DNA of 64,000 nucleotides, from the NCBI RefSeq assembly GCF_001942255.1, contig NZ_MKKC01000065.1, positions 1 through 64,000 on the forward strand, written 5' to 3'. How positions within the stretch are numbered: the stretch's first letter is position 1; each line of letters begins with the position of its first letter. The stretch comes from Nocardiopsis sp. CNR-923. GTDB lineage: Bacteria > Actinomycetota > Actinomycetes > Streptosporangiales > Streptosporangiaceae. Shown in pieces: positions 1 to 64,000 of the stretch. The notes beneath the pieces are model-generated. The model did not search any database. It was not told the origin of the DNA and saw nothing but the letters and a program-made list of their open reading frames with translations. Made by a program: the position numbers and the translations under genes.

Positions 1-52
1 CTCTCACTTGACGGTCACACGGTGGCTCGCCTTGTCGCTATAGCCGTCCAGG

Positions 53-295
53 TCAGATCACCCATCCCGGAGTTACACCACTCCAAGGGACATGACCGAG
101 CTTGCCTTCGGTGAAATCCCTTTTCGCCATCAGGTGGCCCCGTTTGTTCAGCGCGTCGACGGCGGCACCGAGGGAGGCGAATGTGCCCATCGGGTGACGG
201 TCGCCGTGTGAGTTGGGGGCGAAGCTGGAGTAAAGCTCGCCCGACTCCTTGTTGTAGACGAACATTATCGGTCTATTGGGTCTGGTGTCGCTCAA
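53..295 (-). CDS. Small protein of unknown function
   Basis: I do not recognise this 80-residue protein. The TTG at 295 is chosen because AAGAGG lies six bases upstream; the ATGs at 322 and 265 show no ribosome-binding site. It begins MSDTRPNRPIMFVYNKE, is hydrophilic, and has no signal peptide or membrane segment. Immediately after its stop (53-55) another frame reads DLDGYSDKASHRVTVK to a stop at 4-6. The natural protein may therefore continue to position 4 if two bases are missing or one is extra near 54. Base composition here is visibly less GC-rich than in the core genes to the right, which fits an accessory gene. Confidence 0.4.
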   Translation of the reverse strand: MSDTRPNRPIMFVYNKESGELYSSFAPNSHGDRHPMGTFASLGAAVDALNKRGHLMAKRDFTEGKLGHVPWSGVTPGWVI

Positions 296-649
296 TCCGG
301 ACCTCTTCTCCGGGACCGCCATTGGCCACGGAATGGGGGTTCTGGCCAGATCTGTCGGTCTGTCGGAGAACCACGCTGTGCCGTGCTTGCAGCCCGATCA
401 GTGAGGATCCGGGCGGTCGTGGAAACCCGCGCGGAGCCTTCCGGCGGAATGCCGAGGTGGATCTCCTGGTAACGCGGCCGGAGCAGACACGGTCTTCCGA
501 CCTGTCCGGTTCCGGCCAAGGGGCCCTCGATACGCCTGGAAGGCGTCGAAGCGTGATCGAGCAGGGGCGAGGAGGAGTAGAGTGTGGGGCGCTGTCCAGC
601 GCCGATTCCGTGCACTGCGGCTCCCCCCATCCACAACCGAGGAATCAGT

Positions 650-1126
650 ATGAGCATCCCTCCGGAATACCCCCACGATCCCTCCCAGCTCTACGGCCAG
701 CAGCCGCCACAGCATTTCGGGCCGCAGGGGACGCCTCCCGGTGGCCACGGGCCCCAGGGCTACGCGGGACCCGGAAATCAGCCCTACCCGCCGCAACCCG
801 GATTCGTACGGGGAGCGCAGCCTTCCGGGAAGGGCTTCTTCGGAGCGCTGTTCGACTTCTCGTTCCGTGATTTCGTCACCCCCAAGATCATCAAGGTCCT
901 GTTCATCCTGTGGCTGACCCTCATCGTGCTGTTCACGCTGATAGCTGTGGTGGGCTCCTTCGTCTCGATGGGCGAAGAACCGTTTCTGGGCATCGTCATG
1001 CTCTTCAGCAGCCTGCTGATCGGCGCGATCTACGTGCTGCTGTCCCGGGTTGGGCTGGAGATACTCATCGTGGTCTTCCGGATCAGCGAGGATCTCACCG
1101 CGATCCGGAAGCAGCGTGGCCTGTAG
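650..1126 (+). CDS. DUF4282 domain membrane protein
   Basis: A 158-residue protein with a Pro/Gly/Gln-rich, probably disordered N-terminus (about residues 1-60, with repeated PQG and PP motifs) followed by a DUF4282-type membrane domain. Two hydrophobic segments lie at about 82-103 and 112-143, and the short basic tail ends AIRKQRGL. The ATG at 650 is chosen because GAGGA lies just upstream; an upstream in-frame start at 584 would add 22 low-quality residues. The family is common in actinomycetes and has no established function, so a structural or envelope role is only a guess. No operon partner is evident. Confidence 0.75.
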   Translation: MSIPPEYPHDPSQLYGQQPPQHFGPQGTPPGGHGPQGYAGPGNQPYPPQPGFVRGAQPSGKGFFGALFDFSFRDFVTPKIIKVLFILWLTLIVLFTLIAVVGSFVSMGEEPFLGIVMLFSSLLIGAIYVLLSRVGLEILIVVFRISEDLTAIRKQRGL

Positions 1127-1244
1127 CCGGACCTGGCCAAGGAATGAACGAGGGGATCGACCAGGGGACGCCTCGGACCCGTGGAGAACAGCCATGAGAC
1201 GCGATGGCGTTGTAGCCCGGAGCGGAGTTCACGAGGAGGTTCGG

Positions 1245-1600
1245 ATGTCGGCAGACGCGCGGCACATGCACGAGGATGCGATCGAGGAGCAACAGGAGCG
1301 GATCGGGAGAAGCCCGAAGGAGATCCGAGCCGCTCTGCTTCCGGAGGAGGTCGGTGACTTCGACCGGGAGTACCGCCGGGTGATGAACGACGCAGGGAAA
1401 GCCTGGACCTCTCCGAACTCAACACATTCCTGGAACGTTGGTGGCGGGTGGCCATGTCGTCACGGGATCCTGAGGCCCATCGGCACATGCTGGACGTTGC
1501 GATCGGCTCCAACGTGGTGAGAAGGTGCGCACGGTCCCCTGGTCGGAGACGAAAGCCAGGTTGGGTCTCCAGATGTACCGGATCGAATCCGAGGAGATAG
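1245..1600 (+). CDS. DUF6247 family protein, frameshifted
   Basis: The ATG at 1245 follows GAGGAGG. The first frame reads MSADARHMHEDAIEEQQERI and on to VMNDAGKAW, then loses sense and stops at 1518-1520. One base later in phase (from 1406) the sequence reads DLSELNTFLERWW, RVAMSSRDPEAHRHMLD, which is the characteristic second half of DUF6247 proteins (a WWR motif followed by DPEAHR). A missing G in the GG run at about 1405 explains the break. After the shift the frame stays open to TAG at 1598-1600, longer than usual, so a second error near 1515 is possible. Such genes often sit next to RelE/ParE-like toxins, and a toxin-like fragment follows here. An antitoxin role is an inference. Confidence 0.55.
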
Positions 1601-1644
1601 CGGAAACACCGCGGGTGGGGGCGGACGTCGGACGCCTACACTGA
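1525..1644 (+). pseudogene. RelE/ParE-type toxin remnant (tentative)
   Basis: The frame from GTG 1525 reads MRTVPWSETKARLGLQMYRI and stops after 39 codons. The start resembles the VxWSETAxxxLxxMYRID opening of RelE-like toxins that accompany DUF6247 proteins. The rest of the usual roughly 85-residue fold, including the conserved YRVLY strand, is absent. It overlaps the shifted end of the upstream gene. It may be a decayed toxin, a toxin broken by further sequence errors, or a chance resemblance. Confidence 0.25.
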
Positions 1645-1670
1645 GGGCCCGCCAAACCCAGGGAGGACGC

Positions 1671-2020
1671 TTGTCAGCCGATCGCCGCGTGTATGAGGTC
1701 CGCGTTCCCGGGGCGCGAGCGCCGGGGAGGCGATCGCGCTCCAGCAACCGCTGAGCCGACTCGTGTGCCCCCATCCCGGACACCCGGCCCCGTGCGAGAT
1801 CCCGTGGGGCTTCTCCGTCGACGTCGACGAGGAGGGAGCCAGGGTGCTCCGCCTCGGCCTCCACACGACCGCCGACCGGGCGGCCGAGGTGGCCGAGGTG
1901 GCCGAGGTGGCCGAACGCGCCTGCGACGCCATCGGCCGACGTACCGTGGCCACCGAGGGCGATGCCGAGCACTTCGAGCACATCGCCGAGCAGTACCGGA
2001 TCGAGCCCGGCCCGGCCTGA
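1671..2020 (+). CDS. Protein of unknown function, frameshifted
   Basis: The TTG at 1671 follows GGGAGG at 1661-1666. The first frame reads MSADRRVYEVRVPGARAPG; a missing G in the GGGG run at about 1725-1728 then moves the reading to the next frame, which continues EAIALQQPLSRLVCPHPGHP, then PCEIPWGFSVDVDEEG, to a stop at 2018-2020. Restoring one base gives a coherent 116-residue protein. A Cys-His-Cys cluster (CPHPGHPAPC) suggests possible metal binding. Three tandem copies of an AEV unit at about 1885-1912 come from a 9-base DNA repeat. I do not know the family; it looks soluble and cytoplasmic. Confidence 0.5.
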
Positions 2021-2074
2021 TCTCGGCGCCCTCGCGGGAACCGCCCGCCTGAACGGGGCGGTACCCGATGGCCG

Positions 2075-2497
2075 TCAGGCCACGTCGAATCCCGCGATGA
2101 CCTTGGTGGGCCGGATCCGCACCACGAGCTCGCCGGGCACGCCGTTGCGGCGGCCGAACTCCTCGGCCCGGTCCTCGCCCATGTACCGCGCGGCGATGGC
2201 GGTCGCCGTCCGCAGCAGCTCGTCCGGGTCCTCCGACACCTCGGCCACCCCCTGCACCTGCACGAACGCGTACGGAGGCCGTTCCAGGTCCACGCTGAGC
2301 GCCACGCGGGGATCCCGCAGGATCGACCGCCCCTTCGCCGAGCTCTTCCCGGTGTTGAGGACGATCTCCTCGCCCTCGACGGTGAACCAGACCGGCGCGA
2401 CCAGCGGACGGCCGTCCGAGGCGGTGTAGGCCAGTTTTCCCGTGCGGGTGCCTTCGAGGAGGAACGAGCGGACGCGCTGATCACTGAGGGAAGTCAT
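2075..2497 (-). CDS. PPOX-class F420-dependent oxidoreductase
   Basis: This 140-residue protein has the split beta-barrel pattern of the pyridoxamine-5'-phosphate-oxidase-like superfamily: GTRTGKLAYTASDGRPLVAP, then VWFTVEGEEIVLNTG, KGRSILRDPRVALSVD and a C-terminal VVRIRPTKVIAGFD strand. The RDPRVALSVD segment and the TKV ending are typical of the actinobacterial F420-binding Rv1155-like branch rather than FMN-dependent PNPOx. These enzymes usually reduce substrates with F420H2 in the cytoplasm; the substrate here cannot be inferred. It reads away from the ruv genes and appears to be a single-gene unit. Confidence 0.8.
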   Translation of the reverse strand: MTSLSDQRVRSFLLEGTRTGKLAYTASDGRPLVAPVWFTVEGEEIVLNTGKSSAKGRSILRDPRVALSVDLERPPYAFVQVQGVAEVSEDPDELLRTATAIAARYMGEDRAEEFGRRNGVPGELVVRIRPTKVIAGFDVA

Positions 2498-2815
2498 GCG
2501 ATCACCCTAGTGCTTCGCCGTGCGCCGCTGTGGCCCGCGACTCGCGCGTCGAGCGCGCGTCCTCCCGCGTCGGCCCGGAGAACACCGCCCCCACCGGCAC
2601 CCCCGAGCGCGGCCCCGCCCCGGTCGCGGCGCGCACCCACTCGGACGCGTCCGCGTGGGCCCAGCGTGACGGCGCGCGTCCCGCCGCGCCACGTGTTTGG
2701 CTGGAATGCCTGCGACGATGGGGGCACGGCGCCGACACGCCCGTCCTGGCGGGTACGGGGTGACGGACCGCGCCGCTAGCATGGTGCGAACGGACGTTCG
2801 AGAAGGGTGTGGCGC
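2498..2815. other. Divergent intergenic region, PPOX to ruvC
   Basis: About 318 bases between the divergent PPOX gene and ruvC. Several overlapping frames are open on both strands, but none has a convincing ribosome-binding site or recognisable protein. It presumably holds both promoters; I see no clear operator or RNA element. Confidence 0.4.
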
Positions 2816-3364
2816 GTGCGCGTGGTGGGGATCGACCCCGGGCTGACCCGGTGCGGTGTCGGAGCCGTCGAGGGCGCGGTCGGCCGACCGCTCGCCCTCC
2901 GGGGCGCAGACGTCGTCCGCACCAGTGCCGACACCGACCTCGCCCAGCGCCTCGTCGCCATCGAACGCGGCATCGACGACTGGCTCGACCGGCACCGGCC
3001 CGACGCCGTCGCCGTCGAGCGTGTCTTCGCCCAGCACAACCTCAGCACCGTCATGGGCACCGCCCAGGCCAGTGGCATCGCCCTGCTGTGCGCCGCCCGT
3101 CGCGGCCTGCCCGTGGTCCTGCACACCCCCAGCGAGGCCAAGGCCGCCATCACCGGCAGCGGTCGCGCCGGCAAGGCGCAGGTCGGCGCCATGGTGGCGC
3201 GTATCCTCGGACTCGACGGCCCTCCCAAACCCGCTGACGCGGCCGACGCGGTCGCGCTGGCCATCTGCCATATCTGGCGGGGTGGCGCCGACGCCCGCGT
3301 CGCCCAAGCCAAGCAGGACTTCGCCCGCAAGGTGGAACTGGCGCGCCGCGCGCGCGGCCGGTGA
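2816..3364 (+). CDS. ruvC: Holliday junction resolvase RuvC
   Basis: RuvC cuts Holliday junctions symmetrically during recombinational repair, working with the RuvAB motor encoded just downstream. The 182-residue protein opens [14 protein letters not shown], with the first catalytic Asp in GIDPG. The catalytic Glu lies in VERVF, and the last two acids in the [14 protein letters not shown] stretch near residue 135-145. GTG 2816 is chosen because it gives the family-typical N-terminus with an AGAAGGG ribosome site about nine bases upstream; GTG 2807 would overlap that site. It starts the ruvC-ruvA-ruvB operon, with 45 bases to ruvA. Confidence 0.95.
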
Positions 3365-3409
3365 CCCCCGCCCCCAGGAAGGAGAAGGGCGCCCCGGCGC
3401 CCGCACCAG

Positions 3410-4021
3410 ATGATCGCGTTCCTCACCGGCCGGGTGGCCGCACGCGGCGCGGACACCGCCGTGATCGACGTCGGCGGGGTCGGCATGACCGTGCGGTGCA
3501 CCCCCGCCGCCCTCTCCGGCCTGCGCGTCGGCGAGACCGGGACGGTCGCCACCAGCCTGGTGGTCCGCGAGGACTCGCTGACCCTCTTCGGGTTCGCCGA
3601 CGACGACGAGCGCCACCTGTTCGAGCAGCTCCAGACCGCGTCCGGAGTCGGCCCCCGCCTGGCCCTGGCCATGCTCGCCGTCCACAGCCCGTCGAGCCTG
3701 CGCCACGCCGTGGCCACCGAGGACACCGCCGCGCTCACCCGTGTGCCCGGCATCGGCAAGAAGGGCGCCCAGCGCATCGTCCTCGAACTGTGCGGCAAGC
3801 TCGACGTCCCTGACTTCGGCGCAGGCGCACCGCCCGCCGCACCGGGCACCGGCGAACCGAACGGCGCCTGGCGCGGCCAGGTCGTGTCCGGCCTGGTCAA
3901 CCTCGGCTGGTCCGCCAAGGACGCCGAGTCCGCCGCCTCCGCCGTCGCCGCCGAGGCCGAGGCCACCTCCGACGTCTCCGTCCTGCTGCGCAGCGCCCTG
4001 CGCAAGCTCAGCCGAGCCTAG
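3410..4021 (+). CDS. ruvA: Holliday junction DNA helicase subunit RuvA
   Basis: RuvA is the tetrameric junction-binding platform that recruits the RuvB motor. The 203-residue protein has the N-terminal OB fold (MIAFLTGRVAARG), two helix-hairpin-helix DNA-binding motifs (around SGVGPRLALAML and VPGIGKKGAQRIVLEL, residues about 80-130), a linker rich in Ala/Pro/Gly, and the small C-terminal domain III (LVNLGWSAKDAESA) that contacts RuvB. Length is normal. It lies 12 bases upstream of ruvB, so the two are surely co-transcribed. Confidence 0.96.
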   Translation: MIAFLTGRVAARGADTAVIDVGGVGMTVRCTPAALSGLRVGETGTVATSLVVREDSLTLFGFADDDERHLFEQLQTASGVGPRLALAMLAVHSPSSLRHAVATEDTAALTRVPGIGKKGAQRIVLELCGKLDVPDFGAGAPPAAPGTGEPNGAWRGQVVSGLVNLGWSAKDAESAASAVAAEAEATSDVSVLLRSALRKLSRA

Positions 4022-4033
4022 GAACCGACCCCC

Positions 4034-5062
4034 ATGCACGAACGCGACGCCGTGTCCCCCGACGCCCAGGGCGACGAACGCCAACTGGAGGGCGCCCTGC
4101 GCCCGCGCGGGCTCGACGAGTTCGTCGGCCAGGAACGGGTGCGCGAACAGCTCTCCCTGGTGCTGCGCAGCGCCCAGCGGCGCAACCGGGCCCCCGACCA
4201 CATCCTCATGTCCGGCGGTCCCGGCCTCGGCAAGACCACGCTCGCCATGATCATCGCCGCGGAGATGGGCGCCCCGCTGCGCATCACCTCCGGACCGGCC
4301 ATCGAACGCTCCGGCGACCTGGCCGCCGTCCTGTCCACCCTCCAGGAGGGCGAGGTCCTCTTCCTCGACGAGATCCACCGCATGGCCCGCCCCGCCGAGG
4401 AGATGCTCTACGTCGCCATGGAGGACTTCCGGGTCGACGTGGTCGTGGGCAAGGGGCCCGGCGCCACCGCGATCCCCATCGACATCGCGCCGTTCACCCT
4501 GGTCGGGGCGACGACCCGGGCGGGCATGCTCCCCGCGCCCCTGCGCGACCGCTTCGGGTTCACCGCGCACATGGACTTCTACACACCCGAGGAACTCGAA
4601 CTCATCCTCCACCGCTCGGCGGGCCTGCTCGGGGCGCCCCTGGACGAGGACGCCGCACGGGAGATCGCCGGGCGCTCGCGCGGCACCCCCCGCATCGCCA
4701 ACCGGCTCCTGCGCCGCGTCCGCGACTACGCCGAGGTCAGGGGCGACGGCAGGCTCTCCCTGACGACCGCTCGCGCGGCCCTGGAACTGTACGAGGTCGA
4801 CGCGCTCGGCATGGACCGCCTCGACCGCGCCATCCTCGACGTCCTGCTGCGGCGGTTCCGCGGCGGGCCCGTGGGCCTGTCGACCCTCGCCGTGTCCGTG
4901 GGGGAGGAGGCCGAGACCGTGGAGGTGGTCGCCGAGCCCTTCCTGGTCCGCTCCGGCTTCCTGGCCCGTACGCCGCGCGGCCGGGTCGCCACCCCGCAGG
5001 CCTGGGCGCACATGGGACTGACCCCGCCGCCCGACGCCGCCTTCGGCGCTGCCGCACCGTGA
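4034..5062 (+). CDS. ruvB: Holliday junction branch migration ATPase RuvB
   Basis: RuvB is the hexameric AAA+ motor that drives branch migration on RuvA-bound junctions. The 342-residue protein shows the RuvB N-terminal signature ([19 protein letters not shown]), Walker A in [12 protein letters not shown] at about residues 59-70, Walker [10 protein letters not shown] near 111-119, sensor 1 in LVGATTRAG, the arginine finger in LRDRFGF, and a C-terminal winged helix ([20 protein letters not shown]). It is complete and is the last gene of the ruv unit; a 268-base gap follows. Confidence 0.97.
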
Positions 5063-5215
5063 CCGCGACCGTTGCCCGTCCGAGTTCCGACCGTGGGGCG
5101 GCGGTGACCGCCGCCACGTAAGCTGGGAGTCGTCCAGCCACGCGGGGGCCGGATCCGCGGCTCCCACGTGTCTTCCGACACGGGCGGAACGCGCGGGCCG
5201 TCTGGAGCGTTATGT

Positions 5216-5243
5216 CTGACGGGTGCGGACCGCGACATATACG
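5216..5243 (+). promoter_or_regulatory. Candidate promoter for yajC
   Basis: CTGACG (5216-5221) and TATACG (5238-5243) are separated by 16 bases in the 268-base gap between ruvB and yajC. This is a plausible housekeeping-sigma -35/-10 pair in otherwise GC-rich sequence. It rests on the consensus match only. Confidence 0.3.
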
Positions 5244-5330
5244 TCCGGGTCGGCACGGTGAAGGTGGTCGTCGCGGTTCTTGAGCCGACAACGGTCGGCC
5301 ACACGAAGAAACGTACGGAAGGACGCCCCA

Positions 5331-5696
5331 GTGCAGGGCATTTACACTCTCGCCGCCGAAGGAGAGCCCACCGGGGGTCTCCTGAACATGATTCTGCCGT
5401 TCGCGCTGATCCTCCTGGTGTTCTGGCTGCTGTTCTGGCGGCCGAACCAGAAGCGTCGCCAGCAGGAGTCGCAGATGATGAACGCGCTCGTCCCCGGCGT
5501 CGAGGTCATGACCAAGGCGGGCATCTTCGCCACCGTCGTGGAGGTCAACGAGCAGGACGTCCTGCTGGAGATCGCCCCCGGCACCCGGATCCGCATGCTC
5601 AAGGCCGGTGTGGGCGAGGTCATCACCCCGCCCGCGGACGACACCCCGGTGGAGGACCGTCCCGACTTCGGCGACGACGACAAGCCGAACAGCTGA
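5331..5696 (+). CDS. yajC: Preprotein translocase subunit YajC
   Basis: YajC is a small inner-membrane partner of the SecDF complex that assists Sec-dependent export. The 121-residue protein has one N-terminal membrane segment (about residues 18-37, MILPFALILLVFWLLFW) followed by the basic RPNQKRRQQ stretch and a soluble domain with the family's VMTKAGIFATVVEV motif, then an acidic tail. GTG 5331 is chosen because GGAAGGA lies eight bases upstream. Oddly, secD and secF, which normally follow yajC in actinomycetes, are not here; a hairpin and then apt follow within 90 bases. Confidence 0.93.
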   Translation: MQGIYTLAAEGEPTGGLLNMILPFALILLVFWLLFWRPNQKRRQQESQMMNALVPGVEVMTKAGIFATVVEVNEQDVLLEIAPGTRIRMLKAGVGEVITPPADDTPVEDRPDFGDDDKPNS

Positions 5697-5718
5697 TCTC
5701 CCACCGGTCGCACACTCC

Positions 5719-5750
5719 CCGGTACCGGTCCCGTACGGGGCCGGTACCGG
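5719..5750. terminator. Palindrome between yajC and apt
   Basis: CCGGTACCGG is repeated as both arms of a 32-base inverted repeat whose centre (TCCCGTACGGGG) is also self-complementary except for one G-U type pair. The transcript would form a very stable hairpin on either strand. There is no T-run, so it may be a factor-independent terminator of the GC-rich kind or simply a structured spacer. Confidence 0.45.
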
Positions 5751-5786
5751 CGTGTCCGGCCCGCCACGAGTAAGGTCCCACCACCC

Positions 5787-6341
5787 ATGTCCCACGACCC
5801 CGCGACCGCCGCGGCCGGCCGCCTCGACGGTCTGATCCGGTCCCACGTCCGCGACGTGCCCGACTTTCCCCAGCCCGGGGTGATGTTCAAGGACATCACG
5901 CCGCTGCTCAACGACCGGGAGGCCTTCGGGGCCACCGTCCGGGGACTGGCCGAACCCTTCCAGGCCGATGGGGTGGACCACGTGCTCGGTCTGGAGGCGC
6001 GCGGCTTCATCTTCGGCGCCCCCGTGGCGCTCGCGCTGGGAGCGGGCTTCGTCCCCGCGCGCAAAGCTGGGAAACTGCCCTCGGCGACCATCGGTCAGGC
6101 CTATGATCTGGAGTACGGCACCGCGACCGTGGAGATCCACTCCGACGCGATCCCGGCCGGAAGCCGCGTGCTCATCGTCGACGACGTGCTCGCCACCGGC
6201 GGCACAGGCAGGGCCGCGGTGGAGCTGGTGCGCAGGGCGGGTGGTACGGTCGTGGGATTCTCCGTCCTGATGGAGCTCTGCGCGCTCCAGGGACGCGGGA
6301 AGTTGCCGGACGTGGAGCTGCACACCCTCCTGTCGGTCTGA
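5787..6341 (+). CDS. apt: Adenine phosphoribosyltransferase
   Basis: Apt salvages adenine, converting it with PRPP into AMP in the cytoplasm. The 184-residue protein has the PDFPQPGVMFKDITPLL substrate-binding segment, LEARGFIFG, and the PRPP-binding loop VLIVDDVLATGGTGRA near residues 128-143. Length is normal. It precedes rel, as in many actinomycetes, and its product affects the purine pool from which (p)ppGpp is made. A gap of 286 bases separates the two genes, so rel may have its own promoter. Confidence 0.96.
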   Translation: MSHDPATAAAGRLDGLIRSHVRDVPDFPQPGVMFKDITPLLNDREAFGATVRGLAEPFQADGVDHVLGLEARGFIFGAPVALALGAGFVPARKAGKLPSATIGQAYDLEYGTATVEIHSDAIPAGSRVLIVDDVLATGGTGRAAVELVRRAGGTVVGFSVLMELCALQGRGKLPDVELHTLLSV

Positions 6342-6627
6342 CCGGGGACCCCCGCCGCGCACCCGCCTGTACGGGAATGCGCGACGAATCCCCCCACGTT
6401 GAAGCTAGGACGCACCCCTCACCGCGCCCGATCGAAGGCACCGCCGGGCGCGGCCCGGGGCGTACCTGACGACCGCGTCCCCCGCGCACGCGGGACCGCA
6501 GACACTAGACTGGTGGGAGAGGTACCGCGGCGGCCACGTTCAGCGACTGGCCCTGACAACACGCACGTGCACCGGGCGGCGTCGGCGACGGCGTCCACGC
6601 GACCGGGTGGATCCGCGGGAGGTAGGC

Positions 6628-9090
<2,463 letters not shown>

Positions 9091-9200
9091 CCGTGCTCGT
9101 TGTGGGTGTGGACATCGGCCCGCCCGTCACCCTCCACCACCCTCAATCGACGCCTGCGGCGCGGCGCCGTTCCCCGGCCCCCGGCGGCGTCCGAACCCGC

Positions 9201-9666
9201 TCAGATGCGAATCGTCGTCGTCCGCACGATCTCGAACACCGGGTGGCGGTGGGCCTCGGCCGCGAAGGCCTCGTCCGGCGCCTCCGGCGGAGCCTCGAAA
9301 TACGGGCCCACCACGAACGCGCGCGGCTGGTCCAGGTACTCGCGGAGCACCGGGGCCGCCTCCTCGGCGTCGAGCTCGCGGACGATGGCCAACTCGATCC
9401 ACCCGCCCTGCCGCAGGGTCGCGAACCCGTCATTGCGCAGGTTGTGCACCCAGTCCACCGCCCCGTAGCGCGACCAGGTACCGGCCCCGGTCACTGTCCA
9501 GCACACTGACCGGGGTCGTCCGCAGGAAACCGGACGTGCGCCCGCGCGTCGTCAACAGGTGCAGGTCGGGCGGGCACACTCCGTACTTGACGAAGCCACT
9601 GACGAAGGCGTTGGCGGTCCGCCGCACCCGCGTCATCTCGAACCGCTTCGTCGGCTCGTTCACCAT
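9201..9666 (-). CDS. Deazaflavin-dependent nitroreductase family protein, frameshifted
   Basis: Two frames make one protein of the Ddn/DUF385 family, which binds coenzyme F420 and reduces varied substrates. The first reads VSGFVKYGVCPPDLHLLTTR, then GRTSGFLRTTPVSVLDSDRG, to YLVA; the second continues YGAVDWVHNLRNDGFATLRQ to the stop. Relatives have LVAPYGA at the junction (about 9472), which would need CCC where one C is present, so two bases are probably missing. The restored length is about 155 residues. ATG 9666 with GGGAG upstream is preferred to TTG 9675. It is the second F420-linked family member in the window. Confidence 0.75.
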
Positions 9667-9747
9667 CTTGCGCAACTCCCTCGGTCGGATGCTCCCTATT
9701 CTGGTGGTTCCGAGGGACCTGCGACACCCGAGGCGCCGCTTCGCGGG

Positions 9748-10940
9748 TCACCGGAACGCCGAGACACCCGTCACGGCCTGCCCGATGCTCAACGCGTGGA
9801 TCTCCTCCGTGCCCTCGTAGGTCGCTACCGTCTCCAGGTTCACCATGTGCCGCATCACCGGGTACTCCAGTGTGATGCCGTTGGCCCCGTGGATGGAGCG
9901 CGCCGCGCTGGCCACCCGCTGGGCGGCTGCCACACACGAGAACTTGCCGAAGCTCACGTGGTTGTGGTGACAGTTCCCCTCGTCCTTGAGGCGGCCGATC
10001 CGCAACGCCGTCAGGTTGGCGTGGTTGACGTCCACCACCATGTCGGCGAGCTTGCGCTGGGTGAGCTGGAAGCCGCCGATGGGACGGCCGAACTGCTCAC
10101 GGGTGGTCGCGTACTCCAGCGCCGCCTCGTAGCAGGCCCGGGCGGCCCCGGCCGCGCCCCAGACGATCCCGTAGCGGGCCTCGTTCAGGCACGACAGCGG
10201 CGACCCCAGGCCCCCGGACCCGGGCAGGAGGGCGTCCGCGGGCAGCCGCACGTCCTCCAGAACCAGCTCGGAGGTGATCGAGGCACGCAGGGACAGCTTC
10301 CTGTGGACGAGGTTGGCGGTGAAGCCGGGCGCGTCGGTGGGCACGAGGAAGCCGCGGATCCCGTCGTCGGTGGCGGCCCAGACCACGGCCACGTCGGCCA
10401 CCGAGCCGTTGGTGATCCACATCTTGGTGCCGTTGAGGACCCAGTCCGACCCGTCACGCCGCGCGCGGGTGCGCATCGAACCCGGGTCGAGCCGGAGTCG
10501 GGTTCGGTCAGGCCGAAGCAGCCGATCGCGTCGCCCGCGGCCATCCGCGGCAGCCACGCGTTCTTCTGCTCCTCGGAGCCGAACTTGTGGACGGCCGCCA
10601 TGGCCAGGGAGCCCTGCACGGACACGAAGCTGCGCAAACCGGAGTCGACCGCCTCCAGCTCGCGGCAGGCCAGGCCGTAGGCGACGGCGCTGGAGCCCCC
10701 GCAGCCGTAGCCCTCCAGGTGCATGCCGAGCACGCCGAGGTCACCGAAGGCCTTGGCCAGGCCCCGGGGGTCGGGCAGTGTGCCCGCCTCGAACCAGTCG
10801 GCGACCTCGGGCAGGAGTTCCCGGACGCCGAAGGCGCGGACCGCGTCGCGCACGTCGCGTTCGGTGTCGGAGAGCGTGGCGTCCACCGCGAGGAAGTCGC
10901 GGGGGTCCGGGGCGGCGGGCCTGCGTCGGATGTCGCTCAT
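9748..10940 (-). CDS. gcdH: Acyl-CoA dehydrogenase, glutaryl-CoA dehydrogenase-like, frameshifted
   Basis: An FAD-dependent acyl-CoA dehydrogenase of about 397 residues. The N-terminal frame covers the helical domain and reads MAAGDAIGCFGLTEPDSGS; the second frame continues DPGSMRTRARRDGSDWVLNG, then TKMWITNGSVADVAVVWAAT. The break at about 10487 is a missing G where GGAC is expected after TCG. The catalytic base lies in the VATYEGTEEIHALSIGQAVTG stretch, and the LREQ-equivalent TTREQFGRPIGGFQL is intact. The overall pattern matches glutaryl-CoA dehydrogenase, which oxidatively decarboxylates glutaryl-CoA to crotonyl-CoA. The neighbouring CoA-transferase supports glutarate or lysine catabolism. 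It is the last gene of a minus-strand operon. Confidence 0.8.
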
Positions 10941-10992
10941 GAGCGTCCCTTCGTCATTCGGTGTGCGTGCGGGGGCGGGCGCGCCGCCCGGA

Positions 10993-12267
10993 TCAGGTCA
11001 GGTCGGCCTGGTGGACGGCGCCGCGCTTGATCATCGCGTCGATGCGCGCTCCGTCCAGGCCCAGCTCGTCGAGCAGGTCGCGGGAGTGCTGGCCGAGGAG
11101 GGGAGGGGCGGCCAGGGGAGTGGGCGTGCCCTCCATGCGGAACCCGGCGCGGACCAGTTCGAGCGGCCCGAGCGCGGGGTGCTCCACGGTGCGCAGGACG
11201 TCGTCGCCGTGGGCGTCGGCGTTGCGCAGCGCGTCCAGGACGCCGCGCACGCGACCGGCCGGGACCCCGGCCGCCACGAGCACGTCCATCCAGTGGTCGG
11301 CGGGCCGGGAGCGCAGGGTCCGCGACAGTTCCGCCACCAGCTCCACACGGTGTTCCACACGCCCGGGGTTGGTGGCGTAGCGCGGGTCCCCGCCCAGGTC
11401 GGGCCGGTCCAGGGCGGCGCACAGGCGCTGGTACAGGGCGTCGTTGCCGGCGGCGACCACGATGTCGGCGTCGGCCGTCGGGAAGACCTGGTAGGGGACG
11501 ATCGTCGTGTGCGCGTTGCCCACCCGCGCGGGCTCGCTCCCGGTGACCAGCGCCTGCTGGGTGAGGTTGACCAGACCCGACAGGGTCGAGTTGATGAGCG
11601 AGGCGCTGATGTTCTCGCCCCGACCCGTGGTCCGCGCGCGCATCAGGGCGCCCAGGACGCCCACGGCGGCGTTGAGGCCGGTGAGCACGTCGGTGAGCGC
11701 GACGCCCACCTTGCTCGCCGGGCCCTCCGCCGGGCCGGTGACCGCCATCAGTCCGCTCTCGGCCTGCACGACGATGTCGAAGCCGGGGCGGGCGGCGGGC
11801 TCGTGCTCGGGCCCGAACCCGCTGACCGAGCAGTACACGACCGCCGGGTTGCGGGCGCTGACGTCGGCGTATCCCAGCCCCAGCCGGTCGATGACCCCGG
11901 GGCGGAAGTTCTGGATCACCACGTCGGAGGAGGCACACAGGTCCTGGACGGCGGCCAGACCCTCGGGGTCCTTCAGGTCCACCGCGAGGCTGCGCTTGTT
12001 GCGGTTGACCGACAGGAAGTAGGCGGACTCCCCCGCGCCGTGGCTCCCGGAACGGGAATCGGCGGCGCCCGCCCAGGGCGGACCCCAGGCGCGGGTGTCG
12101 TCCCCGCGTACGGGCTGCTCGACCTTGACCACCTCAGCGCCCATGTCCGCGAGGAGCATCGTGGCGTAGGGCCCGGCCAGGACCCGGGACAGGTCGGCCA
12201 CGCGCACCCCGGCCAGGGGCGGGTGCGCGGCCGGTTGGTCGTGGGTGTCGGACACGGGTGCGCTCAC
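10993..12267 (-). CDS. CaiB/BaiF (class III) CoA-transferase
   Basis: The 424-residue protein shows the family hallmarks: PLAGVRVADLSRVLAGPYAT at the start, MLLADMGAEVVKVEQP, NRNKRSLAVDLKDPEG, and the catalytic Asp region in GFDIVVQAESGLMAVTG. Class III transferases move CoA between acyl groups without a free acyl-CoA intermediate. Next to a glutaryl-CoA-dehydrogenase-like enzyme, the likely reaction is succinyl-CoA plus glutarate to glutaryl-CoA; this is inferred from context. Its start overlaps the end of the DUF3870 gene by four bases, so the two are translationally coupled, and 52 bases separate it from the dehydrogenase. Confidence 0.88.
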   Translation of the reverse strand: MSAPVSDTHDQPAAHPPLAGVRVADLSRVLAGPYATMLLADMGAEVVKVEQPVRGDDTRAWGPPWAGAADSRSGSHGAGESAYFLSVNRNKRSLAVDLKDPEGLAAVQDLCASSDVVIQNFRPGVIDRLGLGYADVSARNPAVVYCSVSGFGPEHEPAARPGFDIVVQAESGLMAVTGPAEGPASKVGVALTDVLTGLNAAVGVLGALMRARTTGRGENISASLINSTLSGLVNLTQQALVTGSEPARVGNAHTTIVPYQVFPTADADIVVAAGNDALYQRLCAALDRPDLGGDPRYATNPGRVEHRVELVAELSRTLRSRPADHWMDVLVAAGVPAGRVRGVLDALRNADAHGDDVLRTVEHPALGPLELVRAGFRMEGTPTPLAAPPLLGQHSRDLLDELGLDGARIDAMIKRGAVHQADLT

Positions 12268-12674
12268 TCCTCGCCGTCGGCGTGACCGGGCAGCTGGTCG
12301 CCGTCCCGCAGTTGGCGGTAGGTCTCCAGGCAGCGGCGGAGCGCGGTGGTGAGGGCGGCGCCGGACTGGCCCGCGTACCGCGTCTGCACCCGCTGGACGA
12401 TCTCGGCGATGTCCTCGGTCACCGAAGCGCCTTCGACGAGGGCGCGGAAGAACTCCTTGGCCAGGTCGGTGAGGAGTGTGGTGTCCGCGGCGACGACGCG
12501 GTCGTCCGCGGTGTCCACGGCGAGCACGACGCCGAGCCGCTGGTACTGGGAGTGGCTCGCCACCGTGTCGGGAAGACGGGCGTAGCCGGAGACCAGGACG
12601 ACCCTGGGGTTGCGGAACAGCTGTTGGACTCGGTCATCGCCGTGCACGGCAACACACCTCTCGCTCGCGGGCAT
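12264..12674 (-). CDS. DUF3870 domain protein
   Basis: A 136-residue cytoplasmic protein containing PRVVLVSGYARLPDTVA, then VVLAVDTADDRVVAADTTLL, and VQRVQTRYAGQSGAALTTAL, which together match DUF3870. The ATG at 12674 has GGAG seven bases upstream. The family has no known activity. The first position in the operon and the four-base overlap with the CoA-transferase suggest a role in regulating, assembling or supplying the acyl-CoA step, but this is inference only. The promoter of the whole operon must lie between here and the SAM-IV riboswitch region, which is read in the other direction. Confidence 0.75.
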   Translation of the reverse strand: MPASERCVAVHGDDRVQQLFRNPRVVLVSGYARLPDTVASHSQYQRLGVVLAVDTADDRVVAADTTLLTDLAKEFFRALVEGASVTEDIAEIVQRVQTRYAGQSGAALTTALRRCLETYRQLRDGDQLPGHADGEE

Positions 12675-12861
12675 GCGAAAACTCCGATGCTCTGGAGTCT
12701 CGCGCCTGGAGGGCGGCCGGGGAAGCCGGACACCCGCGGCGTGAGGGCAGGCCGCTCCAGTATGTCCCAGGTTCCGCGGCGGGTGTCAAGCAGGGGTGTG
12801 TCCGGGCGCACACCGGGCCGCGGGTGTACGGCGGGTCGGGGCTGTGCTACTTTTCTGGCCA

Positions 12862-12977
12862 GGTCACGAGTGCCAGCGTCAAGCCCCGGCTTGCTGGCCG
12901 GCAACCCTCCTTCCGCGGTGGGGTGCCCCGGGTGAGGACCAGGTCCCGACACGACCGTGTCTGACAAGCGCGGACCC
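12862..12977 (+). ncRNA. SAM-IV riboswitch
   Basis: The sequence from GGTCACGAGTGCCAGCGTCA onward matches the SAM-IV aptamer nearly base for base as I remember the actinobacterial examples. It has the CAAGCCCCGGCTTGCTGG hairpin, CGGCAACCCTCC core, CCGCGGTGGGGTGCCCCGGG stem, closing GGACC, then a GACAC/GTGTC hairpin and AAGCGCGGACC. It lies 57 bases upstream of a class V aminotransferase gene, the usual type of target. Bound S-adenosylmethionine should switch the downstream gene off, probably by hiding its start region, since no separate terminator hairpin is obvious. Confidence 0.93.
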
Positions 12978-13034
12978 CGCAGCTGCTGCCGTGAGGCACC
13001 ACGTGGGTCCCCCGACCCACGAATGAGGTGCATC

Positions 13035-14371
13035 TTGACCACGGTCCATCAGATCCACTCCCCGCGCTCGCCCGAACCCGCCGAGTGCTCGATCGTCACC
13101 GCCGACGCCGGCGTCCCCCTCGTCACCGGCGAACGCGTCGACTACGCCAACTTCGACTACGCCGCCAGCGCCCCGTGCCTGACCTCGGTCGCCCAGGCCC
13201 TGTCGGACGCCCTGCCGCACTACGCCAGCGTGCACCGCGGCGCGGGCCACCACTCCCAGGTGAGCACCGACGCCTACGAGCGCGCTCGCCGCAGCGTCGC
13301 CCGGTTCCTGGGCGCGCGCACCGAGCCCGCCGACGCCGTGGTCTTCGTGCGCGGCACCACCGACGCCCTCAACCTCCTGGCGCGCGCCGTGCCCGAGGGC
13401 TGCACCGTGGTCGTCTTCGAGTCCGAGCACCACGCGAGCCTGCTGCCCTGGGAGCACCCCGCCTCCCGCGCGGGCGGGGTCGTGCGCCTGCCCCTGCCCG
13501 AGTCTCCCGAGGCCGCCGTCGCCGCCGCTCGGCGGGCCCTGAGCGAGCCCCCGACGGTCCGACCCTGCTGTGCGTCACCGCCGCCTCCAACGTCACCGGC
13601 GAGATCTGGCCGGTCGAGGACCTGGTCCGCGCGGCGCACGCCGAGGGAGCGCGCGTGGTGGTCGACGCCGCCCAGTACGTGCCGCACCTGCCGTTCAGCC
13701 TCGCGGCCAGCGGGGCGGACTACGTCGCACTGTCCGGACACAAGCTCTACGCGCCGTTCGGCTCCGGTGTGCTGGCCGGGCGTTCCGACTGGCTGAGCGC
13801 GGCCACTCCCTACCTGTCCGGCGGCGGGGCCACCCGCCTGGTCACCGAACACGACGTCCAGTGGAACGACCTGCCCGCGCGACACGAGGCGGGCAGCCCC
13901 AACGTCCTGGGCGCCGTCGCCCTGGCCGCGGCCTGCGACACCCTCACCCCCGCCACCCAGGAACTGCTGCACATCCGCGAGTCCGCGCTGCTGGAGCGGC
14001 TGCGCGCGGGACTGGCCGGGATCGACGGGGTCCGCGAGCTGAACCTGTGGGGGAGCGACCACGCCCGCGTGGGCATCGTGTCCTTCACCGTGGACGGGCT
14101 CCCGGCCGAGCCGTTGGCCGCCGCGCTGTCCGCGGAGTACGGGATCGGCGTGCGCGACGGGCTGTTCTGCGCCCACCCCCTGACCCGTCACCTGCTGCCC
14201 GAGGGGCACGCGCAGGCGGTGCGGGCGAGCCTGGGCCTGGGCACCTCGACCGAGCACGTCGACCGGCTCGTCGCGGCGGTCGCCGCCCTCGTCGAGCACG
14301 GTCCCCGGTGGGAGTACGCCGACTGCGACGGACGGCTGGCGCCGGTCCCGGATCCGCGCGACGTGCTTTGA
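13035..14371 (+). CDS. Class V aminotransferase / cysteine-desulfurase-like PLP enzyme, frameshifted
   Basis: A fold-type-I PLP enzyme of about 445 residues. It contains NFDYAASAPCLTSVAQALSD, VVFVRGTTDALNLLARAVPE, ESEHHASLLPWE, the PLP-phenolate Asp in VVVDAAQYVPHLPF and the Schiff-base Lys in VALSGHKLYAPFG. A missing C in the CCCCC run near 13549 splits it; after the break the protein continues PDGPTLLCVTAASNVTG. The SAM-IV riboswitch upstream places it in sulfur or methionine metabolism, perhaps sulfur mobilisation from cysteine. EgtE-like C-S lyases share this fold, and the substrate is uncertain. TTG 13035 with GAGGTG upstream is chosen; ATG 13023 is the alternative. Confidence 0.82.
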
Positions 14372-14570
14372 GCCGGCCCGGTGCGCGGGCCCGCGCCGCG
14401 AACCCCCCGGGGATACCGACCACACGGAGATCGGGGGGACGAATCACCCGACCCTGTGCGACGGATCACGTTCCCGGGGGTAGCATCGGGCCCTGACGGC
14501 AGGGCGCGCCACGCACGGTCCCGATCGGATCCACGCGCCGTGCCTCCCGGGAGCGGACCGGCTGGGGAGC

Positions 14571-15287
14571 GTGATCGTGACGGACGTGCGAGGATCGAAG
14601 GCAGGCCCGCTCACGGCCGCGTCACAGCGGCCCGATCCCGTGCCGGTCCCCGGACGCCGTTCGCGCGTGGTCGGCCTCGGCCACCGCGCGGACGCCCGGC
14701 TCCCCGACCCCCGCCACGCCGAACAGCTGCGCCTGCACGAGCGCTTCCTGGGCCGCGTCGTCGACTACCTGTGCGCCGACGCCGACGTGGACCAGTTCGT
14801 CGACTGGGGGTGCGCGGTGCCCGGAACCGGCGCACGCGTCCGGGAACGCAGACCCGACGCCGCCGTCGTGTACGTCGCGCCGCACGGCACGGCGGGCGCG
14901 CTCCCCGCCTGCGACACCGCGGTCCTGCCCGGCGACGGAGCCGACCCCGCCACGCTCCTGCACCGGCTGCGCGCCTCCGGCCTGGTCGACCTCGACCGGC
15001 CACTCGCCGTCCTGCTGACCCGGCCCCCCGCCTCCGACACGCCCCCCACCTGGATCGGCGACCTGCACTCCCTCATGCGCGGCGGCGGCTTCCTCTGCCT
15101 CACCTCCACGGCCCCCCACGCCGCCGTCCGGGAGGCCCTCGCCCCGTTCCGGCCCGTGGAACCGGGTGTCGCGGACATCACCTGGTGGCCCTACCCGGAC
15201 GAGGACGTGTCCGCCCGGGGCAGCGGGATCCGGGGCGGGCTGGGCCGGGCCGCGGCAGGCTCGGGGAGGCCGGGACCGTGGCGGTGA
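14571..15287 (+). CDS. SAM-dependent methyltransferase-like protein (PF04672/DUF574 type)
   Basis: The 238-residue protein follows the PF04672 pattern: LHERFLGRVVDYLCADADVD, the QFVDWGCAVPGTG SAM-binding loop, a VVYVAP strand, LDRPLAVLLTRPP and MRGGGFLCLTS. It departs from the family in two ways: the usual acidic residue after strand 2 (VVYVD) is replaced by Ala (VVYVA), and it is shorter than the usual 260-280 residues. It may bind SAM weakly or not be an active enzyme. A 199-base gap precedes it. Its 3' end overlaps the next gene by ten bases, so the pair is coupled. GTG 14571 is used; GTG 14577 is also possible. Confidence 0.7.
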   Translation: MIVTDVRGSKAGPLTAASQRPDPVPVPGRRSRVVGLGHRADARLPDPRHAEQLRLHERFLGRVVDYLCADADVDQFVDWGCAVPGTGARVRERRPDAAVVYVAPHGTAGALPACDTAVLPGDGADPATLLHRLRASGLVDLDRPLAVLLTRPPASDTPPTWIGDLHSLMRGGGFLCLTSTAPHAAVREALAPFRPVEPGVADITWWPYPDEDVSARGSGIRGGLGRAAAGSGRPGPWR

Positions 15288-15820
15288 ACTGGACCGGGGA
15301 GACGCTGGCGCAGCTCCGGTTCTACTGGGAGTACTCGCTGTGGCCGAGGCTGGACGGCCTCACCGACGCGGAGTACCTGTGGGAGCCCGTCCCCGGATGC
15401 TGGACGGTCCGCCGGAGGCCGGACGGACGGTACGCGCCGGACGGAGCGGCGTGCGAACCCGACCCGCCGCCGGTGACCACCCTCGCCTGGCGGCTCGGCC
15501 ACATCGTCGTGGACGTGTTGGAGACGCGGGTCAACTGGCACTTCGGCGACCGGACGGCCACCCGGGAGTCGATCGACTGGCCCAGCGGGGCCGAGGACGC
15601 CCGCGCCCGGCTGCACGCGGGCTACCACGCCTGGTGCACGCACGTCCAGGGGCTCGACGACGAGGCGATGTCCGCTCCCGTCGGAGCGGCCGAGGCGCCC
15701 CAGTGGGCGGAGTTCCCGATGGTGGCGCTGGTCCTGCACCTGAACCGGGAGATCTTCCACCACGGGGCGGAGATCGCCCTGCTCCGCGACCTGTACCGGG
15801 CCGGGTACGCGCGAGGTTGA
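15278..15820 (+). CDS. DinB superfamily protein
   Basis: A 180-residue four-helix-bundle protein of the DinB/MDMPI-like group: NWTGETLAQLRFYWEYSLWP, CWTVRRRPDGRYAPDG, TTLAWRLGHIVVDVLETRVN, and a C-terminal LVLHLNREIFHHGAEIALLR. His residues in LGHIV and FHHGAE fit the three-histidine metal site of the family. Actinobacterial members include thiol-dependent (mycothiol or bacillithiol) transferases, but many have no known role. GTG 15278 follows GGGGAGG and lies inside the end of the upstream methyltransferase-like gene, implying translational coupling. Confidence 0.75.
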   Translation: MAVNWTGETLAQLRFYWEYSLWPRLDGLTDAEYLWEPVPGCWTVRRRPDGRYAPDGAACEPDPPPVTTLAWRLGHIVVDVLETRVNWHFGDRTATRESIDWPSGAEDARARLHAGYHAWCTHVQGLDDEAMSAPVGAAEAPQWAEFPMVALVLHLNREIFHHGAEIALLRDLYRAGYARG

Positions 15821-15859
15821 CGTATCGGGGCCACGCTCGGCGCCGTCGCCGACGGGGGA

Positions 15860-18012
15860 TCAGACCACGTGCGGCGGGTCCACCCTGACCTGGGCCAGGT
15901 GTTCGTCCCGGCGCGCGCTGCGGGCGGAGGCGGCGGCCTTCAGCGCCCGCGCCAGCGCCCCGACCCCGCCCCGGGGCACCCGGAGCAGGGCGCGTTCGGT
16001 GCGGGCGTCGCCGTCCCTGGCCCCCTCCCGGGCCGAGGCCACCGGGACCGGTCCGAGCAGTTCGGTTCCCTCGGGCAGTTCCAACTGGTCGAGCAGCTCG
16101 CGCACGTGCTCGGGCGCGCCGGTGATCGAGGCCATCGTCACCGCCGGGGGGAACCCGAGTTCGCGCCGGTCGGCCAACTCGCGTTCGGCGAACCCGGCCG
16201 GGTCCCAGCGCACCAGGGACTGGACGACGGACAGGCCGGCGTCGGCCGACACCACCACCGTGCCGCCCGGCCGGACCAGGGCCGAGGCGTTCAACCAGCG
16301 GCGCAGCGCCTCCTCCTGCGCCCGCAGGTCCATCCGGTCGAGCAGCGCCCAGCCGTCCAGCAGCACGGCCGCCGCGTACCCGTTCTCGGCCGCGGGTTCG
16401 CGCCCGGTGTGGCCACCACGATCGACGGCCGGTCCGCGACCGCGGAGAGCACCTCGTCCCGGCCGGACGTGTGCACGGTCAGCGAGGGGAAGGCCCGGCC
16501 CAGCTCCTCGGCCGTGCGCCGGGCGCCCACCACGACCGCGCGCATCCGCGTCTGGCCGCACTCCGGGCACGCCCACTGCCCGGCCACCCGGCCGCACCAG
16601 CCGCACGAGGGCAGGGCGTGCGAGCCGTGCACCGCCAGAGGACCCCGGCACGCGTCGCACCGCGCGGGCTCGCGGCACCCGGAGCAGGCCAGCGCGGTGA
16701 GGTAGCCCCGTCGCGGCACCTGGAAGAGCACCGGTCCGGTCCGGGCCGCGCCCCGGGCCGCGCGCAGGGACAGGCTCGGCAGGCGCGCCGTCCGCGCCGC
16801 CTCGTCGCGGGCCAGTTCGCGGTCGTCCCCGGCGGCACGCACCACCGGAGCCCGCCGTCGCAGGGTGGCCCGGTCCGCCGCCAGTGGCAGCGCCCACCCC
16901 GACTCGACCAGGAGCTGGGCGTCGGTGGTGCGGGTGTGCCCGCCGAACAGCGCTCCGGCGTCGGCGCGGTGCGCGCGCATCGCCAGGACCGTCCGCGCGT
17001 GCGGGTAGGGCGCGTGCGGATCCACGTGGAGGTCGTCGCCGTCGTCCCACAGCACCACCAGACCGAGGTCGCGCACGGGCGCGAAGACCGCCGTGCGCGA
17101 GCCCACCACCACCTGGACCCGCCCGTGCAGCAGCGACAGCCAGCGCCGGTACCGCGGGGTGGGCCCGAGATCGGAGGGCAGTGCGACGTGCCGCCCTCCA
17201 CCCAGGCGCCGGGTCAGGGCCGCGTCCACCGCCTCGACGTCGCGGCTGCGCGGGACCACCACCACCGTGCCGCGCCCCGCCGCCAGGGTGGCCTCCGCGG
17301 CGACCGCGATCGCATCGGTCCAGTCGCCGCCCGGCAGGGCGCTCCACACGGCGCGCGCCGCTCCCGCCTCGCGCAGCGCCGAGAGGAAGGCGGGTCCGTC
17401 CGGGTAGTGCGCCCACGGGCCGGGGTCCGCCTCCCGTTCGGCGGACGTCACGTCGGCGGCGTGCGCGCCGGACCCCGCCGGAGCCTCCCCCGCCTGGTCC
17501 GTCACAGCGGACCCCGCGTCGTCCGCGGGCAGGGCGTCCGGCTCGCTCTCCACGCGTGCGCGGCGCGGAGGGACGGCCAGACGGACCACCTCGTTCAGCG
17601 TGCCCGCGTACCGGTCGGCGACCGCCCGGGCCAGCCCCAGGATCTCCGGGGTGAGCACCGGCACCGGGGAGACCACGGACCGTAGGTAGGACAACGGGCC
17701 GGGGAACTCCGACCGCTCCACCCGCTCCGCGATGAACCCGCTGAGCAGGCGATGTTTGAACACCACCGTCACGCGGCACCCGGGGACGGCGGACTCGTCC
17801 ATGTCGGCGGGGACGCGGTAGTCGAAGTAGCGGTCCAGGTGGGGGAGAGGGGTGTCGACGATGACGCGCGCGACCGGGAGCCGCTCGGCGGGTCGCCTCG
17901 GGGCCGGGCGGCGTGCCTGCTCGGCCCTGGCCCTCGCCGCGGCCTTGGGGTCCTCCAGCTCCGCCAGATCGAAGAGTCCGTCGTCGGGCGGTCTAGGCTG
18001 CGCTGTCATCAC
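15860..18012 (-). CDS. priA: Primosomal protein N' (PriA-like), helicase motifs degenerate, frameshifted
   Basis: PriA restarts stalled replication forks. This 717-residue version has the N-terminal 3'-DNA-binding domain (LPHLDRYFDYRVPADMD), a domain where Walker A should be but reads LPGGDWTD (about 226-233), DDGDD in place of the DEAH box (about 323-327), and the paired zinc motifs (CSGC, CDAC, CGWC, CPEC, about 443-485). Loss of ATPase motifs is known in actinobacterial PriA, so it probably loads replication proteins without unwinding DNA. A missing G in GCGG at about 16399 shifts the frame: VVATPGA continues as EPAAENGYAAAVLLDGWALL. It is read divergently from fmt. Confidence 0.85.
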
Positions 18013-18174
18013 CCACTGGTCTACCAGAAGCCGCGGACACCGCCCGTGGTCCGCGCGTCGGGCGGCCCGGACGACTGGTAGAACTGGGACGCGTACGGAC
18101 CGTGCGCGTGGGCGTCACGCGATCCGGTCGTCCGGGGGCACGCGGCGGCCCGGAGCAGTGGAGGGGACCCGATC

Positions 18175-19110
18175 ATGAAGCTCGTCTTTGCTGGAACGCC
18201 GGAGGTGGCGGTGCCGTCCCTACGGGCGCTGATCGACTCCGACCACGAGGTCGCCGCGGTCGTCACCCGCCCCGACGCGCGCTCCGGGCGCGGGCGGAAG
18301 ATGTCCGCGAGCCCGGTCGCCGAAGTGGCCGAGGGCGAGGGGATCGAGGTGCTCAAGCCGGAGAAGGCGGGCGACCCCGCCTTCCTGGAGCGGCTCGCCG
18401 AGATCGCCCCGGACTGTTGCCCGGTGGTGGCCTACGGCGCCCTGCTGCCGCAACGAGCCCTGGACGTGCCCGAGCACGGCTGGGTGAACCTGCACTTCTC
18501 CTTGTTGCCCGCATGGCGCGGCGCGGCCCCGGTCCAGCACGCCGTCCTGCACGGCGACGACGTCACGGGCGCCTCGACCTTCCGGATCGTCAAGGAACTC
18601 GACGCCGGTCCGGTCTTCGGCACCCTGACCGAGACCGTGCGCCCCTCCGACACCAGCGGCGATCTCCTCGACCGCCTGTCCGTCTCCGGCGCCGAACTGC
18701 TCGTGCGTACCGTCGACGGCATCGCCGCCGGCCAGCTCAGCCCGGTGCCGCAGGAGACGGACGGAGTCTCCTACGCGTCCAAGCTCACCCCCGAGGACGC
18801 CGAGCTCGACTTCACCGCCCCCGCCCAGCACGTGGATCGCCTCGCGCGCGCGTGCACGCCCGCCCCCGGAGCGTGGACCACGTTCCGCGGGGCCCGGCTC
18901 AAGGTCGGTCCGGTGACCCCCCTGCCCGACGCAGACACCCCCGTCCTCGACCCGGGGCAGGTACACGCGGACAAGCGCCGCGTGGTCGTGGGGACCAGCA
19001 CCCATCCGGTCCTGCTGGGCCAGGTGAGGCCCCAGGGCAAGCGCGCGATGGCGGCGGTGGACTGGGCCCGCGGCGTGCGCCCCGCCGAGGACGACCGCCT
19101 GGGCCGCTGA
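18175..19110 (+). CDS. fmt: Methionyl-tRNA formyltransferase
   Basis: Fmt formylates Met-tRNAi using 10-formyl-tetrahydrofolate, allowing translation initiation. The 311-residue protein opens MKLVFAGTPEVAVPSLRALI and carries the catalytic region VNLHFSLLPAWRGAAPVQHA (around residues 103-122) and the TGASTFRIVKELDAGPV segment. The C-terminal OB-like domain is present (APGAWTTFRGARLKVG). GAGGGG lies upstream of the ATG. It heads a run fmt-rsmB-rpe that is a common actinobacterial gene order. Confidence 0.96.
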   Translation: MKLVFAGTPEVAVPSLRALIDSDHEVAAVVTRPDARSGRGRKMSASPVAEVAEGEGIEVLKPEKAGDPAFLERLAEIAPDCCPVVAYGALLPQRALDVPEHGWVNLHFSLLPAWRGAAPVQHAVLHGDDVTGASTFRIVKELDAGPVFGTLTETVRPSDTSGDLLDRLSVSGAELLVRTVDGIAAGQLSPVPQETDGVSYASKLTPEDAELDFTAPAQHVDRLARACTPAPGAWTTFRGARLKVGPVTPLPDADTPVLDPGQVHADKRRVVVGTSTHPVLLGQVRPQGKRAMAAVDWARGVRPAEDDRLGR

Positions 19111-19196
19111 GCTGCCGTAGTCTCGACCTGACGTGAACGGGCCCTCCGGCCCGTTCCGGCCAGACCCCGTCCCCGGTTCGTTGAGGCAGAACACCG

Positions 19197-20662
19197 TTGA
19201 GCGAGCAGTCCCGATCCCCGTACCGCCGACCCCGACGCGGCGGGAGACCCGCGCAGGGCGGAGGCCGGGGCGCCTCCGGACCTTCCCAGCCCCGTGACCC
19301 GGCCCGCCGCGTCGCCTACGACGTCCTGCTCGCCGTCGAGCACGCGACGCCTACGCCAACCTGCTGTTGCCCGCCCAGCTCACCGAGCGGGGCATCAGCG
19401 GCCGCGACGCGGCCCTGGCCACGGAGCTGACCTACGGGACCCTCCGCCACCAGGGCACCTACGACGCCGTCCTGGAGACGTGCGTCGACCGCACGCTGGC
19501 CTCCGTCGACCGCGAGGCGCTGCCCCTGCTGCGCCTGGGCGCCCACCAGCTGCTGTCGACGAACATCCCCTCCCACGCGGCCGTGAGCGCCACCGTCGAC
19601 CTGGCCCGCAAGGTGGTGGGGCACCACCGCGCGCGGTTCGTCAACGCCGTCCTGCGCAAGGTCTGCGCACGCGACCTGGGGGCGTGGACCGAGGTCGTCG
19701 CCCCCGACCGCGGCACCGATCCCAGCGGGTACCTGTCCGTGGTGCACAGCCACCCGCGCTGGGTGGTCAAGGAGCTGGCCCGCGCGCTCGGGGAGCGGTC
19801 CGCCACCGGGCTGGTCGAGACCGAGCGCCTGCTCGTCGCGCACAACGAGCGCCCCCGCGTCACGCTCGTGGCCAAGCCCGGCCGGTCCACGGTCGCCGAC
19901 CTGGTCGCCGCGGGCGCGCAGGAGGCGCGCTACTCGCCGTTCGCCGCCTACCTGCCCGAGGGCGACCCCGCGGCCGTCCGCGAGGTGCGCCAGCACCGGG
20001 CCGCCGTGCAGGACGAGGCCAGCCAGCTGGTCGCGCTGGCCCTGACCCGGGTGGACGCCCGCGGGGACGACGCCCTGTGGCTGGACATGTGCGCGGGCCC
20101 CGGCGGCAAGGCCGGACTGCTGGCGTCCCTGGCCGGACAGCGCGGGGCGCGCCTGCTGGCGTCGGAGGTTCAGCCCGCCCGCGCCGGGCTGGTGGCCACG
20201 GCGGTCCGCCGCGCCCCGCGCGACGCCGGTCGGGTCGTGGTCGCCGACGGCACCGCCCCGGCGTGGCGGCCGGGGGTCTTCGACCGGGTCCTGGTGGACG
20301 TGCCGTGCACGGGGCTGGGGGCGCTGCGCCGCCGCCCGGAGTCGCGGTGGCGCCGCACACCGGAGTCGGTGACCGCCCTGGCCCCTCTCCAGTACGACCT
20401 GCTGGTCAGCGCGGTCGAGTCCGTGCGCCCCGGGGGAGTGGTCGCCTACGTGACCTGCTCGCCGCACCTGGACGAGACCGACACAATCGTGCGCCGGGTC
20501 CTCGACGGGCGCGACGACCTCACCCTGCTGCGCGCCGCCGACCACCTCGACACGATCCCCGACCTGGCGGCGGGACCCGACGGGAGGTACGTCCAGTTCT
20601 GGCCGCACGTCCACGGGACCGACGCCATGTTCCTGGCACTCCTGCGCAGGTCCGACACCTGA
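19197..20662 (+). CDS. rsmB: 16S rRNA m5C967 methyltransferase RsmB, frameshifted
   Basis: An RsmB/Fmu-type enzyme (about 488 residues) that methylates C967 of 16S rRNA. It has a basic, Arg/Gly-rich N-terminus, a NusB-like RNA-binding domain (LLRLGAHQLLSTNIPSHAAV), and a methyltransferase domain with the SAM loop MCAGPGGKAGLLASLAG, the Cys motif DVPCTGLGALRRRPESRW and the second catalytic Cys in YVTCSPHLDET. A missing G near 19345 (CACGC-GACGCC) breaks the frame; reading resumes as DAYANLLLPAQLTERGISG. TTG 19197 has GAGGCAG ten bases upstream. Confidence 0.88.
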
Positions 20663-20833
20663 CCGCTCCGGGCACGGCCGGGTTCCCGGCCTCGGCGCGG
20701 TCCCGGCCTCGCGGTCGCAGACGAGACCGGCCCGGCCGGTGCCGAACCGCGCCGCACCCGTGCGGTGCCGTGTCCGCCCAGGCGGGCGCGGCTCCCCGCG
20801 CGGCGCCCGAGGACGGCTGGCTACACTGCGGGT

Positions 20834-21505
20834 GTGGCAATCCAGATCTCACCCAGCATCCTCAGCGCCGACTTCGCCCACCTCGCGGACGAGGCGGCCG
20901 CCGTGTCCCCGTCCGCCGACTGGCTCCACGTCGACGTCATGGACAACCACTTCGTCCCCAACCTGACGCTCGGCCTGCCGATCGTGGAGTCCCTGCTCAA
21001 GGCGGCCTCCACGCCGCTGGACTGCCACCTGATGATCGAGGACCCCGACCGCTGGGCCCCCGCCTACGCAGAGGCGGGCGCGGGCAGCGTCACCATCCAC
21101 GCCAAGGCCGCGGGCGCGCCCGTGCGCACCCTGCGCGAGATCCGCCGCCTGGGCGCCCGCGCCGGGCTAGCCCTCAACCCCGCCGAGCCGGTCGAGCCCT
21201 ACGAGGACCTCATCGGCGAGATGGACATGCTCCTGCTCATGACGGTCGAGCCCGGTTTCGGCGGCCAGCGGTTCCTCGACATGGTCCTGCCCAAGATCCG
21301 CAAGGCACGGGAACTCCTCGACACCCGCCAGTCCTCGGTCTGGCTCCAGGTCGACGGCGGTGTGAGCGCCGAGACCATCGAGCGCGCCGCCGAGGCCGGG
21401 GCCGACGTGTTCGTCGCCGGGTCGGCCGTCTACGGCGCCCAGGACCCCGCCGCGGCCGTCGACACGCTGCGCTCCCTGGCCGCCAAGGCCAGCCCGCTCG
21501 CATAA
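20834..21505 (+). CDS. rpe: Ribulose-phosphate 3-epimerase
   Basis: Rpe interconverts ribulose-5-phosphate and xylulose-5-phosphate in the pentose phosphate pathway. The 223-residue TIM-barrel protein opens [20 protein letters not shown] and has the metal and catalytic residues in [42 protein letters not shown] and [23 protein letters not shown] 20834 gives the family-typical start; the open frame extends upstream through unrelated sequence. It follows rsmB by 171 bases and supplies ribulose-5-phosphate, a riboflavin precursor used by ribBA downstream. Confidence 0.95.
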
Positions 21506-21681
21506 CGATCCCGGCGCGGCGCCGGGTGGCTCTGGCCACCCGGGCGGCGCCCGTCCTATGCTTCCCGACCGAAGTCACCGATTCCGCTTGGCCGCGGCTC
21601 CGTCTTCCCCCGCGCCCCCGCGGACCGGGTGGAGCGGCGCGGCGTGAGCGCGTTGCCAGGCGCGGACCCCTGGAGTGCGCG

Positions 21682-22737
21682 TTGACCGCTTGGACCCCCG
21701 AGCACCTGGCTATGGACGCCCTGTGGGAGGCGGAGACGGCCCCCGTCCTGTGGGTGCAGGGATGGGGTGACCGGCTGTCCCTCCCCTTCGAACTCGTCAC
21801 CGAACTCGGCTCGCAGACGTTCATCGTCCTCCTGCTCGCCCTGGTCTTCTGGTGCGTCCACGCGGGCACGGGCGCCCGCCTCTTCGTGGCCGTGGTCGGC
21901 TCCGGCGTGGTCAACTACCTCCTCAAGGCCGTGCTCTTCGGCGCGCGCCCCTACTGGTTCAGCCCGCACGTGAGCGCGCGCGCCGTCGAGTCCAGCTTCG
22001 GCGTCCCCTCCGGGCACGCCCAGTCCTCCACCGTGCTGTGGGGCTACCTGGCCGTGCGCTCCGGCCGCCGTGGCTGGATCGCGGCGGCGGCCGTCCTGGT
22101 GGCCCTGGTCTGCCTGTCCCGCGTGTACCTGGGCGTGCACTTCATCAGCGACGTCCTCGCCGGTCTCCTCGTCGGGCTGGCGATCCTGTGGGCGGTCCTG
22201 CGCTGGGAGGGACGCGTCCTGGCCTGGTGGCGCGGCCTGCCCACCGCCGCGTGGGTCGGCTGCGCGCTGGCGGTCTGCGTCCTGCCCTGCCTGGCGGCGG
22301 CCCTGTGGCAGGGGCTCGCGCGCCCCGACTGGGTCGCCCCCGCCGACTGGACGGGCGCGGTTCCCGTCGACCCGGCCGCGGCCTCGCTGACCGGTCTGGC
22401 CACGGTCTGCGGCGCGTTGCTCGGCGGGATCGTCGGGTTCACGGTGCTCCACGCGCGCGGGTGGTACGACGCCGGGGGCGCCCTCACCGCGCGCGCGGCC
22501 CGCTTCGTCCTGGGCGTCTCGGTCATCGTCCTCATCCGTGTCCTCGACCACCTCCTCCTCGGTGGCCTGACCGGTTCGGCCGAGGCCGTCGCGGAGTTCG
22601 CCGTTTACGCCCTCATCGCCCTGTGGGCCTCCCTCGGCGCGCCCGAGACCTTCCTCCGCAGCGGTCTGGCCCGCCGTCCCGACCCGCTGCCGACCTCCCC
22701 CAACGGCGGCTCCGACACCGGAGCGACCCGTGAGTAG
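21682..22737 (+). CDS. PAP2 family phosphatase, integral membrane
   Basis: A 351-residue polytopic membrane protein with all three PAP2 acid-phosphatase motifs: KAVLFGARPYW (motif 1), PSGHAQS (motif 2) and SRVYLGVHFISDVLAG (motif 3). The active site faces the outside in known members, which remove phosphate from lipid or undecaprenyl pyrophosphate substrates. After the catalytic core about 120 further residues form three more hydrophobic segments, so it is longer than minimal PAP2 enzymes. TTG 21682 has GGAG six bases before it; ATG 21712 is the alternative. It lies between rpe and the FMN riboswitch. Confidence 0.85.
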   Translation: MTAWTPEHLAMDALWEAETAPVLWVQGWGDRLSLPFELVTELGSQTFIVLLLALVFWCVHAGTGARLFVAVVGSGVVNYLLKAVLFGARPYWFSPHVSARAVESSFGVPSGHAQSSTVLWGYLAVRSGRRGWIAAAAVLVALVCLSRVYLGVHFISDVLAGLLVGLAILWAVLRWEGRVLAWWRGLPTAAWVGCALAVCVLPCLAAALWQGLARPDWVAPADWTGAVPVDPAAASLTGLATVCGALLGGIVGFTVLHARGWYDAGGALTARAARFVLGVSVIVLIRVLDHLLLGGLTGSAEAVAEFAVYALIALWASLGAPETFLRSGLARRPDPLPTSPNGGSDTGATRE

Positions 22738-22802
22738 CCTCACACCGCCTAGGATTCCGGCCCGGCGACCAGGTAGGATCCGGGCAGTTAGACGACAGTC
22801 GA

Positions 22803-22934
22803 ACGCGTGCTCCGGGGTCGGTGAAAGTCCGAACCGGCGGTGACAGTCCGCGACCCGGCCGAAGCCATCGGTCGGTTGAGCCGGTGGAATTCCGGTACCG
22901 ACGGTGAGAGTCCGGATGGGAGGCAGTACGCGTT
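22803..22934 (+). ncRNA. FMN riboswitch (RFN element)
   Basis: The RFN consensus is clear: ACGCGTGCTCCGGGGTCGGT, GTGAAAGTCCGAACCGGCGG, TGACAGTCCGCGAC, a variable arm, GAGCCGGTGGAATTCCGGTA, CCGACGGTGAGAGTCCGGAT and GGGAGGCAGTACGCGT closing the P1 stem. It stands 110 bases upstream of ribE. Bound FMN should shut off expression of the riboflavin genes downstream. No T-rich terminator is visible, so control is probably at translation initiation, as is usual in actinomycetes. Confidence 0.96.
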
Positions 22935-23044
22935 GGGACGGGTCCGACCGCCGTGTCACACGAGCGCCGTCGGCCCCGACCGCCGTGGACCCGATCCACA
23001 CCCCCGTGCCCCGGAGCGCCATGAGGCGAAGGGAAGGCAAGGGC

Positions 23045-23677
23045 GTGTTCACCGGAATCGTGGAGGAACTCGGCGAGGTCGTGTCCATCGAGCCCGCCGG
23101 CACCACGGGCGAGTCCCTCCTACTGACCGTACGCGGACCCCTGGTCAGCTCCGACGCGGGCCACGGCGACTCCATCGCGGTCAACGGCGTGTGCCTGACC
23201 GTCGTCGGCCGGGGTGAGGGCACCTTCACCGCCGACGTCATGAAGGAGTCCCTGGACCGTTCCTCCCTGGGCGCGCTCGTCCCCGGCTCCCCGGTAAACC
23301 TCGAACGGGCAGCCCGCGCGGACGGCCGGCTCGGCGGGCACATCGTCCAGGGCCACGTCGACGGCACCGCGCGCCTGATCTCCCGAACCCCCGGCGACAA
23401 CTGGGATGTCCTGCGTTTCGGTCTTCCCTTCGAACTGTCCCCGTACGTGGTCGGGAAGGGATCGATCACCGTGGACGGCACCAGCCTGACCGTCTCCGCC
23501 GTCAGCGCCCCCGGCGCCGCCGACGAGCACTTCGAGGTCAGCCTCATCCCCGAGACGCTGCGCGCCACCACCCTGGGCGCGCTCGCCGTCGGCGCCACCG
23601 TCAACGTCGAGGTGGACGTCGTCGCCAAGTACGTCGAGCGCATCGCCGCGGTCGCGGCCGCCCGCGACCGCGGCTGA
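23045..23677 (+). CDS. ribE: Riboflavin synthase, alpha subunit
   Basis: Riboflavin synthase dismutates two molecules of 6,7-dimethyl-8-ribityllumazine to riboflavin and a pyrimidine. The 210-residue protein shows the internal duplication of the family: MFTGIVEELGEVVSI and GDSIAVNGVCLTVV in the first barrel, GHIVQGHVDGTARLIS and KGSITVDGTSLTVSAVS in the second. GTG 23045 gives the canonical MFTGIVEE start. It is the first gene under the FMN riboswitch; 84 bases separate it from ribBA. Confidence 0.96.
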   Translation: MFTGIVEELGEVVSIEPAGTTGESLLLTVRGPLVSSDAGHGDSIAVNGVCLTVVGRGEGTFTADVMKESLDRSSLGALVPGSPVNLERAARADGRLGGHIVQGHVDGTARLISRTPGDNWDVLRFGLPFELSPYVVGKGSITVDGTSLTVSAVSAPGAADEHFEVSLIPETLRATTLGALAVGATVNVEVDVVAKYVERIAAVAAARDRG

Positions 23678-23761
23678 CTCCCGACGGGCGGCCGCCCGAG
23701 GGCGGCATCCAGGCCGCCGCCCACGCACACCACACCACCCAGTCTTCTCCAGGGAGCGGCA

Positions 23762-25048
23762 ATGACCGTCACCGACACCACACCAGGAGCCACGGACACC
23801 TCGGCCGTGGTCCTCGACTCCATCGACGACGCGGTCGCCGACTTCGCCGCGGGCCGCGCCATCGTGGTCGTGGACGACGAGGACCGTGAGAACGAGGGCG
23901 ACATCATCTTCGCCGCCGAACTCGCCACCCCCGAACTCCTGGCGTTCATGATCCGCCACACCTCGGGCGTGGTGTGCGTGCCCATGGAGGGCGACGATCT
24001 GGACCGTCTCGACCTCCCCCTGATGACCGCCCGCAACGAGGAGAGCCTGCGCACCGCGTACACGGTGACCGTCGACGCCCGCGAGGGCGTCACCACCGGC
24101 ATCTCCGCGGCCGACCGGGCCCGAACCATCCGCCTGCTGGCCTCCGCAGACAGCCGCCCCGTCGACTTCGTCCGCCCCGGCCACATCCTCCCGTTGCGCG
24201 CCCGCCCGGGCGGCGTGCTGGCCCGCCGGGGGCATACCGAGGCCTCCGTGGACTTCGCGCGCATGGCCGGGCTCCGCCCCGCGGGGGTCCTGGCCGAGGT
24301 GGTCAACGACGACGGCACGATGGCGCGGCTGCCCCGGCTGCGCGCGTTCGCCGACGAGCACGGTCTGAGGCTGGTCTCGGTCGAGCAGCTGGCCGAGTAC
24401 CGCGTCGCGCTCGGCCACGCCCTGACCCCCGACCAGTCCACCCCGCCGCTGGTCACCCGCATGGTGGAGACCCGGATGCCCAACCGGCACGGCGAGTGGC
24501 GGGCCCTCGGGTTCAGGGGCACGGCCGACGGCGCCGAGCACGTCGCGCTCGTGTACGGCGACCTGACCGACGGCACGGACGTCCTGACCCGCCTGCACTC
24601 GGAGTGCCTGACCGGCGACGCCTTCGGCTCCCACCGGTGCGACTGCGGCGCCCAGTTGGACGCGGCAATGGCCGACATCGCCGAGGAGGGCCGCGGCGTC
24701 GTCGTCTACCTGGGCGGCCACGAGGGGCGCGGGATCGGGCTGCTGCACAAGCTGCGCGCCTACAGCCTCCAGGACGAGGGCGTGGACACCGTCGACGCGA
24801 ACCTGCGCCTGGGCCTGCCCGCCGACGCGCGGGAGTTCGGTGCGGGCGCCCAGATCCTCACCGACCTGGGGGTCTCCTCGGTGCGCCTGCTCTCCAACAA
24901 CCCCGCCAAGGCCGAGGGCCTGGCGGCGCACGGCGTGCACGTGGTGCGGCGGGTGGCCATGCCCTCGTTCGTGACCAGGGACAACATCACCTACCTGCGC
25001 ACCAAGCGCGACCGCATGGGGCACGAGCTGAACGACGTGGCCCAGTAG
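23762..25048 (+). CDS. ribBA: Bifunctional 3,4-dihydroxy-2-butanone-4-phosphate synthase / GTP cyclohydrolase II
   Basis: This 428-residue fusion makes both starting units of riboflavin. Residues about 17-215 are the DHBP synthase domain ([47 protein letters not shown]); about 220-425 are GTP cyclohydrolase II with the zinc cysteines in [20 protein letters not shown] and the catalytic [17 protein letters not shown]. Both active sites look intact. It lies between ribE and ribH. GGGAGCGG precedes the ATG. Confidence 0.96.
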
Positions 25049-25130
25049 GGTCCGATCCCCCGCCCCGCCAGCCGCCGTCCCCGCGCGTCGGCGCCGGCCG
25101 CCCGACCGCATCCGAACACAAGGAGTACGC

Positions 25131-25603
25131 ATGAGTGGTGAAGGTCGCCCCGACGCCCAGGGGCTCGACGCCTCGGGGATGTCGGTGGGCATCGTCGTCA
25201 CCCGATGGAACGCGCAGATCGTCGAGCCGATGCTGGCCCGGGCCCTGGACGTGGTCAAGGCCACGGGCGCGGCCGAGCCGGTCGTCGTGCGGGTGGCGGG
25301 CGCGGTCGAGATCCCCGTGCTCGCCCAGGAGCTGGCCCGCAAGCACGACGCCGTCATCGCCCTGGGCGCGGTCATCCGCGGAGGTACCCCGCACTTCGAC
25401 TACGTGTGCCAGTCGGTGACCCACGGACTCACCGAGGTCGCGCTGCGCGAATCCACCCCCGTGGGTAACGGCGTGCTCACCTGTGACACCCTGGAGCAGG
25501 CACGTGACCGCGCTGCCTGCCCGGAAGCGCCGAGGACAAGGGAGCGGAGGCGGCCTGGGCCGCCCTGGACGCGGCGGCGGCGCTGCGCGGACTACGGCGC
25601 TGA
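25131..25603 (+). CDS. ribH: 6,7-dimethyl-8-ribityllumazine synthase, frameshifted
   Basis: RibH condenses dihydroxybutanone phosphate with the ribityl pyrimidine to give lumazine, the substrate of RibE. The first frame contains VGIVVTRWNAQIVEPMLARA, AGAVEIPVLAQELARKHDAV, and IALGAVIRGGTPHFDYVCQS with the catalytic His, then NGVLTCDTLEQARDRA. One missing base near 25515 (probably G) then shifts reading; the other frame gives LPGSAEDKGAEAAWAALDAA to a stop at 25601-25603. The restored protein is 157 residues, the normal length. AAGGAG precedes ATG 25131. Confidence 0.9.
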
Positions 25604-25638
25604 ACCTGGAGCAGTCGGTGAGAACGAGGGAACGACCG

Positions 25639-26100
25639 GTGGACGAGACGGCGGGCGGGCCCGCGCTTTCGAGGACCTGGCGGCCGCGCGCGGTGCGGAT
25701 CGTCGCCTACGGGATGGGGCTGCTGGTCATGGCCACCATGATCGTGCTCACGGTCATCCTCCCCGACGACTGGCGACCGCAGGACCGGGTGCTGCTGGTC
25801 ATGCTGGGCGCGGTGATCGCCGCGGCCCTGCACCTGCTCGCCCGGCCCAGGCTCGTCGCCGCGGAGGACAACGTGACCGTGGTCAACGGCATCCGCACCC
25901 ACGTGCTGGCCTGGCCGGAGATCGTCGACATCCGCATGCCCGTCGGCGAGCCCTGGCCCTCGGTGGACCTGTCCGACGGCACCACGCTCGCGGTGATGGG
26001 CATCCAGAGCGCCGACGGGGAGCGTGCGCGCCGCGACCTGGAGGAGTTCCGGGCGATGCTGCACGAGCGCGGCGAGGCGCCCGAGCCCGGCGACTCGTAG
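25639..26100 (+). CDS. PH-domain membrane protein
   Basis: A 153-residue protein with two adjacent membrane segments (about residues 20-39 and 45-62) followed by a bacterial PH-like domain: RLVAAEDNVTVVNGIRTHVL, AWPEIVDIRMPVGEPWPSVD, and LSDGTTLAVMGIQSADGE. A similar small membrane protein follows ribH in mycobacteria (from memory, the Rv1417 position), so the association with the riboflavin genes is conserved although the role is unknown. GTG 25639 has GAGGG upstream; GTG 25618 is possible. It is 35 bases after ribH, so it is probably the last gene of the rib operon. Confidence 0.72.
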   Translation: MDETAGGPALSRTWRPRAVRIVAYGMGLLVMATMIVLTVILPDDWRPQDRVLLVMLGAVIAAALHLLARPRLVAAEDNVTVVNGIRTHVLAWPEIVDIRMPVGEPWPSVDLSDGTTLAVMGIQSADGERARRDLEEFRAMLHERGEAPEPGDS

Positions 26101-26213
26101 ACATCTACCAGGGGAGTGCCCGTTTCTTGGCGGAACGGGGACTCCCTGCGGTTTGCCCGGGGCACATACGTTGGTAACGAAGGTCATACGGGGGAACGCG
26201 GAAGGGATACCGA

Positions 26214-27374
26214 GTGCGCGACATCCGAGCGGCCGTGGCCGAGCTCCAGGCCTCTGGACAGACGTTCGCACTGGCCACGGTGATCGACACCGACAAGAGC
26301 GCGCCGCGCGACCCCGGGGCCGCCATGGCCGTGGGCGACTCGGGCGAGGTCGTGGGTTCGGTCTCCGGCGGTTGTGTGGAGGGAGCGGTCTACGAGGAGG
26401 CTTTGGAGGCCATCCGCACGGGTCGGCCGGTCCGCCGCACCTACGGGGTGAGCGACGAGGAGGCCTTCAGCGTCGGGCTGACCTGCGGTGGAACGCTGCA
26501 CGTGTTCGTCGAGGCAGTCAACCGCACCACCTTCCCCGAACTGGAATCGGTGCTCGCGGCCGTCGACGAGCACCGGCCGGTGGCCGTCGCCACCGTCGTG
26601 GCCGACCCCTCCGGCTCCGGCCGTGTGGGACGGCGTCGCATCGTGTGGCCCACCCGCGCCGAGGGCGACCTGGGCCCGACCAGCGGTCGTCTCACCGACG
26701 CCCTCGACGACGACGTGCGCGGCATGCTCGCTCAGGGCAGCACGGGCCTCCTGCGCTATGGAGTGGACGGGCAGCGGCGCGGCGACGCGCTGGAGGTCTT
26801 CGTCCAGTCCTTCGCCCCGGCCCCGCGCATGCTGGTCTTCGGGGCGATCGACTTCGCCGCGGCCGTCGCCGACCTGGGCTCCTACCTCGGCTACCGGGTC
26901 ACGGTGTGCGACGCGCGGCCGGTGTTCGCGACCTCCAAGCGCTTCCCGACCGCGGACGAGGTGGTGGTGAAGTGGCCGCACGTGTTCGTGGACGAGATCG
27001 CCGACCAGATCGACGAGCGCACGGTCGTGTGCGTGCTCACCCACGACCCCAAGTTCGACGTCCCCGTCATCAAGGCGGCGCTGGCCACCCGTGCGGGCTA
27101 CATCGGCGCGATGGGTTCACGGCGCACCCACCAGGACCGGTTGGAGCGCCTGCGCGAGGCCGGTGTGCGCGAGGAGGACCTGGAGCGCCTGCACTCGCCG
27201 ATCGGACTGGACCTCGGGGCCAGGACACCGGAGGAGACCGCGGTGTCCATCGCGGCTGAGCTCGTCCAGGCACGGTGGGGCGGGAGCGGTCGCGCCCTGC
27301 GGGAGACGAGCGGCCGCATCCACCGCGACACGCGCCCCCTCGTTCCGGCCGGATCCGGTCAGCTCCACAGGTGA
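26214..27374 (+). CDS. XdhC/CoxI family protein (molybdoenzyme maturation factor)
   Basis: XdhC-type proteins bind molybdenum cofactor and help sulfurate and insert it into xanthine-dehydrogenase-family enzymes. The 386-residue protein has the N-terminal XdhC_CoxI domain (FALATVIDTDKSAPRDPGAA, VGSVSGGCVEGAVYEEALEA, GLTCGGTLHVFVE) and a C-terminal Rossmann-like domain (PRMLVFGAIDFAAAVADLGS, CVLTHDPKFDVPVIKAALA, GYIGAMGSRRTHQDRLERLR). Two conserved Cys (SGGC and TCGG) are present. A MobA-like nucleotidyltransferase follows 125 bases downstream, but no molybdoenzyme structural genes are in the window. Confidence 0.87.
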   Translation: MRDIRAAVAELQASGQTFALATVIDTDKSAPRDPGAAMAVGDSGEVVGSVSGGCVEGAVYEEALEAIRTGRPVRRTYGVSDEEAFSVGLTCGGTLHVFVEAVNRTTFPELESVLAAVDEHRPVAVATVVADPSGSGRVGRRRIVWPTRAEGDLGPTSGRLTDALDDDVRGMLAQGSTGLLRYGVDGQRRGDALEVFVQSFAPAPRMLVFGAIDFAAAVADLGSYLGYRVTVCDARPVFATSKRFPTADEVVVKWPHVFVDEIADQIDERTVVCVLTHDPKFDVPVIKAALATRAGYIGAMGSRRTHQDRLERLREAGVREEDLERLHSPIGLDLGARTPEETAVSIAAELVQARWGGSGRALRETSGRIHRDTRPLVPAGSGQLHR

Positions 27375-27499
27375 ACCGAACCCCGGTCTCCCGTGAACTG
27401 CCTGGTCACTGAGGGGTCGTCGGCGCGTGCCCGAAAGCCCCACGCCGAGCCCGCCACAGGTACGACGCGGATCGTCCCGCCGCGTGGCATCATCTCGTC

Positions 27500-28120
27500 A
27501 TGGTGACTGGGGACAGGGCGGGCACGGGGAGCGAACGGGCGGGCACGGTGGCGGGGCTGCTGTTGGCGGCGGGATCCGGGAGCAGACTCGGCCGTCCCAA
27601 GGCCCTGGTGGAGGTGGGCGGACAGCGTCTGGTCGACCGGGGTGTGCGCACCCTGGCCGAGGGGGGCTGCGCGCCCGTGCTGGTGGTGCTGGGCGCCGCC
27701 GACACCTCCGTGCACGGAGCACTCACGGTGCTCAACTCGGACTGGGCCAGCGGCATGGGCTCCTCGGTGCGGGTCGGCATCGACGCCCTGCCCGACACGG
27801 TGGACGCCGTCCTGGTCGCCCTGGCCGACCAGCCGCTGGTCACCGCCGGGGCGGTGCGGCGCCTGCTGCTCGTACACGCTCAGGGAGCCCGGGCCGCCGT
27901 CGCCACCTACGGCGGGAACCCGCGCAACCCGGTGCTGCTGGGCCGCGAGCACTGGTCGACCGTGCACGCCATGGCCGAGCGCGACGTGGGAGCGCGCCCC
28001 TTCCTGCGGACCTACTCGCACCTGGTGACCACCGTGGCCTGCGACGACATCGCCAGCCCCGAGGACATCGACACCGCCGAGGACCTCGCGCGCGTCCGGG
28101 ACCGGATCGACGGCCCGTGA
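27500..28120 (+). CDS. MobA-like NTP transferase (MocA type)
   Basis: A 206-residue nucleotidyltransferase with the signature VAGLLLAAGSGSRLGRPKAL near residues 17-36, the metal-binding LVALADQPLVTAGAVRRLL segment and GNPRNPVLLGREHW. This is the MobA/MocA pattern: transfer of GMP or CMP to molybdopterin to make the dinucleotide cofactor. Together with the XdhC-like neighbour, a cytidylyltransferase (MocA) role is likelier than MobA, because xanthine-dehydrogenase-family enzymes use the cytosine dinucleotide; this is inferred from context. Confidence 0.8.
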   Translation: MVTGDRAGTGSERAGTVAGLLLAAGSGSRLGRPKALVEVGGQRLVDRGVRTLAEGGCAPVLVVLGAADTSVHGALTVLNSDWASGMGSSVRVGIDALPDTVDAVLVALADQPLVTAGAVRRLLLVHAQGARAAVATYGGNPRNPVLLGREHWSTVHAMAERDVGARPFLRTYSHLVTTVACDDIASPEDIDTAEDLARVRDRIDGP

Positions 28121-28325
28121 CGCGCACGTGAGCCCTCCCGGCACGGTGACCCCTGGGGTCTGGGGGTCCGGCACAGGGCGATCGAAGGGGTGCCGCGCCG
28201 GAGGTGGCGTTTGAGGGTGGTGGAGGGTGACGATGCGGGGGTGCCGCGCCGCACGCCGAGGAATCCCTGCCTTCGGGGTGCCCGAATCCGGTCCGAAGCG
28301 GAGCGCGGGACCCAGGAAACTCTGC

Positions 28326-31042
28326 CTAGCCCAGCAGCCCGTCCAGCGGGATGAACACCCCCGAGCCCAGCGCCACCAGCCCCGTCGACAGCAGGACGAG
28401 GGCCATGAACAGTGAGCCCGCCACGGCCAGCCGGAAGGCTGCCAGGCGGCGTCGGGCGCGGGAGGAGTTGCGCTGGCTGGCCGCTGAACGTCCCAGAAGT
28501 ACCAGGATCACCGACAGCACCACCGGCAGCCACCACGCGGTCTCCACGGGCTCGGGCAGGAGCCCGGTCACCATGCCCGCCGCGCGGGACAGCCCGGCCA
28601 GCACGCCGTCGCGCGCCGACTCCACCAGGCCTGAGTACGCGGAGGTGACGAACGCGCTCTCCGGGTAGAAGCCCTCGTCCGGACGCAGGACCCGCCCCAG
28701 CCCGTCGAGCAGTCCGAGCAGCGCGGCGGGATAGGCGAACCGGCGGCACCGGCCCGCCCGCATCGCCCGCTGGATCTGGTTCATCGTCCGTTCGACGCGG
28801 CGCTTGGCCCGCTCCTGGGCACGGCGCGACCCGGACGTCTCCTCCTCACCCTGCGGGTTGGGCGACCCGTAGCCGTAGGGTCTCCACATCGGCGGCTGGT
28901 CCGGCCGGGTCGGGGCGGTGGCCGCCTGGGCGCGTCGTCGGCGGGCTCCGTCCCAACGCTCCCTGACCCCGTCCCAGCGCTCGCGCGCCGCGCCGGACAG
29001 GGACGCCCACCGGTCCTGCCGCCGGGCCCGGCCGTCGGCGCGCTCCCGTTCGGAGACCAGTCCACCGATCCGGACCGCCTCCGGGAGGAGGAGCGCGGCG
29101 GTGACCAGGGCGGCGCGGGTGGCGACCGCCTCGCCGCTCCTGCCGTCGCGCAGGGCCAGCCGCCGCTGTTCGACCCACCAGGGGGCGTGCGGGGCGGGGC
29201 TGCGTTCGGTCGGGTGCCACGACTGGCGGCGCAGCACGGACCGGTGGGTCGAGGCGGAGCCGGGGTCCAGAACCAGCTCGACCGCCCGGGCCCAGGCCGA
29301 GTCCACCTCGTGCGGTTCGGGTCGCCGGGGCGCGTCCGTGCCGGACCCGACCAGTCGCTCGACGGTTTCGACCGTCCTGCGCATGATCAACGGAACCTCG
29401 TGCTGGACCCGTTCCAGCAGGGCGCACCGACCGGACCCGCCCGAACGGCAGGACGGATGCGGGCACCAGTGCTGCGCCGCCAGCCCCACCGCGCCCGTCG
29501 CGACCGCCTCGCGCACCGCCGCGTGGCGGCTCGAATCGCCCGTGGCCAGTGCCAGGAGTCCGTCCGCGCCGATCTCGTGCCCGCGGAACCGGGGCGGCAT
29601 GCCCGGCACGTATCGGGCCGCCAGCGCGCTGATCGCCACGTGCGCCAGCTGGGGGCTGGCGTCGAGGCCGGTCAGGTAGGACCGGTCGAAGGTGTAGTCG
29701 TTGACCTCTCGGTCCAGCCAGCTGCGCAGCTCCGACCAGTGCGTGCGCAACCACATCGCGCCGGTGTCGGAGCGGTCCAGCAGGTCGAAGGCCAGGCTGG
29801 GCGGGTCCTCGTGGCTGGCTCCGGCGAAGACGATCGGGCGGGTTCGGTGCGCGGTCCGGATCCTGGGCCGCTCACCGGCCAGCCACTGGACGACCTCGTC
29901 GTGGCCCCACCGGGCGGAGGGGGAGGGCGCGAGCAGGCCGCGCGCGAGCAGGCGCCAGCGTTCGTCGGTGACCGCCGAGACGTCGACCTCGGTGTTGCGG
30001 GCGGTGAGCCAGTTGCCGCCGCGCTCGGGGCGGCGCCCGGTGACCAGTTCGTGGACCATGACGCCCAGGGACCACCATGCCGCGGGGGCCTCGCGGCGGC
30101 CTCGATCACCTCGGGGGCGGCGTAGTCCTCGGTGACCGCCAGCCCTCCGTACACGCGGCTCATCGTCGCGCGGACCGCGCCGCCGAAGTCGGTGAGGGCG
30201 ACCACGGGCGGGTCGGCCGAACGCAGCAGCAGGTTCTCGGGCTTGACGTCGGTGTGGTTGTGCTGGAGGTCGCTCTGCCAGTGGTGCAGGCACTCGGCGA
30301 CGGCGCGGACCACCGCGCGGGCGCGCGCGTCGTCCAGCGGGGCCTCGTCCATGACCGTGCGCAGCGATCCCAGGGAGAAGTACTCCTGTGCCTCCCAGGC
30401 CAGGCTCTCGCCCCAGGAACTGGCCGCGCTGCCGTAGCCCTGGACGGCGGGGGTGTGCGGTGAGGCGGTGCCCCGGGCGCGCAGCCGGTCGAGGAGTTCG
30501 CGGTTGATGTCGTGCCCGGGCCGGTACACCTTGAGCGCGAGCCGGCGGCCGGGGGAGTCGGCGGGCTCGGCGAGGTAGACGACGGCCTCTCCGCCCGAGC
30601 CCAGGTGGCCGAGGATCCGGTAGCGGCGGCGCAGCTCGGTGGGGACGGCGTAGTCCAGGTCGCCCGCGGGGCCGACCACCACGCGGGAGACCACCCGGGT
30701 CAGCCAGTCCAGGACGGGACCCAGGAGCGTCCGCCACCAGCCGCCGCCCCGGCCCTCGGGTGCTTCGCCGACGACGGTTCCGCCCAGCCGGGCGGTCCGG
30801 GATTGCGGAGCGTCCACGCGGGCGCCGCCGGGCAGGACGCCGGTCCTGTCCGGGTCGGGGGCGACCACGCGGGTCGGCGCGCTGTCCCCGGTCCGGGCGG
30901 AGCCTGGCCGCAGCACGCGCGTGACCCACCGCGTGGCGCCCGCGGCGGGTCCGGTCCGCGTGGTCGGCACGGTGGGTTCGATCCTTCGGGTCGGCGCGTT
31001 CTCGTCACCGGGTTCGGGCGTGACCATCGAGGTCGGGGCCAC
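28326..31042 (-). CDS. Serine/threonine protein kinase with C-terminal membrane region, frameshifted
   Basis: A 905-residue protein. After a low-complexity Thr/Pro/Arg-rich N-terminus (1-140) comes a kinase domain: glycine loop LGSGGEAVVYLA, catalytic Lys in LALKVYRPG, catalytic loop HTDVKPENLLLR (HTD in place of HRD) and LTDFGGAV. A missing C near 30095 breaks it after DYAAPEVIEAA; reading resumes REAPAAWWSLGVMVHELVTG. Beyond the kinase lie a long region with a possible metal cluster (CPHPSC and later C), basic linkers, and hydrophobic segments close to the C-terminus. The catalytic residues argue for an active kinase. No partner or substrate is evident; it is monocistronic. Confidence 0.8.
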
Positions 31043-31216
31043 CCTTCGGTAGCTGGTCGGGTGAGGTGTCCGGGGGCGGTTGACCCTTCCACACTAGGCG
31101 CTGGGACGTGCCGCGCGCGGCGGGGGCGTCCGGGCCGCCGTCCACCTCCGTACCCCCTTGGACTCCCGGCGGCCCGTGGGAGTTCCGGGGCGTCGGAGAC
31201 GACCCGGCCCGGCGCC

Positions 31217-31522
31217 TCAGTGCCCGCGCGGTGCGACGCCGAGGCGCTCGCAGGCCTCCCGGTGCATGCGTACGACCTCGGCGCGGATCTGGGCGCGCTC
31301 GGTGAGCGGGTGCGACCAGGGGATGCGGACGGCGCGCTCGACGCCCTCCGCCGTGACCGCGTAGTCGCCGCCGTCGCCGTCCAGGCCGGTCATCCGGGCC
31401 GCCGTGGCCTCGGGGTGGCCGCCCAGGCCGCGGCAGATGACGAGGGTGTCCTGTGGGTGGTCGCCGTTCATGTGCGCGGTGACGGCGGCGACGACTTCGT
31501 CGGAGAAGGGATTGGAGGGCAC
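31217..31522 (-). CDS. DUF2470 domain protein
   Basis: A 101-residue protein matching DUF2470: DEVVAAVTAHMNGDHPQDTL, then GLGGHPEATAARMTGLDGDG and the C-terminal TERAQIRAEVVRMHREACER. DUF2470 is often the C-terminal domain of PPOX/heme-binding (HugZ-like) proteins. Here it stands alone, so it may act as a small ligand-binding protein. GTG 31522 is chosen because CAGGAG lies five bases upstream; the open frame continues 32 codons further without such a site. Its role is unknown. Confidence 0.72.
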   Translation of the reverse strand: MPSNPFSDEVVAAVTAHMNGDHPQDTLVICRGLGGHPEATAARMTGLDGDGGDYAVTAEGVERAVRIPWSHPLTERAQIRAEVVRMHREACERLGVAPRGH

Positions 31523-31673
31523 GTGGACTCCTGTGGTCTGGTCGCGGACACGAGTGGGGGAGGGCGCCGCGCGCCCTCCCCCACCGACGATATCCGAGGC
31601 CCCGTCTTTTCGTGACACTGTGTCGTCACGTTGGTGTGGGCGGTCGTCCGCCCACGTGGCCGGGCCGGCGTCC

Positions 31674-32215
31674 CTAGGGCTGGCGGGTGAACTCGGCGTC
31701 GATCTCGATCGCGATCCTGTCTCCGACGACCACGCCGCCGCCGTCCATCGGCAGTTCGATGTCCACTCCGAACTGCTTGCGGCTGATCGCGGTGGTGGCG
31801 GAGAACCCGGCGCGCTCCAGGCCGTAGGGGTCGAGCGTGGAGCCGTTGAACTCCAGGGCGAGCTCGACCGGGTGCGTGACGCCCTTGATCGACAGCTCGC
31901 CGGTGAGGGCGAACTCCCCGCCCGAGGCCTCCAGACCCGTGGAGCGGAACGACAGCTCCGGGTGCGTCTGGACGTGGAAGAAGTCGGCGGACCGGACGTG
32001 GGCGTCGCGGTCGGCGTGGTCGGTGTTGATCGAGGCGACGTCGATGGTCGCCACCACTGAGGACCGGGTCGGGTCCTCCGGGACGGTGAGCGTGGCGTCG
32101 AACTTCTCGAAGCGCCCGCGCACCTTGCTCACCATCATGTGGCGCACCGAGAACCCGACCACCGAGTGGGCGGGGTCGATGTTCCAGATTCCTGCCTTGA
32201 GCTCCTGAGCTGCAT
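31674..32215 (-). CDS. YceI family lipid-binding-type protein, frameshifted at the start
   Basis: YceI proteins are lipocalin-like beta barrels that bind long polyisoprenoid or amide lipids. The body reads AGIWNIDPAHSVVGFSVRHM, MVSKVRGRFEKFDATLTVPE, ADFFHVQTHPELSFRST and FALTGELSIKGVTHPVEL, a full-length cytoplasmic-type member of about 180 residues without a signal peptide. No start in the main frame has a ribosome site, but an ATG at 32215 preceded by GAGGGAG is exactly one base out of phase. A lost G directly after it (ATG-GCA) would give the start MAAQELKAGI. It is divergent from a MarR regulator, which probably controls it. Confidence 0.83.
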
Positions 32216-32349
32216 GGTCTGTCTCCCTCGCTGTGGGGCCCAGGCCGGGCCCCTTTTGTTTGCCTGTAACAAGGTAGCTCAGAAGTATCTTCCTGGGAAG
32301 GGGAATGGTCCGGTCGGCCTTCCCCGAGGCGCCCCGATAGGATGGAGCA
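32216..32349. promoter_or_regulatory. Divergent yceI/marR promoter region with a short palindrome
   Basis: The 134 bases between the two divergent genes are the most AT-rich stretch nearby. They contain GAAGTATCTTC at 32282-32292 (4-base arms, 3-base spacer) next to TGTAACAAGGTAGCT. Such an element between a MarR gene and its divergent neighbour is a reasonable operator candidate. Exact promoter elements could not be assigned with confidence. Confidence 0.4.
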
Positions 32350-32826
32350 ATGGAGAACGCCACCTGGCTCGACGCCGACGAGCAGCGCGTCTGGCGCGGC
32401 TTCCTCAGGGCCAACGCGGCGCTCTACCACGACCTGGAGAAGGACCTGCGCTCCCGGTGCGGGATCTCCCTCGTCGAGTACGGCATCCTCGTCCACCTCT
32501 CCGAAGCCGAGGACCGGCGGCTGCGCATGCGGGTGCTCGCCGACAGCGTCATCGTGTCCAAGAGCCGCCTGTCCCACCAGGTCGCCCGCCTCGAACGCGA
32601 CGGATTCGTGCGCCGTGAGCACTGCGACGACGACCGGCGCGGACTCTGGGCCATCCTCACCGACGAGGGGGCCGCGCTCCTGGAGCGGGCCGCACCCGGC
32701 CACGCCGCGTGCGTGCGCACCCTCCTCTTCGACCGGCTGGACCGCTCCCAGGTCGCCCAGCTCGGTGAGATCGTCACCGCACTGGAGGGTGAGACCCGCG
32801 TGACTCCGGGAGAGGGCTCCGACTGA
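32350..32826 (+). CDS. MarR family transcriptional regulator
   Basis: A 158-residue winged-helix dimer-type repressor: FLRANAALYHDLEKDL, CGISLVEYGILVHLSEAEDR, the recognition helix VIVSKSRLSHQVARLERDGF and the wing REHCDDDRRGLWAILTDEG, followed by C-terminal dimerisation helices. Family members respond to small phenolic or lipid ligands. The divergent position relative to yceI suggests it represses that gene and itself through the shared 134-base region. Confidence 0.9.
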   Translation: MENATWLDADEQRVWRGFLRANAALYHDLEKDLRSRCGISLVEYGILVHLSEAEDRRLRMRVLADSVIVSKSRLSHQVARLERDGFVRREHCDDDRRGLWAILTDEGAALLERAAPGHAACVRTLLFDRLDRSQVAQLGEIVTALEGETRVTPGEGSD

Positions 32827-32867
32827 GCCCCACCAACGCGTGTCGGCGCCCGGTAGAGTCGGGCCCT

Positions 32868-33650
32868 GTGAGCAGACCATCCATCATCGGCGCCCAGAAC
32901 TTCCGTGACGACGACGGCGGCGCCGACCCCGAGGTCGAGGCGCGCCTGCGCGACCACGCGGCGGGCCGGGTCGGCGACCGCCAGGTCCTGTCCGTGCTCG
33001 CCGGTTCCCGGGTGCTCATCCCCGTCGTCGCCGTGGCCACCGAGACGGAGACCGGCGCGGCCGGGCTCACCAAGGACAAGTCGAGCGAGGTCGCGGTCCC
33101 GATCATGACCGGTAAGGACGGCCGCCGCGGTGTGCTCGCCTTCACCTGCGTGGACGCGGTCCGACGCTGGCGCCCCGACGCCCGGCCCGTCCCGTTCACC
33201 ACCCAGGACGCGTGCAGGGCCGCGGTGGAGGAGGGCGCCGACGCCCTCGTCCTCGATGTCTCCGGACCCCTGCCCTACACCGTCCAGGGGCGCTTCCTCG
33301 GCCTTCTCGCGGAACACGGTCACGTACCCGAGGCCAAGGAGGACCCGCAGGTCCTCGCGCTCGTCTACCGCGTGACCCACGCCGAGTTCGGGATCGGGCG
33401 CGTGCGCGTGCACGACTCCGAGCGGGCCGACCTGGGCATCCGCCTCGAACTCGACCGGCGTGACGACGAGGCCCTGCGCCGGGTGGCCGAACGGCTGCGG
33501 GCCGAGCTCGGCCACGTTCTGCCCGGCGGTATCGAACTCAGCGCCGTCGTGCGGGCCCGCAGGACGGTGACTGATCGCGCCCCGGTCGTCCACAGGTCGT
33601 CGTCGGGCACTGTCGCCGCGTCCGGTTCGACGGTAACTTTCCGACTATGA
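32868..33650 (+). CDS. SseB family protein
   Basis: The 260-residue protein contains an SseB-type N-terminal domain: VLSVLAGSRVLIPVVAVATE, VAVPIMTGKDGRRGVLAFTC, FTTQDACRAAVEEGADALVL. Its C-terminal half ends in an Arg/Val-rich strand region. SseB domain proteins are widespread in actinomycetes with no settled function. The stop overlaps the ATG of the prepilin peptidase by four bases, so translation is coupled. It starts 41 bases after marR ends, perhaps in the same transcript. Confidence 0.8.
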   Translation: MSRPSIIGAQNFRDDDGGADPEVEARLRDHAAGRVGDRQVLSVLAGSRVLIPVVAVATETETGAAGLTKDKSSEVAVPIMTGKDGRRGVLAFTCVDAVRRWRPDARPVPFTTQDACRAAVEEGADALVLDVSGPLPYTVQGRFLGLLAEHGHVPEAKEDPQVLALVYRVTHAEFGIGRVRVHDSERADLGIRLELDRRDDEALRRVAERLRAELGHVLPGGIELSAVVRARRTVTDRAPVVHRSSSGTVAASGSTVTFRL

Positions 33651-34668
33651 CCACCCCCGTCCTGACCTCGCTGCCGCCCCACTCCTGGCTGGTCACCGCC
33701 GCCGTCGCGGTCCTGCTCGGGCTGTGCGGAGCACTGGCCGGCCTGGCCACCGGGCGCATCGTCCACCTGTTCGGGTCCGCCCGCCCGAGCACGTACGGCA
33801 GGCGCGTGGGAGCGTCGGGACCGCGCGGCCCCGGTCGGGCCGATGGCGGCGCCACGCCAGTCAGAGCCACGGGGCCGACGCCCGACGCGGCCGCGCCGGG
33901 CGGGGACACCGCGGATCACGCCAGCGGACTCGCGCCGGGGACGGCGACCGGTCCCGAGCCCGACGAGGACGATGGGCCGCCGCCGCCGCGTTGCCCGCAC
34001 TGCCTGGCCGAACTCCGCTTCGTCCGCGCCCTCCCCGCCGTGGCCGACCGCGGCTTCCGCCGGACCGGCCGCTGCCCGCACTGCGAACGGGTCGTGCGCC
34101 CCCATCCCGGGGCCGTCGTCGCCACCGCCGGGCTCTTCGCCCTCACCGGGGCACTGGCCGTCCACCACCCCTCCTGGTTCCCGTTCGGACACCTGGCCGT
34201 CCTGTGGTTGGCGTTCACCGGTGTTCCGCTGGCCGTCGTCGACATCCGGGTCATGCGGCTGCCCAACGACCTGCTCGCCGGCGCGTACCCGGTGGCGGGC
34301 CTGCTCGTGACCGCCGCGTCCTGCTCGCGCCCGCGGGACCCGACCTGGACGCGGCCGTGGACGCCCTCGCGGGCATGGCCTTGGTCACCGTGTCGTTCTG
34401 GCTGTTGTGGCGGGTCAACCCCCGGGGCCTGGGCTTCGGGGACGTCAAGTTCTCCGGCCTGACCGGCCTGTACTGCGGATGGGCCGCCGGTCCGCTGGGC
34501 GCCCTGGTCGCGGTCTTCTGGGCCTTCACGGCGTTCAGCCTGGTCGTGGCGGCCCTGCTCGCGCTGCGCCGCGTCGCCCGGCGCGACCCGTTCCCGCTCG
34601 GCCCCTTCCTGGTCGCCGCGACGCTCGCCACCGTGCTGGCCGGACAGCCCCTGGTGTCCGGATGGTGA
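33647..34668 (+). CDS. Prepilin peptidase (A24 family), frameshifted
   Basis: A type IV prepilin leader peptidase-like membrane aspartic protease of about 340 residues. It has an N-terminal membrane helix, a low-complexity Ala/Gly/Pro stretch (about residues 45-120), two CPHC zinc motifs about 26 residues apart, and then membrane segments carrying the catalytic Asp pair: one in AVVDIRVMRLPNDLL and one in GLGFGDVKFSGLTGLYCG. A missing G near 34318 breaks the protein inside a membrane segment; reading resumes VLLAPAGPDLDAAVDALAGM. No pilin or secretion genes are nearby; this gene next to aroC is a frequent actinobacterial arrangement, so its substrates are encoded elsewhere. Confidence 0.8.
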
Positions 34669-34713
34669 TATCCGATGCCGCGTCCGGCGGCGATTCATGG
34701 CAGGATCGTGGAC

Positions 34714-35893
34714 ATGTTGCGTTGGCTGACCGCGGGGGAGTCCCACGGACCGGCACTCGTCGCGATTCTGGAGGGCCTTCCGGCCGGTGTGTCCGTCACC
34801 TCTGACGACATCGCCGCCGCACTGCTCCGCCGCCGCGCCGGGTACGGCCGTGGTGCCAGGATGAAGTTCGAGAAGGACGAGGTCTCCGTCATCGGAGGCA
34901 TCCGACACGGCCGGACCCAGGGGGGACCGGTCGCGATCGAGGTGGGCAACACCGAGTGGCCCAAGTGGGAGAAGGTGATGTCTCCCGACCCGGTGTCCGC
35001 CGAGGAGTTGGCGGGCGTGGCGCGCAACGAGCCGCTCACCCGCCCGCGTCCCGGGCACGCCGACCTGGTCGGCATGCAGAAGTACGGCCACGAGGAGTCC
35101 CGGCCGATCCTGGAGCGCGCCAGCGCGCGCGAGACCGCCGCCCGCGTCGCCGTCGGCGAGGTCGCCCGCCAGTTCTGCCGTCAAGCGCTGGGCGTGGAGA
35201 TCCTCAGCCACGTCGTGTCCATGGGCCGGGTCGAGGTGCCCGAGGGCTCGCCCGAGCCGCGTCCCGAGGACCTCGCCGCCGTCGACGCCGACCCGGTGCG
35301 CTGCTTCGACGCCGATACCAGCGCCCGCATGGTCGAGGAGATCGACGACACCAAGAACGCCGGCGACACTCTCGGCGGCGTGGTCGAGGTGCTGGCCTAC
35401 GGACTGCCGCCCGGCCTGGGCAGCCACGTCCACTGGGACCGCCGTCTGGACGCCCGGCTCGCCGGCGCTGATGGGGATCCAGGCCATCAAGGGCGTCGAG
35501 GTCGGCGACGGCTTCCGCACGGCCGCGCGCCGCGGCTCCGTCGCCCACGACGAGATCGAGCCCGGACCCGACGGCGTGCGCCGCAGGACCAACCGCGCGG
35601 GCGGTGTCGAGGGCGGCATGAGCACCGGCGGCCCGTTGCGCGTCCGCGCCGCGATGAAGCCGATCGCCACCGTCCCCAGGGCGCTCGACACCATCGACAC
35701 CGAGACGGGCCAGCCCGCCCAGGCCCACCACCAGCGCAGCGACGTCACCGCGGTCCCGGCCGCCGGTGTGGTCGCCGAGGCCATGGTCGCGCTGGTCCTG
35801 GCCGAGGCCGCCGTGGAGAAGTTCGGCGGGGACTCGGTGGCCGAGACCGCGCGCAACCTGCGCGGCTATCTGGACTCGCTCACCATCCGCTGA
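34714..35893 (+). CDS. aroC: Chorismate synthase, frameshifted
   Basis: AroC makes chorismate from 5-enolpyruvylshikimate-3-phosphate using reduced FMN. Motifs: [75 protein letters not shown], and [20 protein letters not shown]. Near 35468 the frame changes; relatives read LAGALMxIQAIKG where this sequence gives LAGAD. Two missing C residues in a CCC run restore [17 protein letters not shown] and a 393-residue product. It starts the aroC-aroK-aroB block, although a 126-base gap precedes aroK. Confidence 0.92.
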
Positions 35894-36019
35894 GGCGGGG
35901 GCCCGGCTCCGCGCCGGGCAGTCGGCCCCGCCACGGGGCGGCCCGTCTGCTAGACAGAGGGCGATGAGGAAGAACGGCGAATGTCCCCGCGCACGCGGGG
36001 CGGACCAAGGCAGGCGAGT

Positions 36020-36553
36020 GTGGCCAGAGCGATCGCGGTGCTCATCGGATCCCCGGGATCGGGCAAGTCGACCGTCGGGCGGGCGCTGGCCGAACGCCTC
36101 GGCGCGGACCTGCTGTGCACCGACGGCGAGATCGAGAAGCGCGCGGGCAAGCCGATCGGCGACATCTTCGTCCAGGACGGCGAGGACCGCTTCCGCGCCC
36201 TGGAACGCGAGGTCGTGGCCGAGGCGCTGCGTACCTGGGAGGGCGTGATCGCGGTGGGCGGCGGCGCCGTCCTGAACGAGGACACCCGGGCCGAGCTCGC
36301 CGACCACCACGTCGTCTACCTCCAGGTCGAGTTCGCCGAGGCGGCCAGGCGCGTCGGCATGGACGTCGCCCGGCCCCTACTCGCGGGCAACCCCCGCGCC
36401 AGGCTCCGCGCACTGCTCGTCGAGCGCCTGCCCGTCTACGAGGCCCTGGCCACCGTCACCGTGCCCACCACGGACCAGCACCCCGAAGAGATCGTCGACG
36501 CCATCCTGCCCACCCTCGGGCACGGGCGCGCGACGGGAAAGGCCCAGCAGTGA
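36020..36553 (+). CDS. aroK: Shikimate kinase
   Basis: AroK phosphorylates shikimate at O3. The 177-residue P-loop protein opens [20 protein letters not shown] (Walker A at about 10-18) and carries the [20 protein letters not shown] substrate region, [15 protein letters not shown] and the lid [19 protein letters not shown] 36020 is used because it gives the family-typical short N-terminus; ATG 35981 would add 13 residues and has AGGAAG upstream, so it cannot be excluded. The stop overlaps the aroB start (GTGA), implying coupled translation. Confidence 0.93.
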
Positions 36554-37650
36554 CCGTGACGCGCATCGGCGTCGGCGACTCCTCCGGCCGCTACGACGTC
36601 GTGGTCGGCAGCGGTGTCCTCTCCGAGCTGCCCGCACTGGTCGGCCACGCGGCCCAGGTCGCCGTGGTCCACCCCGAGGGCCTCGGGGAGATCGCCCGAC
36701 CCGTCGTCGGTGTGCTGGAAGCGGCCGGGTACACGGTCCGGCCCATGCCCGTCCCCGCCGGCGAGGCCGCCAAGACCGCAGCCGTGGCCGCCGACCTCTG
36801 GTCCCGCCTGGGTCGGCACGGCTTCACCCGCAGCGACGCGATCGTCGGCGTCGGCGGCGGCGCCACCACCGACCTGTCAGGTTTCGTGGCCGCCTCCTGG
36901 CTGCGCGGCGTCCGCTCGGTCCTGGTGCCCACCACGCTCCTCGGCATGGTCGACGCCGCAGTCGGAGGCAAGACCGGCATCAACACCCCCGAGGGCAAGA
37001 ACCTCGTCGGCGCCTTCCATCCGCCCGCGGGCGTCCTGTGCGACCTGGCCACCCTGCCGAGCCTGCCCCGCGCCGACTACGTGGGCGGCCTCGCCGAAAT
37101 CGTCAAGGCCGGGTTCATCGACGACCCCGTCATCTGCGACCTCGTCGAGGACGACCCCGAGGGCGCCACCCGCCCCGAGGGCAAGCACACCCGCGAACTC
37201 ATCGAACGCGCCGTCCGCGTCAAGGCCGACGTCGTCTCCGGAGACCTCAGGGAGAGCGGCCGCCGCGAGATCCTCAACTACGGTCACACGCTCGGCCACG
37301 CCATCGAGCGCGCCGAGAACTACACCTTCCGGCACGGATACGCGGTCTCCATCGGCATGGTCTTCGCCGCCGAACTCGCCCGCCTCGACGGCCGCATCGG
37401 CGCCGACCTCGTCGAACGCCACCGCTCCCTGCTCACCTCGGTGGGCCTGCCCGTCTCCTACGCGTCCGAGGCCTGGCCCGAGCTGCGCGCCGTGATGAGC
37501 GTCGACAAGAAGGCCCGCGGCGCCACCCTGCGCTTCGTCGTCCTGGACGCTCTGGCCGCCCCCGCCATCCTCAGCGCTCCCGCCCCCGAACTGCTGGACG
37601 ACGCCTACCGGGCGGTCGCCGGCGGCACCCGCGTCCCGCGAAGCCACTAG
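36550..37650 (+). CDS. aroB: 3-dehydroquinate synthase
   Basis: AroB cyclises DAHP to 3-dehydroquinate with NAD+ and zinc. The 366-residue protein contains [58 protein letters not shown], the zinc ligands in [25 protein letters not shown] and [13 protein letters not shown]. It is complete. GTG 36550 overlaps the aroK stop. With aroC and aroK it gives three of the seven shikimate steps in one place; the other genes are not in the window. Confidence 0.96.
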
Positions 37651-37797
37651 ACTGACCGCGGATGGGGTGCGCCCCGGCAGATCGCCACCGCCGGTCAGCA
37701 CGTGGCCAGCCACGGAGCCGCGCCCCGAACCACCGACCACCGACCGGAACGCGCGTCCGGTCCCCGACGTGTCACACCCCTGGGAGAGACGACCGAA

Positions 37798-38357
37798 GTG
37801 GCCACGACGAACGACATCAAGAACGGCAAGACCCTGCGACTCGACGGCGTCCTCTGGAACGTCCTGGAGTTCCAGCACGTCAAGCCGGGCAAGGGCGGCG
37901 CGTTCGTCCGTACCAAGCTCAAGAACGTCCTCACGGGCAAGATCGTCGACAGGACCTTCACGCCGGCGCCAAGGTCGAGTTCGCCGACGTCGACCGTCGT
38001 GACATGGAGTACCTCTACAACGACGGCGCGAACTTCGTGTTCATGGACTCCTCCACCTACGAGCAGCTTGAGGTCGGATCCGGCGTCGTGGGCGACAACG
38101 CCGACTTCCTCCTGGAGAACACCAAGGTCACGGTGGCCACCAACGAGGGCAACCCGCTCTACATCGAGCTGCCCGCCGCCGTGGAGATGGAGATCGTCCA
38201 GACCGACCCCGGCGTTCAGGGCGACCGCTCCACCGGCGGCACCAAGCCCGCCACCGTCCAGACCGGCGCCACCATCCAGGTTCCCCTGTTCATCACCACC
38301 GGCGAGCGCGTCAAGGTCGACACCCGCACGGGTGACTACCTCGGGCGAGTCAACTGA
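37798..38357 (+). CDS. efp: Elongation factor P, frameshifted
   Basis: EF-P rescues ribosomes stalled at consecutive prolines. The first frame reads [20 protein letters not shown] and the loop region [17 protein letters not shown], in which Lys32 occupies the position that is modified or functional in other EF-Ps. Near 37960 an A is missing: RTF should continue [20 protein letters not shown], which the next frame provides to the stop at 38355-38357. The restored protein is 186 residues, the normal length, with domains II and III present ([38 protein letters not shown]). It overlaps nusB by one base. Confidence 0.92.
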
Positions 38358-38770
38358 TGAGCGGAGCACGCCGCAAGGCCCGCCGACGCGCGGTCGAGGT
38401 CCTCTACGAGGCCGAGGTTCGCGGTATCTCGGTCGAGGACGTCATCCAACGCCGCAGGGCCCAGCCCGAGCCGCCGATCAACGAGTTCACCGAGAGCCTG
38501 GCCCGCGCGGTCGACGAGCGGCGGGCGCGCATCGACGAACTGCTGGACACCTACGCCATCGGCTGGACCCTGGAGCGCATGCCGGTCGTCGACCGCAACA
38601 TCTTGCGGATGGGCGCCTACGAGCTGCTGTGGGCGCAGGACATCCCGGACGGCGTCGCCATCGCCGAGGCCGTCGGTGTGGCCAAGGAGCTGTCCACCGA
38701 CGAGTCGCCGAACTTCGTCAGCGGCCTTCTGTCACGCTTGATGGAGAACAAGGCGCAGCTCGCGCTCTGA
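38357..38770 (+). CDS. nusB: Transcription antitermination protein NusB
   Basis: NusB with NusE (S10) binds boxA and supports antitermination on rRNA operons. The 137-residue all-helical protein opens [20 protein letters not shown] and has [40 protein letters not shown] and [20 protein letters not shown], the typical motifs. It follows efp with a TGATG junction. It is a normal-length, intact member. Confidence 0.95.
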
Positions 38771-38816
38771 CGGCCGCCGCGGGCGGACGTCGGGACACCG
38801 GATTGAGGGGACCCAG

Positions 38817-39602
38817 GTGACTGACAGGACCAGCGCGACCGCGACCGGCGTCGGCTTCGCCGCGGGCGGCGCGACCGGACCGGGACGTGCGGCCAACGCC
38901 GCGCGGACGCCGTGGTGTGGGACGCCCTCGCGGACCTGCTGGCGCGTCTTGGCGCCGGGCCCCTGGAGATCGTCGACGCGGGCGGCGGCACCGGTGGCGC
39001 CGCGTCCCGCTCGCCGAACTCGGCCACCGCGTGACCGTCGTCGAGCCGAGCCCGGACTCCCTGGCCGCGCTGGAGCGCCGCGCGGCCGAACGCGGCGTCA
39101 CCGTGCGCGGCGTCCAGGGCGAGACCCGGGACCTCGCCTCGCTGTTCGCCCCGGGCAGCGCGGACCTGGTCCTGGTGCACAACGTTCTGGAGTACGTCGA
39201 GGACCCCGCCGCGGCGCTGCGCGACGTGGTCGGGGCGACCCGCCCCGGCGGCGCGGTCAGCCTTCTGGTGACCAACGCCGTCGCCGGCGCCCTCCACCGG
39301 GCGCTGTCCGGGCACATCGCCGACGCCGCCCACCTGCTCTCCGACCCGGAGGGCCGGTGGGGCGAGAACGACCCGATGCCGCGCCGCTTCACCCGCCGAC
39401 AGCTCCTGGCCCTGGTCGGCGAGGCCGGGCTGACCGGTGAGAGCGTCCGGGGCGTGCGGGTGTTCGCCGACGTCCTGCCCGGGCACGCCTGGGAGGGCGA
39501 CGCCCACGCGGGGCAGCAGCTGGTGGAACTGGAGAAGGCCGCGGCCGAGCACCCGGAGCTGGTCGCATCGCGACCCAGCTGCACGTCGTCGCGCACCGTT
39601 AG
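38817..39602 (+). CDS. Class I SAM-dependent methyltransferase, three frameshifts
   Basis: Four reading segments join into one Rossmann methyltransferase of about 262 residues: an N-terminus from GTG 38817, then [20 protein letters not shown] and [12 protein letters not shown] (SAM loop), then [40 protein letters not shown] and [20 protein letters not shown], and finally [11 protein letters not shown]. One base is missing at each of about 38900, 38998 and 39566. The acidic Glu ending strand 2 (VVEPSP) is present, unlike in the methyltransferase-like protein at 14571. It resembles small-molecule or tRNA-modifying (CmoM-like) enzymes; the substrate is unknown. Confidence 0.78.
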
Positions 39603-39688
39603 GGCGTGTGCGGCGGCGTCCGTCACGGAGCGGGGCGTGCGTTCGCCACGCACGTTCCAGAGGTGCGGAGCGGGCGTAACCTGGGCCT

Positions 39689-40975
39689 ATGAGCCGACGC
39701 CAACTTGAGCGCGGCGCCGCGCTGCGCGGAATGGTCGCCCCCGAGGGCATCGTCCCCCTGGGGGCGGACCTGCCCGCCGACGGATCCGGTCCGGACGCGG
39801 GCTGCGACATCCTGCACATCGACATGGACGCGTTCTTCGCCAGTGTCGAGCAGCTGCGCCACCCCGAGTCGCGAGGCCATCCGGTCATCGTCGGCGGAAC
39901 CGGTCCGCGCGGGGTGGTCTCCTCGGCCGACTACCTCGCCCGCGCCCGCGGTGTGCACTCCGCGATGCCCATGGTGCGCGCGTTGCGGTTGTGCCCGGAC
40001 GCGTTCGTCTTCCCCCCGGACGGCTCCGCCTATCGGGAGGCCTCCGAGGCCGTCATGGACATTCTGCGGTCGGTGACCCCCCTCGTGCAGCCGCTCTCCC
40101 TCGACGAGGCCTTCCTGGACGTCTCCGGGGCGCGCAGACGGCTCGGCGGTCCCGTGCGCATCGCCGCGATGATCCGCGAGCGCGTCCGCGCCGAGCAGCG
40201 GCTCACGTGCTCGGTGGGGGTGGCCGCCACCCGGTTCGTCGCCAAACTCGGCTCCACGCACTGCAAACCCGACGGACTGCTCCTGGTGCCCACCGGCCAC
40301 GTCCGCTCCTTCCTCGACCCGCTTCCGGTCGGCGCGTTGCCCGGTGTGGGGGACAGAACCGAGCAGACCCTGGTGAAGCTGGGCCTGCGCACCGTCGGGG
40401 CACTGGCCCGGACCGACTCCGACCTGCTGCGGATGGAGCTCGGGGCCAAGGCCGGAAGCCGTCTGTCGGAGTTGGCGCGCGGGGTGGACGGCACCCCCGT
40501 GGTCCCCGAAACCCCTGACAAGAGCGTCGGCGCGGAGGAGACCTTCGACGCGGACGTGGGCGACCCGGAGGTGATCAACCGGGAGTTGCTGCGGCTGTCG
40601 GAGAAGGTGGCGCGACGCCTGCGCGCCTCGGGACAGGTGGGGCGCACGGTGAGTGTCAAGCTCCGCCGGGCGGATTTCTCCACCATCACCCGCTCGCGGA
40701 CCCTTCCCGAGGCCACCGACGTGGGCCGGGAGATCAGCGCCGTGGCACGGGCGCTGTTCGCGGCGGCCGGGCTGGAGCGGGCGCGGCTCCGGCTGGTCGG
40801 GGTGCGCGTGGAGGGCGTCGTCCCAGTGCAGGAGGCTCCGCGCCAGCTGGCCCTGGGCGAGGAGGAGACCGGCTGGCGGGACGTCGAGCGTGTGATGGAC
40901 AGGGTCACCGCACGGTTCGGTCCAGGCGCGATACAGTCAGCGGTACTCGCCAAGCGTGACGAAAACGACGTATGA
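39689..40975 (+). CDS. dinB: DNA polymerase IV (Y family)
   Basis: A translesion polymerase of 428 residues. Catalytic acids are in ILHIDMDAFFASVEQ and PLSLDEAFLDVSGAR; the aromatic steric-gate residue lies in DAFF. The remaining motifs are GVVSSADYLARARGVHSAMP, CSVGVAATRFVAKLGSTHCK, the helix-hairpin-helix LPVGALPGVGDRTEQTLVKL and the little-finger domain (VGRTVSVKLRRADFSTITRS). The C-terminus ends without an obvious beta-clamp-binding motif, except possibly QLALGEEE. No LexA-like box is evident upstream; the start is 86 bases after the methyltransferase. Confidence 0.94.
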   Translation: MSRRQLERGAALRGMVAPEGIVPLGADLPADGSGPDAGCDILHIDMDAFFASVEQLRHPESRGHPVIVGGTGPRGVVSSADYLARARGVHSAMPMVRALRLCPDAFVFPPDGSAYREASEAVMDILRSVTPLVQPLSLDEAFLDVSGARRRLGGPVRIAAMIRERVRAEQRLTCSVGVAATRFVAKLGSTHCKPDGLLLVPTGHVRSFLDPLPVGALPGVGDRTEQTLVKLGLRTVGALARTDSDLLRMELGAKAGSRLSELARGVDGTPVVPETPDKSVGAEETFDADVGDPEVINRELLRLSEKVARRLRASGQVGRTVSVKLRRADFSTITRSRTLPEATDVGREISAVARALFAAAGLERARLRLVGVRVEGVVPVQEAPRQLALGEEETGWRDVERVMDRVTARFGPGAIQSAVLAKRDENDV

Positions 40976-41218
40976 TTCCGCAACTTCCGGACCCTTCCGA
41001 GCGTTCCAACGGTAGGACCGGAGTCAGGGTAGGCAGAGAGGCATGGAAGCCGGTGTTTCCGATACGGAGTGTGGGTACCGGGACCCCAGTGGGTCAGGTG
41101 GTCACGCAGCTTTTCTTTCCAGTGGGCGCTAGCGCGCCGTATTCTGGGCATACCACTGACCGAGAGACTGTTCATCAGTACCCGTCACCCCAACCGGGGA
41201 CTGTCGTAGGGAGGCGCC

Positions 41219-41623
41219 GTGCCGCTCTCTGAACACGAGCAGCGCATGCTCGACCAGATCGAGCGGGCGCTGTATGCCGAGGACCCGAAGTTCGCGAACA
41301 CCGTTCGGCAGACGAACCCCGCGGTCCATTACAAGCGCTGGATCATCAAGGCCGTACTCGGATTCGTCATCGGCGTCGTTCTGCTGCTGGCGGGCCTCCT
41401 GATCGGTAACCCGGTCATGCAGGTACTCATCAGTGTCCTCGGCTTCATCGTCATGCTCGCCTGCTTCCTGTGGGGAGCCAACGCATGGCGCAAGGCGGCA
41501 GGAGGGGGAGCCGAGACCGCGGCGCCCGCCGCGGAGGCCAAGCAGAAGCGCAAGGGCGCGCGTCCGGGCATGATGCACAGATTCGAGGAGCGCTGGCGCC
41601 GCCGCCAGGAGGGCGAGGAGTAG
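41219..41623 (+). CDS. DUF3040 membrane protein
   Basis: A 134-residue protein of the actinobacterial DUF3040 family: it opens MPLSEHEQRMLDQIERALYA, then has FANTVRQTNPAVHYKRW, two membrane segments (about 43-65 and 68-88) and a charged, Arg-rich cytoplasmic tail. GTG 41219 follows AGGGAGG. The family is usually close to dinB and the mra/fts genes; a role in envelope or division is suspected only from this neighbourhood. A strong hairpin terminator lies about 100 bases downstream. Confidence 0.88.
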   Translation: MPLSEHEQRMLDQIERALYAEDPKFANTVRQTNPAVHYKRWIIKAVLGFVIGVVLLLAGLLIGNPVMQVLISVLGFIVMLACFLWGANAWRKAAGGGAETAAPAAEAKQKRKGARPGMMHRFEERWRRRQEGEE

Positions 41624-41723
41624 CCCCTTTCCGGACGGCGCACCGGCTCCCGCCTCTCGGAGCGAGGCGCCCGCGACCGGGAACGGCACCGCGACCCCGA
41701 CGGGACCGGAACAAACCCGTGCG

Positions 41724-41768
41724 AACGGATCCAGCCCCCGACCTGGAAAGGTCGGGGGCTGGTCCGTT
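41724..41768. terminator. Bidirectional terminator between convergent genes
   Basis: CCAGCCCCCGACC (41731-41743) and GGTCGGGGGCTGG (41750-41762) form a perfect 13-bp stem with a TGGAAA loop, extended by AACGGA/TCCGTT with one bulged base. It lies between the convergent DUF3040 and transglutaminase genes, so it should terminate both transcripts. Confidence 0.85.
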
Positions 41769-41774
41769 TCCGGC

Positions 41775-44149
41775 TCAGCCGGTGGTCGGCTCCGGCCGTA
41801 CGTCCGGGCGCGGTCGGAGCCACGGAGCCAGTGACCGCGGCAGCAGCACGGCCCGGACCCTCTCGGTCCGACCGCTGGCCGCCGCCAACCCCGCACGCGC
41901 CACGGCCAGGTCCTCGCGTGCCCCGGGCGCGGCGACCGGTTCGGGGGCGTACCGCGCCGACTCCTCGCCCAGGGCCAGGCGCCACAGCGCCGCCCGGACG
42001 TCGTCCGGCACGGGCCCCCGCCGCGCCAGGCGCGCCGCCGTGCTCCGGGGGCTCTCCGCCAGGTCCCAGGCCGCCCCCAGGTCCAGACAGGTGTCACGCA
42101 GTTCCCGCCAGGCGGCGTGCGCCGCGGGCGCCGGGGCGGTCCCCGACACCGCGACCGCCCGCGACCCCCGCACCGCCATCCGGACCAGGGCCGGCAGGGC
42201 CGCCAGGAGAAGCGCGAACAGGACTGCCCCCACGACCGGCAGCCACACCGGGACGGCACCGGCGTCCGGCCCCGAACCGGAGTCCCCGGCCGCCGCGTCG
42301 GCCCCCTCGTCCTCGGGAGCCGCGCCCTCCCCGGGGCCGCCGGACGACTCGTCGGACCCGGGCTCGGCACTGGCGGACGGCTCGGTCCGCGACCCCTCGG
42401 ACTCCTCGTCCTGCGGGTCGGCGTCCTCGTCCGCGGACGAGCCGTCGGACTCCGGGCTGGTGTAGTCGGGCACCGTCGCGGTCCCCTGCCCCCGCCCGCC
42501 GGAGCGTCCGGAGTCGGCTCGAACCGTACCCAGCCCACGCCCTCGAAGTACAACTCCGGCCACGCGTGGGCGTCGCCCGAGGACACGGCCCACCGGCCGT
42601 CGCCCATCCGCTGCCCGGCCGTGTAGCCGGTCGCGACGCGGGCGGGGATGCCGGCCTGCCGCGCCATGACCGCCATGGCCCCCGCGAACTGCTCGCAGTA
42701 GCCGACCTTGTCCTCCAACAGGAAGTGGGACAGGGGGTGGGCGCCGTCGGGGATCGGCGGCGGCGCCAGGCTGTAGTCGAAGGAACCGCCCGTGAAGTAC
42801 GCCTGCAGGGCGAGCGCGCGCTCGTAGGGCGACCCCGCGTCGCCGGTCAGCGACTCGGTCAGGTGCTCCACGCGCGGATCCACGTCGGGGGGGAGGGCGA
42901 GGAAGGCGCTCGGCGCCGACCGGGCGCTTCCCGCGTCGGCCAGCGCCTCGGAGGAGGGCGTGCGCGTCGCCGACTCGATGGTGTAGCTGAGCCCGGTGCG
43001 CGGGTCGTCCGTGGTGAACACCATGAGGCTGTCGGGGTCGGCGTACCACTCTCCGGACACGTCCACCGAGCGGGGCCAGTAGGGCACCGGCAGGAAGTCC
43101 CTGCTGGGCGCGTCGGCGTCCATGGAGACGCGGGTGGTCGAGGTCGCCCCGTCCGGCTCGGCCGGCCAGCCAGACGGCAGCGGCAGGACGTCCGTCATCC
43201 GGGTGTCGCGGTTCGCGTCGACCGGCGACATCGTCCAGTTGACGCCGTCGAACTCGTCCAGCACGTACATGCGCAGATAGTCGGGGTCCTCGGCGTCGGT
43301 GGTGTAGGTGAGCACCGTGCGGCCGGGGTCCGAGACCAGGTCGCCGCGCAGGGAGACCAGCGGGTGCGTCGTGGTGAAGCCGTCCGGGCCGTTGCCGAGG
43401 GAGGTCCCGCCCGCGGCCTGGTACTGGTAGATGACGTCGGTCCGCAGGGACGGCGCCGCCAGCGGTACCGCCAACGCCACCAGTACGGCCGTCATGACGG
43501 ACACGGTGAGGATCCCCGCCCACAGCAGACCGACCAGGACCCGGGCCGAGGGGTCGGAGCCGTCGGTGACGGGCGTTCCCCATTCCCGCCCGCGCAGCCA
43601 CATGTCCGCGGCCAGCAGCGCGAGGTATCCGACCGACGCGCTCACCGCCGCCCCGGCGCTCACCCCTCCGTCGTCCACCGCCAGAGGGATCACCAGCAAC
43701 GCGACCACCAGGACGCCGACCATGCCGGGGCAGCGCGCGGTCACGGCGAGGAAGTCGGCGGCGCCGACGAGCACGGCGAGCGCCAGCGCGACGATCAGCG
43801 CGACGCCCGGTGCGCCGGCGACCGGCGGCGCGCTCACGTTGATCGTGTCGACTCCCTCGTTCAACAGCCCGCCCAGGGCGGGGAGGGTGTCCCCGGTCGG
43901 GAACAGTCCGAGGACGGCGGTGTCGGCGGCGAACAGCGGCGTGAGCAGGACCGCGGCCACGAGGATCTGGAGGAACGGCACCGCGAGGGAGGTCCACCCG
44001 CTCAGGCGGTAGAGCGCGGACGCCCCGGCCATGGCCGTCATCATCACCACGGCCGGAACCCACCAGCCGGAGCCCGTCACGACCGTGCCGAGCAGGGGAA
44101 CCGCCGCCAACAGGCTGAACAGCGCCGCCAGGGGCATCAGGGCTCTCAC
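41775..44149 (-). CDS. TgpA-like transglutaminase domain membrane protein, frameshifted
   Basis: A polytopic protein of about 791 residues: five or six N-terminal membrane segments (DUF3488-type region), a large extracellular part, and a transglutaminase-like core with the catalytic Cys in DKVGYCEQFAGAMAVMARQ and His in SSGDAHAWPELYFEGVGW. Near 42493 a G is missing in a G-rich stretch; reading resumes GQGTATVPDYTSPESDGSSA and continues through an acidic Ser/Glu/Asp linker, one more membrane segment (VWLPVVGAVLFALLLAALPA) and a DUF4129-like helical C-terminus. GTG 44149 has GGAGGG upstream. It is the third gene of a moxR-DUF58-transglutaminase operon. Confidence 0.85.
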
Positions 44150-45449
44150 GCGGACCCTCCCGGAGGGTGGTCGGCCCGGCCGCCGGGGAGGGGGCGGGGG
44201 CGGTCGCCCGCTGCCACAGCGGCGGCAGATCGGTGGGCGAGGAGACGGTCAGGACCCGCCACCCGGACGCGCTCAGGATCTCGCCTGCGCCGCGGAGGGT
44301 GTCGGGGGAGGGCCAGGCCGCGTTGGCGCACAGCACGGCCACGCGCGCGCCGCCGCGGACCCGCGCCAGCGCCGCGGCCTCGTCCGCGGACACCGCGCCG
44401 AGGACCGCCACCACCAGGCTGGGGGAGCCGCCCCGGTGCGAAGTGAGCATGTCGACGCCGCCCAGCAGGTCGGGGAGGTCGGAGGGCTGGGCCACGGCCA
44501 GGCCGTCCAGGACTCCGGCGGCCGAGGCGGAGCGGAACCGGCCCGACTCGGTGTGCAGTCGCAGCTCGTGGCCGTGGTCGAGGAGGTGCACCGCGACCGA
44601 GGCGGCGACGCTCACGGCGGACTCCAGCGATCCGGCGGGGCCGTGTCCCCGGTGGGCCCGGAGCCTGGTGTCGACCAGGACCGCGCCCTCCTCGCGCCAG
44701 TGCTGCTCGTCACGCCGCACCATCAGCGCACCGTGCTTGGCGGTGGACCTCCAGTGCACCCGGCGCAGCTCGTCGCCGTGCTGGTACTCGCGGGGGATCG
44801 GGTCCTGTTCGCCGAGGCCGGTCATCGCGCGGCGGGGGGACTCCTCACCCTGGGATCCCCCGGCGGGGCCGAGGGAGGGCAGCGGAACGGTCGGCGGCGT
44901 CACGAGCAGGGAGGAGGGGGCGCCGACGACGCGGGTGACGCGCACGCAGCCCAGCGGGTCGCAGACGCTGACCACCAGGGGGCCGATCGGGTAGCTGCCG
45001 CGTACGGCCGGTCGTACCAGGTAGGAGACGTCGCGGACCGCGCGCGGCCACAGGTGGCCCACGGTGAAGCGGGGCTGGGAGCCGAGGGGGACGGGCAGGC
45101 CGTCCTCGACGAACACCGACGCGACCGGCCAGGTGGACGAGGCGTTGGCGATCCGTACCAGCACGCGCGCGTCGTGTCCGGCCGGGACCCGCGCGGGCAC
45201 GACGACGCGGCTGTGCACGACGCGCGAGACCGACCCGACCAGGGTGAGCACGGCCACCAGCGGCACAGCGGTCAGCAGGGCGCCCAGACCCACGATCTCG
45301 CGCTGGCCCACCACGAATCCGACGACGAGGGCGGCCAGGCCGAAGGAGAGCATGAACCCGCCGCGGACGGTCAGGGTCCGCCGGGTCTGGGACCGCACCG
45401 CCGGTGTCTCCGTTGGGTGAGCCGCGGGCGGGGGGCCGTGACCGGTCAC
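44146..45449 (-). CDS. DUF58 domain membrane protein, frameshifted near the end
   Basis: The 434-residue protein has two N-terminal membrane segments and a DUF58 core with the family signature REYQHGDELRRVHWRSTAKH, GALMVRRDEQHWREEG, and then a von Willebrand-like region (VLVDTRLRAHRGHGPAG). The start GTG 45449 overlaps the moxR stop. At the other end, a stop overlapping the next gene's GTG (TGA at 44146-44148) is in a different frame; one missing G near 44185 would make the protein end PPGGSA there. Without that correction the frame runs on for kilobases. Such proteins are thought to work with MoxR chaperones. Confidence 0.85.
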
Positions 45450-46438
45450 TGCGGGCCGGGGACGGGGAGGCGGGAGACCAGCTGGGCGACGATCTGCTCG
45501 GCCGACAGGCGCTCCATCCCCGCCTCGGGGCTGGGCAGCAGCCGGTGCGCCAGGACCGGCACGGCCAGTGCCTGGATGTCGTCGGGGACGACGTAGTGCC
45601 GCCCGTCCAGGGCGGCGTAGGCGCGGGCGGCGCGGACCAGGTGCAGCGTGGCGCGCGGCGAGGCGCCCAGCCGCAGCTCGGGGCTGGTCCGTGTGGCGTT
45701 GACCAGGTCGACGACGTAGCGGCGCATGCCGGGGGCGACGTGCACCGAGCGCACCCGGTCGGCGAGATCGCGGATGCTCGCGGCGTTGGTGACGGGCGCC
45801 AGACCCTCCAGAGGAGAGTGGGCGCTGTGCGCGTCGATCATGTCCAGCTCGGCCTGCGGCGCGGGATAGCCGACGGAGACGCGGGCCATGAAGCGGTCCC
45901 GCTGGGCCTCGGGGAGGGTGTAGGTGCCCTCCATGTCCGACGGGTTCTGCGTGGCCACGACCATGAACGGCCGTTCGAGCTGGCGGGACTGGCCGTCGGT
46001 GCTGACCTGGCGCTCCTCCATGCACTCCAGGAGGGCGGCCTGGGTCTTGGGCGAGGCGCGGTTGATCTCGTCGCCCAGCACGATGTTGGCGAACACCGGG
46101 CCGGGGTTGAACTCGAACTCGTTCCGGTCCTGGTGGTAGACGTTCACGCCGGTGATGTCGCTGGGCAACAGGTCCGGAGTGAACTGGATCCGCTGCACCG
46201 AGCAGTCGACCGCCCGGCCCAGGGCCTTGGCGAGCATCGTCTTGCCCACGCCGGGCACGTCCTCGATGAGCAGGTGGCCCTCGGCCAGCAGGACGGTCAG
46301 CGCGACGCGCAGAACCTCCGGCTTGCCCTCGATGACGGTCCCGATCGCGTGGCGGACGCGGTCGGCGACGCCGACGATCTCGCCGACGTTCGCCTGGACG
46401 CCGCCCCCGTGACCGCCGTGGTGTGTGCCGAGTGACAC
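45446..46438 (-). CDS. MoxR family AAA+ ATPase
   Basis: A 330-residue AAA+ chaperone-like ATPase. Walker A is in LLIEDVPGVGKTMLAKALGR, Walker B in NIVLGDEINRASPKTQAALL, then ECMEERQVSTDG, VVATQNPSDMEGTYTLPEAQ (sensor 1) and DRFMARVSVGYP (arginine-finger region). MoxR proteins remodel or insert cofactors into partner proteins with von Willebrand/DUF58 domains, and the DUF58 gene follows with a four-base overlap. It is read divergently from mraZ with about 412 bases between; its own promoter is not obvious. Confidence 0.93.
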   Translation of the reverse strand: MSLGTHHGGHGGGVQANVGEIVGVADRVRHAIGTVIEGKPEVLRVALTVLLAEGHLLIEDVPGVGKTMLAKALGRAVDCSVQRIQFTPDLLPSDITGVNVYHQDRNEFEFNPGPVFANIVLGDEINRASPKTQAALLECMEERQVSTDGQSRQLERPFMVVATQNPSDMEGTYTLPEAQRDRFMARVSVGYPAPQAELDMIDAHSAHSPLEGLAPVTNAASIRDLADRVRSVHVAPGMRRYVVDLVNATRTSPELRLGASPRATLHLVRAARAYAALDGRHYVVPDDIQALAVPVLAHRLLPSPEAGMERLSAEQIVAQLVSRLPVPGPQ

Positions 46439-46769
46439 GAGACCCTCCCGCTCGTCGTGGCTCCGTGTGTCGGTGTCGCTCCGAGGCTAGGCCCATTCGG
46501 AGTGATTGCAAACCGAAGTGCTGGGATCACCCCGCTCCGTCCCCAGGTCGGAGAGGTCGGATGTGCCAGCTCGGGTCCCACCTTCCGATCCGTGTCCGGT
46601 CAGATGCCCACGCCTCCGCCCAGGTTCGCCGCACAGTTCCCGGTCCTGCCGACCGGAGGCGCCGTCGGTGAGGGAACCGTCGGGACACGACAGGGCGCCC
46701 CACCCGGACCGTGCGCTCCTGACCTGCCCGTTCAGCCCCGGATCCAGCTGTGGACACGGGCTGGCGCTG

Positions 46770-46810
46770 TTGACGGTGGGGAAGAGTGGAGTAAGGTGGG
46801 GCAGCGTGGG
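46770..46810 (+). promoter_or_regulatory. mraZ promoter overlapped by four MraZ-box repeats
   Basis: Four GTGGG/GTGGA pentamers start at 46776, 46786, 46796 and 46806, that is every 10 bases, the layout of MraZ operators (TGGG-type direct repeats with 5-base spacers). They sit on a promoter-like pair, TTGACG (46770-46775) and TAAGGT (46792-46797), spaced by 16 bases. MraZ, encoded 41 bases downstream, should bind here and repress its own operon, which includes the dcw genes. Confidence 0.85.
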
Positions 46811-46850
46811 GAGAGTGAGTTCCCCAGGGCGGGGTGAGGGAGGTGGCGCT

Positions 46851-47282
46851 GTGTTCCTCGGCACCCACACGCCCCGCCTCGACCAGAAGGGGCGGCTGTT
46901 CCTTCCGGCGAAGTACCGCGACGAACTGTCGGGGGGGTTGGTGATCACCAAGGGCCAGGAGCACTGCCTCTACGTCTTTCCGTTGGAGGAGTTCGGCCGC
47001 GTCACCGACGCGCTCAGCTCCGCTCCGGTCACCGCCAAGGCGGTTCGCGACTACGGCCGGGTCCTCTTCGCCAGTGCCTCCGACGAGTCCTGTGACAAGC
47101 AGGGCCGGATCACCATCCCGCCGAAGCTGCGTGAGTACGCGGGCCTGGACCGCGAGTGCGTCGTCATCGGCGCCAACACGCGGTTGGAGATCTGGGCCGC
47201 ACGGGCCTGGTCGGACTACGAGGCCGAGCAGGAGCAGGCCTTCGCGCGTCTGTCGGAGGAGGTGCTGCCCGGGGTGCTGTGA
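46851..47282 (+). CDS. mraZ: Transcriptional regulator MraZ
   Basis: MraZ is the conserved first gene of the division and cell wall cluster and a ring-shaped AbrB-fold DNA-binding protein. The 143-residue protein has the two repeated motifs: [20 protein letters not shown] (residues about 5-24) and [20 protein letters not shown] (about 75-94). GTG 46851 follows GGGAGG and gives the usual [11 protein letters not shown] start. The four upstream GTGGR repeats fit autoregulation. RsmH follows, as in nearly all bacteria, where it counteracts MraZ. Confidence 0.95.
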
Positions 47283-47563
47283 ACCCGGCGACGGCGCCGG
47301 TGTGACCAGCACGACAGTCCACACCCTCGCAAGCCGGGGTCCGGCCGGACCCGCGGACGCGGCACGGACGAGCTGGCGCGACTTCCCCGGTGCCAGGTCG
47401 TCAACGCGAGTCCGCCGAAAGGTGGACAATGGCGGCCGTGTCCGGACGAGGTCCGGCCGGAATCCGGTCGGGCCACGCCGAGGACACCGCGCGACGCACG
47501 ATCCCGTGCGCCCGTGTGGAGACTTCAGGGGGAGACGGCGACAGCGTGGAGGAACGGCACCGC

Positions 47564-48634
47564 ATGGGGGACACCCGGAAGCACGAGGGCCCGGACGACG
47601 ACATCGCGGCCAGGACCGGTGCGCGCGCGGGAGACGCGGACACCGCGCCGGAGGCGTCCGTCGGGGGCGGTGAAGGGCCGGAGGGGCCCTTGCACGTTCC
47701 CGTCATGGTGGACCGGATCGTGGAGCTGCTGGCGCCCGCGCTCAGCCACCCCGGCGCCGTGTTCGTCGACGGAACGCTGGGGCTGGGCGGCCACTCCGAG
47801 GCCCTGCTCAAGGCGTGCCCCACCGCGCGCCTGGTCGGCGTCGACCGCGACACCACCGCGCTGGAGCGCAGCGCCGAGCGCCTCGCCCCCTACGCCGACC
47901 GCACCCACTTCACGCACGCGGTCTACTCCGACATCCCGCGCGCCCTGGACGAGGCGGGCGCCGCCGAGGCCGACGCCGTCCTGCTGGACCTCGGCGTGTC
48001 CTCGCCGCAGCTCGACGAGGCCGACCGCGGCTTCGCCTACGCGCACGAGGCCCCCCTGGACATGCGCATGGACCGCACTCAGGACCTCACCGCGGCCGAC
48101 GTCGTCAACACCTACCCGGCCGCCGAACTCACCCGCGTCCTGCGCACCTACGGCGAGGAGCGCTTCGCCTCCCGCATCGCCCGCGCGATCGAGCGGCAGC
48201 GCGCCCGCGCCCCCATCGCCTCCACCCGCGAACTGGCCGAACTGGTCCGCACGGCCATCCCCGCCGCCACCCGCCGCACCGGAGGACACCCCGCCAAGCG
48301 CACCTTCCAGGCCCTGCGCATCGAGGTCAACGGCGAACTGTCCATCCTCGAACGCGCGCTGCCCGCCGCGATCTCCCGTCTGGCGGTCGGTGGCCGGATC
48401 GCCGTGCTGTCCTACCACTCCCTTGAGGACCGGATGGCCAAGCGAGCGCTGGCCGCCCTGTCCACCGACACCACCCCCGCCGACCTTCCGGTCCCGCTCC
48501 CCGACCGGCAGCCGGAGCTGAGGCTGCTCACCCGGGGCGCGGAACTGCCCACGGACACAGAGATCGAAGGCAATCCGCGCGCCCAGTCCGCCCGCCTCCG
48601 CGCGGCCGAACGCGTGCGCGCGGCGTCGCGGTAG
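47564..48634 (+). CDS. rsmH: 16S rRNA m4C1402 methyltransferase RsmH
   Basis: RsmH (MraW) N4-methylates C1402 of 16S rRNA. The protein has [20 protein letters not shown], the SAM loop [60 protein letters not shown] and [20 protein letters not shown]. From ATG 47564 it is 356 residues, with a roughly 40-residue acidic N-terminal extension. GTG 47546 is an alternative start six codons upstream; GGAGGA lies between the two and would serve the ATG. The 281 bases after mraZ contain no other supported gene. Confidence 0.94.
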
Positions 48635-48650
48635 AGCGGTAGGAGACCAG

Positions 48651-49082
48651 ATGAGTGCGAGTACGGACACGCGCCGCGCGCCCGACCGGGACGAGGGCGC
48701 CGGGCGGACGCGGTCGGCGCGATCCGACGCCCGTGGGCGCGGCGCCGAGCCGGCCGCGCGCGACGCGGCCGGGCAGGGGCGCGCGCCGCGCATCCCGTTC
48801 GTCCTGCTCGTCCTGTGCCTGCTCGCCGGAGCCCTGGTCAGCCTCCTCGTGCTGCGCGGCGTCATCGCCCAGGAGGCCTTCACCATCACCCGGCTCCAGG
48901 CCGAGAACCGCGAACTGGCCTACGCCCAGCAGCAGTGGCGGGACCGGGTCGCGCACCTGGAGAGCTCCGAGCGCATCGCGCAGGAGGCCGAGGAGCTCGG
49001 TATGGAGCAGCCGGAGGAGGCCCCGCGCTTCCTGGACCGGGACAGCGGTGAGGTCCTCGGCGGGACCGGGAGCACCGAGTGA
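48651..49082 (+). CDS. ftsL: Cell division protein FtsL-like
   Basis: A 143-residue bitopic membrane protein: a charged Arg/Asp-rich cytoplasmic N-terminus (1-47), one membrane segment (FVLLVLCLLAGALVSLLVL, about 50-68), and a coiled-coil-like outer region (TRLQAENRELAYAQQQWRDR) with an IAQEAEELGMEQPE motif. Its place between rsmH and the class B penicillin-binding protein gene identifies it as FtsL, the partner of FtsQ and FtsB in the divisome. AGGAG precedes ATG 48651; its end overlaps the ftsI start by four bases. Confidence 0.85.
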   Translation: MSASTDTRRAPDRDEGAGRTRSARSDARGRGAEPAARDAAGQGRAPRIPFVLLVLCLLAGALVSLLVLRGVIAQEAFTITRLQAENRELAYAQQQWRDRVAHLESSERIAQEAEELGMEQPEEAPRFLDRDSGEVLGGTGSTE

Positions 49083-51049
49083 GCCCCTCGGGTGACCGCC
49101 GTCCGCGCGGCCCCCAGCGTCCGGGGGCGACGGGACGGTCGGGGTCGCGGCCCGACAAGCGCCCCCGCAAGTCGTCCAGCCGCCCCGCCGGGGGCGGTCT
49201 GCCAGGCGCCGGCACCCGCTCCGGGGGCCGTCCGGGCAGGGGCGCCCGCCGAGAGCGGGCCCCGGAGCGCCGCCGGGCCGCCCCGCCGCCCCCGCCGCTG
49301 CTCAGACGGACCTTCCGCCGCGGCGACCCGCACAAGCGCGTCAAGGTCGGCGGTGTGCTGATCGTCGTGATCCTGCTCCTGTTCGCCGGTCGACTGGTCC
49401 AGATCCAGGGTCTTCAGGCCGACACCTTCGCCGAGGCCGCGGCCAACCTGCGGCTCCAGACCATCGACATCCCCACACTGCGCGGCCAGATCACCGACGC
49501 CGACGGCAACCCGTTCGCGCTCTCGGTGGAGGTGCGCACGGTCTTCGTCGACCCCGAGGAGGTGGAGGAGGACGAGCGCGACCAGCTCATCGACGAACTC
49601 GTCGCCCGCTTCGGATTGGACGAGGTCGAGGTCACCGCACGCGTGGACGCCCGCCCCAGCCGGTACCAGGTCGTGGCCACCGAAGTGCTGCCCCGGGACT
49701 GGGCGGACCTGCGCGATCTGAGCCTGTCCGGCGTGGGCTCCCAGGTCGACTACCGCCGCGTGTACCCCGACGAGACCGGCGCCGCCGACCTCGTGGGCTT
49801 CGTCGGCTCCGAGGGCTACGGCCTGGAGGGGCTGGAGGGCTACCTCGACTCCACCCTCGCCGGAGAACAGGGCAAGCGCCAGGTCGAGGTCGGCAGCGAC
49901 GGCACCCAGATCCCCATGGCGGGCGGTCTGGTCCGCGAGCCGGTCCCCGGCCAGGACGTGCGCCTGACGCTGGACCGCGACCTCCAGTGGTACACCGCCC
50001 AGGTCCTGGCGGAGCGGGTGGAGGAGCTGGGGGCCGAGGGCGGCAGCGCCATCGTCATGCGCCCGGACGGCGAGATCCTCGCGATGGCCGACTACCCGAC
50101 CTACTCCCAGGAGGACATCTCCGACGCCAGCCCGCAGGACTGGGCCAACGGCGCGGTCCACGACACCTTCGAACCCGGCAGCACCAACAAGGTCATCACG
50201 ATGGGCGCGGCCCTGGAGGAGGGGGCCACCACCCCCGACACCGTGTACACCGTGCCCTACGCCATCCAGTACTACGACCAGACCTTCCGCAACTCCAGCA
50301 ACCGCGGGACCCAGCGGCTCACGGTCAACGGCGTCATGGCCCAGTCCAGCAACGTGGGCACCATCCAGATCGCCGACCAGGTCGGCGCGGGGGTCCTGCA
50401 CTCCTATCTGGAACTGTTCGGTCTTGGCCAGCCCACCGGGCTCGCGCTGCCCGGCGAGGAGGCGGGCATCCTCACCGACCCCGAGGACTGGTGGGGCACC
50501 CAGCTGCCGTCGGTGTCCATCGGCCACGGCCTGTCGGTCAACGCCGCGCAGATGGCGTCGGTGTACGCCACCATCGCCAACGGCGGCGTGCGGGCCGAGC
50601 CGCGCGTCGTCGCCGGGACCGTGGACAGCGAGGGCGAGTTCACCGCCGCCGAGGCGGGCGAGCGGCGCCGGGTGGTCAGCGGGGAGACCGCCGAGCAGCT
50701 CGCGCTGATGCTGGAGGCGGTCACCAGCGACGAGGGAACCGCGCCCCAGGCCCGCATCGACGGCTACCGGGTGGCGGGCAAGACCGGTACCGCCAACCGG
50801 ATCGACCCCGAGACCGGCCGCTACGAGCGCGGCGCCTACACCGCGACGTTCGCCGGGTTCGCCCCCGCCGACGACCCCGAGCTGGTCGTCCAGGTGGTCC
50901 TGCACAACCCGCAGGAGTCCTACTACGGCGGGGAGGCGGCCGGGCCGGTGTTCAACGACATCATGTCCTTCGCGCTGCGGTCGATGCGGATCCCGCCCAC
51001 GGACACCGAGCCGCCCGCCATCCGCCTCTTCGAGGACGAGGAGGGCTGA
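49079..51049 (+). CDS. ftsI: Penicillin-binding protein 3 / FtsI-like peptidoglycan transpeptidase
   Basis: The septal class B transpeptidase that crosslinks new division-site peptidoglycan. The 656-residue protein has an Arg/Pro/Gly-rich cytoplasmic N-terminus (1-88), a membrane anchor (VGGVLIVVILLLFAGRLVQI, about 90-109), a dimerisation domain (TLRGQITDADGNPFALSVEV) and the transpeptidase domain with S-T-N-K at 368-371, S-S-N at 423-425 and K-T-G at 568-570. All catalytic motifs are intact. GTG 49079 overlaps ftsL. It is followed not by murE but by a gene on the opposite strand. Confidence 0.95.
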   Translation: MSPSGDRRPRGPQRPGATGRSGSRPDKRPRKSSSRPAGGGLPGAGTRSGGRPGRGARRERAPERRRAAPPPPPLLRRTFRRGDPHKRVKVGGVLIVVILLLFAGRLVQIQGLQADTFAEAAANLRLQTIDIPTLRGQITDADGNPFALSVEVRTVFVDPEEVEEDERDQLIDELVARFGLDEVEVTARVDARPSRYQVVATEVLPRDWADLRDLSLSGVGSQVDYRRVYPDETGAADLVGFVGSEGYGLEGLEGYLDSTLAGEQGKRQVEVGSDGTQIPMAGGLVREPVPGQDVRLTLDRDLQWYTAQVLAERVEELGAEGGSAIVMRPDGEILAMADYPTYSQEDISDASPQDWANGAVHDTFEPGSTNKVITMGAALEEGATTPDTVYTVPYAIQYYDQTFRNSSNRGTQRLTVNGVMAQSSNVGTIQIADQVGAGVLHSYLELFGLGQPTGLALPGEEAGILTDPEDWWGTQLPSVSIGHGLSVNAAQMASVYATIANGGVRAEPRVVAGTVDSEGEFTAAEAGERRRVVSGETAEQLALMLEAVTSDEGTAPQARIDGYRVAGKTGTANRIDPETGRYERGAYTATFAGFAPADDPELVVQVVLHNPQESYYGGEAAGPVFNDIMSFALRSMRIPPTDTEPPAIRLFEDEEG

Positions 51050-51175
51050 CGAGCAGGGCCGGGGGGTGGCTGTCGGGCCTCCGCTCCGCCTCGTCCCGCC
51101 CGTCGCCCAGCACCGTCCGGACCGTCTTGGACCGCGCTCTCCCCTCCTGCGGACGCCCGCGGCGCGGGCACGTTC

Positions 51176-52100
51176 TCACGAACCCCGCGGCGCCCGAAAC
51201 GCTCGTCCACGCGGGCGCGGATCGCGCGCACGTGCTCGGGGCCGGTACGGCAGCACCCGCCCACGAACACGGCCCCCGCCGCGCACCAGCCGACGGCGGC
51301 GGCCCCGAACTCCCCGGGAGCGCTCGTCCCCGTCCACCGGCCGCGCCGCGCGTCCCACGCCTCGCCCGAGTTGGGGTAGGCGACCGCGGGCAGTCCCGCG
51401 GCGGCCACCGCCCGCACCAGGGACGGCACGAACCTGGGCGCCGTGCAGTTGACCCCGACCGCCACCAGCCGCCCGTCCGCGTGCCACGGCGCCAGCTCCC
51501 GGGCGACCCGCGCCATCGGGGTGCCGTCGCTGATCCGCGCCCCGTCCCGGCACGAGAAGCTCATCCACGCGCGTACCCCAGGGGTCTGGCCCAACAGCCG
51601 GGCCAGAGCCCTGGCCTCGTCCAGCGACGGGATGGTCTCGCACGCCACCAGGTCGGCCCCGGCGCCGGTCAGCAGTTCCCAGCGCTCTCGGTGCCAGCGC
51701 ACCAGCCCGTCCTCGTCCAGGTCGTAGTCGCCGGTGTACTCCGACCCGTCTGCCAACGCCGCCCCGTAGGGACCCACACCCGCGGCGACCAACCCCGCGC
51801 CGAACGCGTCCCGCTCGGCGCGCGCCAGATCCACCGACCGCACGACCAGAGCCCGGGACTCGGCCTCGCCGAACCCCCGGGCCGCGAACGCCGCCGCGGT
51901 CGCCTGGTACCCGGCGGCGATCGCCACGTCGCGCCCGCCTCGAAGTAGTCCCGGTGCACCCGGCGGACCAGTTCCGGCTCCTCCGCCAGCAACCGCGCCG
52001 ACCACAGCCCGCCGCCCAGGTCGCGACCGTAGGCCTCCAACCGGGTCGCCAGTCCGCCGTCGAGCACCAGTGGTCGCCCGCCCACCGCGCCTCGGTCCAT
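51176..52100 (-). CDS. mmuM: Homocysteine S-methyltransferase, two frameshifts
   Basis: A zinc enzyme that transfers a methyl group from S-methylmethionine or SAM to homocysteine. Motifs: PLVLDGGLATRLEAYGRDLG, AIAAGYQATAAAFAARGFGE, ADLVACETIPSLDEARALAR, and the zinc Cys residues in AVGVNCTAPRF and VFVGGCCRTGPEHVRAIRA. One G is missing near 51937 (GCG-GACGTG) and one in the GGGG run near 51186; restoring both gives 308 residues ending at the stop 51176-51178. GGAGGAG precedes ATG 52100. It sits between ftsI and murE on the minus strand, splitting the dcw cluster. Confidence 0.85.
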
Positions 52101-52257
52101 GGGCTCCTCCCAGCGTTCCCCCCACCGTACCGAGCGGCCGCGGCCCGCCGCCCGCGCGCACGCGGCGTAACCTGGGACAAACGCCCACGCGGAGAAACCG
52201 GGCCGATCGCAGCGTGGAAATTACCGAGCGGTCGCCCACAGCCGTTAACCTCCACAC

Positions 52258-53940
52258 GTGCCACCGGTAATGCGACCTGAACACACCCAACTCCGTCCGC
52301 TGTCCGCCCTCGCGGCGCTGCTCGGGCCGGACACCACACTGCTGCGCCCGGGGCCGGGCGCCGACGACACCGCCGAGGTGCCCGGCGAGGAGGTGCACGT
52401 CCGCGGCATCACCCACGACTCCCGCCGGGTCCGCCCCGGCGACCTGTACGCCGCACTGCCCGGCAGGCGCGCCCACGGCGCCGACTTCGCCGCCCAGGTG
52501 GCCGAGGCGGGAGCCGCCGCCGTCCTCACCGACGCGGACGGGGCCGAGCGGGCGTCGGCCGCCGGTCTGCCGGTGCTGGTCGTCCCGGACGCGCGGGCCG
52601 CGCTCGGGACCGCGTCCGGATGGGTCTTCGGCGATCCGGCCCAGGACCTGCTCCTGGTCGGCACCACCGGAACCAGCGGCAAGACCACCATCACCTACCT
52701 GGTCGAGTCGGGTCTGCGCCGGGCCGGGATGCGCACCGGTCTGGTCGGCACCGTCGAGATGCGCGTGGGCGACGAGCGCGTCGCCTCCTCGCTCACCACC
52801 CCCGAGGCCACCGACCTGCACGGCCTGTTCGCTCTCATGCGCGAACGCGGCGTCACCGCCGCCGCCATGGAGGTCTCCAGCCACGCCCTCGCCCTGGGCC
52901 GGGTCGGCGGCACCCGCTACGACGTGGCCATCTTCACCAACCTGTCCCAGGACCACCTGGACTTCCACTCCGACCTGCGCGACTACTTCGAGACCAAGGC
53001 GCGCCTGTTCACCCCGGAGTACTGCGACATCGCCGTCGTCAACACCGACGACCGGTTCGGCCGCGCCCTCGTCGACATGGTCCGCGGCGACGGCGCCGTG
53101 CCCGTCACCACGTTCGGGGTGGACGGCTTCTCCGACGCGGCCCCCGAAGCGGGCGGCCTGGCGGCCGACTGGCGTGCCGTCGACGTCCGGCTGGGCGCCA
53201 CCGGCAGCACCTTCCGTATCGTCGGCCCCGGCGGCATGGAGGCCGACGCCTCCGTCGCCCTGCCCGGTCCGTTCAACGTCTCCAACGCCATGGCCGCCGT
53301 CGTGGGGTTGGTCGAGGCGGGCTTGCCCCTGGAGACCGCCATCGCGGGCGTGGCCGCCGCCCCCGGCGTGCCCGGACGCATGGAGTCCGTCGACGTCCGC
53401 GACGTGCCGGGCGCGCTCCAGGACTTCACCGCGATCGTCGACTACTCGCACAAACCGGGCGCGATCGAGGCGGTCCTGACCTCCCTGCGCACCACCACCC
53501 GGGGTCGGCTGACCATGGTGGTCGGCTGCGGCGGCGACCGCGACCGCGCCAAGCGCCCGCTCATGGGCGAGGCGGCGGCGCGCCTGGCCGACCACCTGGT
53601 CATCACCAACGACAACCCTCGCAGCGAGGACCCCGTCACCATCGCCACCGCGATGCTCGAAGGCGTGGTCAAGGTGCCCGAGGACGCCCGCGCGCGCGTC
53701 ACCGTCGAACTCGACCGGGCCGAGGCGATCCGCCTGGCCGTGGCCGGGGCCCGCACGGGCGACGTGATCGTCGTCGCGGGCAAGGGCCACGAGACCGGCC
53801 AGTACGTCAGGGGCGAGGTCCTGCCCTTCGACGACCGCGAGGTGCTGCGGGAGGCGTTGCGGGACCGGTGCGGGGTCAGTGCCCGTGAACGCCTGGGCGA
53901 CGCCCTGCAACACATCCACAGGGTTCCTGACGAGGGCTGA
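52258..53940 (+). CDS. murE: UDP-MurNAc-tripeptide synthetase MurE
   Basis: MurE adds the third stem-peptide residue. The 560-residue ATP ligase has HVRGITHDSRRVRPGDLYAA, the P-loop LLVGTTGTSGKTTITYLVES (about residues 130-149), MEVSSHALALGRVGG, TNLSQDHLDFHSDLRDYF, and DNPRSEDPVTIATAM. The DNPR motif indicates meso-diaminopimelate rather than lysine as substrate. GTG 52258 is the start used; GTG and ATG codons shortly inside are possible. It diverges from mmuM (157 bases between) and so needs its own promoter. Confidence 0.95.
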   Translation: MPPVMRPEHTQLRPLSALAALLGPDTTLLRPGPGADDTAEVPGEEVHVRGITHDSRRVRPGDLYAALPGRRAHGADFAAQVAEAGAAAVLTDADGAERASAAGLPVLVVPDARAALGTASGWVFGDPAQDLLLVGTTGTSGKTTITYLVESGLRRAGMRTGLVGTVEMRVGDERVASSLTTPEATDLHGLFALMRERGVTAAAMEVSSHALALGRVGGTRYDVAIFTNLSQDHLDFHSDLRDYFETKARLFTPEYCDIAVVNTDDRFGRALVDMVRGDGAVPVTTFGVDGFSDAAPEAGGLAADWRAVDVRLGATGSTFRIVGPGGMEADASVALPGPFNVSNAMAAVVGLVEAGLPLETAIAGVAAAPGVPGRMESVDVRDVPGALQDFTAIVDYSHKPGAIEAVLTSLRTTTRGRLTMVVGCGGDRDRAKRPLMGEAAARLADHLVITNDNPRSEDPVTIATAMLEGVVKVPEDARARVTVELDRAEAIRLAVAGARTGDVIVVAGKGHETGQYVRGEVLPFDDREVLREALRDRCGVSARERLGDALQHIHRVPDEG

Positions 53941-54316
53941 CGGAGCTCCAGGCCCGGACGTGACCGATCGGACGCCCCCGGGGCGCGGCCTCGGCCCCGC
54001 CCCGGACGCGTCCACGGGGGTGCGCCGTCTGGTCGCGTGGCGCGTCACGGTAGGACGGTCACGAAGTGGCGCATATTGCTCTACACGGGCCCCGACAGGA
54101 CCTCGGACACCTCAACATGTTCTAAGGTGGGTCCGGCAATCGCAGCCCGGAAACGTGCCGCAGTGGCTCCCACGGCAGCGGCGTGTGCCGTTCCGTGGCG
54201 AGGTCCGCGCGCCGTCGCGCGCACGGTGACCGCGGTGCCATCCCCTGACCTGAAACTCCGGCCGGTGGCCAAGCGCCCCTGCGCGCCGTGAGCCGGGCCT
54301 GACATGAGGAGTGGGT
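53941..54316. other. Intergenic region between murE and murF
   Basis: About 376 bases without a supported gene, unusual because murE and murF generally abut. It includes a less GC-rich part around 54060-54135 (CATATTGCTC, TGTTCTAAGGTGGG) where TAAGGT at 54123-54128 could be a -10 element. No convincing -35, hairpin or small ORF was found. Confidence 0.35.
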
Positions 54317-55763
54317 TTGATCGCGCTCACGCTCGATCGGATCGCCGAGATCACCCAGACCGCCATCGGCGGACCAGCGCGCCCCGACGCCGTCGTGGAC
54401 GGCCCGGTCGTCATCGACTCGCGCCAGGCCGCGCCGGGAGCGCTCTTCGTCGCCCTGACCGGCGAACGCGCCGACGGGCACGACTTCGCCGACGCGGCCG
54501 TCCAGGCGGGGGCGGCGGTCGTTCTGGCGTCCCGACCCGTCGACGCCCCACACCTGCTGGTGGACGGGGGGGACGACGAGGTCGTCGCGGCGCTGGCCCG
54601 CCTGGCCGCGCACGTGTCCAGGGAGCTCTCCGATCCCCGACGGGGAGCGGACGCCGCCGAGGTCGTCGGGGTCACCGGGTCGTCCGGCAAGACCACCACC
54701 AAGGACCTCATCGCTCAGGTCGTCGGGCGGCTCGGTCCCACGGTCGCTCCCGCCGGCTCGTTCAACAACGAGATCGGCCATCCGCTCACGGTGCTGCGAG
54801 CCGACACCGGCACACGCCACCTCGTGCTGGAGGTCGCCGCGCGCGGGATCGGGCACATCGCCCACCTGTGCCGTGTGGCGCCCCCGAGGATCGGCGTCGT
54901 GCTCAACGTGGGCAGCGCGCACATGGGCGAGTTCGGGGACCGCGACGCGATCGCCCAGGCCAAGGGCGAACTCGTCGAGTCGCTCCCTCCCGGCGACGCG
55001 CGGCGCGGCGGGGGCGGCGTGGCCGTCCTGAACGCCGACGACCCACGCGTGCGCGCCATGGCGTCCCGCACCGAGGCCCGCGTGGTGACCTACGGCCTCG
55101 GCGAGGACGCGACGTGCGCGCCACCGACGTGGTCCTGGGGTCGACCGGGGCCCCGTCCTTCACACTCCACCTGGGCGGCGAGTCCGCCCCGGTGCGGTTG
55201 GCGCTCGTCGGCGCCCACCAGGTACACAACGCGTTGGCGACCGCCGCGGTCGCGACGAACTCGGCATGGACATCGCGGCGATCGCCGATGCCCTGGGCGC
55301 GGCGACCCCGGTGAGCCGGTGGCGCATGGAGGTCACCGAGCACGGCGGCGCCACGCTCGTCAACGACGCCTACAACGCCAATCCCGAGTCCATGCGGGCG
55401 GCCCTGGCCACCCTCGGCGCCCTCGCCCGCGACCGGCGCTCCATCGCGGTGCTCGCCCACATGGCCGAACTCGGTGAGGACGGTCGCGCGGAGCACGAGC
55501 GGGTCGGTGAGCTGGCGGCCCGCACGGGCGTGTCCCACCTGGTCGTGGTCGGCGAGGAGGCCGAGGGCATCGCCGTCGGCGCCGAGCGCGCCGCCGGGGA
55601 GGGGCGGTGGCGTGGCGAGACCGTCCGGGTGCCGGACGCCGAGGCGGCCGCCTCGGCGGTGCGCGAGCGGATGCGCGCAGGAGACGTCGTCATTGTGAAG
55701 GGATCGCGGGTGGCAGCGCTCGAAAGGGTTATCGACCTCATCACCAAGGGTGATGTCCAGTGA
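54317..55763 (+). CDS. murF: UDP-MurNAc-tripeptide:D-Ala-D-Ala ligase MurF, two frameshifts
   Basis: MurF adds D-Ala-D-Ala to complete the pentapeptide. Segments: [41 protein letters not shown]-loop [36 protein letters not shown] and [20 protein letters not shown]; then, after a missing G near 55111, [20 protein letters not shown] and [16 protein letters not shown]; then, after a second missing G near 55257, [20 protein letters not shown] and [20 protein letters not shown]. The restored length is 482 residues. TTG 54317 with GAGGAG five bases upstream gives the family-typical MIALT start. The stop overlaps the mraY start. Confidence 0.92.
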
Positions 55764-56832
55764 TCGGCATCTCCATCGCGGCGGCGCTCTCGCTCGTCGT
55801 GTCCATGGCGCTGATGCCGCCGCTGATCAAGCTCCTGTACCGGTTCAAGTTCGGCCAGGAGGTCCGCGACGACGGGCCCGAGGGCCACAAGACCAAGCAG
55901 GGCACGCCCACCATGGGCGGCATCGTCATCATCCTCGGCGCCCTGGTCGGCTACTTCGGGTCGCACCTGGTGCTCTGGCTGCTCCAGCCCGCCGCCACCG
56001 GTCCCACCGCATCCGGCCTGCTGGTGATGTTCCTCTTCGCCGGCATGGGCTGCGTCGGCTTCCTCGACGACTTCATCAAGATCTACAAGCGCCGCAGCCT
56101 GGGCCTGCGCAGCGGCGCCAAGATGATCGGCCAGGCCATCGTCGGCGTCGCTTCGCCTACGGGGTCACCCAGTTCCCCAACGGGTACTCCTACACCCCGG
56201 CCGCCCCCAGCCTGTCCTTCCTGCGCGACTTCGGTCCCGCGCTGATGCTCCCGCTGTTCATCCTGTGGGCGCTGTTCCTCATCGTCGGCTTCTCCAACGC
56301 GGTCAACCTCACCGACGGCCTGGACGGCCTCGCCACGGGCGCGACCATCCTGTCGCTGGTCGCCTACGTCATCATCGGCAACTGGCAGCTGCGCCAGTCC
56401 TGCGTGTCCTACCTGGCCACCAACTGCTACACGGTCCGCGACCCCCTCGACCTGGCCGTCGTCGCCTCCGCCGTCCTCGGCTCGTGCATCGCCTTCCTGT
56501 GGTTCAACGCCCCGCCCGCCAAGATCTTCATGGGCGACACCGGTTCCCTGGCCCTGGGCGGACTGATCGTCGGCCTGGCCATCACCACCCGCACCCAGCT
56601 CCTGCTGCTGCTCATCGGCGGTCTGTTCGTCATCATCACCCTGTCCGTGATGATCCAGATCAGCTCGTTCCGCCTGACCGGCAAGCGCGTCTTCCGGATG
56701 GCTCCGCTCCAGCACCACTTCGAGCTCAAGGGGTGGGCCGAGACGACCATCGTGATCCGCTTCTGGATCATCCAGGGCCTGTTCGTGGCGATCGCCATCG
56801 GACTCTTCTACCTCGAATGGATGCCGAGGTAG
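55760..56832 (+). CDS. mraY: Phospho-MurNAc-pentapeptide translocase MraY, frameshifted
   Basis: MraY attaches phospho-MurNAc-pentapeptide to undecaprenyl phosphate, forming lipid I. The ten-segment membrane protein contains [72 protein letters not shown] and [17 protein letters not shown] missing C near 56153 breaks it: QAIVGVA should continue [20 protein letters not shown], which the next frame supplies. The restored length is 357 residues. GTG 55760 overlaps the murF stop by four bases. Confidence 0.93.
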
Positions 56833-56836
56833 CGCC

Positions 56837-58275
56837 GTGCCCGACCACGAGAACCCAACCGCGCCCGCCCTCGCCGGCCGCACGGTCTGCGTCGCCGGAC
56901 TGGGCGTCTCCGGCCCCCCCGCCGCCCGCGCGCTCCTGGCCCGCGCGCCCGCGTGGTCGTCGTCGACGGCCGCGACGACGACACCACGCGCGCGGTCGCG
57001 GCCGAGCTGACCGACGCCGGAGCCGAGGTCGTCCTCGGCCGCACCCCCCTGCCCGAGGGCTGCGACCTGGTCGTCACCTCGCCGGGTTGGCGCCCGGACT
57101 CCCCGTTGCTGGTCCGAGCTTTCGAGGCCGGGATCGAGGTCATCGGCGACGTCGAACTGGCCTGGCGGCTCAAGCCCGCCGACCAGGTCTGGCTCGCGGT
57201 CACCGGCACCAACGGCAAGACCACCACCGTCCGCATGCTGGAGGCGATGCTGCTGGCCGACGGTCGCGACGCGCTGGCCGTCGGCAACGTCGGCACGCCT
57301 GTCATCGACGCCGTCCTGCCCGACGCGGACGGACGCGTCCACGACGTCCTGGCGGTCGAGCTGTCCAGCTTCCAGCTGCACTGGTCCCGCACCGTGCGGC
57401 CGCACGCGGCCGTCGTGCTGAACGTGGCCCCCGACCATCTGGACTGGCACGGCGGTCTCACCGCCTACGCCCGTGCCAAGGGCCGGGTGTACGCGAGCGG
57501 CACCGTCCGCGTGGTCAACACCGCCGATCCCTGGTCGGTGCGCCTGGCCGAGGAGGACGGCGACCCGCACACGCCGCTGGTCGGCGTCGGTCTGGGCACC
57601 CCGAGGGCGGGGGAGCTGGGCGTGGTCGAGGATCTGCTGGTGGACCGCGCGTTCGTCGCGGAGCCGCACAGCACCGCGGAGGAGCTGGCCCGCCTCGCCG
57701 ACGTGCGCCCCGCCGCGCCGCACAACGTCGCCAACGCCCTGGCCGCAGCCGCGCTGGCCCGGTCGATCGGGGCCGCGGCGGAGTCGGTCAGGGCCGGACT
57801 GACCGCGTTCGTCCCCGAACCGCACCGCATCGCCCACGTGGCCGCGGTGGACGGCGTCGACTACGTCAACGACTCCAAGGCCACCAACCCGCACGCGGCG
57901 GCGGCCTCGCTCAGCGCCTTCCGCCCTGTGGTGTGGATCGCGGGCGGCCTGCTCAAGGGCGCCGACGTCGACGACCTGGTCGCCGCGGCCGCCGACCGCC
58001 TGCGCGGCGTCGTCCTCATCGGCGCGGACCGGGCGCGGCTGCGCGAGGCCCTGGTCGAGCACGCGCCCGACGTCCCGGTGGTCGAGGTCCTGGGCCCGGC
58101 CGCGGACGCGCCCGAGGGGCACACCGTCATGGACGCGGTGGTGGCCGCGGCCGCGGACCTGGCCGAGGAGGGTGACACGGTGCTGCTGGCGCCCGCCGCC
58201 GCCTCCATGGACATGTTCACCAACTACCCCGAGCGGGGCCGGTTCTTCACCGAAGCCGTCGAGCGGCGACGCTGA
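56837..58275 (+). CDS. murD: UDP-MurNAc-L-alanine:D-glutamate ligase MurD, frameshifted
   Basis: MurD adds D-Glu to UDP-MurNAc-L-Ala. The first frame reads LAGRTVCVAGLGVSGPPAAR (Rossmann-like uridine-binding domain); one base is missing near 56949, after which the next frame continues VVVVDGRDDDTTRAVAAELT. Other motifs are the P-loop VWLAVTGTNGKTTTVRMLEA, ELSSFQLHWSRTVRPHAAVV, LNVAPDHLDWHGGLTAYARA, VNDSKATNPHAAAASLSAF and the C-terminal LAPAAASMDMFTNYPERGRF. The restored length is 479 residues. GTG 56837 lies four bases after the mraY stop. Confidence 0.92.
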
Positions 58276-58440
58276 GTAGCCGCACGCTTCCCTTGCGCGA
58301 CCATCGTGCGTGCGGGGGCCCACCGGTGTGCTCGGTACCACCCTCCCGAGCGCCAAAGATGGCCAACACGCGGAAAATGTCCGCGCTCCCGCGCGTGCCC
58401 GTGCGCCACTATTGAGGCGCGAATCGTGCGGAGGGTGTGG

Positions 58441-59862
58441 ATGGCGACGACAACGGTCCCAGGGATGGCCCGGCCCCGAGGGCGCGCGGCGACCGGCGGG
58501 CGTGAACGCGCACTGTGGCGCGAGTGGGCGCGGTCCCTCGACCGTCCCCTCACCTCCTACTACCTGGTGCTGGGCACCGGGGTGATGCTCATCGCCCTGG
58601 GCCTGGTCATGGTGCTGTCGTCCACGATGGTCAACTCGATCACCGAGACGGGCTCCGCCTTCTCGATGTTCCAGCGCCAGATGGTGTCGGCGTGCATCGG
58701 CCTGCCGCTCATGATCGTCGCCTCCCACCTGCCCCTCACGGTGTTCCGCATCGCGGGCTATCCGGCGATGATCATCTCCGTCCTCCTGCTCCTGCTCACC
58801 GCGTTCCAGGGCACCGAGGTCAACGGCGCCATGCGCTGGCTGGAGATCGGCGGACTGACCATCCAGCCCTCGGAGCCCGCCAAGCTCGCGTTCGCCCTGT
58901 GGGGCGCCAACGTGCTCGCCCGTCGCGAGGAACTGCGCGAGATGACCGAGTGGCGGCACCTGCTGTTCCCGCTGCTGCCCGGTGTCGGCCTGCTCGCGCT
59001 GCTGGTGCTGCTCGGCTCCGACCTGTCCACGACGCTCGTCCTGCTGCTGGTCTTCCTGGCCCTGCTGTGGGTGGTCGGCGCGCCAGGCCGGATGTTCGTG
59101 GCGATGTTCGGCCTGGTGCTGGCGCTCGCCGTGATCATCATCGCGATCGAGCCCTACCGCATCACCCGCGTCACGGCCTTCCTCGACCCCGGCGCCGACC
59201 CCACCGGGGACGGCTTCCAGTCGCTGCACGGGCTGTACGCGCTGGGCACCGGCGGGGTGTTCGGCGTCGGCATCGGCGCCAGTCGGGAGAAGTGGGGCTT
59301 CCTGCCCTTCGCCGAGTCCGACTTCATCTTCGCGATCATCGGCGAGGAGTTCGGTCTGATCGGCACGCTCGTCGTCGTCTCCCTGTTCGGGGTGCTGGGC
59401 TACGCCGGCCTGCGGGTGGCCCGGCGGGTCGAGGAGCCCTTCGCGCGACTGGCGGCCGTCGCCGTCATCGCGTGGATCCTCGGCCAGGCGATGATCAACA
59501 TCGCCGCCGTCATCGGCCTCGTGCCCGTCACCGGCATCCCGCTGCCCCTGGTCTCCTACGGCGGTTCGTCGCTCGTGCCGACCATGCTGGCGCTCGGCGT
59601 GCTGCTCGCGCTGGCCAAGTCCGAGCCCCAGGCGCGAAAGGCCCTGGCGGCCCGGGGCCCCAGTAGGCTCCAAAGGGCCCTAAGCTGGCTGGGCCTGGAG
59701 AATGTCGGCGCCTCGGTGCACAAGCGGGGCGGCGCCACCGTCACCAGGCGTTCCACCACGGCGCGCGGCCCCCGCGGGAACCGTGGCGCAAGGACGACGG
59801 CCAAGCACAGGAGCGGACCGGTCCCGGCGGGTGACCGGCCAAGGAGGAATCGGCGACCATGA
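58441..59862 (+). CDS. ftsW: Lipid II glycosyltransferase FtsW
   Basis: FtsW is the septal SEDS-family peptidoglycan glycosyltransferase working with FtsI. The 473-residue protein has about ten membrane segments starting [20 protein letters not shown], and the signatures [27 protein letters not shown]-equivalent [57 protein letters not shown] and [18 protein letters not shown]. The C-terminal tail (about 75 residues) is basic, Arg/Thr-rich and cytoplasmic. ATG 58441 has GGAGGG just upstream; the frame is open further upstream without support. It overlaps murG by four bases. Confidence 0.95.
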
Positions 59863-61018
59863 GGGTAGCCCTAGCCGGAGGCGGCACGGCCGGGCACATC
59901 GAGCCCGCACTCTCCCTTGCCGACGCGCTGCGGCGCGTCGATCCCAGCACGGAGATCCTGTGTCTGGGCACCGAGCGGGGGTTGGAGACCAGGCTGGTCC
60001 CCATGCGCGGATACGAGCTCGGTCTGATCCCCGCGGTCCCCCTGCCGCGCAAGCTCACCCCCCAACTGCTCACGGTCCCCGGCAAGCTCGCGGGAGCGCT
60101 CAGCGCCGCCGGAGAGCACCTGGACCGGCTCCAGGCCGACGTCCTCGTCGGCTTCGGCGGGTATGTGGCCACCCCCGGCTACCTGGCCGCGCGCGCCGGC
60201 GCCTCCCGATCATCGTGCACGAGGCCAACCCCCTCCCGGGGCTGGCCAACCGGCTCGGGGCGCGGCTGACCCCCCACGTGTACACCGGACACCCGCACAC
60301 CCAGATCCGCAACGGCCGCTACGTCGGCATCCCGCTACGCGAGCAGATCACCAGGCTCAACCGGCTGGCCGTGGGAGACAAGGCACGCGCCTACTTCGGT
60401 CTGCGCCACGACCTGCCCACCCTGCTGATCTTCGGCGGATCCCAGGGCGCCCAGCGCATCAACGAGACCGCCTTCGCCGCCATCCCCCACTTCCGGGCCG
60501 CCGGAGTGCAGGTCCTGCACGTCGTGGGCCCCAAGAACGCCGCCGAGCCCCAGGACCTGACCCAGGACGGCGTCCCCTACGTCGCCGTCCCCTACGTGGA
60601 CCGGATGGACATGGCCTACGCCGCAGCCGACGTGGCGATGTGCCGCTCCGGCGCGATGACCTGCGCCGAGCTCACCGCCGTCGGCCTGCCCGGGGCCTTC
60701 GTCCCGCTGGCCATCGGCAACGGGGAACAGTCCCTGAACGCCGAGCCGATCGTCCAGGCGGGCGGCGGCGTCATGGTCGACAACGCCGACGTGTCGGTCG
60801 AGTGGATCACGGGTCGGCTCATCCCGCTGCTGACCGACACCGACCGGGTCGTGGCCATGTCCGAGGCGGCCGCCCGGATGGGCCGCCGCGACGCCGACAC
60901 CGAACTCGCCCGCGAGGTGATGGCGATCGCCCGCGGTGACCGCCCCACCCCCGACCTCCCCATCGACGACGGTGACGGTGACGAGGTCTTCCAGGACGAC
61001 GGGAAGGACATCCGATGA
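59859..61018 (+). CDS. murG: Lipid II synthase MurG, frameshifted
   Basis: MurG adds GlcNAc to lipid I on the inner membrane face. The GT-B enzyme opens [20 protein letters not shown], with the glycine-rich loop at residues 7-13, then [20 protein letters not shown] and [21 protein letters not shown] missing C near 60207 shifts the frame; it continues [40 protein letters not shown], and [20 protein letters not shown]. The restored length is 386 residues with an acidic C-terminal tail ([13 protein letters not shown]). It overlaps both ftsW and murC by four bases, so translation is tightly coupled. Confidence 0.93.
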
Positions 61019-62469
61019 GCCTCGTCGAACCGACCGAACCGGTCCCGGTGGACAAGCTCGGCCGCACCCACTTCATCGGCCTGGGCGGTGCCGGCATGTC
61101 CGGTATCGCCCGCGTCCTGCTTCAGTCCGGGGTCGAGGTCTCGGGCAGCGACGCCCGTGACAGCGAGACCCTGCGCGAACTGGAGGAGATGGGCGCCACG
61201 ACGCACGTCGGCCACGCGGCCGACCACCTGGGCGCCGCCGAGACGCTCGTCGTCTCCTCCGCGATCCGCGACGACAACCCCGAACTCGTCGAGGCGCGCC
61301 GCCGCGGCCTGCGGATCCTGCCGAGGGCGGCGGCCCTGGGCGCGCTCCTGCTGGGCCGCGAGGGGATCGCCGTGTCCGGGACGCACGGCAAGACCACCAC
61401 GACGTCCATGATCGCCGTGGTCCTCCAGCACATGGGCGCCGACCCCGGCTACGTGATCGGCGGCAAGCTGGTCACCACGGGCCTGGGCGCCGACGCGGGG
61501 ATCGGCCCGGCCATCGCGGTCGAGGCCGACGAGAGCGACGGATCCTTCCTCATGCTCTCCCCGAGGATCGCCGTGGTCACCAACGTCGAGGCCGACCACC
61601 TGGACAACTACAGCGGCCTGGACGAGATCCACGCCAACTTCGCCTCGTTCGTCGACCGGGTCGAGCGCACCCTGGTCGTGGGAGTCGACGACCCCGGCGC
61701 CCGGCGGGTCGCCGAGATCGCCCGGGAGCGCGGCAAGCGCGTCGTGACCTACGGGGAGGCGGCCGACGCCGACCACCGGATCACCCGGACGGTCGCGCGC
61801 GGCTTCACCACCGATTTCACCATCCAGACCGCGGGAGGGGAGCCCATCGACGGCACCCTGGCGGTCCCGGGACGGCACAACGTGCTCAACGCGGCCGCGG
61901 CGCTCGTGGTCGCCGACGAACTCGGCCACGACCTGGAGGTGGCGGTGGAGGGCATCGCCGACTTCGCCGGCGCCGCGCGCCGCTTCGAGCTCAAGGGCGA
62001 GGCGGAAGGGGTGGCGGTCTACGACAGCTACGCCCACCACCCCACCGAGATCGAGGCCGACCTGCGCGCCACCCGCGCCGCGCTGGAGTCGGTCGCCGAC
62101 GAGGCGGCGGAGCAGGGCCTGCCCGTCGGTCGGGTGGTCGCGCTGTTCCAGCCGCACCTGTACAGCCGCACCCGTTTCTTCGCGGACGAGTTCGCCGCGG
62201 CGCTGAGCCTGGCCGACGAGGTCGTGGTGATGGAGGTCTACGCCGCCCGGGAGGACCCCGAGCCGGGGGTGACCGGAGAGCTGATCACCTCGCGCGTCTC
62301 CCACGACCGCGTGTGGTACGTGCCCGGTCGGGACGAGGTCGTGCGCCGCGTGGCCGAACTGGCCCGACCCGGTGACATCGTGCTCACCATGGGCGCGGGC
62401 GACGTCACCGAACTGGGGCCGCTGATCGTGGAGGCGCGCGCCCGGACCGCCGAGATCGCGGCCGGGTAG
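61015..62469 (+). CDS. murC: UDP-MurNAc:L-alanine ligase MurC
   Basis: MurC attaches L-Ala to UDP-MurNAc, the first stem-peptide step. The 484-residue ligase has the N-terminal FIGLGGAGMSGIARVLLQSG, the P-loop IAVSGTHGKTTTTSMIAVVL (about 118-137), EADESDGSFLMLSPRIAVV, NVEADHLDNYSGLDEIHANF, YDSYAHHPTEIEADLRATR and FQPHLYSRTRFFADEFAAAL. It is complete and intact. ATG 61015 overlaps the murG stop. Confidence 0.96.
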   Translation: MSLVEPTEPVPVDKLGRTHFIGLGGAGMSGIARVLLQSGVEVSGSDARDSETLRELEEMGATTHVGHAADHLGAAETLVVSSAIRDDNPELVEARRRGLRILPRAAALGALLLGREGIAVSGTHGKTTTTSMIAVVLQHMGADPGYVIGGKLVTTGLGADAGIGPAIAVEADESDGSFLMLSPRIAVVTNVEADHLDNYSGLDEIHANFASFVDRVERTLVVGVDDPGARRVAEIARERGKRVVTYGEAADADHRITRTVARGFTTDFTIQTAGGEPIDGTLAVPGRHNVLNAAAALVVADELGHDLEVAVEGIADFAGAARRFELKGEAEGVAVYDSYAHHPTEIEADLRATRAALESVADEAAEQGLPVGRVVALFQPHLYSRTRFFADEFAAALSLADEVVVMEVYAAREDPEPGVTGELITSRVSHDRVWYVPGRDEVVRRVAELARPGDIVLTMGAGDVTELGPLIVEARARTAEIAAG

Positions 62470-62563
62470 GCCGTTCGGGCGCAGTCGGGGTCGCGCGGGA
62501 CGAGGCGGGCCGCGGAGTCGGGGACGAGCGAAGTGCGAGCCCAAAGCGAGCGGGGGGAGACAC

Positions 62564-63328
62564 GTGAGCGCTGACCGGGGCGGGGCGACGGCGGAACCCG
62601 GGACGGACCCTAAGGCGGCTCCGAAGCCGGGCGGAAGGCCGCGTCGCGGGTCAGACCCGTGGAAGCTCGCCTTCGTGGCGCTGCTGGTGGTCGCCCTGGT
62701 CTGCGTCGTCACCTGGGGCCTGCTCGGATCCCGGTTGCTCGTCGTGCGCGAGGTGTCCGTCACCGGTCTGGACCGCGTCTCGCGCGAGCAGGTCGTGGCC
62801 GCCGTGGACGTGGCGACCGGCACCCCGCTGATCCGGGTGGATCTGGCGGCGGGCGCGCGGCGGGCCGAGGCCGTCGATCTGGTGGAGTCGGCCACGCTGT
62901 CGCGCGGCTGGCCCGCCACCCTGCGTGTGGAGGTCGTCGAGCGCCAGCCGTTGCTGGCGGTTCGGGCCGGGGGCGAGTACCGGCTCGTGGACGGGGACGG
63001 CGTGCGCATCGAGGACTCGCCGACCCGTCCCGGCACCCATCCCGTGGTGCGTGTGACGGGCGAGGTCGAGGGCAACGAGGCGGTCCGGGCCGCGGCCGAC
63101 GTCGTCGAACGTGCCCCGGGCTCCCTGTTGGCACAGGTCCAGCTCATCGACGCCACCGAGACCGACGCGATCGTCCTCGACCTCGGTGACGGATCGCTCG
63201 TGGAGTGGGGAGACCCCTCCGCCACGTCCGACAAGAGCGAGGTCCTGCGCGTCCTCATGCGCGAGCACCCGCCCGAGGACGGGCGGATCTACGACGTGAG
63301 CACACCTGACCTGGCCATCGTTCGGTGA
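62564..63328 (+). CDS. ftsQ: Cell division protein FtsQ
   Basis: A 254-residue bitopic divisome protein: basic cytoplasmic N-terminus (1-32), membrane anchor (LAFVALLVVALVCVVTWGLL, about 35-54), a POTRA domain (VVREVSVTGLDRVSREQVVA, through LRVEVVERQPLLAVRAGGEY) and the FtsQ/DivIB beta domain (YRLVDGDGVRIEDSPTRPG, IDATETDAIVLDLGDGSLVE). It forms a complex with FtsL and FtsB. GGGGGGAG precedes GTG 62564; a 94-base gap separates it from murC. Confidence 0.9.
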   Translation: MSADRGGATAEPGTDPKAAPKPGGRPRRGSDPWKLAFVALLVVALVCVVTWGLLGSRLLVVREVSVTGLDRVSREQVVAAVDVATGTPLIRVDLAAGARRAEAVDLVESATLSRGWPATLRVEVVERQPLLAVRAGGEYRLVDGDGVRIEDSPTRPGTHPVVRVTGEVEGNEAVRAAADVVERAPGSLLAQVQLIDATETDAIVLDLGDGSLVEWGDPSATSDKSEVLRVLMREHPPEDGRIYDVSTPDLAIVR

Positions 63329-63815
63329 AGTGGTGACCAGGGGGCGGAAAAGGAACGGTGTCGGCGGTTCGGACGCCGTGCGGGAGCACGGCGGGGGCCC
63401 TCACCGGACGCTTTACCGACCGGCGCGGACATTCCAGACGCGACGCGCCGGGTGCGCACATCGCTTCCTCGTGTTATGCGCGGTTAGGCTGACCCCAGCA
63501 TCGGTTGCCCGTACTCGGCAGTCCGCTTACTGTCGGGAAGCACAACCATCGTCAAGAACGTAGCAAAACACGCTTTTCGGGGGACGCAGGAACCGTGATC
63601 CGTCCAGCGGACGGACGGCGCCGGCCGAAGGGTCGGACGCGGAGCGGCTCCGGGTGGCCCCGGGTCCTCGGACACCCGCGTCGTGGACGCCGCGGTGCGG
63701 GGGAACCCGAAACGCACATGGAGTAAACCGGATGCCGAACCCGAGGCGTTCTCCGGCGGCCCTGGCCCCGGACGCGCCCACGGATCGGCTCATGCGAGCG
63801 GAAAGGCCCCTCGTC
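63329..63815 (+). promoter_or_regulatory. ftsQ-ftsZ intergenic region with candidate ftsZ promoter
   Basis: About 487 bases without a supported gene. TTGCCC (63505-63510) and TACTGT (63528-63533), 17 bases apart, form the best promoter-like pair, and the surrounding stretch (63465-63570) is distinctly less GC-rich than its flanks. In Streptomyces, ftsZ is driven by several promoters in the matching interval to allow both vegetative and sporulation septation, so more than one start is likely. The leader from this promoter would be about 270 bases. Confidence 0.5.
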
Positions 63816-64000
63816 GTGGCAGCACCGCAGAACTACCTCGCGGTCATCAAAGTCGTCGGCATCGGCGGCGGCGGTGTCAACGCCGTCAACCGAATGATCG
63901 AAGAGGGGCTCAAGGGCGTCGAGTTCATCGCCATCAATACCGATGCCCAGGCGCTGCTGATGAGTGACGCCGACGTCAAGCTCGACGTCGGCCGTGAACT
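63816..64000 (+). CDS. ftsZ: Cell division protein FtsZ (5' part, truncated by window end)
   Basis: FtsZ is the tubulin-like GTPase forming the Z ring. Only the first 61 codons are present: [59 protein letters not shown]. The [15 protein letters not shown] nucleotide-binding segment is intact. GTG 63816 follows GGAAAGG at about ten bases and gives the N-terminus typical of actinomycetes. The reading frame runs off the window. Confidence 0.96.

Follow-up and report, generated by a model that had tools for sequence, protein, structure and literature searches.

Nocardiopsis carries no secD–secF between yajC and apt and probably depends on a single fused SecDF2 made on demand

The yajC–apt junction and its hairpin

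We analysed a 64,000-nucleotide stretch of the genome of Nocardiopsis sp. CNR-923 (the window, by which we mean this whole stretch of DNA), which carries the gene order ruvA-ruvB-yajC-apt-rel. The closest named relatives are four named Nocardiopsis, whose Apt is 74–85% identical to the one encoded here. The last frame of the block we take to be rel (RelA/SpoT-type), a name given from synteny. The features that bear on the analysis are these:

3410..4021, + strand: ruvA, upstream neighbour; open reading frame orthologous to RuvA in the ruvA-ruvB-yajC-(secD-secF)-apt-rel block of relatives
4034..5062, + strand: ruvB, upstream neighbour; open reading frame in the syntenic block common to relatives
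5331..5696, + strand: yajC, kept despite the absence of secD-secF; PF02699 match at 3.1e-23, TIGR00739 over cut-off
5697..5786, no strand: junction of 90 bases, the site of secD-secF in relatives
5719..5750, + strand: terminator-like hairpin with arms 5719-5732 and 5737-5750; from the fold and an alignment of 23 rows
5787..6341, + strand: apt, downstream neighbour; Pribosyltran PF00156 match at 1.1e-15
6607..9090, + strand: presumed rel, downstream neighbour, start codon not settled; open reading frame, with a homologous frame 3′ of apt in relatives

The gap between the yajC stop (5696) and the apt ATG (5787) measures 90 bases, 5697–5786, and holds neither secD nor secF. A preliminary description of this DNA had reported both the absence of the two genes and a 90-base spacing with a palindrome. 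The open reading frames and profile matches at 5331–6341 bear this out, and the palindrome takes the form of a 14-pair hairpin at 5719–5750. Further along the window, an acyl-CoA dehydrogenase gene at about 10488 is split between frames, as is a small gene at about 9470–9670, and a class-V aminotransferase gene (PF00266) at 12957–14371 is split over two frames near 13.56 kb, matching profile positions 2–135 and then 140–371.

The gap contains an inverted repeat of 21+21 nt, without a spacer and 86% complementary. Its core folds into a stem of 14 pairs capped by a 4-nt loop, and the 90 nt together fold at −46.1 kcal/mol (z −3.57), a stability reached by 0 of 200 shuffles. The core hairpin pattern was found in 21 of 24 junctions from the genus, those of G008, G017 and G032 being the ones that do not match. 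Across 23 aligned rows, which were picked by the core pattern and therefore favour pairing, a 13-pair stem was paired in 299 of 299 cells, and at two of the pairs both partners have changed. The observed hairpin score was reached by 1 of 500 shuffles, and the count of further pair types was no higher than in shuffles. Sliding the alignment by +3 gave a covariation of 0.105 vs 0.091 in register, but only 52.5% of cells were then paired. A repeat element was considered and rejected: a 24–38 base pattern covering the palindrome had just one site in every one of the five genomes tested. No U-tract follows the stem in the window; in N. ansamitocini (L185), the hairpin stem is followed by TTTTT.

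Distribution of the secD–secF absence and the fused SecDF

A genome-wide search for secD and secF, the check that the preliminary description had proposed, was run with PF02355. In the genome of the window, which is 91% complete, the only full-length SecD/SecF protein found was a fused frame of 905 aa on another contig (C87:20680-23394); two further matches, on contig C141, were weak (2e-5 and 1.5e-4). Contig C87 also carries a methionyl-tRNA synthetase gene (L066 4156–5960) that is split between frames when set against a relative's protein.

In 37 of 37 genomes of the genus, the strong PF02355 matches, among the matches listed (down to E of about 4e-6), came from one fused SecDF gene, broken into two frames in G006 and G036. 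Each of the 37 has one yajC, and SecDF lies either on a separate contig from it or, in nine genomes, on the same contig 2.9–4.8 Mb away. YajC without a linked SecDF, flagged earlier as worthy of note, is real and a trait of the whole clade. In every junction read (24 of the 37 genomes), apt adjoins yajC, with 159–465 bp from the yajC stop to apt codon 24; some of the genomes behind these counts are assemblies of one or two contigs. Sister genera also show apt directly after yajC. Four named Nocardiopsis (L182–L185) have the same yajC–apt junction and a single fused SecDF each; three of these junctions are identical to those of G023, G019 and G012 and probably come from the same assemblies, so they supply names rather than independent cases.

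Among 80 named apt loci, 54 have the order yajC-secD-secF-apt and seven have yajC and apt without secD or secF; the rest show apt alone (14), no detected yajC (four) or only secF with apt (one). Across the family, at least 33 of 140 genomes, from 18 genera, plus G143 of a 19th genus, fit a fused-only rule of one strong match in a long frame far from yajC; ten lower single-match genomes are unclassed in this count (G068, one of these, has the split form), and two genomes are without a match. Many of the other family genomes keep split secD-secF next to yajC or possess the two forms together. G058, from another family, carries a fused-group SecDF and has yajC followed by apt, and Jiangella asiatica, Actinomadura livida and one Actinomycetota metagenome-assembled genome (MAG) have a single fused SecDF, with the split pair absent. 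Together with G143, these lineages probably reached the fused-only state independently. Two genomes of genus g71 (G108 and G147) were considered as further losses and rejected: yajC was not found, apt matches were weak and rel matches weaker or partial, and both were left out of the count because the segment may be unassembled. The third member of that genus has yajC, apt and rel, and the gap in the other two may be a missing segment or poor assembly.

Other arrangements were also seen. About 1.7 kb separates yajC from apt in G065 (L173 5322–7067), with no secD/secF match and with small open reading frames, up to 300 aa, on the opposite strand. One family genome, G097 (L148, L149 and L150), has the split pair and, in addition, two fused SecDF genes, and G177 and G193 have three strong PF02355 matches each.

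A SecD/F tree (SH-aLRT, quick method) was built from 75 rows, of which 43 are fused and 32 are concatenated split forms. The tree, which drew warnings for one long split branch (L081) and for rows of unusual composition, separated fused from split forms at 100% SH-aLRT over long branches. Within the fused group, the 20 rows that represent the 18 fused-only genera cluster as a single clade (99%), which adjoins fused proteins from genomes that keep both forms. The proteins of G143 and G058 also fall inside the fused group; the tree leaves out those of Jiangella asiatica, Actinomadura livida and the MAG. Judged by these affinities, the Nocardiopsis SecDF is a secondary fused paralog, SecDF2, and not split SecD plus SecF. 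Since it sits in the fused paralog clade, the split pair was lost while the fused paralog stayed.

SecDF2 also looks functional. The fused protein scores 955.7 bits against NF009583 (SecDF; cut-off 721) and exceeds the cut-offs of TIGR01129 and TIGR00966, with SecD and SecF domains in one frame, and it aligns with the Thermus thermophilus SecDF structure 3AQP over both the SecD and the SecF parts. D340, D637 and R671 have an essential role in the T. thermophilus protein; the matching ion-path residues are invariant in 75 of 75 rows and correspond to D417, D760 and R794 of the 880-aa protein. A cytoplasmic loop after TM4 contains a segment of 42–51 residues in 40 of 40 clade proteins, vs 9–13 in 23 other fused rows, 10–11 in 32 split rows and 10–12 in three further fused proteins. 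Its consensus is EEyQrQ...Y.aNKsaGm.dAt..e...ae.g.l.RRRRRAiPP.Le, and in the L066 SecDF it spans residues of about 428–472 and ends in RRRRRAIPP. We considered this insert as compensation for the loss of the split pair and rejected the idea; three lineages without the split pair (L298–L300) do not have it, and for that reason we treat it as a clade marker rather than a requirement. A long P1 linker (80–122 residues in the 20 clade rows measured) gave no rule as compensation either, being present in G071, which has both forms, and short in G143.

The simplest reading of the hairpin is a putative terminator between yajC and apt, which we infer and do not state more firmly because the window copy is without a U-tract. 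Of the 54 split named loci, 20 were checked; strong GC hairpins of at least 12 pairs occupy the secF–apt gap in 12 of them and the yajC–secD gap in three more. These, together with a loop of varying length and stem pairs that change on both sides, as for an RNA, weigh against an operator or a scar with a role of its own; that alternative draws on a near-perfect palindrome found once per genome and on the lack of a U-tract in the window, and we hold it possible but doubtful. The hairpin also bears on the earlier suggestion that an assembly collapse, driven by the palindrome, had deleted about 3 kb with secD–secF from this genome. A strong palindrome does stand at the junction and frames are broken elsewhere in this assembly, but yajC–apt recurs in all 24 genus loci and in sister genera, including assemblies of one or two contigs, the hairpin is itself kept in most of these genus junctions with compensatory changes, and the 37 genomes have SecDF far off and no split secD/secF among their strong matches. 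Collapse is contradicted by these observations, and we give it next to no weight; nor was secDF seen at this site in any of the related genus loci. As for the remaining choice between genes that had moved and genes that were lost, loss holds for the canonical pair and not for the function, a fused SecDF being present elsewhere in each genome. A move in the strict sense does not hold, since the SecDF found elsewhere is, by the tree, an old fused paralog and not the relocated ancestral pair. Relocation of the ancestral secD and secF with subsequent fusion into the present SecDF would explain why each genome has one SecDF protein at another site, but relatives carry both forms at once, and in the tree the protein of Nocardiopsis joins the fused paralog with full support and over a long branch, which makes such an origin highly improbable. 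We retain loss of the split pair, with SecDF2 kept.

The leader upstream of secDF and its predicted pairing

SecDF2 genes were examined for an ApdA-type upstream open reading frame (uORF), defined, after a first look at the motif, as lying directly upstream of secDF with a hydrophobic segment at the N terminus and R[AG]PP close to the C terminus. Such a uORF is present at 55 of 66 SecDF2 loci vs 0 of 187 control starts (ruvA, ruvB, yajC, secD, apt and rel). It is conserved in 37 of 40 clade loci, the exceptions being the genome of the window, G077 (RDPP) and G104, and in 30 of 31 other genomes of the genus examined (all save G032). The test also missed the Actinomadura livida locus (L299), which has a masked stretch upstream and, by eye, a frame ending in RAPP. 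The apdA frame is interrupted in the genome of the window, where its homologous pieces (signal segment, body and RAPP tail) fall in three frames; the interruption is likely due to draft indels, because other genes of this draft are also split between frames. Pfam and NCBIfam returned no match for the ApdA-type protein of locus L262. The parts of the literature consulted report that ApdA arrest was demonstrated for the Amycolatopsis japonica peptide (PMC7897499) and already list Streptosporangiales among the orders with ApdA (PMC7897499, PMC10987492). In Nocardiopsis-type species, arrest of ribosomes at RAPP is predicted.

In most of the clade, CCUCUCAC, just 3′ of the stall codons, can pair with GUGAGAGG, which holds the secDF Shine–Dalgarno (SD) sequence. 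With start and SD sites picked by script, 88% of cells at positions 4–11 paired in register vs 29–55% when the arms were slid by 1–4 (55 of 60 clade loci; five were dropped in which the script found the uORF or the SD lacking). At p ≤ 0.05, the duplex of uORF tail and SD beat synonymous-codon variants in 30 of 37 clade loci, including the genome of the window, and in only 7 of 22 loci outside the clade (37 and 22 scored from an input of 40 and 26). When arms were swapped between 38 loci (three Nocardiopsis kept after thinning, and a locus with a mis-set start left out), native arms paired at −16.8 vs −12.9 kcal/mol for swapped ones, with p 0.0002, which is the floor of 5000 permutations that carry no correction for relatedness beyond matched windows; by group, p was 0.0012 in the clade (16 loci) and 0.0002 outside it (22 loci). 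The native arm beat its own mean swap in 33 of the 38 loci and fell in the best 5% in three, a low number because related species share SD regions. A class-wide set, of which 17 of 28 loci were usable and four of the 17 came from the family of the window, gave −15.7 for native vs −13.1 for swapped arms (p 0.0002), and 4 of the 17 beat the synonymous null.

Control windows in the same uORFs of the 38-locus set gave z of −0.6 to 1.6 vs −8.3 for the arm; the absolute energy of the control at offset −96 is meaningless, probably owing to masked N bases in L299. For the class set, the arm reached z −4.5, one control window −1.9 (p 0.028) and an overlapping window −2.7 (p 0.0057). The two arms change together between lineages: CCUUUCAC stands with GUGAAAGG in G099, CCUCCACAG with CUGUGGAGG in G097 and G062, and several family f20 genomes combine CUCCGGCA with UGCCGGAG. 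Arm–SD pairing is weak in G118, G121, G089 and G112, among others.

Counted from the first P-site nucleotide, the clade arm occupies nt 4–11, and the edge of the ribosome is placed 15–17 nt downstream of that nucleotide in the consulted part of PMC7897499. By position, the predicted anti-SD arm falls under the footprint of a ribosome stalled at these codons. Masking the footprint in silico raised the median unpaired probability of the SD in the clade from 0.03 to 0.34 (0.03 with an equal mask placed downstream), from 0.01 to 0.24 at 22 loci outside the clade (control 0.06) and from 0.02 to 0.21 in the class set (control 0.04); in a few clade genomes (G004, G005, G082 and G101), masking lowered SD exposure. 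A putative stem that hides the secDF SD, with covariation, is found in the clade and more weakly across the class. Rfam returned nothing for the switch or the hairpin on L262 and L063, with one sub-threshold narK match elsewhere.

It could be that ApdA is present without controlling secDF through pairing, and that the complementarity reflects GC-rich codon usage together with the SD consensus. In agreement with this, the synonymous null is weak outside the clade, and structure prediction in the 2021 paper, in the part consulted, revealed no SD-sequestering hairpins for ApcA, ApdA or ApdP (PMC7897499); a later report of an ApdA stem was not found in the literature searched, which includes the accessible parts of PMC10951233, PMC10987492 and PMC12992588. 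Within the clade, however, most loci beat the synonymous null, swapped arms pair worse while neighbouring uORF windows of the 38-locus set have no effect, a second set repeats the swap result and the arms co-change between lineages. We regard the absence of such control as unlikely and favour pairing that governs secDF.

Proposed explanation and comparison with known systems

We are largely confident that the split pair was lost and that SecDF2 is the sole SecDF, probably made on demand through ApdA arrest and the anti-SD stem. The clade ancestor would have had two systems, as is still the case in many relatives: the split secD-secF pair, placed in the gap from yajC to apt, and SecDF2, located elsewhere and preceded by an ApdA uORF. 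Deletion of the split pair would then have joined yajC to apt through the terminator-like hairpin, leaving SecDF2 as the only SecDF, its synthesis probably tied to demand. The ApdA nascent chain would carry an export signal. Were ApdA pulled into Sec, translation would pass RAPP, and the codons after RAPP would pair with the secDF SD and keep it closed; were export slow, the ribosome would stall at RAPP, cover the arm and free the SD, so that more SecDF could be made. Stalling itself, its release by Sec activity and the translational induction of secDF all enter this scheme as predicted steps.

We further lean towards the view that protein export in the whole clade depends on one SecDF whose own export activity sets its translation, and that the same switch operates in many actinobacterial apdA-secDF2 operons, where it would link arrest to induction. 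Components of these kinds are already known; what is new, to the extent that the literature was searched, is the sole-copy state together with the predicted switch. The literature covered, in the parts available, treats SecDF2 behind ApdA as a presumed secondary copy and gives no route from stalling to induction. With SecDF2 as the only SecDF, the regulation could not be bypassed and could be tested with no backup present; the exact bases to test follow from the predicted switch. The YajC of these genomes, without its usual genomic partners, lends itself to asking whether YajC acts together with SecDF or on its own.

SecDF2 resembles the T. thermophilus SecDF of 3AQP in the conserved residues aligned with D340, D637 and R671; the clade proteins differ in the extended loop after TM4, against a short one in the others compared, and in the long P1 linker. 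Streptomyces coelicolor has a fused SecDF alongside split SecD/SecF, which form two separate clades with synteny around split secD-F (Zhou et al. 2014, PMC4139356). The same two forms are thus known from that species, where they coexist, whereas the fused one is the sole SecDF here. In the consulted part of that work, the split SecD/SecF is judged the more important and loss of the fused copy is discussed; its main text does not mention Nocardiopsis or Thermobifida. The outcome here would be the reverse of the one discussed for Streptomyces, in that the clade has given up the ancestral split pair and retained the regulated paralog.

In SecM-secA, VemP-secDF2 and uDF_RQH_Enterobacterales-secDF2, a Sec gene is induced when a peptide encoded upstream of it arrests, and for SecM and the Enterobacterales case the stalled ribosome is reported to open an SD-hiding stem (PMC7897499, PMC10987492, in the parts consulted). 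The arrangement proposed here differs from these SecM-type systems in that the anti-SD arm lies inside the uORF tail, a few nt after the stall codons. With published ApdA-secDF2 it shares the uORF, the N-terminal hydrophobic segment and RAPP/RGPP near the end (PMC7897499, PMC10987492). In the consulted sections of PMC7897499, the SecDF after ApdA is called presumably secondary and no SD-sequestering hairpin is reported, whereas here it is the sole SecDF of the clade and a co-varying anti-SD arm adjoins the stall codons.
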